Program-made: the position numbers and the translations under genes
DNA from: an uncultured Flavobacteriaceae bacterium
GTDB lineage: Bacteria; Bacteroidota; Bacteroidia; Flavobacteriales; Flavobacteriaceae
Direction: 5' to 3'
Assembly: GCA_905480425.1 (NCBI GenBank)
Contig: CAJQQG010000005.1
Span: forward strand, 28,541 to 92,540
DNA: 64,000 nucleotides
Notes under the pieces: generated by a model
Seen by the model: the letters and a program-made list of their open reading frames with translations, nothing else
The model's database searches: none
Told to the model about the DNA's origin: nothing
Shown here: piece by piece, positions 1 to 64,000 of the stretch
Position numbering within the stretch: the first letter of the stretch is position 1
Layout of the letters: each line of letters opens with the position of its first letter

Positions 1-705
1 TTTAAATTTTATAATTAGACTTTTAAGATTTCTAACTGCATTAGGATGATCCCCATGAATACACAAAGTATCTACTTTTAATGAAAGAGGATTTCCTTCT
101 AATGTTTTTACATATTGATGGTTTATTAAAGTGTAAAATTGTTGGTTTAAATCTTCAAGCGTTGAGAGTGTAGCGAAGGGATTTGTGCGTGAAACCAACT
201 TTCCATTATCATGATACCTTCGATCTATATAACCTTCACGCCATATGGTTAAGTTATTTTCTTTTCCTAATTTTTCTAAAATACTGTTCGGTAGTGTTAC
301 GATTATTGCATGAGGACATAATTCAAGAATTACTTTAATTAATAAGGATGCAATTTCAAGTTTATTTGCTGAATCATGATACAGGGCACCATGTGCCTTA
401 ACGTGATTTAAAGTATAAGAACTCTCATATAAAAATAAAATCAGTTGTTCCTTCAAGCTTTTATAAAGTTCATCAAGATTAATTTCCATTGAAATTCTTC
501 CAAAATTTTTAAGATCAGGGTAAGAAGGATGTGCTCCAATTTTCACACCATTTTTTTTAGCTATTGTAATTGTTTTAGATAGCTCCTCTTTCCCCCCTGC
601 GTGTCCTCCACAAGCAATATTACAACTATCTATTAAGGGTATTATTTCAGCTTCAATTCCAAAGCCTTCACCTACATCGGCATTAATATGAAAACTTTTA
701 TTCAT
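1..705 (-). CDS. pxpA: 5-oxoprolinase subunit A (LamB/YcsF family), 3' end cut by window edge
   Basis: Own translation of minus strand from ATG at 705: MNKSFHINADVGEGFGIEAEIIPLIDSCNIACGGHAGG...VKIGAHPSYPDLKNFGR...VKAHGALYHD, a LamB/YcsF signature; frame is open to base 1. Confidence 0.9.
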   Translation of the reverse strand, partial: MNKSFHINADVGEGFGIEAEIIPLIDSCNIACGGHAGGKEELSKTITIAKKNGVKIGAHPSYPDLKNFGRISMEINLDELYKSLKEQLILFLYESSYTLNHVKAHGALYHDSANKLEIASLLIKVILELCPHAIIVTLPNSILEKLGKENNLTIWREGYIDRRYHDNGKLVSRTNPFATLSTLEDLNQQFYTLINHQYVKTLEGNPLSLKVDTLCIHGDHPNAVRNLKSLIIKFK

Positions 706-708
706 CCA

Positions 709-1953
709 TTATAATTTTAAATAAACAGACCATAAAGAACGTACACTCAATAAAAATGCAATAATTACAACCATAAAACCTAAAATATTTTGAAAAGTAT
801 TATTTTTATGTGCTCCAAGAACGCTGGACTTGTTCATTATCCAAAGAATTATTCCCGCAATGAGTGGTAGCAATATTCCATTTGTAATTTGAGCAAACTG
901 AATAATTGCTATCAATTTTAAACCTGTGGCTGAAAACAATACTCCTGTAAGTAAAACAATCCCCCATACTATTTTAAAACGAGTAGCTTTCATGTTGGTA
1001 TCCCAGCTAAAACAACCACAAACAACATATGCTGCAGCAAGAGGAGCAGTAATTGTACTTGTTATACCAGCTGCAAATAAACCAAATGAGAGGAAGTATT
1101 TTGAAAACGAACCGAAAATAGGCTCAAGTCCTTTTGCTAAATCAACTGCATTTTCAATTTGGATTAATGAGGTTGCTGAAGCACTAATAATAACGCTCAG
1201 AGAAATTATACCCCCTAACACTAGGGCAATAACCATGTCATTCATAGCAAGCGGGAGCTGAGCAACATGGGTCCATTTTTTCCTTACCAATTCAGTGTGA
1301 AGAAATAAATTGTAAGGAACAATAGTAGTTCCTACTAATCCTATAATGCTTAGCAAACTACCCTTTGGGATTGAAAAGTTAAAAAGACCTCTTATTACAT
1401 CCAGAAGTGAAGGACCTGTACTAAAAGCTGTTAAAAGAAATGAAATACTCATTAAGACAACCATAATAATTAAACTACGTTCAATTAGTTTATACTTTCC
1501 TATCCATAATAATCCTCCAGCAAGGAATCCTATTAGTAATGAAAACAAATTAATTGTTACCTTATTAAAGCGAACAAGTTGTTTTCCAAAAATAGTTTCT
1601 AATCCAAGAACAGCTCCACTTATGTTTCCTGCTTCATAGGCAGTATTTCCAATCATAATAGCTGTAAAAACAAGTAGCAATACTCCAATTCTAAGCCATG
1701 GTGTTTTTATTTCATCTTTAAGTATCTGAGTAATACTTTTCTTACCTATAACGCCCAGCTTTACTGCCATACCCTGAAGGATGATTGCTGCAATAATAGA
1801 CACTAGTATAGTCCAAAGTAGATTAAGCCCATATTTAGCTCCTACTATAGTGCAAAGTGTAATGGTACCAGGACCGATAAATGCAGCAGCAATAAGAGGA
1901 CCTGGACCTATTTTTCCTAAAAATTTATTAACCATTTTTAAAGAATAATTCAA
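709..1953 (-). CDS. NRAMP family divalent metal transporter
   Basis: ORF 414 aa; multi-TM, GPGPLIAAAFIGPGTITLCTIVGAKYG is NRAMP TM1-like (DPGN variant); starts just upstream of pxpA in the same direction. Confidence 0.85.
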   Translation of the reverse strand: MNYSLKMVNKFLGKIGPGPLIAAAFIGPGTITLCTIVGAKYGLNLLWTILVSIIAAIILQGMAVKLGVIGKKSITQILKDEIKTPWLRIGVLLLVFTAIMIGNTAYEAGNISGAVLGLETIFGKQLVRFNKVTINLFSLLIGFLAGGLLWIGKYKLIERSLIIMVVLMSISFLLTAFSTGPSLLDVIRGLFNFSIPKGSLLSIIGLVGTTIVPYNLFLHTELVRKKWTHVAQLPLAMNDMVIALVLGGIISLSVIISASATSLIQIENAVDLAKGLEPIFGSFSKYFLSFGLFAAGITSTITAPLAAAYVVCGCFSWDTNMKATRFKIVWGIVLLTGVLFSATGLKLIAIIQFAQITNGILLPLIAGIILWIMNKSSVLGAHKNNTFQNILGFMVVIIAFLLSVRSLWSVYLKL

Positions 1954-2007
1954 TTAAAGATAGCTTTCTGAATTGAGTTTTCCAATTGAATAAAAAGCAT
2001 CACTTAG

Positions 2008-2775
2008 CTACTTAAAACCTTCAAAAACACCAAGACCAAAAAGGGCAAAATCATATTTAATTGGATCTTGAGAATCAAATTTTCGAAGAGCGACATCCAA
2101 CTCAAATAGTGCCTTAAAATCATTTTGTTTCCGCTTTAGTATACCAAGAGTTCTTGCTACATTCCCAGTGTGAACGTCTAAAGGACAGGAAAGTTGTGAA
2201 GTTTTTAGTTGTTTCCATATTCCAAAATCAACCCCTTTTTTAGCTGGTCGAACCATCCAACGTAAAAACATATTTAAACGTTTGGCTGCTGATCCATTCA
2301 ATGGATCTGATACATGTTTTTGCGTCCGCTTTTGATGAGGTAAGGAAAAAAAAATTTTTTTAAATTCATGAATGTTTTCATACACATTATTAGCCTCAGA
2401 GTTTTTGCTAAATGCAGCCTCAAGACCACCGTGTATATTATATATAGCTTGAAGTGCTTTTATGAAGTAACATAGATCAATACTGTTAAAGGTTCTGTGC
2501 ACAAATCTGTCTAACAGCTTTAAATCATTTTTTTGATGATTTAATATAAAGGAATGAGGATCATTATCCATAAGTTCTATCATTCTATTTCCACTTTTAA
2601 TAATGCTAATTCGATTTCCCCAAGCTATGGTAGCAACCAAAAAAGCAGAAATTTCAATGTCTTCCTTTTTTTGAAATTGATGTGGAATTTGAATAGGGTC
2701 CTCTTGTAAGAACTTAGTATTTTCAAACTCCATTGCTTTGGCGTCTAAGAAGGCCTTTAATTCATTTTTATTCAC
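2008..2775 (-). CDS. TIGR02757-type conserved protein
   Basis: ORF 255 aa; LVATIAWGNRISIIKSGNRMIELMD... and LDVHTGNVARTLGILKRKQNDFKALFELDVALRKFDSQDPIKYDFALFGLG resemble the TIGR02757 family. Confidence 0.75.
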   Translation of the reverse strand: MNKNELKAFLDAKAMEFENTKFLQEDPIQIPHQFQKKEDIEISAFLVATIAWGNRISIIKSGNRMIELMDNDPHSFILNHQKNDLKLLDRFVHRTFNSIDLCYFIKALQAIYNIHGGLEAAFSKNSEANNVYENIHEFKKIFFSLPHQKRTQKHVSDPLNGSAAKRLNMFLRWMVRPAKKGVDFGIWKQLKTSQLSCPLDVHTGNVARTLGILKRKQNDFKALFELDVALRKFDSQDPIKYDFALFGLGVFEGFK

Positions 2776-3443
2776 GAGATAATTTGACCGTCTTTTAGGT
2801 TAATGGTCCTGTCAGATCTTTTTGCAAGATCTTTGTTATGAGTTACAATAACAAAACTACAGCCTAATTCATCTCTTAACTCAAAAAATAAATCATGTAA
2901 ACTATTTGCATTTTCAGAATCTAAATTTCCTGTAGGTTCATCTGCAAATATGACTTTAGGATCATTGATAAGTGCTCTAGCCACTGCAACACGTTGTTGT
3001 TCTCCACCAGAGAGGCTTGTTGGCTTATGGGATGCACGTTTTTCAAGACCCAAACGTTTTAACAAGCCTAACGCCTTTTTGGTTTTTTCTTTCGAAAAAT
3101 CACCCCCTAACCAACCGGGAAGACAAATGTTTTCAAGGGCTGTGAATTCAGGAAGTAATTCATGGAATTGAAAAATGAAACCCATATGCTGATTTCTAAA
3201 TTTTGCTAAGGCTTTATCAGTTAATAGGGTGGTTTCAGTATTTTCTATACTAACAATAGTATTTGTATTTTTATTTGGACGATCTAAAGTTCCAAGGATA
3301 TGAAGAAGAGTTGTTTTTCCAGCTCCAGAGGGTCCCACTATAGTAACGATCTCACCGATCTCTAAGGTTATATTTACATCAGTTAGGACCTTTAAATTTC
3401 CATAATTTTTTGATACATGTTTTGCTTTGAGCAGTTGTTCCAT
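2772..3443 (-). CDS. ABC transporter ATP-binding protein (LolD-like)
   Basis: Walker A GPSGAGKTT, signature LSGGEQQRVAVARAL, Walker B VIFADEPTGNLD. Confidence 0.9.
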   Translation of the reverse strand: MEQLLKAKHVSKNYGNLKVLTDVNITLEIGEIVTIVGPSGAGKTTLLHILGTLDRPNKNTNTIVSIENTETTLLTDKALAKFRNQHMGFIFQFHELLPEFTALENICLPGWLGGDFSKEKTKKALGLLKRLGLEKRASHKPTSLSGGEQQRVAVARALINDPKVIFADEPTGNLDSENANSLHDLFFELRDELGCSFVIVTHNKDLAKRSDRTINLKDGQIIS

Positions 3444-3562
3444 AGTTACATCTAAAGTACTTCTTTTTTGTATTTATTACTTCACTTAGACTAATTTCTA
3501 AAATATGGTTTCATTTATTTAAATTTTATAAGAAAATAAGATATATTATACATTTATAAAGA

Positions 3563-3592
3563 TTGATTTTTTTATATCTATCATTATATTTG
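3563..3592 (+). promoter_or_regulatory. Bacteroidota-type promoter upstream of msrA (TTG-N19-TATATTTG)
   Basis: TTG 3563-3565, 19-nt spacer, TATATTTG 3585-3592, matching TTG/TAnnTTTG architecture. Confidence 0.6.
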
Positions 3593-3613
3593 TTTAACAA
3601 ATATTAAAAAAAA

Positions 3614-4147
3614 TTGATCAAAACTATATATTTAGCAGGAGGATGTTTTTGGTGTACTGAAGCAGTTTTTCAGCGTTTAAATGGTGTTAGGTCTGTAATT
3701 CCAGGTTACATAGATGGTTTCATTAAGAATCCAGCCTACAGAGAAGTTTGCTCTGAAAGAACGGGACATACAGAAGCTATTTCAGTTGATTTTGAAGTTG
3801 ATGAAATTAGCTTAGTTGAATTGCTTTTAATTTTCTTCAACACACATGATCCGACAACGCTAAATAGTCAGCAAAATGACAAGGGTACTCAATATCGTTC
3901 TGGTATATATTATCTCGATCCTGAAGATAAAATTGTTATTGAGACTGTAATGAAGCAATTAGAAGAGGCTCAAGTTTATGAAGACCCAATTGTTACTGAA
4001 GTTAAAACAGCAACGCCATTTTATAAAGCTGAAGAAGAGCATTTTAATTACTACAATTTAAATAAAAACCAGCCTTACTGTACCTATATTATTGATCCTA
4101 AAATTGAAAAATTAAAAAAATACTTTAAAAATTTTATTACTATTTAA
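3614..4147 (+). CDS. msrA: peptide-methionine (S)-S-oxide reductase MsrA
   Basis: AGGCFWCTEAVFQ active-site motif near N-terminus; TTG start forced by in-frame TAA at 3605-3607. Confidence 0.93.
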   Translation: MIKTIYLAGGCFWCTEAVFQRLNGVRSVIPGYIDGFIKNPAYREVCSERTGHTEAISVDFEVDEISLVELLLIFFNTHDPTTLNSQQNDKGTQYRSGIYYLDPEDKIVIETVMKQLEEAQVYEDPIVTEVKTATPFYKAEEEHFNYYNLNKNQPYCTYIIDPKIEKLKKYFKNFITI

Positions 4148-4729
4148 ATGAACGACAACTTCGACATTGAAACCCTAAAAAAAACTGATAAAATAAAATC
4201 AAATTACGAAAATATCCTTAATTTATTAGGAGAAAATAAAGATCGAGATGGTTTATTAAAAACACCTGAGCGTGCTGCTAAGGCAATTAGTTTTTTAACA
4301 GAAGGATATGATAAAAACCCCCACAAAATTCTTCAAAGTGCAATGTTTGAGGAGAGTTATAGTGAAATGGTAATTGTTAAAGACATTGAATTATATTCTT
4401 TGTGTGAACACCACTTGTTACCATTTTTTGGGAAAGCTCACATAGCTTACATTCCAAATGGCCATATTGTAGGTTTAAGTAAATTACCTAGAGTAGTTGA
4501 TGTTTTTTCACGAAGGTTACAAGTTCAAGAACGTTTAACAGAGCAGATTTTAGATTGTATAAATGAAACGCTCTCTCCAAAAGGTGTTGCGGTTGTTATT
4601 GAAGCGTCCCACATGTGCATGATGATGCGTGGAGTTCAAAAACAAAACTCCTCTACAACAACCTCTGGGTTTAGAGGAACTTTTAAGGAAACTGATACTA
4701 GGAATGAATTCCTGAAACTTATTCATTAA
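4148..4729 (+). CDS. folE: GTP cyclohydrolase I
   Basis: [47 protein letters not shown] and [14 protein letters not shown] motifs. Confidence 0.95.
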
Positions 4730-4742
4730 AAAAATTCTTAAG

Positions 4743-5075
4743 TTATTTTTTAAAAAAACGCTTAAAACCAATTCTACAAAGTATTTTCTTTTCAAAATTC
4801 CAAAAAAACTTAAATTGTAAAAAAAGTGTTCCAATGACCAGTAGTAATAATTGATATAAAGGAAAAACAATTACAACACGAAGTGTCCAATAGAGTATAT
4901 CTCCAAGAAATAAATCCTTAAAAAAATCATTGTTAATATTTAAGAATTCAAGAACAGGTTTTGCCAATCGAACACTAAGAGAGCCTGTAATTCCAAAAAC
5001 TATAAAAATTAAAATGAATTGACTATTGGATTCAACCCCCCATTTATTTTTTAATCGAGTAAAATACAAATTCAA
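4743..5075 (-). CDS. small conserved membrane protein (DUF6787-like)
   Basis: ORF 110 aa with LKNKWGV...FGITGSLSVRLAKP; two TM segments; family call from memory. Confidence 0.55.
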   Translation of the reverse strand: MNLYFTRLKNKWGVESNSQFILIFIVFGITGSLSVRLAKPVLEFLNINNDFFKDLFLGDILYWTLRVVIVFPLYQLLLLVIGTLFLQFKFFWNFEKKILCRIGFKRFFKK

Positions 5076-6026
5076 TTATTTAAGTAACGAACTAATTTGA
5101 GCAGCTAATTCTTCTCCAATACGATCTTGTGCCTCTAAAGTAGCTGCACCGATATGCGGAGTCAATGAAATTTTATCGTGCATTAAAAGTTTGATTTCAG
5201 GCTTAGGTTCATTTTCAAATGTATCTAATGCAGCAAAGGATAAATGTCCACTCTCCAGCGCTTCAATTAATGCTACTTCATCAACAACGCCTCCACGAGA
5301 GGCATTAACTATGGAAGAACCTTTCTTCATTTTAGAAAAAGCACTGGCATCAATCACGTATTCTTTTTGTGCCGGTACATGCAAACTAATAAAATCAGAT
5401 TTTTCTAAAACTTTATTAAATGATTCTGTTTTAATACTTACAGAAATAGACTGTCCATTAAAAAGTGTAACTGTTACAGTAGCTTCTTCAGTGAATTTAT
5501 CAGTAGCAATAACATTCATGCCAATTCCTAAGCCAATTTTAGCAACTTCTTGACCAATACGACCAAAACCAATTATGCCTAAAGTTTTGCCTCGAAGTTC
5601 AGCTCCTTTTGCATAAGCTTTTTTAAGGCCTTTAAAGTTAGTTTCACCTTCCAATGGCATACTTCTGTTGGAATCATATAAAAAACGAACCCCTCCATAT
5701 AAATGTGCAAAAACTAATTCTGCAACAGAGGCTGAAGAAGCGGCTGGAGTATTTATAACATATAATCCTTTTGATTTCGCATAATCAACATCAATATTAT
5801 CCATTCCAACGCCACCACGACCAATGAGTTTAAGTCCAGGACAAGCATTGATTAATTCTTTTCTTGCAGTTGTAGCACTTCGAACAAGTAGTACCGAAAC
5901 TTTATTTTCATTAATGTAATCAGCCAATTGTTCTTGGGCTACATTTGTTGTAATTACGTCAAAACCGTTTTTGGTTAACGCATCAATTCCGCTTTGCGAA
6001 ATACCATCATTGGCTAAAATTTTCAT
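5076..6026 (-). CDS. serA: D-3-phosphoglycerate dehydrogenase
   Basis: GxGRIGQEVAKIG Rossmann motif, RGGVVDEVALIEAL, HIGAAT; start chosen at MKILANDGI (6026) just downstream of serC stop rather than the longer ORF start. Confidence 0.88.
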   Translation of the reverse strand: MKILANDGISQSGIDALTKNGFDVITTNVAQEQLADYINENKVSVLLVRSATTARKELINACPGLKLIGRGGVGMDNIDVDYAKSKGLYVINTPAASSASVAELVFAHLYGGVRFLYDSNRSMPLEGETNFKGLKKAYAKGAELRGKTLGIIGFGRIGQEVAKIGLGIGMNVIATDKFTEEATVTVTLFNGQSISVSIKTESFNKVLEKSDFISLHVPAQKEYVIDASAFSKMKKGSSIVNASRGGVVDEVALIEALESGHLSFAALDTFENEPKPEIKLLMHDKISLTPHIGAATLEAQDRIGEELAAQISSLLK

Positions 6027-6027
6027 A

Positions 6028-7092
6028 TTATTTATTTTTTTCAAGGCTTTGCATACATTCAACTAAAACATCTATACTTTCAATGGGAAGGGCATTGTAC
6101 ATTGAGGCACGGTATCCACCCACAGAACGGTGTCCTTTAAGTCCGCTTATACCAGCTGCATTGCATAAACCATCAAATGATTCGGAGTCATTTTGATCAA
6201 CAAGGTTAAAGGTTGCGTTCATATCACTACGATCTTCCTTAGCGGCAAAACCTACAAATTTAGAATTTCGATCAATTTCTCCATACAATAACTTAGCTTT
6301 TTGCATGTTTTGCTCCCCTAATTTTTCAATTCCCCCTTTAGAATTCACCCATCTCATATTTAGCATGGAAGTATATACAGCAAATACAGGGGGTGTATTA
6401 AACATACTATCTTTTTCTGCCTGTATTTTATAACTTAACATTGAAGGAACAGTGTTGGATATCTTATTTAAAATTTCTTCTTTAATAATGACTAAAGTAG
6501 TTCCGGCTGGACCCATGTTTTTTTGAGCACCTGCATAAAAACAATCGAATTTAGAATAATCAAATTTTCTAGAAAATATATCAGAACTCATATCGGCGAC
6601 TAATGGAACCTTTGTCTCAGGTATCTCTTTAATCTGAGTTCCAAAAATAGTATTGTTAGAAGTAAGGTGAAGGTAATCCAGGTCATTTGGAATTTCATAG
6701 TCTTTTGGAATGAAATTATAATTTGCTTCTTTTGAACTTGCTAATTCCTGAACTTCTCCAATGAGTTTCGCTTCTTTTATGGCTTTTTCAGACCATGTCC
6801 CTGTATTCACATACCCTGCTTTTTTATTTAAAAAATTGTAAGCAGTCATCAAAAATTGCAAACTAGCACCTCCTTGAACAAAAATTGATTTGTATCCTTT
6901 GTTTTCAAGTCCTGTAAGTTTGAGTGCCAATGCACAAGCTTCATCCATAATGGATATAAATGCGCTACTACGATGTGAAATTTCAATAAGGGATAATCCA
7001 GAATTGTCAAGTTCTTTCACAGCTTCAGCAGCCTGATGCATCACTTCTTTCGGAAGTATAGAAGGGCCAGCACTAAAATTATGAATTTTCAT
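6028..7092 (-). CDS. serC: 3-phosphoserine/phosphohydroxythreonine transaminase
   Basis: MKIHNFSAGPSILPKEV; GAQKNMGPAG PLP-lysine motif; GHRSVGGYRASMYNA C-terminus. Confidence 0.95.
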   Translation of the reverse strand: MKIHNFSAGPSILPKEVMHQAAEAVKELDNSGLSLIEISHRSSAFISIMDEACALALKLTGLENKGYKSIFVQGGASLQFLMTAYNFLNKKAGYVNTGTWSEKAIKEAKLIGEVQELASSKEANYNFIPKDYEIPNDLDYLHLTSNNTIFGTQIKEIPETKVPLVADMSSDIFSRKFDYSKFDCFYAGAQKNMGPAGTTLVIIKEEILNKISNTVPSMLSYKIQAEKDSMFNTPPVFAVYTSMLNMRWVNSKGGIEKLGEQNMQKAKLLYGEIDRNSKFVGFAAKEDRSDMNATFNLVDQNDSESFDGLCNAAGISGLKGHRSVGGYRASMYNALPIESIDVLVECMQSLEKNK

Positions 7093-7274
7093 AAGCTTGA
7101 AAAGTGTTAAGTTATTTTAAAGAGATTTTCGTATTTTTAATGGATGAATAACCTTAATTTTTAATATTTACAAATATTGTAATTCCATCATAAAACAATG
7201 GATAAAAAATTTCTTTTTTTTCTGAGTTGTTAACATAAAATAATGAAAAATAAAAGTGAAATCTGGTATATAAT

Positions 7275-8300
7275 TTATATGTCTAATAAAAAATTAATGG
7301 TATCAACACCATCTGCATAGTTCCACAATGCTGGATTTTGAGTTTCTCCAAACGGAATACTATTTTCAATATCTAGGTGAGAAACAATACATTGAATAAA
7401 ATCTTTTTGTTGACCCAATAGTGTGGATAATTTTTCAATATTTTTATAATATTCATAATGGACACAGGCGATTGGAGCACTAAAACTTTTTTCTTCTCTT
7501 AACATAAAAAAACCATTTTCTAAAAAATCAAAAGTACTCATTAGAAAAACAGCTTTATTGTAATCGTAATTATTAGCATACTTAGCATGTTTAATTACAG
7601 AAGAAAAGGGATAAACACCTTCAAATATTTTGTTTAAATCATATCCTTCTGGTAGGTATATTTTAGCAACATTTCTACATCCAAGTCCAAAGAATTGAAG
7701 CATGTCTTTGCCTAGCGCAATCATCTCATCATTAGTCTCATTACCTTCAATGACTGCAATGCCATTTCTATTTTTTCTTATGATGTGAGGATAACTTGAA
7801 AAATAATGATCAAAATAGCGAGCAGCATTATTTGAGCCAGTTGCAATAACCGCATCAAACCCGATTAATTTGCCAGTTTCATAAGTAATAAAATCTTCCC
7901 CAGTCTCTGACGTTAAAAAATCTGTCATGTAGGGTAATAAAAATAAATCTTTAGAAGCACATTTAACCAAAGCTTTATGCTCACAAACCCATACACTTAC
8001 AATGTCGTGAAAACCAACCATAGGAATGTTTCCAGCAAGAATTAAAGCAATTTTTTTAGATTTTTTTTGAGTTGAAAATAAATAGGGCTTTAGCCAAGTA
8101 ATTATATACTCTATCGAAAGGATAGTTCCCCAGCTTTTAAAAGTTTCCTCTATGGATCGTTTTGTAAACCATCCGTTGGATTCAGAAGCTCTTTTAACCT
8201 GTTCTTGAAGAACCGAATAGTTTTTATCATTAGGATTAAAATCTAATAAGTGACTTCCCAATTTAACTAAGGCTTCAATACGTTTTGAGTTTAAGTTCAT
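7275..8300 (-). CDS. acyl-CoA reductase (LuxC-like)
   Basis: ORF 341 aa; IALILAGNIPMVGFHDIVSVWVCEHKALVKCASKD...ATGSNNAARYFDHYF resembles LuxC/acyl-CoA reductase family of Bacteroidota. Confidence 0.8.
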   Translation of the reverse strand: MNLNSKRIEALVKLGSHLLDFNPNDKNYSVLQEQVKRASESNGWFTKRSIEETFKSWGTILSIEYIITWLKPYLFSTQKKSKKIALILAGNIPMVGFHDIVSVWVCEHKALVKCASKDLFLLPYMTDFLTSETGEDFITYETGKLIGFDAVIATGSNNAARYFDHYFSSYPHIIRKNRNGIAVIEGNETNDEMIALGKDMLQFFGLGCRNVAKIYLPEGYDLNKIFEGVYPFSSVIKHAKYANNYDYNKAVFLMSTFDFLENGFFMLREEKSFSAPIACVHYEYYKNIEKLSTLLGQQKDFIQCIVSHLDIENSIPFGETQNPALWNYADGVDTINFLLDI

Positions 8301-8304
8301 TTGC

Positions 8305-8335
8305 TTGTTTAGGAACTTTTAAGGTCTTATTTTTG
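8305..8335 (+). promoter_or_regulatory. promoter upstream of ferredoxin (TTG-N20-TATTTTTG)
   Basis: TTG 8305-8307 and TATTTTTG 8328-8335; CDS starts at 8361. Confidence 0.55.
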
Positions 8336-8360
8336 CACAAATGTAAGGAAAGATATTCCT

Positions 8361-8714
8361 ATGGCTATTATCATTACTGACGAGTGTATTAATTGTGGCG
8401 CCTGTGAACCTGAATGCCCAAATACCGCAATTTATGAAGGTGCTGAGGATTGGAGGTATGAAGATGGTACTTCTTTAAAGGGTGATGTTGTTTTACTTAA
8501 TGGAAGTGCAGTAAATGCTGAAAAGTTTCAAGAACCTGTTTCTGATGAATATTATTTTATAGTTCCTGATAAATGTACAGAATGTAAAGGTTTTCATGAT
8601 GAGCCTCAATGTGCAGCTGTCTGTCCTGTAGATTGTTGTGTGCCTGACGACAATCATGTAGAAACCGAGAATACACTTCTAGGGAAACAGCAGTTTATGC
8701 ACCCAGAATCTTAA
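8361..8714 (+). CDS. 4Fe-4S dicluster ferredoxin
   Basis: [13 protein letters not shown] and [22 protein letters not shown] cluster motifs. Confidence 0.93.
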
Positions 8715-9540
8715 GTACTCCAGGACTTTTAAAAGTTACTAATTGAATGTTATTTTCTGTTAATTTGTCACTACAAGCTTTGCTATTAAAATAGTGGGCA
8801 TCTTCAGCACGCCATATTGCACCAAAATTAGGATGATCTACTGTTATCTGTTGCATCTCTTTACTCTCTAATGCAGGGTGAATCAAAATAATGGAAAGTC
8901 CTTCCGGCAATGAGTCTAGTATGGTTTCATAGTGAACTTTAAGTCCTTGGTTTTTAAATTCATTAAATGAGGCCATGAAAATTGATTCAAAACATTTGTT
9001 AGAATCGATATTAAATTTTGAAGGGTCTTCTCCTGTGTAGGAAATTAAGGTTTTACTAAGAATAACAGGAAGTTTATATTCATTTCCTAGATCCTGATAA
9101 AGATCAATCAGATCTTGGCGCAATCCTAAAGTATACATATGAGAATCTAAATGTGAAGGTTTCATGCCAAGAGAAAGAGCGTATTCAATTTGATTCTTTA
9201 GCTCTAATCGAACTTCGTCAACAATAGCGTGATCCCTTATGTTTTCTCTTTTTGAGTAAAAATGCCCGTTTTTATCAACTAGAGAAGGTATTTTATAATT
9301 AGGGGTTATTGGTTTAAAGGGATAAGATTTCCATTCTCCTGTAAGGGTTAGATGAATTCCATAGTCTAGTTCTGGATTTTTCAAACTGAATTGCGCCATC
9401 TCATAAAACCAAGGGCAAGGAACCATAAGACTAGTTGAACTAATGCTTCCTTTTAACATTCCGATTTGTGTAGCGTGATTTTCAGACCAAGCAAGGCCAG
9501 CATCGTCTGCATGAATAATGAGTTGTTTTTTACTCTGCAT
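8695..9540 (-). CDS. YdjC/ChbG-like carbohydrate deacetylase
   Basis: [38 protein letters not shown] motifs. Confidence 0.85.
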
Positions 9541-9594
9541 TTCTTAAAATATATAGTTTCTTACCCCATAAATAGGGAAAGCAAATGTAAAAGC

Positions 9595-9614
9595 CAAAAA
9601 TAAGCTTATTTTTG
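9595..9614. promoter_or_regulatory. 20-bp perfect palindrome with back-to-back -7 boxes between deacetylase and ychF
   Basis: CAAAAATAAGCTTATTTTTG; TATTTTTG on + (9607-9614) and on - (9602-9595). Confidence 0.55.
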
Positions 9615-9629
9615 ACAAAAATATTTTAC

Positions 9630-10724
9630 ATGAAAGCAGGTATTGTAGGTCTACCTAACGTCGGGAAATCAACTCTTTTCAATTGTTTGTCGAATGCCAA
9701 AGCACAAAGTGCAAATTTTCCTTTTTGTACAATAGAACCCAATATTGGTGTGGTAAACGTCCCAGATTCTCGTTTAAAAAAACTTGAAAGCATAGTAAAA
9801 CCAGAAAATGTCATTCCTGCGACAGTTGAAATTGTTGACATAGCAGGCTTAGTAAAAGGTGCTAGTAAAGGGGAAGGATTGGGCAACCAGTTTCTAGCTA
9901 ATATTCGTGAAACTGATGCTATTTTACATGTGCTGCGCTGTTTTGATAATGACAACATTATTCATGTTGATGAATCTGTAGATCCAGTTCGAGATAAGGA
10001 AACCATTGATATAGAACTCCAGCTAAAAGACTTGGAGACAGTTGAAAAAAAGTTAGATAAGGTTAATAAAGCGGCAAGGACAGGAAATAAAGAGGCGATT
10101 AAAGAAAAAGAAGTATTGGATCATTTGAAAAATGAATTAGAAGCATCTAAAAATGTTCGTAGTATTGATTTTAAAGAAGAGGATAGAAATGTCATTGTAA
10201 AGCCACTACAACTTATTACCGACAAACCTGTTTTGTACGTATGTAACGTAGATGAAATTTCTGCAAAAGACGGCAATCATTATGTGGAAAAGGTTAAAAT
10301 GTTGGTTAAAGACGAAAATGCAGGACTTCTTATATTAGCAGTTAGTATAGAAGCCGATATAAATGAGTTGGACTCTTTTGAAGAACGTCAGATGTTTTTG
10401 GAAGATTTAGGTCTGAAAGAAGCTGGATCAGCAAAATTAATCCGAAGCGCTTATGCGCTGCTCAATCAGCAAACTTATTTTACTGCAGGCGTTAAGGAAG
10501 TTAGAGCATGGACAATACCAATTGGTGCTTCCGCTCCTCAGGCTGCGGGTGTTATTCATACTGACTTTGAGAAAGGTTTTATTCGTTCAGAGGTAATAGG
10601 ATATGATGATTATCAACACTACGGTTCTGAGACTAAAGTTAAGGAAGCAGGAAAAATGAGGGTAGAGGGTAAAGAATATATAGTAAAAGATGGCGATGTA
10701 ATGCATTTCCGATTTAACGTTTAA
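9630..10724 (+). CDS. ychF: redox-regulated ATPase YchF (Obg-like)
   Basis: [38 protein letters not shown]; start at 9630 because the longer ORF start (9612) falls in the putative -7 box. Confidence 0.95.
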
Positions 10725-10728
10725 AAAG

Positions 10729-11376
10729 TTGTTAAAAGTTATGCCGTTAAGAGGTTTTAAATACATTATAGCTCTTACTGCTATAACCGCTATTTACAGT
10801 AATTATTTTGGGTTAACTATTATTTATTTTATTTTAAAACTCTTAACCACATCCCTAATAATTTTGATGCCTTTACTCTATGCATCAGTCAAAAACTCAT
10901 TATTTGCTAAGTCAATAATTATTGGATTAATTTTTTGCCTTATTGGTGATTTCTCATTATTATTTGAACATTACTTTACTATTGGACTGATCTCTTTTTT
11001 AGTAGGACACATATTTTTTATTAGATCATTTACAGTTGTTAATGGATGGCACTGGCCTCTAAAAATTGGAATTCCACTGACTTTTATTGCAGGAATACTA
11101 CTTTGTCTTATCTATTCTAATTTAAACTCTTTTTTTACACCAATTCTTATATACATTATAGTTATCGTAATAATGAGTTGGCATGGAATATTCTTACAGC
11201 TTAGTAGTTCGAATGAGGTATTTAAATCAGTCGGATATGCGGTTTCTTTATTTATGTTTTCTGACGGAATATTAGCTTTAAATAAATTTTATATTCATTT
11301 TTCTTCAGCAGGAATATTAATTTTATCGACTTATTGGTTGGCTATTTTTTTTCTAGGTGAAGCAGCTTCAAAATAA
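10729..11376 (+). CDS. lysoplasmalogenase-like membrane protein (YhhN/TMEM86)
   Basis: ORF 215 aa, multi-TM, CLIGDFSLLFEHYFTIGLISFLVGHIFFIRSF; alternative ATG at 10741. Confidence 0.7.
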   Translation: MLKVMPLRGFKYIIALTAITAIYSNYFGLTIIYFILKLLTTSLIILMPLLYASVKNSLFAKSIIIGLIFCLIGDFSLLFEHYFTIGLISFLVGHIFFIRSFTVVNGWHWPLKIGIPLTFIAGILLCLIYSNLNSFFTPILIYIIVIVIMSWHGIFLQLSSSNEVFKSVGYAVSLFMFSDGILALNKFYIHFSSAGILILSTYWLAIFFLGEAASK

Positions 11377-11426
11377 TAATTTATAAATTCAATTGCTCTC
11401 AAAGACTCTATTGCAAAGAATAAGCT

Positions 11427-11434
11427 TATTTTTG
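11427..11434 (+). promoter_or_regulatory. -7 box TATTTTTG upstream of SulP gene, within AATAAGCTTATTTTTG
   Basis: Same AATAAGCTTATTTTTG string as upstream of ychF. Confidence 0.45.
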
Positions 11435-11460
11435 CCTCTTATTTTAAAAAAAAGCATTCC

Positions 11461-13056
11461 TTGAAACCTTTTCAACTCATTGACCGAACCAACGGTGGTA
11501 GTATTAAAAATGACCTTTTATCGGGTATAACAGTTGCTTTAGCACTTGTGCCTGAGGCTGTAGCCTTTGCTTTTGTTGCAGGTATATCTCCTATAATAGG
11601 TTTGTATGGTGCTTTTATGATGGGATTGGTTACCTCGATTTTTGGAGGACGCCCCGGTATGATTTCAGGTGCAACAGGTGCTATGGCTGTTGTCATGGTG
11701 CATTTAGTTAAAGAAGGCAATCAATTAGGTGGAACCGATAGTTCTGGGCTACAATACCTTTTTGGCGCCTTACTTTTAGCAGGAATACTTCAGATTTTTG
11801 CTGGCCTGCTAAAATTAGGGAAATTTGTTCGAATGATTCCACATTCTGTTATGATGGGTTTTGTAAATGGATTAGCCATTGTAATATTTATATCTCAATT
11901 AGGGATGTTTAAAAGTAATGGAAACTGGCTGCAAGGCAGTGCACTATTTATTATGATAGCTTTAGCGTCAACTACTATGCTAATTATGGCATTTCTTCCT
12001 TTAATAACAAAAAAAATACCTGCAGCATTAATAGCAATTATATTGGTATCTTTAGTCGTTATTTTAGGAGATTTAGACACTGAAACTGTAAAATCATTTA
12101 TAGTTAACAATGGAGGAGAGGGAATCAAAGCTGGATTACCTAACTTTCAAATTCCACTTATTTCATTCTCATTAGACACACTTTTTTTTATAGCCCCATA
12201 TTCGTTTATTTTAGCTTCTATTGGTTTAATCGAATCTTTAATGACCCTAAACTTAATTGATGAATTAACAGACACCCATGGTAGTGGAAACAGAGAGTGT
12301 GTTGCTCAAGGTGCAGGTAATATTTTAAATAGTTTTTTTGGCGGTATGGGAGGATGTGCTATGATTGGACAAAGTATTATAAATATAAAATCTGGAGGGC
12401 GTGGACGTCTTTCTGGAATTACTGCAGCCTTGGCACTATTGTTTTTCATTTTATTCGGCTCAAGTTATATTGAGCAAGTTCCTATAGCAGCCCTTGTAGG
12501 GGTAATGTTTATGGTTGTTTTGGGAACTTTTGCCTGGAGTACCTTCAAAGTATGGAATAAAGTTCCAACGGCAGATGTAATTGTTATTTTATTAGTTACG
12601 ATTATTACTGTATTTTTTGATTTGGCAATTGCTGTTTTGTCAGGTGTAATTGTTTCTTCTCTGGTCTTTGCATGGGAAAATGCTAAGCGCATTCGTGCAA
12701 GAAAACACATAGATGATTATGGTGTGAAACATTATGAAATTTATGGACCTCTGTTTTTTGGATGTATTGAATTATTCAACAGTAAATTTGATGTTAAAAA
12801 TGATCCAAGTGAGATCGTTATCGATTTTAAAGAATCTAGAATTGTTGATCAATCAGCAATAGAGTGTATTAATAAACTAACTGAACGTTATCATAAAATT
12901 GGAAAAAACATTCATTTACGTCACTTGTCTTCCGATTGTGTTAAATTAATAAAAAGAGCTGAAAAAATTTGTGTTGTAAATGTTCTTGAAGACCCTGATT
13001 ATTTTGTTTCGATTGATAATTTTCGGCAAACTCAAAATGCACTCATTACTAAATAA
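11461..13056 (+). CDS. SulP family inorganic anion transporter with C-terminal STAS domain
   Basis: DLLSGITVALALVPEAVAFAFVAG; GGMGGCAMIGQSIINIKSGGRGRLSG; STAS-like VIDFKESRIVDQSAIECINKL. TTG start. Confidence 0.9.
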   Translation: MKPFQLIDRTNGGSIKNDLLSGITVALALVPEAVAFAFVAGISPIIGLYGAFMMGLVTSIFGGRPGMISGATGAMAVVMVHLVKEGNQLGGTDSSGLQYLFGALLLAGILQIFAGLLKLGKFVRMIPHSVMMGFVNGLAIVIFISQLGMFKSNGNWLQGSALFIMIALASTTMLIMAFLPLITKKIPAALIAIILVSLVVILGDLDTETVKSFIVNNGGEGIKAGLPNFQIPLISFSLDTLFFIAPYSFILASIGLIESLMTLNLIDELTDTHGSGNRECVAQGAGNILNSFFGGMGGCAMIGQSIINIKSGGRGRLSGITAALALLFFILFGSSYIEQVPIAALVGVMFMVVLGTFAWSTFKVWNKVPTADVIVILLVTIITVFFDLAIAVLSGVIVSSLVFAWENAKRIRARKHIDDYGVKHYEIYGPLFFGCIELFNSKFDVKNDPSEIVIDFKESRIVDQSAIECINKLTERYHKIGKNIHLRHLSSDCVKLIKRAEKICVVNVLEDPDYFVSIDNFRQTQNALITK

Positions 13057-13060
13057 ATAT

Positions 13061-13405
13061 TTAAGTATTTTCTGAAATAGAATCATATACAATTACACTT
13101 TCCCATAAATGAGCAGCTTCTTTAATAAACAGCTCATGAGTAGGATCAATTTGATAAGCATTTTGTTTATCTAAATCCGAAAAAATCATCATATAAAAAT
13201 AGGTAAAGGAATTATCTACAACCGCTCTTTCCTCTACTTCTGCAGCTTTTCCAAAGTGATTGAAAGTTGCTTGAGGGTTTGTCCTTATCAGCTTACGTAT
13301 TGCTTTTTCAAAGGCATTAGTACTTTCATGATTATTTGGATTTTTAAGCCAAAAATAAACACTATGAACAAAAGGTCCTACAGTATTTTCTATATTTTTT
13401 TTCAT
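13061..13405 (-). CDS. Dabb (stress-responsive alpha/beta-barrel) family protein
   Basis: GPFVHSVYFWLKN...YFYMMIFSDLDKQNAYQIDPTHELFIKE typical of Dabb domain. Confidence 0.75.
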   Translation of the reverse strand: MKKNIENTVGPFVHSVYFWLKNPNNHESTNAFEKAIRKLIRTNPQATFNHFGKAAEVEERAVVDNSFTYFYMMIFSDLDKQNAYQIDPTHELFIKEAAHLWESVIVYDSISENT

Positions 13406-13599
13406 AATTATTTTTGATTAAATATTTTGAGGACCCCATTTTATTTAATAAATATATAAAAGAAACTTACCTTGAAGAACAACAATCACTAAAATGTATT
13501 AAAATAACTTTTTAACAAAAAAAAGAATGGATTGTTCATTTCTTGAACGTAATACTGTTTTTAGTTTTGTTCGCAATATTTATATTGGCTCTTTATTAT

Positions 13600-15459
13600 A
13601 TGAAAGAAGAAACCGCCTATACCGAAGATAATATTCGCTCTCTAGATTGGAAAGAACATATACGTTTACGTCCTGGGATGTACATAGGTAAATTAGGAGA
13701 CGGTTCTTCCCCAGATGATGGAATTTATATTCTCTTAAAAGAGGTTTTGGATAATTGTGTAGATGAGTTTGTAATGGGTGCTGGTAAAACCATTGAAATT
13801 TCCATTAAAGATAGCACGGTTACAGTTCGTGATTTTGGGCGTGGAATTCCACTTGGTAAAGTTGTTGATGTAGTTTCGAAAATGAATACTGGTGGAAAAT
13901 ATGATTCCAAGGCATTTAAAAAATCAGTAGGATTGAATGGTGTAGGAACTAAAGCGGTAAATGCGCTTTCCTCAAGTTTTATTGTAGAATCAAACAGAGA
14001 GAAACAATCTAAGTGTGCTGCTTTTCAATATGGTATATTAAGCGAAGATTCGCCAGTGGGGGATAGCTCTCGACGAAGAGGAACCAAGGTTGTATTTGTT
14101 CCTGATGCTACAATCTTTAAAAATTATATCTACAGAATTGAATACGTGGAGCGCATGGTTAAATATTATGTTTATTTAAATCCTGGGTTAACTATTGATT
14201 TAAATGGACAAAAGTTCTTTTCTGAAAATGGATTAAAAGATTTATTAACCGATCAAACTAATGAAAACGATTTAACATATCCAATTATTCATTTACGCGG
14301 AGATGATATTGAAGTAGCACTTACTCATAGTAAAACTCAATACAGTGAAGAATACCATTCCTTTGTAAATGGACAGCATACTACTCAAGGTGGAACTCAT
14401 CAAGCTGCCTTTCGCGAAGGACTTGTTAAGACAATTAGAGAATATTTTGGAAAAAATTATGAAGCCTCAGACATCAGGAAGTCTATTATATCTGCCGTTA
14501 GTATAAAAGTAACCGAACCAGTGTTTGAGTCTCAAACAAAAACAAAGTTGGGTTCAACGGAAATGGGAGACGGTATGCCTTCTGTTCGAAGTTATATTGT
14601 AGATTTTTTGAATACTCAATTGGATAATTTTTTACATAAAAACACAACGATTGCATTAGCTATTCAACAAAAAATTATTCAGGCAGAACGCGAACGTAAA
14701 GACTTATCAGGTATTCGAAAGTTGGCTCGAGAACGTGCTAAAAAGGCAAGTTTGCATAATAAAAAACTTAGAGATTGCAGGGTGCATTTATCAGATCTTA
14801 AAAGGGATCGTCGCCTTGATTCTACTTTATTTATTACTGAGGGAGACTCTGCTAGTGGTTCCATTACAAAGTCAAGAGACGTCAATACTCAAGCAGTTTT
14901 TAGCTTGCGTGGCAAACCTCTCAATAGCTATGGGATGTCTAAAAAAATCGTATATGAAAATGAAGAATTTAATTTGTTGCAGGCAGCACTAAATATTGAG
15001 GATGGCCTGGAAGATTTAAGGTATAATAATATTGTAATTGCAACAGATGCCGATGTTGATGGAATGCACATTCGCCTTTTACTCATCACTTTTTTTCTTC
15101 AATTTTTTCCTGAACTCATAAAAGAAGGACATTTGTACATTTTGCAAACCCCACTTTTTAGAGTTCGCGATAAAAAACAAACCTTTTATTGTTACAGCGA
15201 ACAGGAGCGAAGAGATGCTATTGGTAAATTGATAGGTAAGCCAGAAATTACTCGTTTCAAAGGATTAGGTGAAATCTCTCCTGATGAATTTAAATTTTTT
15301 ATTGGCGACAATATTCGTCTTGATCCAGTTATGATGGACAAAAGCATTACCACAGAACAATTACTTGAATTTTATATGGGTAAAAATACCCAAGACCGTC
15401 AAAAATTCATTATTAACAATCTTAAAGTAGAACTTGATCTGGCAGAAGAAGTGAAATAA
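13600..15459 (+). CDS. parE: DNA topoisomerase IV subunit B
   Basis: [22 protein letters not shown], Toprim [28 protein letters not shown]; start at [10 protein letters not shown] (13600) favoured over ORF start 13543. Confidence 0.93.
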
Positions 15460-15637
15460 TTCAAACTCTTGTTTCTATAAATAAAAACTTAGCATTTACG
15501 ATACCTAATAAAAATATTCATATTTAAAAACATTATTCTTTATCAAATTTTAATCGTAATGGTGGTTAATTTTGATGATTCATCTTAAAATTAGATAAGT
15601 TTTATCTTTAGTTTAAAGATCATTTTTCTAAAAAGTC

Positions 15638-15674
15638 TTGAGAAGACGATTTTTTTAAAAAAATTACTTCTCAA
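15638..15674. repeat. inverted repeat/hairpin in parE-parC gap
   Basis: TTGAGAAG (15638-15645) / CTTCTCAA (15667-15674) with an inner TTTTTTTAAAAAAA self-complementary core. Confidence 0.6.
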
Positions 15675-15745
15675 CTAAAATTTGTTAATTTCTTCAATAA
15701 ATTTTCACTTAAAATATAGGTCTGATATAGTATTTTAGCAATTCT

Positions 15746-18349
15746 ATGGATGAAATTATTGATCACATACCAACAAATGATTCTTCCAGCGATTCGCTGG
15801 TAAAAATCACAGGCATGTATAAAGATTGGTTTTTAGATTATGCTTCTTATGTCATCCTAGAGCGTGCTGTACCTGCTATTGAAGACGGATTGAAGCCAGT
15901 GCAGCGGAGAATTCTTCATTCCATGAAAGATTTAGATGATGGTCGCTATAGCAAAGTTGCTAATATTGTAGGACACACGATGCAATATCACCCTCACGGA
16001 GATGCTAGTATTGCTGACGCAATGGTTCAAGTCGGGCAGAAAGAATTGTTAATTGATATGCAAGGGAATTGGGGTAATCTTTTGACCGGTGACAGTGCAG
16101 CAGCTTCTCGTTATATTGAAGCTCGATTATCTAAATTTGCTCTAGAGGTTGTTTTTAGTCCAAAAGTAACGGAGTGGCAACTTTCATATGATGGCCGTAA
16201 AAAAGAACCCATTCATCTGCCAGTTAAATTCCCTTTATTATTGGCACAAGGTGCTGAGGGTATTGCTGTAGGTCTCTCCACAAAAATTTTACCTCACAAT
16301 TTCAATGAATTATTACAAGCAAGTATTCTTCACTTAAAGGGTAAAAAATTTACTATTTTTCCCGATTTTCAAACAGGTGGAATTATCGACATCCAGGGTT
16401 ATAATGATGGGTTGCGAGGAGGAAAAGTAAGAGTTCGAGCAAAAATTCATCAGCAAGATAAAAACACTTTAGTTATCAATCAAATTCCATTCAGCACGAA
16501 TACTTCAAGCTTGATTGATAGTATTTTAAAAGCAAATGAAAAAGGTAAAATAAAAATTAAAAAAATTGAAGATAACACTTCTTCTGCAGTTGAAATTTTA
16601 GTGCATTTACCAAATGATATTTCACCAGATAGAACTATTGATGCATTATATGCTTTTACGGCTTGTGAAACATCTATTTCTCCTTTAGGTTGTTTAATTA
16701 TTGACAACAAGCCAAACTTTATGGGCGTATCAGAGATGTTGAAGATTTCAACTGATCACACGGTTCAATTACTTAAATTAGAATTGGAAGTTCAACTTCA
16801 TGAACTGGAAAATCAATGGCATTATGCTTCTTTAGAACGAATTTTTATTGAAAATAAAATATATCGTGATATTGAAGAGGCTGGTACCTGGGAAGAGGTT
16901 ATTTCTTTTATTGATAAGGGACTATTACCTCATATTGCTAACCTAAAAAGACCTGTAATTGAAGAAGATATAGTTCGTCTTACCGAAATTAGAATTAAAC
17001 GAATTTCTAAATTTGATTTGGATAAAGCACAACAAAAAATTGAAGCATTAGAGGCTGATATTGCTGAAGTGAAAAATAATTTAGCACACCTTATTGATTT
17101 TTCAATTCGTTATTTCACTCACCTTAAGAAAGTCTATGGTTCTGATAAAAAGCGTCAATCGGAAATCCGCATATTTGATGATGTAGATGCCAAGAAAGTG
17201 GTGGTGCGAAATCTTAAATTATATGTAAATAGGGCAGAAGGTTTTATTGGCACTTCTTTGCGTAAAGATGATTTTGTTTGTGAATGCTCTGATATTGATG
17301 ATATTATTGTGTTTACTCAAGATGGTAAAATGCAAGTTGTAAAAGTAGATGGTAAAGTGTTCATAAGTAAAAATATTATTCATGTAGCTGTCTTTAAGAA
17401 AAAAGATACTCGAACGGTATATAACATGGTATACCGTGATGGTAAAGGGGGTACTTCTTTTATAAAACGTTTTGCTGTTACGGGAGTAACTCGAGATAAA
17501 GTTTATGATTTAACACAAAGCAGAGCAGGATCCGAAATCCTTTATTTTTCACCCAATTCAAACGGAGAAGCAGAAATTATTTCAATTATTTTACGAAATA
17601 CAGCTAGTATTAAAAAAATAAAATGGGATTTAGATTTTTCTGATCTTCAGGTAAAAGGTAGAGCAGTTCGAGGAAATACGGTAACTAAATATACCATTAA
17701 AAAAATTGAATTAAAAGAAAAAGGAGTATCAACTCTTAAGCCCCGTAAAATATGGTTCGACGAAACAATCAGAAGATTGAATTTAGAAGAAAGAGGCCTT
17801 CTTTTAGGTGCTTTTAAAGGGGATGACAAGCTTCTTGTAGCTACTCAACACGGAACCTTAAAGGCAGTTGCTCCTGAATTAAGTCTTCATTTTGATGACT
17901 CAGTAATTCACCTTGAGAAGTGGATTCCGCAAAAACCAATTACTGCCGTATATTTTGACACAGAAAAAGAACGTTACTTCCTTAAGCGTTTTCTTTTAGA
18001 GTCAGTAGAAAAGGAAGATAATTTTATGAAAGAAGGGGGTATTTTAACTTATGTAGGTTTTGACTGGCGTCCACTATTAACTTTGCAATATGAAAAAAAG
18101 AGGGGGAAGGATCAGCCTTCGGATACTGAAATTAATGCTGAAGAATTTATTTCAGTAAAAGGTTTTAAAGCACTTGGCAATCAATTAACTGATAAAAAAC
18201 TGAAAGTAGTTTCTTTAAAAGAAGCACTCCCTTTTGAAGAAATCATTGAAGATGTGATTACAGAGATTGAAGTTGAGGCGGAAGATGTTGGCCCTAAAAG
18301 TTCTACATCAAGTGATGATGAAGAAACACAGTTTACAATTGATTTTTAA
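15746..18349 (+). CDS. parC: DNA topoisomerase IV subunit A
   Basis: YASYVILERAVPAIEDGLKPVQRRILHSM; YHPHGDASIADAMV; SAAASRYIEARLS catalytic Tyr region. Confidence 0.95.
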   Translation: MDEIIDHIPTNDSSSDSLVKITGMYKDWFLDYASYVILERAVPAIEDGLKPVQRRILHSMKDLDDGRYSKVANIVGHTMQYHPHGDASIADAMVQVGQKELLIDMQGNWGNLLTGDSAAASRYIEARLSKFALEVVFSPKVTEWQLSYDGRKKEPIHLPVKFPLLLAQGAEGIAVGLSTKILPHNFNELLQASILHLKGKKFTIFPDFQTGGIIDIQGYNDGLRGGKVRVRAKIHQQDKNTLVINQIPFSTNTSSLIDSILKANEKGKIKIKKIEDNTSSAVEILVHLPNDISPDRTIDALYAFTACETSISPLGCLIIDNKPNFMGVSEMLKISTDHTVQLLKLELEVQLHELENQWHYASLERIFIENKIYRDIEEAGTWEEVISFIDKGLLPHIANLKRPVIEEDIVRLTEIRIKRISKFDLDKAQQKIEALEADIAEVKNNLAHLIDFSIRYFTHLKKVYGSDKKRQSEIRIFDDVDAKKVVVRNLKLYVNRAEGFIGTSLRKDDFVCECSDIDDIIVFTQDGKMQVVKVDGKVFISKNIIHVAVFKKKDTRTVYNMVYRDGKGGTSFIKRFAVTGVTRDKVYDLTQSRAGSEILYFSPNSNGEAEIISIILRNTASIKKIKWDLDFSDLQVKGRAVRGNTVTKYTIKKIELKEKGVSTLKPRKIWFDETIRRLNLEERGLLLGAFKGDDKLLVATQHGTLKAVAPELSLHFDDSVIHLEKWIPQKPITAVYFDTEKERYFLKRFLLESVEKEDNFMKEGGILTYVGFDWRPLLTLQYEKKRGKDQPSDTEINAEEFISVKGFKALGNQLTDKKLKVVSLKEALPFEEIIEDVITEIEVEAEDVGPKSSTSSDDEETQFTIDF

Positions 18350-18350
18350 C

Positions 18351-19109
18351 TCATTTTATTTTTTTAGAGTAGCTGTTTATTAGCTCTACACCTAAGGAGA
18401 AGGCAATAGAGAAATACAAATATCCTTTTGGAATCCTAGTTATGTTAGAGCCAAAAAAAACGGTTTCAGAAATACTTGCTGCTTCAGTAATTAACATAAA
18501 ACCAATCAATAGTAAAAAAGCTAGTCCCAGTATTTGGAGTGAGGGTCGATTGTTTATAAATAGACTAATTGGATTTGAAAACCATATCATTATAGAAATT
18601 GAGATAATTACAGCCGCTATCATTATTAAAAGGGCATAAGGAATTCCGCTGGTCATTCCGACGGCAGTTAGAATAGAATCAAAAGAAAAGACAATATCTA
18701 TAAGTACTATTTGAAAAACAACTTTTGAAAATGCAGTAGATGATTTTAGTTCTAAGGTTTTTTTTTCATGAACTTCCTCTACTTTATTATATATTTCTTT
18801 AGTGCTTTTGTAGAGTAAAAATATACCACCAACCATTAAAATTAATGCTTGAATTGAAACATTAGAAGAAAAAAAAGATGTTTCTATTGTAAAAAGTGTG
18901 CTTTGCATTTGAATAAGCCAATTCACACCAAGAAGTAGTATAATTCTCATGATCATGGCAAGGAAAAGTCCAATTTGCATGAGTTTTTTACGAATATCTT
19001 CAGGAAATCTCCCTGCTAAAATTGAAATAAAAATAATGTTATCGATCCCTAAGACAATCTCTAAAAAGGTAAGTGTCAAAAAAGCAATAAATAAATCAGG
19101 GGTTAACAT
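18351..19109 (-). CDS. TerC family membrane protein
   Basis: LTFLEIVLGIDNIIFISILAGRFP and VLIDIVFSFDSILTAVGMT motifs. Confidence 0.9.
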   Translation of the reverse strand: MLTPDLFIAFLTLTFLEIVLGIDNIIFISILAGRFPEDIRKKLMQIGLFLAMIMRIILLLGVNWLIQMQSTLFTIETSFFSSNVSIQALILMVGGIFLLYKSTKEIYNKVEEVHEKKTLELKSSTAFSKVVFQIVLIDIVFSFDSILTAVGMTSGIPYALLIMIAAVIISISIMIWFSNPISLFINNRPSLQILGLAFLLLIGFMLITEAASISETVFFGSNITRIPKGYLYFSIAFSLGVELINSYSKKIK

Positions 19110-19112
19110 GGT

Positions 19113-19484
19113 CTATTTTATTTTCTTGATTGTACCGCGATGTCTGTTTTTACTATCACCAACAAGAGAATACTGAAAAGTATAAGTATTGTCTTTTGTG
19201 TTTAGTATTTTCATCTGAATAGGTCTTTTGTCTTGATTTGAGGAAGGGTTTAATTTTGTAAGAATACATTCACAGTCATTTACCCAGCGAATTTTAGCAG
19301 TGTCTATTACGCCCTTATAAACCTCTATTTCATAGATAGAATCCCTTGTAAATATTGAAGAAGTCAGTTCTCCATTGATGATTTGAGTAAACTCAAAACT
19401 TCCCGCGTGAAATCGATTGCAATCTCGCTCTGAAGAGTAGCAGGAAGTAAAAAGAAAACCAATCCCTAGGAATAAAAATTTCAT
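19113..19484 (-). CDS. small lipoprotein, conserved in flavobacteria
   Basis: ORF 123 aa, lipobox LFTSCYSS, then RDCNRFHAGSFEF...TAKIRWVNDCECILTKLNP; no topoisomerase motif. Confidence 0.7.
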   Translation of the reverse strand: MKFLFLGIGFLFTSCYSSERDCNRFHAGSFEFTQIINGELTSSIFTRDSIYEIEVYKGVIDTAKIRWVNDCECILTKLNPSSNQDKRPIQMKILNTKDNTYTFQYSLVGDSKNRHRGTIKKIK

Positions 19485-19498
19485 AAAGTGCTAAAATA

Positions 19499-19927
19499 CT
19501 AAGAATTGGGAATATAAATACTAAAAGTACCATTCTTATGTAATTGAATTATTTGAATAATTTCTTCGCTTATATGTCTATTAAAACTAGAATTTATTCT
19601 TTTTGCTTTTTCTTGTGATACTTCAGTATTATGATGCCCTGTTCCACTAACATTTCCAGATATTTTAAGTGATCCTTCGGTTAACAATTCAGGGGGAGAA
19701 GAAGTATTTTGTTTGGAGTTCCCCAGAATTAGCCAATCTAAATCAATCTCTCTAAAGTGTTCATGAATTTTTAACATAAAATCTAAACTTGGTTTATTTC
19801 TTCTAGATAAGATATGAGAAACGGATGAGCGCTGAACACCAATTCTTTCAGCAAATGCGGCAGCACTTAATTGATTGTTTAACATGATTTCCTCTAAACG
19901 CTTAAGAAATGATTCTGTGTTTAACAT
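19499..19927 (-). CDS. XRE-family HTH transcriptional regulator
   Basis: AAAFAERIGVQRSSVSHILSRRNKPSLDFMLKIHEHFREIDLDWLILG is HTH_3-like; variable C-terminal tail. Confidence 0.88.
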   Translation of the reverse strand: MLNTESFLKRLEEIMLNNQLSAAAFAERIGVQRSSVSHILSRRNKPSLDFMLKIHEHFREIDLDWLILGNSKQNTSSPPELLTEGSLKISGNVSGTGHHNTEVSQEKAKRINSSFNRHISEEIIQIIQLHKNGTFSIYIPNS

Positions 19928-19951
19928 TGTAATTATATTTTATAATACTTC

Positions 19952-19982
19952 CAAATATACAATTGTAATTTAATATAAACAA
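19952..19982 (-). promoter_or_regulatory. promoter for the HTH regulator (TTG-N20-TATATTTG on minus strand)
   Basis: CAAATATA 19952-19959 and CAA 19980-19982 on + strand. Confidence 0.55.
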
Positions 19983-20066
19983 ACACTAAAATAATTAAAC
20001 TAATACTTAAATAATAATATTTAAATCCTTGATAATCAATTATATATTAATATATATAAAAAATAA

Positions 20067-20168
20067 TTTACATTTGTAAACAGGTGATCAAAAGGTTAAG
20101 GTAAAAAAATAAATTATGATATTGTTGTGAACTACATTTGTAAACAAGTAGATGTTTACATTTGTATT
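20067..20168. promoter_or_regulatory. three-copy operator-like array TTTACATTTGTAAA
   Basis: Copies at 20067-20080 (TTTACATTTGTAAA), 20131-20144 (ACTACATTTGTAAA), 20155-20168 (TTTACATTTGTATT); each contains TACATTTG. Confidence 0.6.
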
Positions 20169-20180
20169 AACATGTAAGTA

Positions 20181-21272
20181 ATGATTAATAAAAGATATTT
20201 ACCACCAGCTATTGTAGGAACCTTTATAAAGAACTTACCTAAAGGTTCTAAAGTTAAAACCATCGGTTATTCTGTTCAAAAAAGACCAATTAGTTTGGTT
20301 TCAATTGGAGTTGGAAACACTAAAATATTACTTTGGTCTCAGATGCATGGAAATGAAAGTACTACAACAAAAGCACTTTTTGATTTTATCCCCTGGTTCT
20401 TAGACTCTTCTCAACAAGCATATCAGAAAAAATTTACGTTAAACATTATATTACAATTAAATCCTGATGGTGCCTCTGCTTATACTCGATTAAATGCTAA
20501 CAGTGTAGATTTAAATCGTGATGCACTTAAAGTGTCTCAACCTGAGAGCAAAGCACTTCAAAATACTTATAATAGTTTTAAGCCTGACTATTGTTTGAAC
20601 CTTCACGGACAACGCACCTTATTTTCAGCAGGTGAAATGGGTCAGCCTGCTAGTATTTCTTTTTTAGCACCTTCTGCAGATATGAGTAGAACACTAACAC
20701 CAGCTCGAATTATTGCAATGAAATGTATTGTAGCAATCTTTAAAGGATTAGAGAATGATCTTCCTGATCAAATTGGTCGTTATGATGACACTTTTAATCC
20801 TAATTGCGTTGGAGATCGCTTTACTTTATTAGGAACACCAACAATTCTTTTTGAAGCTGGACATTTTCCTGGAGATTATCAAAGAGAGGTGACTCGCACT
20901 TTAATTTTAAAAAGTTTTAAATTTTTTTTTAATGCATTACTTGTGGATAAAAACATTTACAATGTTAATGAGTATCTGAATATTCCTGAGAATTCTAAAG
21001 ATTTTGTTGATTTACTTGTGAAAGAAGTAAATATAATTGACCAAGGGACGCTTTTTAAATCACAGCATTTAGGTGTTCGCTATGAAGAAAAGTTAGTAAA
21101 TGGAGAAATATATTTTATTCCTTTTGCAGCAGTCTATGGCGATGAAATAGAATTTAATGCCCATCGAACAATAACCCTTCCAAGTGACTTAAAGAATATT
21201 CCAGTAATATTTGAAGTAGATAAACCTATCCAAATAAAGGAATTTTCTGAATTATTTTCAATAAAATTGTAA
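20181..21272 (+). CDS. M14 family zinc carboxypeptidase-like protein
   Basis: LLWSQMHGNESTTTKALFDF (HxxE), LNLHGQRTLFS, ILFEAGHFPGDY. Confidence 0.88.
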   Translation: MINKRYLPPAIVGTFIKNLPKGSKVKTIGYSVQKRPISLVSIGVGNTKILLWSQMHGNESTTTKALFDFIPWFLDSSQQAYQKKFTLNIILQLNPDGASAYTRLNANSVDLNRDALKVSQPESKALQNTYNSFKPDYCLNLHGQRTLFSAGEMGQPASISFLAPSADMSRTLTPARIIAMKCIVAIFKGLENDLPDQIGRYDDTFNPNCVGDRFTLLGTPTILFEAGHFPGDYQREVTRTLILKSFKFFFNALLVDKNIYNVNEYLNIPENSKDFVDLLVKEVNIIDQGTLFKSQHLGVRYEEKLVNGEIYFIPFAAVYGDEIEFNAHRTITLPSDLKNIPVIFEVDKPIQIKEFSELFSIKL

Positions 21273-21335
21273 TTTTACAGATAATTCTTCAATGATTTTG
21301 CTTAAAATCATTAAATTTACCTAAAAATACATATT

Positions 21336-21815
21336 ATGAGTAAAGTAAATTTAGATGAAATTGATCATCAAATTCTTGATATTTTGATAGATAACACGCG
21401 AATCCCTTTCACAGACATTTCAAAACGCTTGGTTATTTCCGCAGGAACAGTTCACGTTCGTGTAAAAAAAATGGAGGAATCAGGTATAATTAAAGGCTCT
21501 TCTTTAAACCTGGATTATGTTAAGTTAGGTTATTCATTTATTGCATATGTAGGGATTTTTTTAGAAAAAACAAACACAACCTCAGAAGTTCTGAAAGCTC
21601 TTAATGACATCCCTTTTATTACTGTTGCTCATATAACAACCGGAAAGTTTAATATTTTTTGTAAAGTTCGTGCTCGTGACACTCACCATGCAAAAGATAT
21701 TATTTTTATGATAGATGATATTGTTGGGGTCTCTAGAACAGAAACCATGATTTCTATGGAGGAAAGTATAAATGACAAGAAGCGCTTAATGCACCATATT
21801 TTTAACGAACTTTAA
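21336..21815 (+). CDS. Lrp/AsnC family transcriptional regulator
   Basis: LDEIDHQILDILIDNTRIPFTDISKRLVISAGTVHVRVKKMEESGII; AsnC C-terminal ligand domain. Confidence 0.93.
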   Translation: MSKVNLDEIDHQILDILIDNTRIPFTDISKRLVISAGTVHVRVKKMEESGIIKGSSLNLDYVKLGYSFIAYVGIFLEKTNTTSEVLKALNDIPFITVAHITTGKFNIFCKVRARDTHHAKDIIFMIDDIVGVSRTETMISMEESINDKKRLMHHIFNEL

Positions 21816-21829
21816 AAGAAAACCTCTTA

Positions 21830-24418
21830 ATGGCAAGAAAACCAAAAATAGAAAGATTTAACGAAAAAATACTTTCCCGCTTCCAGATATACAACAGCCT
21901 ATTCTTAACCCTTCCTTTTAAAAATATAAAAAAAACATCTTTATTACTTCCATTATTTGCGGACTATTGTAGATCAAGTTATGAAAAAAAATTAAATCCA
22001 AAAAAAATCGTTAATTCTTTTTTAAAGCACTACGCGCCTGATTTAAAAGAGGAAGAACAAATAGATTTGTTGTTTAATTTTATTCAATATATTGAAAGAC
22101 AGGTCGTTCTTTTTGACGCAATTGAAGACGCTGGCTTTCCATATGTTAATAATATGCATGGAAGAGGAACTTTGCGGAACATAAAAGAAGAGGCAAATAA
22201 TAAGCAGCTCTCAGAAGTATTATCAGAATATATAAAGCGTGTTAAAGTGCGTATCGTTCTTACAGCACATCCAACTCAATTTTATCCTGATAACGTTTTA
22301 GTTATAATTAATGAGCTTTCGAGAGCAATTGCAAATGATGAGTTAGATAATATTAAAAAGCTTTTAGTGCAATTAGGAAAAACACCCTTTTATAAAAAAG
22401 AAAAACCAACTCCTTTAAATGAAGCTGTAAGTCTTATTTGGTTTTTAGAAAATATTTTTTATCATTCTGCAAGCATCATATATAACTATATAGCAGAGCA
22501 TATTATTGATTCCAAAGAGCTTGACAATTCAATTTTTGATTTTGGCTTTTGGCCAGGAGGTGATCGTGACGGAAATCCTTTTGTAACTGCAGACATAACC
22601 TTAAAAACAGCAAAACGCTTAAAGTTTTCTATTTTAAGAAACTATTACAGAGACTTACGTAAATTAAAGCGTAAAATTACTTTTCCTGGTGTTGAGCAAA
22701 GAGTTATAAACCTTGAAGAGACAGTCTTTAATGAATTGTTTTATCCGGAAAAAAACATTTCGTTTTCATTAAATACTTTAGTAACAGAGTTAGAATTGGT
22801 CATGAAAGCTATCATGAAAGAGCATAATGGATTATATCAAGAGGATGTTAAAGACTTGATTCATAAAATAAAGTTATTTGGATTTCACTTTGCAAGTTTA
22901 GACATTCGTCAAGACTCAAGGGTACACCATAAAGTATTTACTGAAATTGTTTCACACCCCGAAATTCAAACTTATGTCAAAGGATTGCCATTGAATTACA
23001 ATGAACTAACTAACGAAGAGCGTTGCAAGGTTTTGTCATTAATTACTGGCGACGTTTCCCCTAATGTTTACAGAGATGAAATTACTCAACAAACTCTTGA
23101 GAGTATCAGAGCTATGCAGCAAATACAGCAAAATAATGGTGAGCGAGGTAGTAATCGTTATATTATTAGTAACTGCCAGACATTAGAGAATATTTTAGAG
23201 TTATTTGCCATGTGCCGTATTAGTGGATGGAAAGAACCTACGTTAGATTTTATTCCGCTCTTTGAAACAATTCCAGATCTTAAAAGAGCTGGAGAAATAA
23301 TGAAAGATTTATTTAATAATCCAGTATATCAAAATCATCTAAAAGGGCGTAAAAACAAACAAACTGTTATGTTAGGTTTTTCTGATGGAACTAAAGACGG
23401 AGGTTATTTTATGGCTAATTGGAGTATTTACAAAGCAAAAGAAGTATTGAGTGAACTGGCTACTGAATACGGAATTTCAATGGCTTTTTTCGACGGAAGA
23501 GGAGGCCCACCGGCCCGGGGAGGTGGAAATACCCACGAATTTTATGCTTCCATGGGTGACATCATTCAAAATGATGATATCCAACTTACTATTCAAGGAC
23601 AAACAATTAGTTCAAACTTTGGAACCTTAGATTCTTCTCAATTTAATTTAGAACAATTACTTAGTTCTGGAATTTCAAATAAAATTTTAAATCCAGGGAA
23701 AAATAACCTTTCTCCGGAAGATAGAGCTACTATGCAAGAAATGGCAGATTATAGTTATCAGGTATATCAAGATTTTAAGGAGCATGATATGTTTATTCCT
23801 TATCTAGAACGCATGTCAACTTTACCTTATTATGCTAAAACTAATGTTGGTAGTCGTCCATCTAAAAGGGGATCATCTTCTTCACTTCAATTTGAAGACC
23901 TTCGCGCCATTCCATTTGTAGGGAGTTGGAGTCAATTAAAACAAAATGTGCCAGGTTTTTATGGAGTTGGAACAGCTATTAATCGATTTGTTAAAGATGG
24001 TAAATTAGCAGATGTTAAACAACTATATAAAAATTCTCGCTTTTTTAGAACCTTGCTTTTTAATAGCATGATGAGTTTAACTAAATCATTTTTTCAGCTC
24101 ACAGCTTACATGAAAGAAGATAAAGAATTTGGTGCTTTTTGGGAATTGATTTTTAATGAATATAATTTAACCAAAGACTTATTGCTTAGAGTCAGTGATT
24201 TTAAATCGCTTATGGAAAATGAACCGGCCGGAAAAGCTTCTATAAAGGCCCGTGAAGAGATTGTTCAGCCATTGTTGACCATCCAACAATTTGCTTTAAT
24301 GGAATTGCAAGAATTGAAATCTTTTAACAATTCAGATCCTAAAAAGATTCAAATTTTAGAGGCAATGATAACCCGTTCTTTGTTTGGAAATATTAATGCT
24401 AGTAGAAATTCTGCTTAA
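21830..24418 (+). CDS. ppc: phosphoenolpyruvate carboxylase
   Basis: VRIVLTAHPTQFYPD, GGDRDGNPFVTAD, MLGFSDGTKDGGYFMANW, FFDGRGGPPARGGGNTHEF. Confidence 0.92.
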   Translation: MARKPKIERFNEKILSRFQIYNSLFLTLPFKNIKKTSLLLPLFADYCRSSYEKKLNPKKIVNSFLKHYAPDLKEEEQIDLLFNFIQYIERQVVLFDAIEDAGFPYVNNMHGRGTLRNIKEEANNKQLSEVLSEYIKRVKVRIVLTAHPTQFYPDNVLVIINELSRAIANDELDNIKKLLVQLGKTPFYKKEKPTPLNEAVSLIWFLENIFYHSASIIYNYIAEHIIDSKELDNSIFDFGFWPGGDRDGNPFVTADITLKTAKRLKFSILRNYYRDLRKLKRKITFPGVEQRVINLEETVFNELFYPEKNISFSLNTLVTELELVMKAIMKEHNGLYQEDVKDLIHKIKLFGFHFASLDIRQDSRVHHKVFTEIVSHPEIQTYVKGLPLNYNELTNEERCKVLSLITGDVSPNVYRDEITQQTLESIRAMQQIQQNNGERGSNRYIISNCQTLENILELFAMCRISGWKEPTLDFIPLFETIPDLKRAGEIMKDLFNNPVYQNHLKGRKNKQTVMLGFSDGTKDGGYFMANWSIYKAKEVLSELATEYGISMAFFDGRGGPPARGGGNTHEFYASMGDIIQNDDIQLTIQGQTISSNFGTLDSSQFNLEQLLSSGISNKILNPGKNNLSPEDRATMQEMADYSYQVYQDFKEHDMFIPYLERMSTLPYYAKTNVGSRPSKRGSSSSLQFEDLRAIPFVGSWSQLKQNVPGFYGVGTAINRFVKDGKLADVKQLYKNSRFFRTLLFNSMMSLTKSFFQLTAYMKEDKEFGAFWELIFNEYNLTKDLLLRVSDFKSLMENEPAGKASIKAREEIVQPLLTIQQFALMELQELKSFNNSDPKKIQILEAMITRSLFGNINASRNSA

Positions 24419-24422
24419 CCAC

Positions 24423-25478
24423 TTAAGTGTTTGAATAATATTGAAAAGCTTTTGAAAAGTACTCTTGTGGTACCTCAACATCAATTTTTGGTATTCCTAT
24501 AGACTTTAACAACGAAAAGTTAATACGTCCTGCTTTATTCTTTTTATCGTGACGTAATAAAGCAATTATTTCATTTTGTTCTATTGCTGATATTTTAACT
24601 ATTCCATAGTGATTTGAAAAGGTAGTTTTAATGTCATTTGCTTCATCTATTTCAAGTCCGCTGCAATGGACTGACAAATATGCTTCTAAAACCATTCCAA
24701 TAGCAATTGCCTCTCCGTGAAGAAGACGTTTCTTGGTGGGAGATGCCAAAAAATAAGATTCTATTGCGTGACCTAGAGTATGTCCAAAATTTAAAACCTT
24801 TCGCAATCCTTTTTCATTAGGGTCTAGAATTACTACCTCACTTTTTAATTTAATTGATGTTTTAATGTAGTCTGTAAGAATAGGAGGTGTTAATTTTTTA
24901 ATTATTTTAAGTGAATTCCAATAATCAGGCGAAGCAATCAATCCATGTTTTAACATCTCAGCAAAACCACTTCGTATTTCTTTACTTGGAAGTGTACTTA
25001 ACCACTCACTGTCTATAATTACTTCTTGTGGTTCTTGTATCGTTCCTATTTGATTCTTCAAAGATCCTAAATCAATTCCTGTTTTACCTCCAACAGAGGC
25101 ATCAACCATCGAGAGAAGGGTAGTGGGTATATTATAAAAATCAATCCCACGTTTAAAAGTACAGGCCACAAAAGCACCTAAATCTGTAACAACACCACCT
25201 CCTAGGTTAATGAGAGCACTATCTCTATCTGCCCCAAATAATGATAGCTCATTCCACAAAGCCTCACAGGTTATAAGATTTTTATTTTCTTCTCCGGCAG
25301 CCATAGTTAAAACAGTGGCGTTTACAATTTTACTAATTCTAACGAAACGGTTTAAACATTTTTCTTTAGTGTTAGTATCAACAAGAACAAAAACAGAACT
25401 ATAGTTTTTAGCACTTAAAATATTAAATAAGTTTTTAAGTCCTTTTTCTTTGTAAGAAATATTATTTAGTTCTAGCAT
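24423..25478 (-). CDS. aroB: 3-dehydroquinate synthase
   Basis: LINLGGGVVTDLGAFVACTFKRGIDFYNIPTTLLSMVDASVGGKTGIDL; VLNFGHTLGHAIE. Confidence 0.95.
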   Translation of the reverse strand: MLELNNISYKEKGLKNLFNILSAKNYSSVFVLVDTNTKEKCLNRFVRISKIVNATVLTMAAGEENKNLITCEALWNELSLFGADRDSALINLGGGVVTDLGAFVACTFKRGIDFYNIPTTLLSMVDASVGGKTGIDLGSLKNQIGTIQEPQEVIIDSEWLSTLPSKEIRSGFAEMLKHGLIASPDYWNSLKIIKKLTPPILTDYIKTSIKLKSEVVILDPNEKGLRKVLNFGHTLGHAIESYFLASPTKKRLLHGEAIAIGMVLEAYLSVHCSGLEIDEANDIKTTFSNHYGIVKISAIEQNEIIALLRHDKKNKAGRINFSLLKSIGIPKIDVEVPQEYFSKAFQYYSNT

Positions 25479-25539
25479 ATTTTTAAAAAATACAAAAATA
25501 AAAGTTTTATAAAGTATATTTTAATATTAATTAAATCTA

Positions 25540-26001
25540 TTAACGTTTGAAGCTTTTTTTAATGCGATCTAAATCTCGTTTATTATCGCGATCTTTAAGT
25601 GTTTCTCTTTTGTCATAAAGTTTTTTTCCTTTAGCCAAAGCAATGTGTAATTTGGCCAATCCTTTTTCATTAATATATAAACGAATTGGGATAATAGTAA
25701 GCCCTCCATTTTTTATTTCTTTGTGTAATTTCTTAAGTTCTTTTTTGTTAAGCAATAACTTTCTTTGTGCTTTTGGACGATGATTAAACCTTGTTCCAAA
25801 AGCATATTCATCAATTTGCATATTAACAGTAAAAAGTTCACTACGATCATTAAATTCACAGAAGCTTTCAGCAATAGAGGCTTTGCTGTTCCGCAACGAC
25901 TTTATTTCCGTTCCAGTCAGTACGATGCCAGCGGTATAGTTTTCGATGAGTTCATACTCAAACCGGGCACGCTTATTTTTTATGCTCACTTCTTTCTGCA
26001 C
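25540..26001 (-). CDS. smpB: SsrA-binding protein SmpB
   Basis: [58 protein letters not shown]. Confidence 0.96.
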
Positions 26002-26236
26002 CTTCCAAAGATACTACTAATCTCTTAAGTTTTGTATTGGTTTTTTCTTTGAAAAAAAACGTTTATTTGATTAAAATGTAATTAAATATTTCATTTAATA
26101 ATGACTGAAGTTGAATTTTATTGATTGAACTAATTGAATATGTTAATTAGTTATGGATAACTGTCTTTTATTTTAAATAATTGAGGCTATTCTAATACTA
26201 CAAATTATTAATTTTGCATTATAAAAAACTTAATTT

Positions 26237-27511
26237 ATGCAACGTGATACAATAATTTTTGATCTTATTAATCAAGAAAAACAACGCCAAATTAAAGGCA
26301 TTGAATTGATTGCTTCTGAAAACTTTACAAGTCCAGATGTAATGGAGGCAACAGGATCTATTTTAACAAATAAATATGCAGAAGGATATCCTGGTAAAAG
26401 ATATTATGGAGGATGTGAAGTTGTTGATCAAATTGAACAATTAGCTATTGATCGTGCTAAAGAATTATTTGGTGCTGCATATGCTAATGTACAACCACAC
26501 TCAGGTTCTCAAGCTAATACTGCTGTTTTTCATGCATTTTTAAAGCCTGGGGACCGTATTTTAGGGTTTGATCTATCTCATGGAGGTCATTTAACGCACG
26601 GTTCTCCCGTTAACTTTTCCGGACGTTTGTATAAAGCCCATTTCTACGGAGTTGAAAAATCTACAGGACTTCTGAATTATGACGCTATTATGTCGATTGC
26701 CAAAAAAGTAAGGCCCAAAATGTTAATTGCAGGAGCTTCGGCCTATTCACGTGACATTGATTATTCTAAATTTCGTGAAATTGCAGATGAAGTTGGCGCA
26801 TTCTTACTTGCAGATATTTCTCATCCTTCAGGAATGATTGCCTCAGGCTTGCTCAGTAATCCGATGCCACATTGCCATGTTGTTACAACAACAACTCACA
26901 AAACTTTGAGAGGACCAAGAGGAGGGCTAATAATGATGGGGCAAGATTTTGATAACCCCTTTGGATTGACCCTTAAAAATGGATCGCATCAAAAAATGTC
27001 ACATTTATTAAATATGGCTGTTTTTCCTGGAAATCAAGGGGGTCCATTAGAGCATGTTATTGCAGCAAAAGCAATTGCTTTTCAAGAAGCACTTCATCCT
27101 TCTTTTAAATTGTATATGCAGCAAGCACAAAAAAATGCCCAAGCCATGGCTGCTGCTTTTGTTGTCAAAGGATATCATCTAATTTCTGGAGGTACAGATA
27201 ACCACATGATGTTAATTGATTTACGAAACAAGGATATTAGCGGAAAAGTTGCTGAACAAGCACTAGTAAAGGCAGAAATTACTACGAATAAGAATATGGT
27301 CCCTTATGATGATAAATCTCCATTTGTCACTTCGGGGATTCGTGTGGGAACTGCAGCTATTACAACCAGAGGTCTAAAAGAAGACGATATGAGTGGAATT
27401 GTCGATCTAATTGATGAAGTCATTCAAAATCATGAAGACAATGATGTGCTTAAGGCCGTAGGAGCTAAAGTTTTTACTTTGATGTCTGGGCGGGAATTGT
27501 TTTATTACTAA
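26237..27511 (+). CDS. glyA: serine hydroxymethyltransferase
   Basis: [57 protein letters not shown]. Confidence 0.97.
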
Positions 27512-27547
27512 TACAAACGGTTAATATCTTTAGTAGATTTATGAAAA

Positions 27548-27940
27548 TTAGTGAAATAACTGAAAAACCTTTTCAGGAATAGTTTCAAGTTCCATGGACT
27601 CTGAATTGAGATAGCACCACTGGGTAGTACATTGAGCAACTATAGTAGTTGTATCTTTTAAATAAATCTTTACAATACGTTGTGAGAGAAAACCTTCTGT
27701 TAATGTTACATGGGTTTTGAGAGTTAGCCAATCGTAAAGTTTAGCAGGACGTTTGTAGTCAATCTTATGACTTCTAACCACCCAAATCCCAAAAGAACAG
27801 GAGTCTTTTCCGATAAGTGATTTCCAATGTGCTTCAGCAATCTCTTGAACCCAATGGAGGTATTGAACATTGTTGACATGAGCTAACTCATCGAGATGAT
27901 CTTTATTTACTTGAAGATTGTACTGATAAGTTTTACTCAT
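27548..27940 (-). CDS. acyl-CoA thioesterase (4HBT hotdog fold)
   Basis: DELAHVNNVQYLHWVQEIAEAHW hotdog motif. Confidence 0.85.
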   Translation of the reverse strand: MSKTYQYNLQVNKDHLDELAHVNNVQYLHWVQEIAEAHWKSLIGKDSCSFGIWVVRSHKIDYKRPAKLYDWLTLKTHVTLTEGFLSQRIVKIYLKDTTTIVAQCTTQWCYLNSESMELETIPEKVFQLFH

Positions 27941-28956
27941 TTTTTAGGTTCAATGGTTACTTCAAAAAGTTTACTCCAGTTTTTACCAGTAACAAAAAAA
28001 GTTTTGCGTCTTTTATGATATGCAATTCCGTTTAATACATTTAACTGAGGATGTTGTTCTACAAGTTCTTTTAAACCAGAAAAATCAATTACTCCCTCAA
28101 CAGTTCCGCTTGAGGGATCAATGATAACACTCACTTCTTTATTAAATTGATAGGTATTGGCGTATATTTTTCCATCTACCCACTCCAACTCATTTATATT
28201 ATGAAGAGGTGCTTTATGAGTCATTACTTCAATACTTCTCAATTCTTTGTAAGTAATTGGATCTAGTATCCAAATACGATTACTTCCATCAGATTTATAT
28301 AATACTTTTCCATCATTGCAAAGGCCCCAGCCTTCTTTACTTGATTTATAGGGGAATGATTTTTGCATAGTAAGAGTTTCCTTTTCATAAACAAAGCCTT
28401 TCATAGACTTCCAGGTTAGTTGAATAACTTTGTCATTCAATATTGTTAAGCCTTCACCAAAATAACTTTCATCTAGTGGTTTGTCATTAATCACTTTCCC
28501 AGTTTTAAAATCTAGTGTTTTAAGGGTTGATTGCCCATTTAGTCCAGTACTTTCAAACAATAGATCTCCATCGAATTCTAGCCCCTGTGTATAGGATGTC
28601 GTTTTATGTGGAAAGGCATTTAAAATACTGTAAGTAAATAGTTTAGGCGGAGTTTTCGCTAATAAAGTAAGTGAAGTTTCTGTTGATCTTGTTCCATTAT
28701 CGTAAGTAATAATCGCCTTTATTATTTGAACTCCTAAAGGCTCATTTGTAAAAACATGGTTTTTATTAATAGGTTTTTCATTAAGATAAAATTGAATATT
28801 TTCATTTTCAATTTGATTTTTTAATTTCAAATGAAGTGTATCCCCCCATATAACTTTATTGTTCTTTATACCGGTACTTATTTTTAATATTGGCCTTTTA
28901 GGGCTTCCACATGTTAGAAGAAGAATAAAAGATATTAGGGGAAGCATAACTTTCAT
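27937..28956 (-). CDS. glutaminyl-peptide cyclotransferase (lipoprotein)
   Basis: Lipobox LLLTCGSP; FPHKTTSYTQGLEFDGDLLFESTGLNGQSTL; YANTYQFNKEVSVIIDPSSGTV typical of Glu_cyclase_2. Confidence 0.88.
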   Translation of the reverse strand: MKVMLPLISFILLLTCGSPKRPILKISTGIKNNKVIWGDTLHLKLKNQIENENIQFYLNEKPINKNHVFTNEPLGVQIIKAIITYDNGTRSTETSLTLLAKTPPKLFTYSILNAFPHKTTSYTQGLEFDGDLLFESTGLNGQSTLKTLDFKTGKVINDKPLDESYFGEGLTILNDKVIQLTWKSMKGFVYEKETLTMQKSFPYKSSKEGWGLCNDGKVLYKSDGSNRIWILDPITYKELRSIEVMTHKAPLHNINELEWVDGKIYANTYQFNKEVSVIIDPSSGTVEGVIDFSGLKELVEQHPQLNVLNGIAYHKRRKTFFVTGKNWSKLFEVTIEPKK

Positions 28957-29021
28957 TAGAGATAGAATTGATAGTTAGTTATTATATAGTTAAAAACGAA
29001 ATTAAGCATTTAAAATGATTG

Positions 29022-29049
29022 TTGAAATCAGATGAAGATCTTATATTTG
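29022..29049 (+). promoter_or_regulatory. promoter of SRP RNA (TTG-N17 or N20-TATATTTG)
   Basis: TATATTTG at 29042-29049, TTG at 29022-29024 (also 29019-29021), immediately upstream of the RNA. Confidence 0.65.
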
Positions 29050-29053
29050 TGAC

Positions 29054-29150
29054 GGGCAAGTCCTACACAACCAGCTCCTGTTTAATTCCCCCAGGGTGGG
29101 AACACAGCAAGGGTAGATGGTCGTAGCGGTGTGATGTGGGTCGCTTGCCC
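29054..29150 (+). ncRNA. ffs: bacterial small signal recognition particle RNA (4.5S-like)
   Basis: Ends pair (GGGCAAG / CTTGCCC); conserved core TTCCCCCAGGGTGGGAACACAGCAAGGGTAGA; followed by T6. Confidence 0.92.
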
Positions 29151-29201
29151 TTTTTTATTCATATGAAGTATGTCCAACTTATACATTAAAGGAATACTAA
29201 A

Positions 29202-30008
29202 ATGGCAAAAGTAGTTTTGATAACAGGTGCCTCTTCAGGTATAGGCCTTTCTACTGCATCGCATTTACATAAAATAGGATATCAGGTTTATGGCACCAGT
29301 CGAGATCCAAAAAAAAACACAATTAACCTTCCTTTCCCATTAATTCCTTTAGAGATCACAAATAGTGTTTCTATAGATTCATGTGTTGCATTAGTTTTAA
29401 AAAAAGCTGGACGCCTAGACGTTTTAATTAATAATGCGGGTGTTGGTATTACTGGTCCTATGGAGGAAATTGATCTTAGTGCGGTTTTAGAGAATTTTGC
29501 TATAAATTGTTTTGGTCCTCTTCAAATGGCTCAAGCTGTTTTACCAAAAATGAGGGAACAAAGTTCAGGTTTGATTATAAATATCACCTCTATTGCAGGG
29601 GTTATGGGACTTCCTTTTCGTGGTGTATATTCTTCATCTAAAAGTGCTTTTTCAATTATGACAGAGAGTCTTCGAATGGAAGTCAAATCGTTTGGTATAC
29701 AAGTTTGTAGTCTCGCACCTGGAGATTATGATACAGATATTGCTTCAAGGAGGTATCACGCTCCAGTAATTGAAAATTCGCCATATCAAAGAATTTATCA
29801 AGAAAATTTAGATACCATGAATAAGCATGTGTCAGATGGAAACCCTCCGCAAGAAATTGCTGTTGCAATTGCTAAAATTATTAAAAAAGGAAAACCAGCA
29901 GTTCATTACCAGGTTGGTCCTTTTATGCAAAAGCTATCTAAAATATTAAAAGGCATTCTTCCAAATCGTATATTTGAAAAATTAATAATGAATCATTTTA
30001 AACTTTAA
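29202..30008 (+). CDS. SDR family oxidoreductase
   Basis: VLITGASSGIGLSTA, NNAGVG, YSSSKSAF motifs. Confidence 0.92.
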   Translation: MAKVVLITGASSGIGLSTASHLHKIGYQVYGTSRDPKKNTINLPFPLIPLEITNSVSIDSCVALVLKKAGRLDVLINNAGVGITGPMEEIDLSAVLENFAINCFGPLQMAQAVLPKMREQSSGLIINITSIAGVMGLPFRGVYSSSKSAFSIMTESLRMEVKSFGIQVCSLAPGDYDTDIASRRYHAPVIENSPYQRIYQENLDTMNKHVSDGNPPQEIAVAIAKIIKKGKPAVHYQVGPFMQKLSKILKGILPNRIFEKLIMNHFKL

Positions 30009-30017
30009 ATCATAAAT

Positions 30018-30671
30018 ATGAAATTTTTTATTGACACTGCTAACTTAGATCAGATTAGAGAAGCACAATCTCTTGGAGTTTTAGATGGAGTCACTACTAA
30101 TCCATCATTGATGGCTAAAGAAGGAATTACAGGTGAAAAAAATATTATACAACATTATATTGATATTTGTGAAATTGTAGATGGTGATGTTTCTGCAGAA
30201 GTAATTTCTGTAGATTTTAAAGGTATGGTAGAAGAAGGAAAAATATTGGCAGCTTTACATCCACAAATAGTTGTTAAAATACCGATGATTGAAGATGGCG
30301 TTAAGGCATTAAAATATTTTTCTGATGAAGGGATAAAAACAAACTGTACTCTTATATTTTCTGCTGGGCAAGCATTATTAGCTGCAAAAGCTGGCGCAAC
30401 TTATATGTCACCTTTTATTGGACGCTTGGATGATATTTCTACAGATGGTCTAAACCTAATTCAAGAGATTAGAGATATTTATGATAATTATGGCTTTGAA
30501 ACACAAATATTAGCAGCTTCAATTCGCCATACAATGCACGTAATTGAATGTGCTAAAATTGGTGCAGATGTAATGACTGGTCCTCTTTCATCAATAAAAG
30601 GCTTGTTGAAACATCCTCTTACAGATATTGGTTTGGCTAAGTTTTTAGAGGACTATAAAAAGGGCAACTAG
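30018..30671 (+). CDS. transaldolase / fructose-6-phosphate aldolase-like
   Basis: [16 protein letters not shown]...[53 protein letters not shown]. Confidence 0.92.
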
Positions 30672-32059
30672 AGCTTTTTTAATAATTCTTCAAAGGCTAA
30701 ATCTGAAAAATTACCAAAGCCTTCTAAAACATTTCCTTTTTCGTTTATGATAATAGCTTTATTAAGAATAGTTAGCACCCATAATTCACTAGCTTTTTCA
30801 AAATCAATTAATGCAAACTGATTTTCAAGATTGATTTTCATTATTTCTTGGACTTGATCAACCATCGAATTAAAAGGCTGAATACAGATGCCTATAAAAC
30901 GGATGTGTGGATTATTTGTCTCTAATTTTTTTAATCTCTTTAGGGAATTTTGATAATGATTCATTTGTGTTTGAGACCAGAAGTATAACACTGTCGTTTT
31001 ATTTGAGGTTAAACTACTACTACTTATAGTATCTCGATAAATATTTTGAAGTTTAACTTTTGGTAAAACTTTATTTTTAACCATCCTGTTAATATTAGCA
31101 TGAAGTGTTAGTACTTCAGTGAAATAGGAGGGTGAATTATTTACAGTAGAATAATATTGTAAAAAACGTTCATGCTGATTATGGTTTTCAAATGTTAATA
31201 TTTCTTCAAAAGCAATAGCACGTGCTAAATTATTCCTTAAAACAGGCCCTGTAATTATCTGATCTAAAACTTTCAAACGGTTTATGTTAAAATCAGTTGT
31301 CTTTTTTTGCTTAAAGAAAGTATTGCTTTTGTCAATTGCTTTTTGACTTATAAAATTTAAAATATAATTTATATAGGGATCAAAGAACGCAAGATCGTTG
31401 TCTCCGAAATTTAAAAAAGTACGGTATCCAAAATATAAACTATCTTTCTTTTCATCCCACTTAGCTCCTCTCAAAAGAGCATATCGTTCTTTAATTGTTG
31501 CATAATGGTATATATAGGCTGCTTGAGTTACTTTTTGCGCTATGGGTGTTAGAGAATTAGCAATATCCATCTTAATCCATAACTCCTTTTTTTCTATAAG
31601 TAGTGAGTCTAAAATAGTTGTAAAAATTTCACTATTACTAGAGTATTTGGAAGACAAGAATTCTCCTTCTGCTTCGTGCTTTAAAAGCAGTTCCATTAAA
31701 AAGTTGTTTTTGGATGCACCAATACCAGAAAATACCACAGAAGCATTAAATGCAGCTGCATTAATCCGAACCCAAAGACTATCTTTTTCTTCAAGTAATA
31801 ATGTTTGATATTCAGGAAGATGTTCCAGTTTATATATTCCACTTTCAATTGAATCAAACTTTTTTTGAAATCGAAAATTATTATCAAGATTTAGCATTTC
31901 AAGAGCATTGTTTCCCTGATAAAAAGTAACGGAGCGGGATGAAGGATTTATAATTTGCCCCCCAAAAAAGATGCCACTTCTTTCATCTGGTATATTGCAA
32001 CTAACAATAAGAAGAACAAGAAGAACAAGAAGAATTTTTAAAATAATTTTATGAACCAC
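30668..32059 (-). CDS. TlpA/thioredoxin-fold-like lipoprotein lacking CXXC
   Basis: Lipobox [10 protein letters not shown]-terminal beta domain; C-terminal [41 protein letters not shown] thioredoxin-like. Confidence 0.65.
32009..32035 (-). repeat. 3 x 9-bp tandem repeat within signal-peptide codons
   Basis: AAGAAGAAC AAGAAGAAC AAGAAGAAT on + strand; encodes the Leu/Val-rich hydrophobic core on - strand. Confidence 0.7.
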
Positions 32060-32164
32060 AAATCAAAAATAATATTTTAATTTATTAAATGTCATAGCCA
32101 TAAGTTAAAAAAAAGTATAAACTCTGCTGAGTATTTATGTAAGTTTGCATTTCTAAATTCATAA

Positions 32165-33790
<1,626 letters not shown>

Positions 33791-33906
33791 TGTTATTAAG
33801 GTTTATTATTGGTATGATTTCATCTATTTGAAAAACTTACAAGTATCTTAATTTTATACATATTATATGAAGGGAATCAGAGACTAAAATTTAAAGTATG
33901 AAAACA

Positions 33907-34194
33907 TTAGTTTTTTTTAAATCCTGAATGATTAAAATCTGAAAAACCATGTCCTTCGTTTGGGATCCCGAAAAAGTTGTAACTCATTTCACCAATTGTG
34001 TCCTAATCATCAATTATAACGATTCCATACTCACCTAATTGAAGTTTTATGGTTTCTTTAAAAACATCTTTCATGAGTTTTTCCTCAGGGACAGTCCAAT
34101 TTATAAAAGATATATCATTTGTAAAATTTAATTTATTTGTAAAAAAAATGATATACAATTTAGGACTAAAAATATTATTATAACCAACTTTATT
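33907..34194 (-). pseudogene. possible decayed coding remnant with internal TAG
   Basis: Minus-strand frame NKVGYNNIFSPKLYIIFFTNKLNFTNDISFINWTVPEEKLMKDVFKETIKLQLGEYGIVIIDD*DTIGEMSYNFFGIPNEGHGFSDFNHSGFKKN; no start, one stop at 34005-34003. Confidence 0.35.
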
Positions 34195-34312
34195 TTATGA
34201 GATACATAAGATTTGACAATAATTATTACATACTCAAAGATTATTGAAGAAATTGATAAATCAAATTTTTATACTTATAAAATTATTTATTAGTCTTCAT
34301 AAAGAATAAGTT

Positions 34313-35974
34313 TTACCAGAAAAAGGCGTACAATCCTGATAGGATTATTAGCAAAGCAAAAGATCCAATATTAAAGATAGGGGAGGTGACAAAAATTCCC
34401 TTTTCTAGTTTAATGCTTTTGGCGTCATCTTTATCCTTATTTTCCTTTAAACTTACAATGGCAATGACTACCATCGACAATATGGCTGTTAATCCCATTT
34501 GATCTAAAAAGGGTAGTGTGGGAAATAAGAAATCTAACCCAGTTTCTGCCATCCATCCTTTTGGACCAATTTTAAAGAATAATGCAATTGGAATAGATAA
34601 TAACGCACCATAAATTGCACCTTTATTTGAAGTCTTCTTCCAAAACAGCCCCAATACAAAAACTGCTAAGATTCCGGGACTCACAACACCAGTATATTCT
34701 TGAATGAATTGAAATGCTTGATCTATACCTCCTAATAAAGGAGCCATAATTGTTGCAATAATTAGAGCCACCAAAGCAGATATTCGTCCAACATTAACTG
34801 TTTTTTTATCGTTAGCATTCTTATTTATTAGTTGCTTGTAGATATCCATTGTAAAAATAGTAGCTGTAGAATTTAACATTGATGCTAAAGAAGACACAAT
34901 AGCTGCAGCTAATGCAGCAATTGCAATTCCTTTAAGTCCTGTTGGTAAAAACTGCATTAACCAAGGATATGCTTTATCTGCTGATCCAGAAGATGGAATA
35001 TTATTCACCCCTGCTTCACCAAGACTAGCAAGAAGCGTAGGGTCATTTACAATTACATATGCAGCAATTCCAGGAATTACAACAATAATCGGGATAATCA
35101 TCTTTAATCCAGCTGCAAATAAGATTCCTTTTTGAGATTCTTCTAATGATTTTGCGGCAAGAGTTCTTTGAATGATATATTGGTTAAACCCCCAATAATA
35201 TAGATTAGCAACCCACATACCTCCAATTAAAACTCCTATACCTGGAAGGTTCATGAATTCAGGATTAGAACGATCAAGAATCATGTCAAATTTCTCAGGG
35301 ACAGCATGATAGATAGTAGTAAGACCCTCCATAAATCCTTGACCTCCAGAAACAGTATCTAAAGCAAGGTAGGTAGTTACTAGTCCTCCCAATATCAATA
35401 CTACTACCTGAATTATATCAGTCCAGGCAACAGCAGATAGTCCTCCATATAATGAATAAGCAGCAGCAAATGCAGCTAGACCGATTACTCCAGTTAGCAT
35501 ATCAATTCCTAATATCGTTTGAAGCGCCAAACCTCCTAAATACATTACTGATGCAAGATTAACAAACACATAAAGACCGATCCAAAAAACAGCTAAAATT
35601 GTTTTTAGTTGGCTTGAAAAACGTTTTTCAACAAATTCAGGTATGGTATAAAGTCCTTTTTTTATAAAGATTGGGAGAAAGAATTTTCCAACAATTATTA
35701 ATGTTAATGCAGCCATCCATTCATAGGTAGCAATAGCTAACCCTACAGCAAATCCAGATCCAGACATGCCTATAAATTGTTCTGCAGAAATATTAGCAGC
35801 AATAAGAGAAGCCCCAATAGCCCACCATGGTAAAGATTTACTGGCTAAGAAATAATCTTCTGCACTCTTAGTTTCTCCTTTTTTATCACGGGAAACCCAT
35901 AATCCAACTCCTAGGATTACAATAGCGTATATTCCAAAAACAGCATAATCTAGGGTCTCAAAACTTGTATTCAT
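34313..35974 (-). CDS. sodium/solute symporter (SSS family, SGLT-like)
   Basis: SAEDYFLASKSLPWWAIGASLIAANISAEQFIGMSGSGFA; LYGGLSAVAWTDIIQ. Confidence 0.92.
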   Translation of the reverse strand: MNTSFETLDYAVFGIYAIVILGVGLWVSRDKKGETKSAEDYFLASKSLPWWAIGASLIAANISAEQFIGMSGSGFAVGLAIATYEWMAALTLIIVGKFFLPIFIKKGLYTIPEFVEKRFSSQLKTILAVFWIGLYVFVNLASVMYLGGLALQTILGIDMLTGVIGLAAFAAAYSLYGGLSAVAWTDIIQVVVLILGGLVTTYLALDTVSGGQGFMEGLTTIYHAVPEKFDMILDRSNPEFMNLPGIGVLIGGMWVANLYYWGFNQYIIQRTLAAKSLEESQKGILFAAGLKMIIPIIVVIPGIAAYVIVNDPTLLASLGEAGVNNIPSSGSADKAYPWLMQFLPTGLKGIAIAALAAAIVSSLASMLNSTATIFTMDIYKQLINKNANDKKTVNVGRISALVALIIATIMAPLLGGIDQAFQFIQEYTGVVSPGILAVFVLGLFWKKTSNKGAIYGALLSIPIALFFKIGPKGWMAETGLDFLFPTLPFLDQMGLTAILSMVVIAIVSLKENKDKDDAKSIKLEKGIFVTSPIFNIGSFALLIILSGLYAFFW

Positions 35975-36068
35975 TTTATTTTTTTAAGTGGAAAAATCTA
36001 GTGATAATAACACGAATAGTTTTCGATTGTTATAATAATGCAAAATATAAAAAAAAATGGTGCACGTA

Positions 36069-36290
36069 CTAAAAAATCGTACCTATGATTTTAACAGCTT
36101 TCTTATATTCATCAGAATGCACAAATACACGTTGCAGAAGGGGTGCTGGAATACCAAAACCTGCTAGACGTGCGGATTCACCCTCATCTTTTACTACAGG
36201 ATTTATATTAATTTTTTCTAGTGTAGCAACAATAAGGATAACATCAATACTTGATCCGGTAAAAAGATGTATAAAGCTATTTGATAACAT
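36069..36290 (-). CDS. DUF2007-like small protein
   Basis: IHLFTGSSIDVILIVATLEKININPVVKDEGESARLAGFG; ATG at 36290 preferred over TTG at 36305. Confidence 0.6.
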   Translation of the reverse strand: MLSNSFIHLFTGSSIDVILIVATLEKININPVVKDEGESARLAGFGIPAPLLQRVFVHSDEYKKAVKIIGTIF

Positions 36291-36301
36291 AAAAAATGTA
36301 A

Positions 36302-36988
36302 TCAAGTTTTATTGTATTTATTGTTCCAAATGGCTGGATTAAAGTTTTTACCCATTGAAAAGCCGTAAAATAAAACAACGGAAGCGATCGCTTTAAAATT
36401 AAAAAACAAAAGCATCCAGTAGGTTGAAACACTTGGAGATTTAGTAAACATTGTCATGGGCATTATTTCAGTAGTTATAAAACTAAGTGCCAATATTAAA
36501 AGAAGCAGTGTCCATATATTTTTAAAAGGCCACATCTTCAATTTTCTTAGAGGATGCAAATCGTTTCCCCATTTATGAACTAAATAATAAAAATCATTTC
36601 CTAAGGGTGCAAATAGTAATGGGTCATCTGCTTTTTCTAAACGAAATAAAACAGAGGGTGCCATTATTTTAAAACCACTGAGTTTTGTATTATGAATTTT
36701 TTCTAGATATTTAATGTCTATATGAGCAGAATCTGGAAGATTATTTTTAAAATATTTGAGATCCAAAAAACGTAACCTATAGTCAATAGCTACTTTTTTT
36801 ATTTGTTTTATGTGATATATTTTTTTTGGGTCTAAAAGATCAATACTAAAGGCATTTATTAATTTAATTTCGAAAGAAGAATATAGGTTTTTTAATGCCT
36901 TTTCTTGTTCTTCAAACGATAAGTCACAGGCTTTAGTTTTGTCTAAAACCATTTTTAAGTTTGTTCTTTGGAGTATATTTAATTTCAT
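36302..36988 (-). CDS. conserved membrane protein of unknown function
   Basis: ORF 228 aa with C-terminal TM helices; stop overlaps the upstream region of the DUF2007-like gene. Confidence 0.6.
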   Translation of the reverse strand: MKLNILQRTNLKMVLDKTKACDLSFEEQEKALKNLYSSFEIKLINAFSIDLLDPKKIYHIKQIKKVAIDYRLRFLDLKYFKNNLPDSAHIDIKYLEKIHNTKLSGFKIMAPSVLFRLEKADDPLLFAPLGNDFYYLVHKWGNDLHPLRKLKMWPFKNIWTLLLLILALSFITTEIMPMTMFTKSPSVSTYWMLLFFNFKAIASVVLFYGFSMGKNFNPAIWNNKYNKT

Positions 36989-37055
36989 AAATCGATTTCA
37001 TCTGTAACAAAAATACTAAATAGTAGCATACAAAAGACTTATTATCAATAAGTAA

Positions 37056-39464
37056 TTAGCGTAATTTCGAATCAAATTCTTGTTCGAAATTTTTCTGTAA
37101 TTCTTTCATAACCTTATCCACCTGTTTATCTGTTAATGTCTTGTTTTTATCTTGGAAGGTAAAACTTAATCCGTATGATTTCTTACCCTTATCAAGGGTT
37201 TTACCTTCAAATACATCAAATAAGCGAACTTCTTTTAAGATTTTTTTATTAGTATTTAAAGCTACTTTTTGTAAATCTTCAAATGATATACTTTCATCAA
37301 GTAGCAATGCAAAATCTCTTTTAACAATTGGATATTTAGCAACTTCTTCATAAGTCAAAGTATTTGTATAAGCACGATCAACAATCACATCCCAATTAAG
37401 TTCTGCTAAATACACATTTTGACTAATACCAAACTTTTTATTTAATGATTTTGAAACTAGTCCATAGGTGCCTAAATTCTTTTTTTGATGGATTATGTTA
37501 AAAGCTTCCTCAAAATGAGGATGTTGGGTTACTTGCCATATAATACCTGAAAGTCCTAGGCTTTCTAACAAATCATTGAGCACTCCTTTTCCATAAAAAT
37601 AATTTGAAGGTGAGCTTGAATTCTCCCAATGTGATTCTATAACAGATCCAACTGTACTAATAATTAGACGCTTAGATTCTATAAACGAATCTTTCTTTTT
37701 TCCATAGATAGTTCCAAATTCAAAAATTTTTAGATTTTTATTTTGCCTATTTAAATTAAAAGAGATCACCTCTAAAGCATTAAAAATAAGTGATTGTCTC
37801 ATATTCGATAAATCATTCCCTAAAGAATTTACTAGGGTAACTGGAGAATAAAAATCAGCAGTATAACCTGGAGAGGTTAAGGAATTGTTTATAGTTTCCA
37901 TGAAGCCATTACCAGTTAATTTATTTGCAACAGCAGCTTCTAATTTATGTGAATCATTCCACTTATAGGGAGGTTTCGCCTCATATTGCAGGGGTTTTTC
38001 TTTAAGATTATTATAGCCATAAACACGTAATATTTCTTCAATTACATCAGCAGGTCTAGTAACATCAACTCGATAATGAGGGATAGTAATTCCAATCCCA
38101 GAATCTGAAACATTATTTATCTTAATTTCAAGGGCATTTAAAATTATATTTAAATCTTTTTCTTTTATGGATTCTCCTATCGTACGTTTAATCGTTTCGT
38201 AGCTTAAAAATATTTGAGAATTTTCCTTAAGCTGCTTAGTAAAAGATTGCAGGTCTGAAGTTATAATACCCCCAGATAGATTTTTAATTAAATTAGCTGC
38301 TCTTTTTAATGCGACCATACACATTTCAGGATCAATACCTCTTTCAAATCTAAAAGATGCATCTGTATTTAAGCCATGACGTTTTGAGGTCTTTCGGACA
38401 CTAATGGGATCAAAATAAGCACTTTCCAAGAAAATAGATGTTGTAGTATCTGTCACTCCAGAATCTAATCCACCAAAAACACCCGCTATACAAAGTGGTT
38501 TTATGGTATCACAAATCATGAGATCTTCTTTGTCTAAGATTATTTCAATACCATCTAAGGTCTTAAATAGAGTTTTGTCGGGACATGTTTTTACAACAAT
38601 TTCATTAGAAATTTTAGCGGCATCAAATGCATGTAAAGGTTGCCCAAGTTCATGTAAAACATAATTTGTAGCATCGATCACATTATTTTTTGGTCCAATA
38701 CCAATAGCTTTTAATCTATTTTGGAGCCAAGCAGGTGATGGCGCTACTTTTATTCCAGAAATTGTCAGGCCATAATATTGAGAACACTTTTTTGAGTCTT
38801 TAATATTAATTTTAATCAGATTGCTATTATTTTCTTCATGGAAACTTGAAGTTTCAGGGAAATTCCATTCAAACGGTATTTCTTTTAACATGCAAATTGC
38901 TTTCAGATCACGTGCTACTCCCATATGACTCATTGCGTCAGCTCGGTTAGGCGTTAATCCAATCTCAAAAACAATATCTTCCTCTACGTCAAATAAACTA
39001 GCTGCTGGAGAACCAGGATAATTACTTTCATCTAATACCATGATGCCATCATGACTTTCTCCAAGACCTAATTCATCTTCTGCACAAATCATACCCATAC
39101 TTACTTCACCTCTTATTTTGCTTTTATTGATAGTCAATTCTTTACTATCTTTCATATGTAATACACTTCCTACTGTAGCCACTAAGACCTTTTGTCCCTT
39201 GGCTACGTTAGGTGCTCCACAAACAATAGGGACTATGTAATCATTTCCAAGATTAACTTTAGTAATTTTTAATCGGTCTGCATTTGGATGTTGCTCACAG
39301 GAAATCACTTCTCCTACAAGAACACCTCTTAAACCTCCTTTAATACTTTCAAAGGCATTTGTTCCTTCAACTTCAAGTCCTAAATCGGTTAATAGTTCTG
39401 AGATTTTATCGATGGAAAGGTCTGTCTTAATAAACTGTTGCAACCAATTGTATGATATTTTCAA
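37056..39464 (-). CDS. pheT: phenylalanine-tRNA ligase beta subunit
   Basis: MKISYNWLQQFIKTDLSIDKISELLTDLGLEVEG; tRNA-binding, B3/B4, B5 and FDX-ACB-like C-terminus. Confidence 0.96.
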   Translation of the reverse strand: MKISYNWLQQFIKTDLSIDKISELLTDLGLEVEGTNAFESIKGGLRGVLVGEVISCEQHPNADRLKITKVNLGNDYIVPIVCGAPNVAKGQKVLVATVGSVLHMKDSKELTINKSKIRGEVSMGMICAEDELGLGESHDGIMVLDESNYPGSPAASLFDVEEDIVFEIGLTPNRADAMSHMGVARDLKAICMLKEIPFEWNFPETSSFHEENNSNLIKINIKDSKKCSQYYGLTISGIKVAPSPAWLQNRLKAIGIGPKNNVIDATNYVLHELGQPLHAFDAAKISNEIVVKTCPDKTLFKTLDGIEIILDKEDLMICDTIKPLCIAGVFGGLDSGVTDTTTSIFLESAYFDPISVRKTSKRHGLNTDASFRFERGIDPEMCMVALKRAANLIKNLSGGIITSDLQSFTKQLKENSQIFLSYETIKRTIGESIKEKDLNIILNALEIKINNVSDSGIGITIPHYRVDVTRPADVIEEILRVYGYNNLKEKPLQYEAKPPYKWNDSHKLEAAVANKLTGNGFMETINNSLTSPGYTADFYSPVTLVNSLGNDLSNMRQSLIFNALEVISFNLNRQNKNLKIFEFGTIYGKKKDSFIESKRLIISTVGSVIESHWENSSSPSNYFYGKGVLNDLLESLGLSGIIWQVTQHPHFEEAFNIIHQKKNLGTYGLVSKSLNKKFGISQNVYLAELNWDVIVDRAYTNTLTYEEVAKYPIVKRDFALLLDESISFEDLQKVALNTNKKILKEVRLFDVFEGKTLDKGKKSYGLSFTFQDKNKTLTDKQVDKVMKELQKNFEQEFDSKLR

Positions 39465-39516
39465 GGAGTATTTTTTTCTAATTAGAAATACAAATATAAG
39501 AATCTCTCTGTCCTTT

Positions 39517-41613
39517 TTAACTTATGAAATTCCAAATATTAGAATCAATTTTTAGGGATGAAAGAGTACGTTTAATAACCTGATGTTCGAGTCCTATAAA
39601 ATTAGGGTCTTTTTTTATTATTTGTTGCGCAGTGTCTCGTGCGACTTTAAGGAGAGAACTATCTTTTATTACATCTGCTATTTTAAGCTCTAAAACACCA
39701 CTTTGTTGAGTACCCATTAGATTTCCAGGTCCGCGTAAGCGCAAGTCTACTTCAGCTATTTCAAAGCCATCATTAGTTTTTACCATTGTTTGTAGTCTTG
39801 TTTTCCCCTCTTCTGAAAGTTTAGACCCGCTCATTAAAATACAATAACTTTGATCAGATCCTCGTCCAACTCTACCACGAAGTTGATGAAGTTGTGAAAG
39901 TCCAAATCGCTCAGCACTTTCAATAACCATAACCGAGGCATTGGAAACATTTACGCCAACCTCAATTACTGTTGTTGCAATCATTATTTGTGTTTTTCCT
40001 TTTACAAAACGCTCCATTTCATAGGCCTTGTCACTAGATTTCATTTTTCCATGAACAATACTAATTTGATACTCAGGTTTAGGAAAATCTCTACTAATAC
40101 TTTGGTAACCATCCATTAAATCTTTATAATCTAATGTTTCGGATTCCTGAATTAATGGATATACAATATAAACTTGTCTACCAAGTTTAATTTGTTCTTT
40201 AATAAAAGCAAAAATATTGAGGCGATTATTGTCAAATCGATGTAATGTTTTTATTGGCTTTCTCCCAGGCGGAAGACTTTCAATAACTGAGCTATCTAAA
40301 TCTCCATAAATACTCATTGCTAATGTTCTTGGAATTGGAGTTGCTGTCATGACAAGTACATGAGGTGGGATTTTATTTTTATGCCATAGTTTTGCGCGTT
40401 GGGCTACTCCAAAACGATGTTGTTCATCTATTATGGCTAGACCTAAATTTTTAAACTGTACTTTTTCTTCAAAAATTGCATGGGTACCAATTAAAATTGC
40501 TAAACTCCCTTTTTCTAATTCTTCATGAATCACAATTCTTTCTTTTTTTGTACTACTCCCAGTAAGCAAAGCACATTGAACATTTGTTCCTTTTAAAAGT
40601 GTGCTTAGAGATTGAAAATGTTGTTGCGCTAGTATTTCAGTGGGTGCAACTAAACTAGCTTGAAAATCATTGTCTATCGCTATAAGCATTGAAAGTAAGG
40701 CCACAATTGTTTTTCCAGAGCCGACATCCCCCTGAAGTAGTCGATTCATTTGACGTCCAGATCCAAGATCAGTTCTTATTTCTTTTATGACCCTTTTTTG
40801 AGCCGCAGTAAGAGTAAAGGGTAAGTGATTTTTAAAGAAATCTTTAAACACAGGTCCTACTTCTGCAAAGGAATGACCTTTAATTTTTTGTTTTCGTTGA
40901 TGGTTTTTTAAAATCAATTGTAATTGCATATAAAAAAACTCCTCGAATTTAAGGCGAGCTTGAGCTCTTGCTAATGTGTTCTGATTATCTGGATAGTGTA
41001 CTTGATGTAGAGCTTCTTTTTTTGAAATTAATTTAAAATGATTGAGTAAATAGGGGGGCAGAGTTTCCGATAAATCAGGCTCCTTCTCTATTAGGTTAGC
41101 AACTAGTTTTTGGACTACTCGTTGTGAAACTCCCTTGTTGATTAATTTTTCTGTAGATCTGTAGATAGGGAAAAATACTGCTTTAAGACCTTGCTTGAAA
41201 ACACTTTCAAGTTCCATTTCTGGATGAGGCATGCTCGCTTGTCCATTAAACCAGTTGATGCGTCCAAAAATTACATAAGGTTGATTGATTTTCAGTCCTT
41301 CTTTTATCCATTGATAGCCACGAAACCATACAAGTTGCATGTTGCCAGTTTCGTCTTGAAAGTTAGCAACCATTCGTTTTCCTCGTTTTTGTTTTATAAA
41401 GTCAACAGAGGTTACAATTCCTTTAATTTGAAACTCTGAACTAGTATTAGGAAGTTGATTAATGGGATAGAATTTACTTCGATCAATATATCGATTTGGA
41501 AAAAAATGAAGAAGGTCTTGATATGTTTGGATATTAAGCTCTTCTTTAAGTAAACGAGATCGTTCAGGGCCTACTCCCTTAAGGTATTCAATTGCGGTGT
41601 GCATGACATCCAT
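39517..41613 (-). CDS. recG: ATP-dependent DNA helicase RecG
   Basis: LQGDVGSGKTIVALLSML, IDEQHRFGVAQRAKL, MTATPIPRTLAMSIYGDLD, QLRGRVGRG. Confidence 0.96.
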   Translation of the reverse strand: MDVMHTAIEYLKGVGPERSRLLKEELNIQTYQDLLHFFPNRYIDRSKFYPINQLPNTSSEFQIKGIVTSVDFIKQKRGKRMVANFQDETGNMQLVWFRGYQWIKEGLKINQPYVIFGRINWFNGQASMPHPEMELESVFKQGLKAVFFPIYRSTEKLINKGVSQRVVQKLVANLIEKEPDLSETLPPYLLNHFKLISKKEALHQVHYPDNQNTLARAQARLKFEEFFYMQLQLILKNHQRKQKIKGHSFAEVGPVFKDFFKNHLPFTLTAAQKRVIKEIRTDLGSGRQMNRLLQGDVGSGKTIVALLSMLIAIDNDFQASLVAPTEILAQQHFQSLSTLLKGTNVQCALLTGSSTKKERIVIHEELEKGSLAILIGTHAIFEEKVQFKNLGLAIIDEQHRFGVAQRAKLWHKNKIPPHVLVMTATPIPRTLAMSIYGDLDSSVIESLPPGRKPIKTLHRFDNNRLNIFAFIKEQIKLGRQVYIVYPLIQESETLDYKDLMDGYQSISRDFPKPEYQISIVHGKMKSSDKAYEMERFVKGKTQIMIATTVIEVGVNVSNASVMVIESAERFGLSQLHQLRGRVGRGSDQSYCILMSGSKLSEEGKTRLQTMVKTNDGFEIAEVDLRLRGPGNLMGTQQSGVLELKIADVIKDSSLLKVARDTAQQIIKKDPNFIGLEHQVIKRTLSSLKIDSNIWNFIS

Positions 41614-41631
41614 AAATCGGAAAACTTGATG

Positions 41632-42912
41632 CTAATTTTTAAGATAGTCTAATGCTAGGTTGGAAAGTGTTTTTACTCCCAATTTCATTGATGAATCATC
41701 AATAATAAATGAAGGAGTATGGTGCGAAGGAGCATCACTTTCTTTTATATCGAGTGGCGTGCCTCCTAAAAAGAAAAAAAAACCAGGAATTTCATTTTGA
41801 AAATACGAAAAATCTTCTGCCAATGTGAGGGCATCCATAAGATTTACATTAGCTTTTCCTGCAGATCTTTCAAGAGTTGGTAGCATTTGTTCGGTAAGTG
41901 CTAAATTATTAAATGTAACATCTGCCCCGTCTTGAATATCTAATGTAGCTTCCGCTCTGAAAGCTTTTGCAATTGAGGGGATCATTTCATTCATTCGTTT
42001 ACGAATTAATACCTTCATTTCTTTATCTAACGTACGAATGGTACCTACCATTTCTGAATGTTCGGGAATAATATTAAAGCGAATTCCAGAATGAATAGAG
42101 CCTATGGTAATTACAGCCCCTTCTTTTGTTAATTCAGATTCACGACTTATTAATGTTTGTAGACCATTGATAATTTGTGCACTAACAACAATAGGATCAA
42201 TACTTTTCCATGGAGTTGAGCCGTGAGCTTGTTTTCCTTTAACATTTATAACAAAACGTTGAGAGGATGCTAACATTCCCCCTGGTTTATAAGTTATTTT
42301 ACCTACATGTGATCCTGATCTAATATGCAGTCCAAAAATAGCATCTACTTTTGGGTTTTCTAAAACTCCTTCTTTTACCATTAACCTAGCTCCACCCTCT
42401 TCTCCAGGAGGTGGGCCTTCTTCTGCAGGCTGAAAAATAAGTTTTATTGTTCCAGCAAAATCCTTGTTTTGAGTTAAAACTTTAGCTACACCCATTAAAA
42501 TTGAAACGTGTGCATCATGACCACATGCATGCATGACGCCTGTTTTTTTTCCATTAAAAGTCGATACGACCTCTGACTTAAAAGGTAAATTATTTCTTTC
42601 TGTAACAGGGAGCGCATCCATATCCGCTCGGAGTGCTACTACTTTTCCAGGACGATTTCCTTTAATAATACCGACCACGCCAGTGTGTGCGACTCCAGTC
42701 AGAACCTCAACGCCTAGTGATTTTAGATGTGAGGTAATATATTCAGCTGTTTTAAACTCTCTGTTAGAGAGTTCTGGGTTTTGATGGAGATGATGCCTCC
42801 ATTCAATTAACTTTGGTTCTAAATTATCAAAGTCAGCATCGTTTATTTGTCCATTAATGCTATTTATTGCTATTAATAATGCAATAGAGTTGAAGAGTGA
42901 TGAATTTTTCAA
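41632..42912 (-). CDS. M20 family amidohydrolase/peptidase, secreted
   Basis: Signal peptide; RADMDALPV, MHACGHDAHV, QPAEEGPPPGEEGGARLMV. Confidence 0.92.
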   Translation of the reverse strand: MKNSSLFNSIALLIAINSINGQINDADFDNLEPKLIEWRHHLHQNPELSNREFKTAEYITSHLKSLGVEVLTGVAHTGVVGIIKGNRPGKVVALRADMDALPVTERNNLPFKSEVVSTFNGKKTGVMHACGHDAHVSILMGVAKVLTQNKDFAGTIKLIFQPAEEGPPPGEEGGARLMVKEGVLENPKVDAIFGLHIRSGSHVGKITYKPGGMLASSQRFVINVKGKQAHGSTPWKSIDPIVVSAQIINGLQTLISRESELTKEGAVITIGSIHSGIRFNIIPEHSEMVGTIRTLDKEMKVLIRKRMNEMIPSIAKAFRAEATLDIQDGADVTFNNLALTEQMLPTLERSAGKANVNLMDALTLAEDFSYFQNEIPGFFFFLGGTPLDIKESDAPSHHTPSFIIDDSSMKLGVKTLSNLALDYLKN

Positions 42913-42994
42913 TTTTTTTTTTAAATATAGATGTTTATAATTAATTTATTGAAAGGAATAACAAAATAAGGAAATACCTACTTTTAAAGTCTCT

Positions 42995-45319
42995 ATGAAA
43001 AATAAAAATACTAAATATATTGATGCCTTAAATGAAGCCCAACGTGGCCCTGTTTTACACAAAGAAGGACCACTAATTGTTATTGCAGGTGCAGGTTCTG
43101 GAAAAACAAGAGTTCTTATCTACCGAATTGCACATTTGATGGCTTCCGGAGTAGACTCCTTCTCTATTTTAGCTTTGACATTTACAAATAAAGCGGCCCG
43201 AGAAATGAAAGCAAGAATTGGAGACCTTGTGGGGGAAGGAGAAGCTAAAAATTTATGGATGGGTACTTTTCACTCTGTTTTTGCAAGAATATTAAGACAG
43301 GAAGCAGATAAATTAGGATTTCCTTCAAATTTCACAATTTATGACACTCAGGATTCTGACCGTTTAATTTCAGCCATTATAAAAGAATTAGGTTTAGAAA
43401 AAGACATTTACAAATACAAGCAGGTTCGAAGCCGAATATCGGCTTTTAAAAATAGTCTAATCACCGTAAAGGCATACTTTAATGACGGAGATTTACAAGA
43501 AGCAGATGCTATGTCTAGACGCCCTAAAATGGGTATGATTTACAAAGAATACGTCGAAAGATGCTTTAAAGCAGGTGCCATGGATTTTGACGATTTATTA
43601 CTTCGAACAAATGAATTATTAAATCGTTATCCAGAAGTTTTAGCCAAATACCAAGATCGCTTCCGTTATATATTGGTGGATGAGTATCAAGATACTAATC
43701 ATTCTCAATATTTAATAGTAAGAGCTTTATCGGACCGTTATCAAAACATATGTGTGGTTGGAGATGATGCGCAAAGTATCTATGCTTTTAGAGGTGCAAA
43801 CATCAATAACATTCTTAATTTTCAGAAAGATTATGATGATGTTGCACTTTATCGTTTAGAACAAAATTATCGATCTACTAAAACAATTGTAAATGCTGCA
43901 AATTCTATTATCAGTCACAATCAAACTAAAATAGATAAAGTTGTTTGGACTTCAAACTCCCAAGGAGAGTCTATCCAGATAAATCGACTTGCAACAGATT
44001 CAGAGGAAGGAAGGCATGTCTCCGCATCTATTTTTGATTTAAAAATGCAAGAACAACGAAAAAATACAGATTTTGCTATTTTATATAGAACAAACGCCCA
44101 GTCAAGAGCTATGGAAGACGCTCTAAGAAAAAGAGATATTCCATACCGAATTTACGGTGGTCTTTCATTTTATCAACGAAAGGAAATTAAAGATGTATTA
44201 GCTTATTTAAGAATTGTAGTTAACCCTAAAGATGAAGAAAGCCTAAAGAGAGTCATTAATTACCCTTCTAGAGGAATAGGACAGACGACTATTGATAAAT
44301 TAGTAGTGGCATCTAAAGAAAATGATTTAACCCTTTTTGAAACCGTATCACGTGCCAAAGAATTAAATATTTCAGTAAATGCAGGAACACTTTTAAAGTT
44401 AACGAATTTCACTACCTTAATTCAACGATTTCATATTGAAAATGAGAACTTAAATGCATTTGAGATTACCGATTTGATTACTAAGAAAATTGGATTGGTT
44501 CAAGAGCTTAAAAAAGATGCTACCCCCGAGGGTATTGCACGAATAGAAAATATTGAAGAACTATTAAATGGAATTCGAGATTTTACTGAAGGACAAGAAG
44601 AGTTAGCAGACGCAAAAGGAAGTTTAACTGAATTTTTAGAGGATGTTGCCTTGGCTACGGACTTAGACAAAGATGATGACCCTAATAGCGATAGGGTTGC
44701 TTTAATGACAATTCATCTTGCAAAGGGATTAGAGTTCCCCTATGTATTTATTGTAGGATTAGAAGAGGACTTATTTCCTTCTGCAATGAGTTTAAATACA
44801 CGATCAGAATTAGAAGAAGAACGACGCTTATTTTATGTAGCCTTAACACGAGCAGAAGAACGTGTTTTTATTTCCTATTCCTTATCTAGGTATAGGTGGG
44901 GAAAATTAATAGATGCTGAGCCCAGTCGTTTCATTGAAGAAATTGAAAGTCAGTATGTAAATCATATTATTCCAAAAGACACATACAATTACAAACCACT
45001 AATTAATACATCTATTTTCGGAGAACCTACTCAATTTAATTCTACTAAGAAACAAGTTAAGACTTCAGTTAACTTAAATACAGCACCCACAATTACTCAG
45101 TTAAAAAAATTACGCAAAATTGAGCATAATTTAGCTGAAGTATCTTTGGGGAAGATTACCCTATTAGAAGGTATGGAGGTAGAGCACACAAGATTTGGTA
45201 AGGGTATAGTTCAAAACATAGAAGGCGAAGGAGCTGATAAAAAAGCTGCCATTGCCTTCAAAGGATTTGGAGTTAAAAATCTTCTTCTGCGATTTGCTAA
45301 ACTTAGTGTTAAGTCGTAA
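42995..45319 (+). CDS. UvrD/PcrA-type ATP-dependent helicase
   Basis: GAGSGKTRVLIYRIAHL, LALTFTNKAAREM, VDEYQDTNHSQY, VGDDAQSIYAFRGA, LMTIHLAKGLEFPYVFIVGLEE. Confidence 0.95.
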   Translation: MKNKNTKYIDALNEAQRGPVLHKEGPLIVIAGAGSGKTRVLIYRIAHLMASGVDSFSILALTFTNKAAREMKARIGDLVGEGEAKNLWMGTFHSVFARILRQEADKLGFPSNFTIYDTQDSDRLISAIIKELGLEKDIYKYKQVRSRISAFKNSLITVKAYFNDGDLQEADAMSRRPKMGMIYKEYVERCFKAGAMDFDDLLLRTNELLNRYPEVLAKYQDRFRYILVDEYQDTNHSQYLIVRALSDRYQNICVVGDDAQSIYAFRGANINNILNFQKDYDDVALYRLEQNYRSTKTIVNAANSIISHNQTKIDKVVWTSNSQGESIQINRLATDSEEGRHVSASIFDLKMQEQRKNTDFAILYRTNAQSRAMEDALRKRDIPYRIYGGLSFYQRKEIKDVLAYLRIVVNPKDEESLKRVINYPSRGIGQTTIDKLVVASKENDLTLFETVSRAKELNISVNAGTLLKLTNFTTLIQRFHIENENLNAFEITDLITKKIGLVQELKKDATPEGIARIENIEELLNGIRDFTEGQEELADAKGSLTEFLEDVALATDLDKDDDPNSDRVALMTIHLAKGLEFPYVFIVGLEEDLFPSAMSLNTRSELEEERRLFYVALTRAEERVFISYSLSRYRWGKLIDAEPSRFIEEIESQYVNHIIPKDTYNYKPLINTSIFGEPTQFNSTKKQVKTSVNLNTAPTITQLKKLRKIEHNLAEVSLGKITLLEGMEVEHTRFGKGIVQNIEGEGADKKAAIAFKGFGVKNLLLRFAKLSVKS

Positions 45320-45388
45320 TCGCTTAACTGAAAATCAGATATTCTAAAATTATTTTAGATTTTTATTTACTTTAAAATAGAACATAAA

Positions 45389-45417
45389 AAAAGGCTATAA
45401 TATAAATATAGCCTTTT
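45389..45417. terminator. bidirectional rho-independent terminator between converging genes
   Basis: AAAAGGCTATA (45389-45399) / TATAGCCTTTT (45407-45417), 7-nt loop, A and T tracts on both sides. Confidence 0.75.
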
Positions 45418-45436
45418 AAATATGTGTCTAATATTT

Positions 45437-46288
45437 TTATTTTGCAGCTTCCATTCCTTGTTCTAGCATGCTATAAAACTGATCTAATTTAGGAAGTACG
45501 ATAATCCTTGTGCGTCTGTTTTTAGCTCTGTTTGAAGAAGTATCATTGTCGGCAACAGGAACATAGTAACTTCTACCTGCAGCAGTCATACGCGCAGGAG
45601 CAACACCAAAGTCTTTTTCAAGTATACGAACAACTGCAGTTGCTCTTTTAACAGAGAGATCCCAGTTATCAACAATACCGTCTGCTTTAATTGGCACGTT
45701 ATCAGAATGGCCTTCTACCATAAACTCAAGCTCTGGTTTATTGTTAACAACGGTTGCAACTTTTCCAAGTACTTCTTTAGCGCGAGAAGTTACAGTATAG
45801 CTTCCACTTCTGAATAAAAGTTTATCTGAAATTGAAACATAAACAACTCCTTTTTCAACATTAATTTCAATATCTTCATCGCTCATATTACCTAAAACTC
45901 CTTTAAGACTAGTAACTAATGCAAGAGTTACCGAATCTTTTTTGGTAACTGCATCTTGCATGCGCTGAATGCGAACATCTTTTTCTTTCATACTTTCAAG
46001 AGACATTTCAAGATTTTCAGCGCCTTTTTGTGAAAGGGTAGTAAGATTTCCAATGTTACTAATTAAGTCTTGGTTATTGGCGGTCAAAAATTTATTTTGT
46101 TCTTGTAAAGATTTTAATGTTACCATTGCAGCTTCTTTTTCCTCATCACAAGAGTTTAGTTTAACTGTAGCAGAATCTAGTAGATTTTTTGTGTTTTGTT
46201 GTAATTCTTCAAGTTCTGTGAATTTTTTTTGTGATACACAAGATGATAATAATATCCCTGAGATCATTAAAGCGATTGCTTTCTTCAT
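45437..46288 (-). CDS. OmpA family lipoprotein
   Basis: Lipobox LLSSCVSQ; coiled-coil; OmpA C-terminal FMVEGHSDNVPI...RATAVVRILEKDFGVAPARMTAAGRS...NRAKNRRTRI. Confidence 0.92.
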   Translation of the reverse strand: MKKAIALMISGILLSSCVSQKKFTELEELQQNTKNLLDSATVKLNSCDEEKEAAMVTLKSLQEQNKFLTANNQDLISNIGNLTTLSQKGAENLEMSLESMKEKDVRIQRMQDAVTKKDSVTLALVTSLKGVLGNMSDEDIEINVEKGVVYVSISDKLLFRSGSYTVTSRAKEVLGKVATVVNNKPELEFMVEGHSDNVPIKADGIVDNWDLSVKRATAVVRILEKDFGVAPARMTAAGRSYYVPVADNDTSSNRAKNRRTRIIVLPKLDQFYSMLEQGMEAAK

Positions 46289-46338
46289 AATATAATTAAA
46301 TTTAAATTTTTATATAATACAAATTAAATGAAAATATT

Positions 46339-47340
46339 CTATTCTCTATTCAAATCCTTAAAAATTAATTCTTTCTCCTTAATAAATGATAATATGATAT
46401 TCCTTGTGTAAAAGTAATTTTCTTTTTTTATGGATCTGTTAGATTTTGCCTTTATAAATTTAAATTTACTATAAAACTCAAAATGAGCCTTAATAATTGC
46501 TAACGAAGAATTGAACTTTAAATTAAACAAATAATAAATACCAATTATACCATCCCAACATAATCTCCTAAAAATTCGCCAAGCAAATTTTTCAGGTGGC
46601 AAATTTTTTGTTAGCATCCAGAGTGAATTTCTGTGGTTTAGAAAAACCTTACGGGGAGAGGTTCCTAGCGTTGCACCTCCCACATGGTATACTTTAGAAG
46701 CACCTAATGCCATTGTTTTGAATCCTGCATTAAAAACTCGCCAGCATAAATCTATTTCTTCTTGGTGTGCGAAAAAGGAATCATCAAATCCATTTTGACT
46801 CCAAAATAGTTTACTGCGAATAAAGAAACAGGCGCCACTTGCCCAAAAAACTTCTTTTGGTAAATCATATTGTCCATTATCTTTTTCAATATTTGAATGA
46901 ATTCTTCCTCTACAAAAAGGAAATCCATTAGCATCAATATAGCCACCTGCTGCACCAGCATATTCAAAATGTGTAGGCTTGTTGTAGTCTAATATATGTG
47001 GTTGTAAAATTCCGGTATCTGAATTTGAGTTAAAATGATTAAGCAAAGGAGGAAGCCAGTTTTTAGTAACTAAAACATCTGAATTAAGTAAACAATATAT
47101 TTCGGCTTTCACTTCCTTTAACCCCTTGTTATAACCACTTGCATAGCCAAAGTTTTGAGATAAAGCAATACATTGAATACTAGGATGATTCATTTTAATC
47201 CACGGCACAGATCCATCAGTAGAGGCATTATCTATGATAACTACATGCGCTTCAGGACTATAATCAACAACATTAGGTAAAAATTTTTCCAGTAATTTAA
47301 TCCCATTATAATTAAGTATAACTACTGCTAATGAATTCAT
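46339..47340 (-). CDS. glycosyltransferase family 2
   Basis: LAVVILNYNGIKLLEKFLP, NASTDGS, LLNSDVLVTKNWL, HQEEIDLCWRVFNAG. Confidence 0.9.
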   Translation of the reverse strand: MNSLAVVILNYNGIKLLEKFLPNVVDYSPEAHVVIIDNASTDGSVPWIKMNHPSIQCIALSQNFGYASGYNKGLKEVKAEIYCLLNSDVLVTKNWLPPLLNHFNSNSDTGILQPHILDYNKPTHFEYAGAAGGYIDANGFPFCRGRIHSNIEKDNGQYDLPKEVFWASGACFFIRSKLFWSQNGFDDSFFAHQEEIDLCWRVFNAGFKTMALGASKVYHVGGATLGTSPRKVFLNHRNSLWMLTKNLPPEKFAWRIFRRLCWDGIIGIYYLFNLKFNSSLAIIKAHFEFYSKFKFIKAKSNRSIKKENYFYTRNIILSFIKEKELIFKDLNRE

Positions 47341-47804
47341 GAGACGGACATATGATTTGGCAAGTCTTTTAAAAAACTATATTGTTTGTTTTTATAGTCC
47401 ATTTGACAAAAGTAATGATCAAAACCGTTTGTTACCATTAAAAATCTGCTCTTTAGAGAAAGGTTATATCGTGCAATTTGGTCAAATGTTTCTTGAGTAA
47501 TTGAAATAGAAGGGGCTTTACATTCAACAAGAATGTGATTTTCTCCTTTTAGATTTAAGACTACTACATCAAAACGTTTTTTAGTTTCATATACCTTAAT
47601 TTCCTTTTCAATTAAAATCCAAGAAGCTGGATATCCTTTGGTTTCAATAAGAAAATTTACACAATGAACACGAACCCATTCTTCTTTAGTACACATCAAC
47701 CATTTTTTGCGAACACGATCAAAAATATAGGATTTATTTTCCTTATTTTTGATTATCACATTATAGTTGGGAAAATTAAGTTTTTCCATGTTGTAAAAAT
47801 GCAA
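47337..47804 (-). CDS. HsdR N-terminal (PD-(D/E)XK) domain protein, standalone
   Basis: KRFDVVVLNLKGENHILVECKAPSISITQETFDQIARYNLSLKSRFLMVTNG nuclease-fold signature; alternative start 47789. Confidence 0.8.
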   Translation of the reverse strand: MHFYNMEKLNFPNYNVIIKNKENKSYIFDRVRKKWLMCTKEEWVRVHCVNFLIETKGYPASWILIEKEIKVYETKKRFDVVVLNLKGENHILVECKAPSISITQETFDQIARYNLSLKSRFLMVTNGFDHYFCQMDYKNKQYSFLKDLPNHMSVS

Positions 47805-47816
47805 TAAATTTTTAAG

Positions 47817-48821
47817 ATGAAAGAGTTCTATACGCTACTTTCCAAGATTGAAAAAAACCAGTTCTCTCCATTTTATTTATTGGCAGGGACTGAAGGGTAT
47901 TTTATTGACGCAATTACAGATGCACTAATTAGCAGGCTGGTTAAAGAGGACTCTAAAGATTTTGATTGTACTTATTTTTATGGAAAAGAGATAGTACCCT
48001 CTGACATTATTGAGACGGCTAAACGATATCCTATGATTGCGAAATACAATGTTGTGATAATTAAAGAAGCACAATTTATAAGGAAAGAACTCTTAGATGA
48101 ATTGATTTCTTATTTGGAAAATCCAATGCCCCACAGTATTGTTATTTTAAATTACAAAAATAAAGTCTTTAATAAAACCAGGAAGTTTTATAAAGCAGCA
48201 CTCAAAATAGGAGAAGTTTTATTAGTGAAACCTCTATACGATAATCAATTAGTTCCATGGGTTACGAATCAAGCTGATCAATTAAATCTTTCGATTGATC
48301 CCAAAGCTGCGGTAATGTTATCTCAATTCATTGGGGCCGATCTAAGCACCCTTAATAATGAATTGATTAAACTTAAGCTTGTTGTAAATGATGGAGAAGT
48401 CATTACTGATGAACACATAGAAGCTCATGTTGGAATTAGTAAAGAGTTTAATAATTTTGAATTTCAAAAAGCCATTGGAATAGGAAAATTCTCAAAAGCT
48501 TTTCAAATTATTCAATATTTTTATAGAAACCCAAAAAATAATCCACTTACATTAACACTTTCAACATTATATAGTTTTTTTCAGAAGCTTCTTATTATTA
48601 AGGGATTAAAAAATCAGTCTAATGTAGCATCTGTAATAGCTGTAAATCCTTATTTTGTAAGTGATTATAAAGCTGCTGCGAGTCGATTAACTATGCGACA
48701 GATAACAATGGGGTTGAAGCATATATTAGAAGCTGATTTAAAAAGTAAAGGAATTGAAGGTGTAAATAATGATTCAAAAAGCATTTTAGAAGAATTACTT
48801 ATTAAGCTTTTCACGCTCTAG
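47817..48821 (+). CDS. holA: DNA polymerase III subunit delta
   Basis: ORF 334 aa; PFYLLAGTEGYFIDAITDAL...VVIIKEAQFIRKELLDELISYLENP; AAVMLSQFIGADLSTLNNELIKL. Confidence 0.9.
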   Translation: MKEFYTLLSKIEKNQFSPFYLLAGTEGYFIDAITDALISRLVKEDSKDFDCTYFYGKEIVPSDIIETAKRYPMIAKYNVVIIKEAQFIRKELLDELISYLENPMPHSIVILNYKNKVFNKTRKFYKAALKIGEVLLVKPLYDNQLVPWVTNQADQLNLSIDPKAAVMLSQFIGADLSTLNNELIKLKLVVNDGEVITDEHIEAHVGISKEFNNFEFQKAIGIGKFSKAFQIIQYFYRNPKNNPLTLTLSTLYSFFQKLLIIKGLKNQSNVASVIAVNPYFVSDYKAAASRLTMRQITMGLKHILEADLKSKGIEGVNNDSKSILEELLIKLFTL

Positions 48822-51242
48822 TTATGATGGGAATTTTGTTGGATTAGCTTCATGCATTATGGCATATACTGCTTCAAAAATATCATCTTCAGAAGGTTTT
48901 GAAAAATAATCGCCATCACCACCATAAGCTGGACGATGTGCTTTTGCTGATAAAAGTTTAGGAGCACTATCTAATAACGAGTAAACATTTTGTTTTTCGA
49001 TAAGTTGCTGTAATATATATGAAGAAGCACCTCCAGGAACATCTTCGTCAACAATCAAGAGACGGTTAGTTTTTAAAATACTATCTCGTATATCTTCACT
49101 TAAATCAAAAGGGATTAAGCTTTGAAGATCAATAACTTCTATATGGATTCCAACCTGTTCTAACTGTTTTGAAGTTGCTTCCACAATTCTGAGGGTAGAA
49201 CCATAAGAAATTACGGTAACATCATTTCCTTCAATTAGAACCTCAATTTTCCCTAAAGCTATTGTAAATTCACCAAGATTTGAGGGAATAGTTTCTTTAA
49301 CACCATAGCCATTTAGAGATTCAACAACAATGGCGGGTTGGTCAATTTGAAGTAAAGTATTATAAAAACCTGCAGCTTGGGTCATGTTTCTAGGAACTAG
49401 AATATGTATACCACGCAGTAAATGAATCATACCTCCCATTGGTGATCCAGAATGCCAAATTCCCTCTAACCGATGTCCTCTAGTTCTAATTATTAATGGA
49501 GCAATTTGTTTTCCAATAGTGCGATAATTCATTGAAGCTAAGTCATCACTTAAAATTTGAATACAATATAAAATATAATCCAAATATTGAATTTCAGCTA
49601 TAGGTCTTAGACCTCTTAATGCTAATCCAATTCCTTGACCAGCTATTGTAACTTCTCTTATACCTGTATCGAAAATTCTTAATTCTCCAAATTTTGTTTG
49701 AAGTCCTTCTAATCCATGATTTACATCTCCAATTTTCCCTACATCCTCACCAAAAATTAAAAGGTTATCATGTTTTTTGAGAAGTAATTCAAAATTATCT
49801 CTAATTATAACACGACCATCAACAAGTTGACTATTATCGTTATATATAGCTGGGACAGTTTTAAAAGCTAATAACTCTTTTTTTGAAACAGTATATAAAT
49901 GTGACGAAATCCGATCGCTTACAAAGGAAGTAAGTTTTACCAACCAATTTATGAACTCATTTACTTGAGCATCGGGATATTTTACTAGAATCATTTTAAT
50001 TTGTCTTCCAGCTGAGATAATATCTTTATATCCTAGGTCAATCACTTTATCTAAATTAGAGAATATAACCTGCAACTTTGTGTCATTGTGTGTTTGTGTT
50101 TTTAACACATTTAAAAAAGAAAGTAATTGTTCTTTCTCTTTTATAATCGGTGCTTTGTATGCATTCCATGCATTTTTTCGAGAGACTTTTACACTTTTCT
50201 TTGCGTCATTTTCAATTTGAACTAACTCACTTTCTTTTGCTATACCTTCTGCAATCATCCAAGCACGCATTATATCATTACAGTCGTGTTTTTTTTCCCA
50301 ATTAAGACGTTCTTTCGATTTATATCGTTCATGAGAACCAGAAGAAGAATGTCCAAGGGGCTGTGTTAGTTCAGTTACATGAACCAGCACAGGTACATGA
50401 TCTTGACGCGCTATTTTTGAAGCAAATTGATACGCATCTATTAATGCTAAATAATCCCATCCTTTTACAGTAATTATTTCAAATCCAGCAGCAGCATCGG
50501 TCCGCTGAAATCCTTTAAGGGCCTCTGAAATACTTTCTTTAACTGTTTGATCTTTATTTGATACGGAGATGCCATATTCATCATCCCAAACGCTTATAAC
50601 CATAGGTACTTGCATCACACCTGCTGCATTAAGTGTTTCAAAAAACATACCTTCACTAGTACTTGCATTCCCAATAGTTCCCCAAGCAATTTCATTTCCG
50701 TTTTTGGAAAACAAATCATCATTGTGGGTCTTGAGATTTCGGTACACTTTTGAGGCTTGTGCTAACCCTAAAAGGCGGGGCATTTGGGATCCAGTGGGAG
50801 AGATATCACCACTATGATTTTTTTGATCGATTACCCTTAGCCAGTTCCCCTTACTATCTCTACTTGCGGTAACAAAATGTCCTCCCATTTGTCTACCACC
50901 AGACATGGGTTCACGTTCAATATCTAAATCAGCATATAGAGCTGCAAAAACATTATCAACTGTAAGAAGTCCTTGAGCAAATAAAAGTGTTTGATCTCTA
51001 TAGTAACCTGACCTAAAATCTCCTTTCTTAAAGAAATGGTTCATCGCAAGTTGAGGTAATTCTTTACCATCTCCAAAAATTCCAAATTTACCTTTTCCAG
51101 AAAACACTTCTCGTCTTCCTAGATAACTACATTCTCTACTTAAAATAGCAATTTTGTAATCTTCTAACACCTGTTTTTTGAAGGCAGTAAAATTAATTTT
51201 ACGATCTTCTTCTTGTTTCTGAATCCTCATATTGTAGGGCAA
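48822..51242 (-). CDS. fused alpha-ketoacid dehydrogenase E1 (alpha+beta)
   Basis: E1-alpha half (SGGRQMGGHFV...TSEGMFFETLNAAGV) and E1-beta half (GEDVGKIGDVNHGLEGLQTKFGELRIFDTGIREVTIAGQGIGLA) in one 806-aa ORF; true start may be ATG at 51230. Confidence 0.9.
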   Translation of the reverse strand: MPYNMRIQKQEEDRKINFTAFKKQVLEDYKIAILSRECSYLGRREVFSGKGKFGIFGDGKELPQLAMNHFFKKGDFRSGYYRDQTLLFAQGLLTVDNVFAALYADLDIEREPMSGGRQMGGHFVTASRDSKGNWLRVIDQKNHSGDISPTGSQMPRLLGLAQASKVYRNLKTHNDDLFSKNGNEIAWGTIGNASTSEGMFFETLNAAGVMQVPMVISVWDDEYGISVSNKDQTVKESISEALKGFQRTDAAAGFEIITVKGWDYLALIDAYQFASKIARQDHVPVLVHVTELTQPLGHSSSGSHERYKSKERLNWEKKHDCNDIMRAWMIAEGIAKESELVQIENDAKKSVKVSRKNAWNAYKAPIIKEKEQLLSFLNVLKTQTHNDTKLQVIFSNLDKVIDLGYKDIISAGRQIKMILVKYPDAQVNEFINWLVKLTSFVSDRISSHLYTVSKKELLAFKTVPAIYNDNSQLVDGRVIIRDNFELLLKKHDNLLIFGEDVGKIGDVNHGLEGLQTKFGELRIFDTGIREVTIAGQGIGLALRGLRPIAEIQYLDYILYCIQILSDDLASMNYRTIGKQIAPLIIRTRGHRLEGIWHSGSPMGGMIHLLRGIHILVPRNMTQAAGFYNTLLQIDQPAIVVESLNGYGVKETIPSNLGEFTIALGKIEVLIEGNDVTVISYGSTLRIVEATSKQLEQVGIHIEVIDLQSLIPFDLSEDIRDSILKTNRLLIVDEDVPGGASSYILQQLIEKQNVYSLLDSAPKLLSAKAHRPAYGGDGDYFSKPSEDDIFEAVYAIMHEANPTKFPS

Positions 51243-51314
51243 AATTACAAAAAATTAAGTAGTACTTAAACTCGAGAGAATGTTGGTTTTTATTTAAGAT
51301 GATAAGCACTTAGT

Positions 51315-54179
51315 TTAAAACCATTTACGGGTAAACAAACTGGTTAGTGTACTAAAACTCGGATCTAAATTGAAACGGATTTTGGCAGCAAATTTTGGTT
51401 GTATGAATTCAAATCCATTAGACGAAAAAATGGGTAGATATATTTCTAAATAATCAGGACTAAAATTTAATTTAATTCCTGAATCGAAATATGCATTAGT
51501 ATCTAAATTATAGTTTTTTAATACTCCTACATCTCCATATAATTCTATCCATTTCCAAACTCCCATAGAAATGTTTAGGGAAGCCATAAAGTCATTAGCA
51601 GTTGATTGTGCAAAGATTGATTTAAACCCACCTTCTGCGGGAATAAATTGCTGACTATAAATCCCAGCAGTTTCAGAGCGTCCTAAATATCTATATAGAA
51701 AAAGATAGTCTGTAGGACGATTTAAATTAAAATCAAAGAATTGATTTTCTAATGCGTTGTGCCATAAAAATTTTCCTACAAATAATCTTGCACTTATTTG
51801 TCTTCCGCTTGGAAACAGTTTACGAACTTCTCCAGTAAATTGAATTTTACTAAAAGTATTGGATAGTTCTATGTTTGTATGTGTACTAAAATAATCAATG
51901 GTATTATTTCTAGTTAGAATATGACGTAAATTAAGAATACTATAATCAGGGTTAGAAATAACATTAGGAGATTTTTCCCTAAACACATTATACCATGCCA
52001 ATAGAAGGTACTGTCTTTTATTGTCTCTAATATTTTTTGGCCTAAAAGACCAAGTTATAGAGGGGATTAATACAGAGTAACGGTAATTAGAATCGTAATG
52101 AAAACTACTGCCAGAAACCCTAAAACGAGTAAGGTAATTTTTACTTTCTGCTTTGAAGAGCTTATAATCTACTTTAAAAAAGCCAACAATATCTTTTTCA
52201 ATAAAAGAGTATTGTGGATGAAAATCAAATTCAAAAGCTCTATTTTTAATACGACTATTATAAAAACGAATTCCCGAAGTGATTCCATCATAAATATTAA
52301 AGTCAAAGACGGGATGAAACAAAATCTGCTCCCTTTTTAGATTTTCAGAATCTTTAATTAAGGTGAATTTTAAAGGTTTTATACCCAATGGAGTATTGAT
52401 TGGTCTCCAGTTATTTGATTTAATCCCTTCTGGGAAATTAATATTAGGATTTATTGCGACGAAATCTGCTTTTTTTTGCTCCCAAGTTATTATTGTGTCA
52501 CTTTTTCCTAATGTTACCCATTGTTCCTTGATTATTTTATCATCTTTTATTAAGCCAATTAAAACAGGTATTTTTCGTTGATCTCTACTAATTACGCTAA
52601 AACGAATAGAATCATTTAATTTTTCAAGGCCACTGATTTTAATATCAAAAGATTTTCTTTTCCCTAAATAATCTTTCAAAAACCAATCGATGTTTTGATC
52701 ACCACTTCTTAGTAATTCTTCAAAATCTATTGATCCACTTGAAGATAAATATGTTTTAATAATTTCTGGTAGCCAATTTGATTGTTGAGAAGTTTCAATA
52801 TATCGTAATCCAACACCTACATGGTTTGGACTTCCTATTTTTTCATTAAACCTACTAAGCCTATCTTTTGATAGTTTGTCTGTTTGATGAATATTTGAAT
52901 GCTCCACAAACTCATAAATAAATTCATATGCATCGTTAAACTTTATTTTGGAAGCACTATAGTTTTTAAGAAGTTTAAAATTTAATATTTTGAAATCAGC
53001 AAGACTTCCTAACATTTTTTCATCTGGATAAAATTCTTCAATATATTTTATCATGGCATAGGTTTGAATTCCACCAATTATCCAGTGATATTTTCGTTTG
53101 TCAATAAGTAAATTTCGATTTAGATACCTTCCGAAATATGCTTTTAAAAATTTAATCTCATAAAAAAAAGTGTCTGAAAAAAACTTAATATTAATGTTCT
53201 TGTTCTTGGATATTTTAACTGTTGTTTGTAATTGATTTAAACCATAAAAAGGGTTTTTATCATAACTTGATTTTAAAATCATCACCTTTTTGTTTGGAAA
53301 TGGAGTAAATATGGTATCAGCATATTGAATAATTCGTTCTAAGGTGTTTTTTAAATTAATTGCATTTTTATCTGGAGGCAGTAAATCGGTAATAACTTCT
53401 TTACCGTTTTCTAGTTTAATCGTTGTGAAATAATTGGTAGTGTCAAAAACAAAATCGGCTTGTATTCTTCTGTTATCAACGAAAATACTGTGTTTATTAA
53501 CACCATCAACTGTAGTTTCTGTTTCCAATAAGTTGCTATTTAAAAAATAGTTTTTGGGGTAGTGCCAGGTAATTACATAGTTTGCTGGGTTTCCACTGAA
53601 ATCATTCAAATCTAAATTACTAGTTAATAACCAAGAACCTTTTATAAACGGTGCAACTGAAATGTTCCAATGGTTTAAATACACTCGTCCATTATCATTA
53701 ATACCCATACCTGTGAACTTACTGTCTGGAATTTTTATTACATATGAAAGTAAGAGGGTAGTGGTTTCGCCTGGTTCTAGAAATTTAGGTAAAACAACTT
53801 TAATGATATCAGGTTGTTTTTCAATTAGATTCCATTCTAATGAATAATCAATTCCTTTAATAGTGTCAATCTGGGTGAATCCTAATTTACTTTTAGATGA
53901 TAAATAAAATTTTCTATTAAAATCTTCCGAAAATCTTTTGGCTAGTGGTGTTTTAGTATCTCTATAGGCATTAATCCAATTCTGTAAATAAAGAATGTTA
54001 GTTCTTTCTTTACCTGGATTTGTAAAATTTATTTGTTGACTTATTTCAATACTTTTCTGTTCAATATTTAAAGTTGCATCAATTGAATAGCCTATTTCTT
54101 GAGCCCCTATGTTTGTTGCCAAAAATCCTAGTACAAATAGCCAACTAAAAATATTATTAGAAACAAGTAATTTTATCAT
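51315..54179 (-). CDS. M1-aminopeptidase-like protein without HEXXH, barrel-like C-terminus
   Basis: Signal peptide; N-terminal gluzincin-like beta domain; WIIGGIQTYAMIKYIEEFYPDEK in place of NEGxxxY region; C-terminal ~300 aa of alternating beta strands ending in KWF. Confidence 0.7.
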   Translation of the reverse strand: MIKLLVSNNIFSWLFVLGFLATNIGAQEIGYSIDATLNIEQKSIEISQQINFTNPGKERTNILYLQNWINAYRDTKTPLAKRFSEDFNRKFYLSSKSKLGFTQIDTIKGIDYSLEWNLIEKQPDIIKVVLPKFLEPGETTTLLLSYVIKIPDSKFTGMGINDNGRVYLNHWNISVAPFIKGSWLLTSNLDLNDFSGNPANYVITWHYPKNYFLNSNLLETETTVDGVNKHSIFVDNRRIQADFVFDTTNYFTTIKLENGKEVITDLLPPDKNAINLKNTLERIIQYADTIFTPFPNKKVMILKSSYDKNPFYGLNQLQTTVKISKNKNINIKFFSDTFFYEIKFLKAYFGRYLNRNLLIDKRKYHWIIGGIQTYAMIKYIEEFYPDEKMLGSLADFKILNFKLLKNYSASKIKFNDAYEFIYEFVEHSNIHQTDKLSKDRLSRFNEKIGSPNHVGVGLRYIETSQQSNWLPEIIKTYLSSSGSIDFEELLRSGDQNIDWFLKDYLGKRKSFDIKISGLEKLNDSIRFSVISRDQRKIPVLIGLIKDDKIIKEQWVTLGKSDTIITWEQKKADFVAINPNINFPEGIKSNNWRPINTPLGIKPLKFTLIKDSENLKREQILFHPVFDFNIYDGITSGIRFYNSRIKNRAFEFDFHPQYSFIEKDIVGFFKVDYKLFKAESKNYLTRFRVSGSSFHYDSNYRYSVLIPSITWSFRPKNIRDNKRQYLLLAWYNVFREKSPNVISNPDYSILNLRHILTRNNTIDYFSTHTNIELSNTFSKIQFTGEVRKLFPSGRQISARLFVGKFLWHNALENQFFDFNLNRPTDYLFLYRYLGRSETAGIYSQQFIPAEGGFKSIFAQSTANDFMASLNISMGVWKWIELYGDVGVLKNYNLDTNAYFDSGIKLNFSPDYLEIYLPIFSSNGFEFIQPKFAAKIRFNLDPSFSTLTSLFTRKWF

Positions 54180-54862
54180 TAAAAATTAGGTTTAAAATTA
54201 TTGTTACTATAAAAACGATCTAAACAAGCCATAACTTCTTCAGCACTATCGACTATCTCAAGTAGCTCAATATCTTTTGGGCTAATATTTTTTTCATTCA
54301 ATAAAGTGTTTTTTAACCAATAAACTAAACCTCTCCAATACATTGTCCCAACAAGTATAATTGGAAATTTAGCCACTTTAGAAGTCTGAATTAGTGTAAA
54401 AGCTTCAAATAATTCATCTAAAGTACCAACTCCTCCTGGCATGACAACAAAACCCTGAGCGTATTTCACAAACATAACTTTACGAACAAAAAAGTAATGG
54501 AAATCAATTAATTTATCTTGATCAATATAAGGATTACTATATTGTTCAAATGGAAGATTAATGTTTAGTCCAACGGAAGCACCCCCACCTTTCTGAGCAC
54601 CTCTATTCGCTGCTTCCATGATTCCAGGACCGCCACCACTAATTATACCATAGCCAGATTTACTTATTGCTTCAGCTATGTCTACTGTTAATTTATATGT
54701 AGGATGATCTTCTGGGGTACGAGCAGATCCAAATATCGAAATACAAGGTCCTATAGCACTTAATTTCTCATAACCTTCAACGAACTCACTCATTATTTTG
54801 AAAAGTGCCCAGGAATCATTTGTTTTTATTTTATTCCAGTTTTTATTTTGATTTGTTTTCAT
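54179..54862 (-). CDS. LOG family / TIGR00730 Rossmann-fold protein
   Basis: ISIFGSARTPEDHPTY, SGGGPGIMEAANRGA, VMPGGVGTLDELFEAFTLIQ. Confidence 0.92.
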   Translation of the reverse strand: MKTNQNKNWNKIKTNDSWALFKIMSEFVEGYEKLSAIGPCISIFGSARTPEDHPTYKLTVDIAEAISKSGYGIISGGGPGIMEAANRGAQKGGGASVGLNINLPFEQYSNPYIDQDKLIDFHYFFVRKVMFVKYAQGFVVMPGGVGTLDELFEAFTLIQTSKVAKFPIILVGTMYWRGLVYWLKNTLLNEKNISPKDIELLEIVDSAEEVMACLDRFYSNNNFKPNF

Positions 54863-57714
54863 AATAAAGAAGGTTTTAGGTGTTGTTGAAATTCTTTCTC
54901 AAGGAAAATTGCGGTATGGCTTTTTGAGTTTTCGATTATTTCTTCGGGAGTTCCACAACAAATTAATTCTCCACCATAACGCCCCCCCTCAGGTCCAATG
55001 TCAATTATATGATCCACATGCTTGATAACATCTAAATTATGTTCTATAATAAGAACAGTATTTCCTTTTTCTACTAGAACATCTAGTACGTCTAGTAAAA
55101 CTCTAATATCTTCAAAATGAAGACCAGTAGTAGGTTCATCTAATATATACAAGGTATTTCCCGTATCTTTTTTAGACAATTCACTAGCTAATTTTATACG
55201 TTGGGCTTCACCACCAGATAGGGTAGTGGATGATTGCCCTAAGGTAACATATCCTAAACCTACATCTTGAATCATTTTTACTTTTCGATATATTTTAGGA
55301 ATAGGTTTAAAAAAAGAACAGGCTTCATTTATTGACATGTTTAGAGCATCAGAAATTGATTTTCCTTTGTAACGTATTTCAAGTGTTTCTCTATTAAATC
55401 TTTTCCCTTGACAACTTTCACATTCTACATAAACATCAGGTAAAAAGTTCATTTCAATAACTTTCATCCCTCCGCCTCGACATGTTTCACAACGTCCTCC
55501 TACTACATTAAAACTAAATCTCCCAGGCTTATATCCTCTAATTTGTGCTTCAGGCGTAAGTGTAAATAAACTTCTAATTTCGCTAAAAACACCACAATAT
55601 GTAGCTGGATTACTTCTGGGTGTCCTTCCAATGGGACTTTGATTAATATCTACAACTTTATCAATGTACTCTAGGCCTGAAATTTTTTTATATGGAAGTG
55701 GAACTTTAACGCCATTGAAAATATGAGCATTTAGAATTGGATATAGGGTCCCGTTGACTAAAGTTGATTTACCACTGCCGGAAACACCAGTAATTCCGAT
55801 CATTAAACCCAAAGGGAAATCAACAGTTATATTTTTAAGATTATTGCCAGTGCAACCTGATAGAGTTAATTTAGTTCCTTTGCCTGTTCTTCTGTTAACT
55901 GGAATTTTTATTTGTAGGGTATTATTGAGATATTTTGAGGTTAAGGTATCTTCTTTTAATATACTATTTGGAGTCCCTTGCGAAATGATTTCACCACCAT
56001 TTCTTCCGGCAAAAGGACCAATATCAATAAGATGGTCCGCACGAAGCATTATCTCTTTATCGTGTTCTACAACCAGTACAGAATTCCCTAGGTCTTTTAA
56101 GGCAATTAGGGAATTAATTAATCTATCATTATCTCTTTGATGAAGTCCTATGCTGGGTTCGTCAAGTATATATAATACCCCTACCAATTGTGAGCCGATT
56201 TGTGTAGCTAATCTAATACGCTGTGCCTCTCCACCTGAAAGAGACTTTGATGAGCGATTAAGTTGTAAATATTGTAGACCTACATCTAATAAAAATTGTA
56301 ATCTAACAAGAATTTCCTTTATAATTTCTGATCCAATTTTCTTTTCGTTTGCACTTAAATTATTAGAAAGATCAGCAATCCATTCATGTAAATCTTTTAG
56401 GTCCATTGATACCAAATTGGAAATTGTTTTATTATTTAATTTAAAATGAAGAGCTTCTTTTTTCAAACGTGAACCATTACATGCTACACAATTATAACTA
56501 TCCATATAGGATGCTGCCCATCTTTTAATACTCGCACTAGCAGCTTCTTTATAAGAAGATTCTAAATAATTTTCCAACCCTTCAAAATCAATTTTATAAG
56601 TTCTTGTCAATCCAAGTGAAGTCGAGGGAATTTCAAATTTCTCCTGACTTCCTTTTAAAATGATTTGCATCGCTTTTGGTGGAATCGTTTTAATAGTGTC
56701 TGTTAAAGAAAAATCATAACATTTTGCAATTGTTTCTATTTGCCGATAAGTCCAACTATTTTTTTTAGTCCCCATTGGTGTTAAGCCACCTTGTGCTATG
56801 GATAAGTTTTCGTCTGGAATAATTTTTTTAAGATTAACTTTATGCTGAACCCCTAAACCTTTACAATCGGGACACATTCCTTTTGGAGAATTAAAAGAAA
56901 ATGAATTGGGTTCTGGTTTGGGATAAGAAATTCCTGATGTAGAACACATTAAATTACGACTAAAATAGCGTGTTTTATCAGTATTAATGTCCATGATCAT
57001 TAAAACATCTTTACCATAATGCATTGCAGTAACTAAAGATTCATTTAATCGTTTTAAAAAATTTTCATCTTTTTTGATTTTAAAACGATCAACAACGAGT
57101 TCAATATCGTGGGTTTTATACCGATCAACTTTAAGTCCTTGCTTTAAGTCCGTAACGACACCATCAATACGAACTTTTGAAAAACCTTGACGTGACAAAG
57201 AATCGAATAACTCTCTATAGTGTCCTTTTCTAGATTTTACGATGGGTGCTAGAAACATAATTTTGCAGTCCATGTAATCTTCAAAAATTAATTTTTGAAT
57301 TTGTTGATCGGTATAACTAACCATTTTCTTGTTAGAAATATAGCTATATGCTGTTCCTACTCTGGCATAGAGTAGTCGAATATAATCATATAGTTCAGTA
57401 ATGGTGCCAACTGTTGATCGTGGACTTTTTGAAGTTGTTTTTTGTTCAATAGCAATAACTGGAGAAAGACCATCTATTTTATCCACATCTGGTCGTTCCA
57501 TAGAACCCAGAAATTGACGTACGTATGCAGAGAAGGTTTCCATATAACGACGTTGTCCCTCTGCATAAATGGTGTCAAAAGCTAAGGAAGACTTACCGCT
57601 TCCGGAAAGTCCAGTAATAACGACTAGTTTATCACGTGGAATTGTAACATTTAAGTTCTTTAAATTATGAACTCTAGCTCCTTCAATATTAATGTTATTT
57701 TCAGTTTTTTTCAT
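54859..57714 (-). CDS. uvrA: excinuclease ABC subunit A
   Basis: [39 protein letters not shown]; zinc-finger CxxC motifs; [17 protein letters not shown]. Start at MKKTENN (57714); longer ORF start overlaps a -7-like TATTTTTG. Confidence 0.96.
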
Positions 57715-57771
57715 AAGTATAGTTCGCAAAAATAGAACTAATAAAGCTTTTAAACGTTAGTTGAATATAAA

Positions 57772-59457
57772 TTAATATAGATGAACAGCGGTATCATCTC
57801 CTCTAGGATCTGCACCTGTAGAAATTTGATTTGATTCTGATATTAAAATAGCATCGACTCTTCCAATAATTCGCGAATACTCTTGAGTAATTTTATAATC
57901 TTTTGCTTGAAGGTTTTCAATTAATGAAGTATTAAAGCTATTGGGCTCAAAAACTATTAAATCTGGAAGCCATTGATGATGAAATCGAGGAGCTGTAACT
58001 GCTTTTTGGATATCCATTTTAAATTCATAAACATTTAAAAGGGTTTGCAAAACTGAGGTAATAATGGTAGAGCCTCCTGGCGTTCCCAGGATCATGGCTA
58101 ATTTCCCATTTCGTTCTACTATTGTAGGGGTCATGGCACTCAACATTCGTTTTTGTGGTTCAATTGCGTTTGCTTTTCCGCCTAAAAGTCCAAACATATT
58201 TGGAACTCCCGGCTTACTGCTAAAATCATCCATTTCATTATTAAGAAAATAACCACCTTCTTCAACAAATACTTTCGATCCATAACTTCCATTAAGGGTA
58301 GTAGTTACTGCTACTGCATTTCCCATTTGATCAACAATAGAGTAGTGGGTAGTTTCTTCACTTTCATCCCAAACTATACTTCCTGGTAAAATATCAGATG
58401 ACTTAGATGCCTTTTTAAATGAAAAGGAATTCATTCTATTCATTAAGTATTTTTTGGATAAAAGACTATCTGTGGGAATATTAACAAAGTCAGGATCTCC
58501 TAAATATAGACTTCTATCTGCATAAGAACGACGTTCTGCCTCTACAATTATCTGAACTGCTTTTTGAGAATTATGAGAATATTGTCCAACATCAAAGGGT
58601 TCAATCATTTTCATTATCTGTCCTAAACAAATTCCTCCACTCGAAGGGGGTGCCATAGTATGAATATTTAAATTTTTGTATTTAAAACTTATGGGCTCCC
58701 TCCACACTGGCTTATAGGCTTGCATATCTTCATGTGAAATAATACCTCCTGTTTCTTGGACTCTATTAACTAAAGCTTCAGCTACTGGTCCTTTATAAAA
58801 TCCTTCTTTTCCGTTTTTTGCTATATATTCAAGTGTTTTTGCTAAGGCTTCATTTTTTACAACCGATCCTTCAGTAAATTCTTGAGCATAAAAAGTATTT
58901 TCACCATTCATAGCTATAAAATCCTCTTTTTTAGATTTGAAGCTAGAGGCTTGTTTTAGGGTTACCTTATAACCATTTCTGGCTAAATCAATAGATGGCT
59001 GAACTAACTCATCCCAAGGTAAGCTGCCAAACTTTTGGTGTACAGCAAACATTCCCGCAACTGTTCCTGGAACTCCAACAGCAAGCCCACCAAGAGTACT
59101 TTTATTTGGTATAACGTCACCTTTTTGATTTAGATACATATTGTCAAATGCTAGTAACGGAGCTTTTTCCCGATAATCTAAGCTTCCTAACTCTCCCGAG
59201 GCAGTTCTAAACACTAGAAATCCTCCACCGGCAATATTTCCTGCATTAGGATAACAAACAGCTAGAGCTAAATCTGTTGCTATCATAGCATCAAAAGCAG
59301 ATCCCCCTTTTTTCATAATTGACACACCTATTTCTGAGGCTTCAGCCCTTGCACTTACTACCGCTGCTTTGGTGATCTTTTCCTGTGCACAAGAATATAA
59401 TAAAGCTAAAAAAAATAGATAACTTCCTGTTTTAAGAATGTTTTTAAATGGCGTCAT
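57772..59457 (-). CDS. ggt: gamma-glutamyltransferase (lipoprotein)
   Basis: Lipobox LLYSCAQE; nucleophile region ETTHYSIVDQMGNAVAVTTTLN; GSPGGSTIITSVLQ-like GTPGGSTIITSVLQ. Confidence 0.94.
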   Translation of the reverse strand: MTPFKNILKTGSYLFFLALLYSCAQEKITKAAVVSARAEASEIGVSIMKKGGSAFDAMIATDLALAVCYPNAGNIAGGGFLVFRTASGELGSLDYREKAPLLAFDNMYLNQKGDVIPNKSTLGGLAVGVPGTVAGMFAVHQKFGSLPWDELVQPSIDLARNGYKVTLKQASSFKSKKEDFIAMNGENTFYAQEFTEGSVVKNEALAKTLEYIAKNGKEGFYKGPVAEALVNRVQETGGIISHEDMQAYKPVWREPISFKYKNLNIHTMAPPSSGGICLGQIMKMIEPFDVGQYSHNSQKAVQIIVEAERRSYADRSLYLGDPDFVNIPTDSLLSKKYLMNRMNSFSFKKASKSSDILPGSIVWDESEETTHYSIVDQMGNAVAVTTTLNGSYGSKVFVEEGGYFLNNEMDDFSSKPGVPNMFGLLGGKANAIEPQKRMLSAMTPTIVERNGKLAMILGTPGGSTIITSVLQTLLNVYEFKMDIQKAVTAPRFHHQWLPDLIVFEPNSFNTSLIENLQAKDYKITQEYSRIIGRVDAILISESNQISTGADPRGDDTAVHLY

Positions 59458-60038
59458 AAGTTCTTTATTTCGTTTTTAGTAAAATCAATAACTTCTTCCA
59501 TAAACGAAGAAAAACGATTATGAAAATAGGTATAATTTTCTTTTAATTGTTTTGTGGACGCACTCAGTTTTGATGGAAATCTGGTGCGTTGTTCCATTTG
59601 AGTTAATATAAGTTCTAAACCAGTAATTGTCTTATAACTATCAAACCAGTTATAAAAAATTAATGTTTTTGAAAAGTTTTTGATGTTTTCAGGAAAATTT
59701 TCTGATTCTATTTTTAATGCATCATAAAATTCATATGAAAATACTTTTAGATTTTTTGAATGATATTTATCCCAATTTGATGCTAAAAAATGATCGAAAT
59801 ACATATCAATGATTACTCTACTGTAATGTCTGTAAATAGGAAATAATAATGAAACACATTCTTTAAATAATGGATGATAATCAGTAAAAACATCGATTTT
59901 TCTATGTAAAAGAATTCCTTTTTGAATCATTGGGGAAAAATCTGTTAAATCCTTTCCCTTCACTCTATCTGCGATTAAGTTTCCTACTGCTAGAGAAAAA
60001 TTGTCATTAGATAGATAAACATGAGCCAAAAAATTCAT
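59454..60038 (-). CDS. acyl carrier protein phosphodiesterase (AcpH/DUF479)
   Basis: MNFLAHVYLSNDNFSLAVGNLIADRVKG...GILLHRKIDVFTDYHPLFKE...IDMYFDHFLASNW. Confidence 0.9.
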   Translation of the reverse strand: MNFLAHVYLSNDNFSLAVGNLIADRVKGKDLTDFSPMIQKGILLHRKIDVFTDYHPLFKECVSLLFPIYRHYSRVIIDMYFDHFLASNWDKYHSKNLKVFSYEFYDALKIESENFPENIKNFSKTLIFYNWFDSYKTITGLELILTQMEQRTRFPSKLSASTKQLKENYTYFHNRFSSFMEEVIDFTKNEIKNL

Positions 60039-60143
60039 TTTTAAAATTACTTTATTAATACCAAATAATTTAAAAGTTACAGTAATTTTTAAATAGTTTA
60101 CTTTTAATAAATTATTTAAATTTAATTTACATTAAAATATCTT

Positions 60144-61295
60144 TTGAGCTCAAATACTTTTTTGTTTTTATTTGTTTTGTGCTTATTATCTGGTTCTTTA
60201 GTTTCTGCGCAATCTTCGAACAAGGAAACGGTTTTTGAAGGAGTTTACACCTTAGATTTAGCTTCAAATTTAAAGGGAGGTCTTGATCAAGGCTCTGCCT
60301 ATTTGGGGAATATTGATTTGATGTTTACATTTGATACGGAAAAATTTGGTTTTTGGAAAAACGGACGTTTTTTTGTTTATCTATTAAATAATCATGGAAA
60401 CTCACTATCTGATTTAATAGGAGATTTTCAAGTAGTTAATAATATAGAGGCAAATTCTAATTCTCGTTTATATGAATTCTGGTATGAACATCACCTTGAA
60501 AACATAAAAATTACGATTGGACAGCATAATTTGAATTCTATTTTTGCAATCTCCAAGTCTGGACTGTTTTTTATTAATAGTTCTTTTGGTATTCAACCTG
60601 ATATCTCCGCAAATGTTTCAACATCTATATTTCCTCTTGCTGCTCTAGGAGCTATTATTTCTTTAAAAATAAACTCCAATCTTCAATTTAATAATGGTGT
60701 TTATGATGGAGATCCAGGTTCTGAGACGAGCAATCCTAATTCTCTTAAATGGTCATTAAATAAAACTGATGGTGCCTTTTTTATTCATGAACTCGTTTAT
60801 GAAAAGAAAAAAGATAGTAGTGTGAATTCTATATTTAAACTAGGTCTTTGGAATCATATTCAAAAACAAATATTTGATGGATTTGAACAATATAATTCCC
60901 AAGGAATCTATTTTATAGGAGAAAAAAAAATATTCCAATTAGAAGATGATGTCAAAAGAGTAAATTTTTTCTCACAAGTTGGCTTTTCACTTAATCAATA
61001 TAATCCTGTGAAATCATATTGGGGTGGTGGTTTTGTTTATCATGGTATTTTTTCAAATCGTGAAAATGATGCAGGTGGAATTGCGATTGCACATTCTCGA
61101 TTTTCTGATTATTATCAATCTCAATTCAGTATGGATAAACTTCAAAGTGAGACTGCACTTGAAATTTCATATGAGTTTGTGTTTTCAAATCCGCTTGTTT
61201 TAAAGCCCAATGTTCAGTACATTATAAATCCGGGAACTAATACATCGATTCCTAATGCTTTAATGGCTCTTGTAAGAATGAGTTATAGTTGGTAG
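60144..61295 (+). CDS. OprB-like carbohydrate porin
   Basis: Signal peptide; EGVYTLDLASNLKGGLDQGSAYLGNIDLMFTFDTEKFGFWKNG; C-terminal aromatic SYSW; TTG start. Confidence 0.75.
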   Translation: MSSNTFLFLFVLCLLSGSLVSAQSSNKETVFEGVYTLDLASNLKGGLDQGSAYLGNIDLMFTFDTEKFGFWKNGRFFVYLLNNHGNSLSDLIGDFQVVNNIEANSNSRLYEFWYEHHLENIKITIGQHNLNSIFAISKSGLFFINSSFGIQPDISANVSTSIFPLAALGAIISLKINSNLQFNNGVYDGDPGSETSNPNSLKWSLNKTDGAFFIHELVYEKKKDSSVNSIFKLGLWNHIQKQIFDGFEQYNSQGIYFIGEKKIFQLEDDVKRVNFFSQVGFSLNQYNPVKSYWGGGFVYHGIFSNRENDAGGIAIAHSRFSDYYQSQFSMDKLQSETALEISYEFVFSNPLVLKPNVQYIINPGTNTSIPNALMALVRMSYSW

Positions 61296-61343
61296 TTTTA
61301 ATAATCAAAAATGATATTATAGAACTTAATTTAAAATATAATA

Positions 61344-62723
61344 ATGACATTAATAAAATCTATTTCTGGAATTCGAGGCACCATAGGAGGTAAGCCTTCA
61401 ATAAATTTAACACCACTTGACATTGTACGTTTTACAACTGCTTATGGACAATGGCTTTCTTCAAATTCTGAGGATACTTTAACAGTGGTCACAGGCAGGG
61501 ATGCACGTATCTCAGGAGCAATGGTTCACTCCTTAGTAAACCAAACGCTTATTGGAATGGGAATAAATGTAATTGATTTAGGACTTTCAACTACACCTAC
61601 TGTTGCTGTTGCAGTTCCCTGGGAAAAAGCAAATGGAGGGATTGTATTAACTGCAAGTCACAATCCTAAGGAATGGAATGCTTTAAAACTTTTAAATCGT
61701 AATGGAGAATTTATTGATGCAGAATCAGGTGAGATAATATTAGCATTTGCCGAAAAACAAACTTTTAATTATGCAGATGTTGACCATTTAGGAGTATTAA
61801 AAACCAATGATACTTATTTTAAAAAACATATTGATGCTACGATTGCAATGGATACGGTTAACGTTTCTGGAATAAAAAAGGGGTTGTTTAAAGTTGTTGT
61901 TGATGGAGTTAATTCATCAGGAGGGGTAATCATACCTCAGCTTTTAGAAGCTTTAGGGGTTGAAGTTGTGAAAATTCACTGTGTTCCCAACGGAGATTTT
62001 CCTCATAATCCAGAACCATTAAAAGAACATTTAGGAGATCTTTGCGAGGCTGTTGTTTCACAAAATGCCCATTTTGGTATTGCTGTTGACCCCGATGTAG
62101 ATCGTTTAGTTTTTGTAGATGAAAAAGGTCATTTTTTTGGAGAAGAATACACCTTGGTCGCATGTGCCGATTATATTTTAAGTAAAACATCTGGAGCTAC
62201 TGTTTCTAATATGTCATCTACTCGAGCATTATTAGATGTTACTCTTATCCATGCAGGTCATTATTCTGCAAGTGCTGTTGGAGAGGTTAATGTTGTGAAA
62301 GAAATGAAAGCTGTTAATGCCGTTATAGGTGGCGAAGGAAATGGTGGAGTTATTTATCCTCCCTTGCATTATGGAAGAGACGCATTAGTGGGTGTAGTTA
62401 TTTTCTTATCCTTACTTGTGGAAAGAAAAGTTTCTGTTTCCAAACTTCGCGCTAGTTATCCAAATTATTTTATGAGTAAAAATAAAATTATTTTAAATGA
62501 AGGAATAGATGTCGATGGTGTTTTGAATACCATGGCTAAACGTTATGTTTCTGAAAAAATATCAATCATTGATGGTGTTAAAATTGATTTTAAAAAAGAA
62601 TGGGTACATCTCAGAAAATCAAATACTGAGCCTATAATAAGGGTATATACTGAAGCTATGTCAAAAGAAAAAGCTGCTGCATTAGCGCAACGTTTTGTTT
62701 CGGAAATAAATTCATTGCTTTAA
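61344..62723 (+). CDS. glmM: phosphoglucosamine mutase / phosphohexomutase
   Basis: SISGIRGTIGG, VLTASHNPKEWNALK phosphoserine loop, DPDVDRLVFVDEKG, EGNGGVIYP. Confidence 0.88.
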   Translation: MTLIKSISGIRGTIGGKPSINLTPLDIVRFTTAYGQWLSSNSEDTLTVVTGRDARISGAMVHSLVNQTLIGMGINVIDLGLSTTPTVAVAVPWEKANGGIVLTASHNPKEWNALKLLNRNGEFIDAESGEIILAFAEKQTFNYADVDHLGVLKTNDTYFKKHIDATIAMDTVNVSGIKKGLFKVVVDGVNSSGGVIIPQLLEALGVEVVKIHCVPNGDFPHNPEPLKEHLGDLCEAVVSQNAHFGIAVDPDVDRLVFVDEKGHFFGEEYTLVACADYILSKTSGATVSNMSSTRALLDVTLIHAGHYSASAVGEVNVVKEMKAVNAVIGGEGNGGVIYPPLHYGRDALVGVVIFLSLLVERKVSVSKLRASYPNYFMSKNKIILNEGIDVDGVLNTMAKRYVSEKISIIDGVKIDFKKEWVHLRKSNTEPIIRVYTEAMSKEKAAALAQRFVSEINSLL

Positions 62724-63595
62724 ACTTTTTTCGCATGTTTAAATCGTTTGTGAGTCCAAAAATATTGAGAGGGGTCATCTTTAATTTGTACCTCAAGCCA
62801 TTCTGTAAATAAATCTGTGATACCGTAATCAGAAATTTTATGAGGTGTTTCCGAAAGCACTCTGAATTCTACTTCATAATAACCTCGTTTGACTCTATTT
62901 ATTTTAGCAAAAACAATTGGTATGTTGAGTTCTTTAGCTAAGCGTTCAGCACCAGTAAAAACTGGAACTTTAGTTCCAAGAAAAGAACGCCAGTATGTTA
63001 GATGCTTTAGACGAGGAGATTGATCGCTAGCAAACCCAAAAACACCACGTTCATTATTTGCCTCCATTCTTTTAATTTCTCGTGCTGCTGTTCTTTGTGA
63101 GATCATGAAAGCATTATGTCGACTTCGAATTTTCTTGATCAGATTGTCAAAGTACTGATTTCGAATAGGTTTGTATATTCCGTATCCTTTATGCTTCATA
63201 TGGTATCCCAGTGACATCATCCACTCCCAGCTAGCATAATGACCACACATTAAAAAAACAGATGTGTTTTTTTTTTCAAATTGGGTGAGTACTTCAATGT
63301 TTTTAACCTTAAAACGTTTAATCATTTGCTCCTTAGTCATGCCCATTGACTTTATGATTTCTAAAAATAAATCGCAAAGATGACGATAGAATTTATTTTC
63401 AATATTCATAAATTTTTTATGATCATATTCTGGGAATGCACGTTTTAAATTTTCTCTCACTACATTTTTACGATATTTAAAAACATGTTGAACAAAAAAA
63501 CAAACAATATTAGAAAATTTATAAAAAACACTGAATGGTAATCTGGAAATCAAAAATAATAATGGATATGTAAGATAATAAACGAGTGCTTTCAC
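62720..63595 (-). CDS. LpxL/HtrB-like lysophospholipid acyltransferase
   Basis: VFLMCGHYASWEWMMSLG HX4 motif; GFASDQSPRLKHLTYWRSFLGTKVPVFTGAERLAKELNIPIVF. Confidence 0.9.
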   Translation of the reverse strand: MKALVYYLTYPLLFLISRLPFSVFYKFSNIVCFFVQHVFKYRKNVVRENLKRAFPEYDHKKFMNIENKFYRHLCDLFLEIIKSMGMTKEQMIKRFKVKNIEVLTQFEKKNTSVFLMCGHYASWEWMMSLGYHMKHKGYGIYKPIRNQYFDNLIKKIRSRHNAFMISQRTAAREIKRMEANNERGVFGFASDQSPRLKHLTYWRSFLGTKVPVFTGAERLAKELNIPIVFAKINRVKRGYYEVEFRVLSETPHKISDYGITDLFTEWLEVQIKDDPSQYFWTHKRFKHAKKV

Positions 63596-63683
63596 ATAAA
63601 ATATTTAATGCTTTGTGAAATTACTTATTTAATCTACATCTTCATACCTGTTGAAAACTTTACTCTAAGATCTTAATATTTTA

Positions 63684-63727
63684 GTTATATATATAACGAT
63701 ATATAATACTTTTGTTATGTATGTAAC
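63684..63727. promoter_or_regulatory. paired palindromic operators flanking a -7 box (TACTTTTG 63707-63714)
   Basis: GTTATATATATAAC (63684-63697) and GTTATGTATGTAAC (63714-63727), start-to-start 30 bp. Confidence 0.6.
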
Positions 63728-63750
63728 AAATTAACTTTAAGTTTGAAAAA

Positions 63751-64000
63751 ATGAAAAAAATATTAGTTCTAGGAATGGGAAAGGTAGGGAGCCTAGTTGG
63801 TGTTCTGTTAAATGATAATTTTGAAGTAACGGCTTTAGATCAAAAGACACCACATTATTCATATGAATTACCTTTTAAATGTTTATTAGGTGATGTGACA
63901 GATAAAGATTTTATTTCGGAATTATTAAAAAAACATGATGCTGTAGTGTCGTGTTTACCTTTTTTTTTAAATAAAGATATTGCACTTCTTGCCCATGCAT
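63751..64000 (+). CDS. saccharopine dehydrogenase-like protein, truncated at window end
   Basis: Own translation: MKKILVLGMGKVGSLVGVLLNDNFEVTALDQKTPHYSYELPFKCLLGDVTDKDFISELLKKHDAVVSCLPFFLNKDIALLAHA; open to window edge. Confidence 0.8.
   Translation, partial: MKKILVLGMGKVGSLVGVLLNDNFEVTALDQKTPHYSYELPFKCLLGDVTDKDFISELLKKHDAVVSCLPFFLNKDIALLAHA

Follow-up and report, generated by a model that had tools for sequence, protein, structure and literature searches.

A conserved inverted-repeat array between divergent XRE regulator and M14 peptidase genes is a probable operator region in Flavobacteriaceae

Inspection of the divergent gap between an XRE regulator gene and an M14 peptidase gene, followed by the decisive comparison of this gap across genomes, indicated that its array of short inverted repeats is probably (at a rough probability of 0.82) the operator region of an autoregulated XRE repressor acting over two divergent promoters. 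The initial annotation had proposed that the array is bound by the adjacent XRE protein, which would block transcription. The comparative evidence supports this proposal, in which binding by XRE, repression rather than activation, and the existence of a signal or ligand are what we infer.

According to the proposed mechanism, XRE dimers would bind short dyads with the consensus (G)TTTACA-WW-TGTAAA(C). On the side of its own gene XRE would cover the region of the -7 box and the start codon, and on the M14 side it would cover a pair of dyads spaced by 24 bp, the proximal member of which is predicted to be the M14 -7 box itself; bound XRE would keep RNA polymerase off both divergent promoters. 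Release of XRE by a signal, or a fall in its level, would permit transcription of XRE and M14, and perhaps of the Lrp gene that follows. This class of mechanism, an autoregulated XRE repressor over divergent promoters, is familiar. Promoters in Bacteroidota are unlike the textbook type, and to our knowledge few regulator-operator pairs have been defined in Bacteroidota. No description of the XRE regulator, of the motif or of the XRE-M14 pair was found in the open-access literature searched, most subscription papers being outside its coverage.

Gene content of the XRE/M14 locus

The window, which is the whole 64-kb stretch of DNA that was analysed, comes from a genome of 1.85 Mb and 85% completeness, whose Flavobacteriaceae genus is known chiefly through metagenomes. 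The gene order is parE, parC, terC (minus strand), a lipoprotein-like ORF (minus), XRE (minus), M14 (plus), Lrp/AsnC (plus) and PEP carboxylase (plus), where parE, parC, PEP carboxylase and the lipoprotein carry the names that we gave them from the sequence. The gene for the 142-aa XRE regulator (19499-19927, minus strand) is separated by a divergent gap of 253 bp (19928-20180) from its putative target gene, which encodes an M14-family metallopeptidase (20181-21272, plus strand; Peptidase_M14, 41.8 bits versus a cut-off of 21.6). An Lrp/AsnC regulator gene lies 3' of M14 (21336-21815, plus strand), was found beside M14 in 60/60 family loci, and is possibly on one transcript with it. The small conserved lipoprotein-like ORF adjoining XRE (19113-19484, minus strand) is kept in most of the Flavobacteriaceae loci examined and had no match in searches of Pfam and NCBIfam.

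Residues H56, E59, H142 and E225 of the M14 protein, corresponding to the zinc ligands (HxxE plus H) and the catalytic Glu, were invariant in 24 homologues, and its structure model matches metallocarboxypeptidases. Identity with the MpaA murein tripeptide amidase was rejected (25.8 bits versus a cut-off of 157 for NF007897). An M14 peptidase was present in 142/150 genera; if the proposed regulation is correct, the regulator would give a starting point for the study of this near-universal enzyme.

Inverted-repeat sites in the divergent gap

Three TTTACA-TT-TGTAAA sites, one perfect and two with a degenerate arm, had been described in the gap, and a check of the sequence agreed with their coordinates. 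Copy 1 is the perfect dyad TTTACATTTGTAAA (20067-20080; column conservation 0.80). Copy 2, ACTACATTTGTAAACA (20131-20146; column conservation 0.84), and copy 3, TGTTTACATTTGTATT (20153-20168; column conservation 0.99), are the distal and the proximal member of the 24-bp-spaced pair; the 14-mer of copy 2, ACTACATTTGTAAA (20131-20144), is degenerate in its left arm, and that of copy 3, TTTACATTTGTATT (20155-20168), in its right arm. The sequences TGTAAACA (20139-20146) and TGTTTACA (20153-20160) were also found exactly as reported earlier.

Three further sites, absent from the initial annotation, were identified. An XRE-side dyad, TATACAATTGTAAT (19956-19969; column conservation 0.82), overlaps the upstream edge of the predicted XRE -7 box. 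A degenerate dyad at about 19919-19934, reading AATTACAATGTTAAAC on the minus strand, lies over the XRE start codon; it is conserved in the family and reads GTTTAC-AATG-GTAAAC in many other genera. A second degenerate dyad, TATTGTTGTG (20120-20129; surrounding column conservation 0.77), is located upstream of copy 2 and reads TACTTTTGTA in most of the genus.

The sequence of the window or of the gap alone is weak evidence for these sites, and conservation is strong evidence. The whole window contained 17 matches with no more than 2 mismatches versus 15 expected, and the gap alone contained 4 near-matches versus 0.8 expected (P = 0.0085); the enrichment in the gap alone is modest, and comparison across genomes was therefore needed.

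Conservation of the sites within the genus

Twenty-nine other members of the genus showed the same neighbourhood (30 loci including that of the window), and it is still kept where the identity of the XRE proteins is as low as about 42-56%, as in most genus members. The gap is 250-257 bp long in 29/30 of these loci and 390 bp long in L011, and the series of sites occurs at nearly fixed positions in the gaps of the 30 genomes, including the 12-mer GTTTACATTTGT of copy 3, which is close to the M14 ATG in 27/30. Mean column conservation across the 30 loci was 0.77-0.99 for the sites versus 0.58 elsewhere in the gap, and 0.92 immediately 5' of the XRE start codon. None of 252 circular shifts matched the difference in conservation between the sites and the rest of the gap, a test that gauges the strength of the pattern rather than its discovery because the sites were picked after the alignment had been seen. 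Near-matches to TACANNTGTA in the 30 gaps numbered 130 versus 17 expected, the highest of 200 shuffles reaching 35.

Conservation also extends into the XRE coding sequence, where all 30 genus members have TTA-AAC as codons 2-3. Because Asn3 is always encoded by AAC, which accounts for 22% of the Asn codons in these genes, while the other invariant Asn positions of XRE use both codons across the genus loci, the constraint on the XRE start region acts on the DNA and not on the protein alone. If the proposed mechanism is correct, this would be a case of an operator constraining codon choice at a start codon.

Two observations within the genus count against XRE as the repressor that uses these sites. 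The XRE-side dyad has been lost from L014, from L023 and from one clade, formed by L027-L029 and L031, and the closest sister genome, G004, retains an intact operator array although its XRE frame is broken in the linker (L004 1356-1782). The broken frame in G004 could be a sequencing error.

Overlap of the sites with promoter elements

In Flavobacterium psychrophilum the -7 box TAnnTTTG is located at -12 to -5 (PMC9723704). The sequence TACATTTG, which fits this consensus, had been noted in every copy of the array, and this holds for all three copies in the window, but orthologues keep the asymmetric form in copy 3 only, and orthologous copies 1 and 2 also appear as TACAAATG, TACAATTG or TACATATG. 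Judging from these alignments, TACATTTG within copies 1 and 2 is incidental, and overlap with a predicted -7 box is conserved for copy 3 and the XRE-side promoter, not for all three copies.

The TACATTTG inside copy 3 (20157-20164, plus strand) is the predicted M14 -7 box, from which transcription is predicted to start near 20169, with a leader of 12 nt. In 21/21 genera with a 24-bp pair before M14 the proximal copy is TACATTTG, and the core of the distal copy is TT, AT, AA, TA or other; because the proximal copy is fixed and the distal copy is variable, copy 3 can be read as operator and -7 box in one. The predicted XRE -7 box, TATATTTG (19952-19959, minus strand), likewise matches the TAnnTTTG consensus (PMC9723704) and has a TTG 20 bp upstream (19980-19982, minus strand). 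Across the genus the XRE promoter takes the form TTG-N20-TATATTTG, with the dyad between the two elements and overlapping the -7 box, and in other genera TACATTTGT is oriented toward XRE in 22/25 cases.

That copy 3 and the XRE-side site fit the -7 consensus would also be expected if the repeats were not operators but only promoter elements, that is, -7 boxes (TAnnTTTG) in an AT-rich gap. This explanation is hardly credible, since the dyad symmetry reaches past the -7 box, the TTTG orientation is not kept in the distal copies, which do retain the dyad, a dyad runs into the XRE coding sequence with its codon constraint, and the sites are missing where XRE is missing.

The genus and family alignments revealed no conserved TTG at -33 of the M14 promoter, a result which counts against repression of M14 by XRE and favours an alternative in which XRE represses itself but activates M14, the protein at the distal sites recruiting polymerase to an M14 promoter without a good -33 element. 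Lambda CI at its right operator represses one promoter and activates another. Activation would also be in line with copies 1 and 2 being located 5' of the -7 box and with the kept 24-bp spacing of the pair. However, the best-conserved site is copy 3, which overlaps the -7 box itself; a protein bound there should keep polymerase out, and activation of M14 is regarded as unlikely compared with its repression by XRE.

Co-occurrence of the motif with XRE genes

The family survey covered 60 M14 loci, each from a different Flavobacteriaceae genus, and XRE divergently adjoins M14 in 56 of them. Of the 56 loci in which XRE adjoins M14, 53 had TACAWWTGTA sites, versus 0/4 of the others, which had none upstream of M14 (Fisher p = 7e-5, this value and the site counts being inflated by the kinship of the genomes). 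Absence of the sites from orthologous loci had been named at the outset as evidence that would speak against an operator; they were kept in the 30 genus genomes and in the 53 family loci. The exact site was absent in three of the 56 loci with an adjacent XRE (L210, L214 and L216), which weighs against the repressor proposal. Among all 256 palindromes of its form TACAWWTGTA ranked first in the 56 family gaps, with 122 occurrences versus 50 for the runner-up. The retention of XRE beside M14 in these 56/60 sampled genera, the short and easily scored operator and the predicted starts make the proposal testable in model flavobacteria.

A scan of species genomes with the XRE alignment detected relatives across Bacteroidota, many of them not beside M14, and these M14-less relatives bear TTACAWWTGTAA arrays just 5' of their own start. 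Upstream of 31 M14-less XRE homologues TACAWWTGTA was again the top of 256 palindromes (58 versus 8 for the next); it occurred in 25/31 loci, at 6.2 per kb upstream versus 0.2 per kb over the remainder of these loci, and its flanking preference was equal with and without M14. In L251, where an extra gene splits XRE from M14, two dyads 24 bp apart stay at XRE and none is near M14. That the adjacent XRE is the candidate binder had been an inference of the initial annotation, and it gains comparative support from the motif marking M14-less XRE homologues and being absent 5' of M14 where XRE is missing or distant. Five genus genomes without a detected XRE also had no M14, but these genomes are incomplete and the co-loss is uninformative. 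In L093 (a Bergeyella record) a gene that is TerC-like by its sequence separates XRE from M14 and is oriented like XRE, with dyads upstream of this gene and of M14.

The 10-bp core of the array is shared with the cop box of the CopY/BlaI/MecI repressors, TACANNTGTA, which is present as two operator copies over a promoter (PMC7253601), and a protein of this kind could in principle bind the array. These repressors belong to PF03965, a protein family other than that of XRE; no PF03965 match was found in this genome (85% complete) or in 36/38 genus genomes, no copper or beta-lactamase gene adjoins the array, and across Bacteroidota the motif is associated with the XRE gene. BlaI/MecI/CopY was rejected as the binder, and binding by a protein other than XRE is very unlikely.

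The XRE protein and related repressors

The XRE protein passes the Pfam gathering score for HTH_3 (36.4 bits versus 23). Its structure model has confident helices at residues 4-17, 22-29, 33-40, 48-57 and 63-68, forming a five-helix Cro/CI fold, which is followed by a linker that is disordered and by a C-terminal beta-hairpin (126-138), the latter again confident; at a guess, the hairpin may be a dimerisation element. The top Foldseek matches of the model included 434 Cro and repressor, P22 c2, SinR and controller proteins, but no match reached an E value of 0.001.

The HTH fold is common to XRE and the Cro/CI repressors (434, P22 c2, SinR, C.AhdI and C.BclI). Cro/CI repressors use short, multi-copy dyad operators over their own and the neighbouring promoter, and the array described here resembles such operators in having several short dyads across the promoters of the putative repressor and its neighbour. 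Unlike the Cro/CI repressors, XRE is located at a conserved chromosomal locus beside parC with no adjoining phage or restriction genes, its operator sequence differs from theirs, it carries a short C-terminal beta-hairpin after a flexible linker, and its sequence similarity to solved structures is only weak. HigA antitoxins and RstR repressors have weak HTH similarity to XRE (26.2 and 24 bits), below their curated cut-offs (47.7 and 80). Identity as a HigA antitoxin was rejected on the TIGR02607 score (26.2 versus 47.7 bits) and on the lack of a HigB neighbour; no toxin gene was recognised among the genes next to XRE (lipoprotein-like ORF, TerC, parC and M14).

Other sites and other neighbouring genes

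A search for a wider regulon detected none in this genome. The array 14-mer occurs at one other genomic place, inside a cysteine-desulfurase-like gene, and TTACAWWTGTAA has two further occurrences, one within a coding sequence and the other 5' of an ornithine aminotransferase gene. The latter is a perfect TTACAAATGTAA about 110 bp upstream of the gene (L122 1501-1512; G000:C8:4740-4751). Ornithine aminotransferase was rejected as a conserved target: apart from this genome only the sister genome G004 has the site, and every other orthologous upstream region examined was without it. In 38 genomes of the genus the strict 12-mer was roughly as frequent as its reversed control (47 versus 40 occurrences). 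When six larger genomes were scanned, about half of their strict sites fell at the XRE locus. Because strict sites are rare elsewhere in the genomes, the XRE system looks local in its action.

A broader proposal, which we put forward tentatively, is that these proteins form a family of self-contained XRE switches which extends across Bacteroidota and is as yet undescribed, and in which the operator is fused to the -7 box of the phylum and to the regulator's own start codon, so that one short dyad would serve as promoter element, operator and translation-initiation region; such switches may govern M14 in Flavobacteriaceae and apparently pyrKD in Marinilabiliales.

Two other arrangements were observed. 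In the M14-less loci L083, L088, L089, L091, L111, L114 and L117, XRE is followed by pyrK-pyrD and TACAWWTGTA also occurs shortly 5' of pyrK, which suggests that pyrimidine synthesis genes may be another target at these loci. In the other Bacteroidales-type loci L095, L097, L098, L099, L103, L104, L105 and L113, XRE adjoins a gene for a nucleoside-diphosphate kinase and usually also one for an NrnA-like DHH phosphoesterase.
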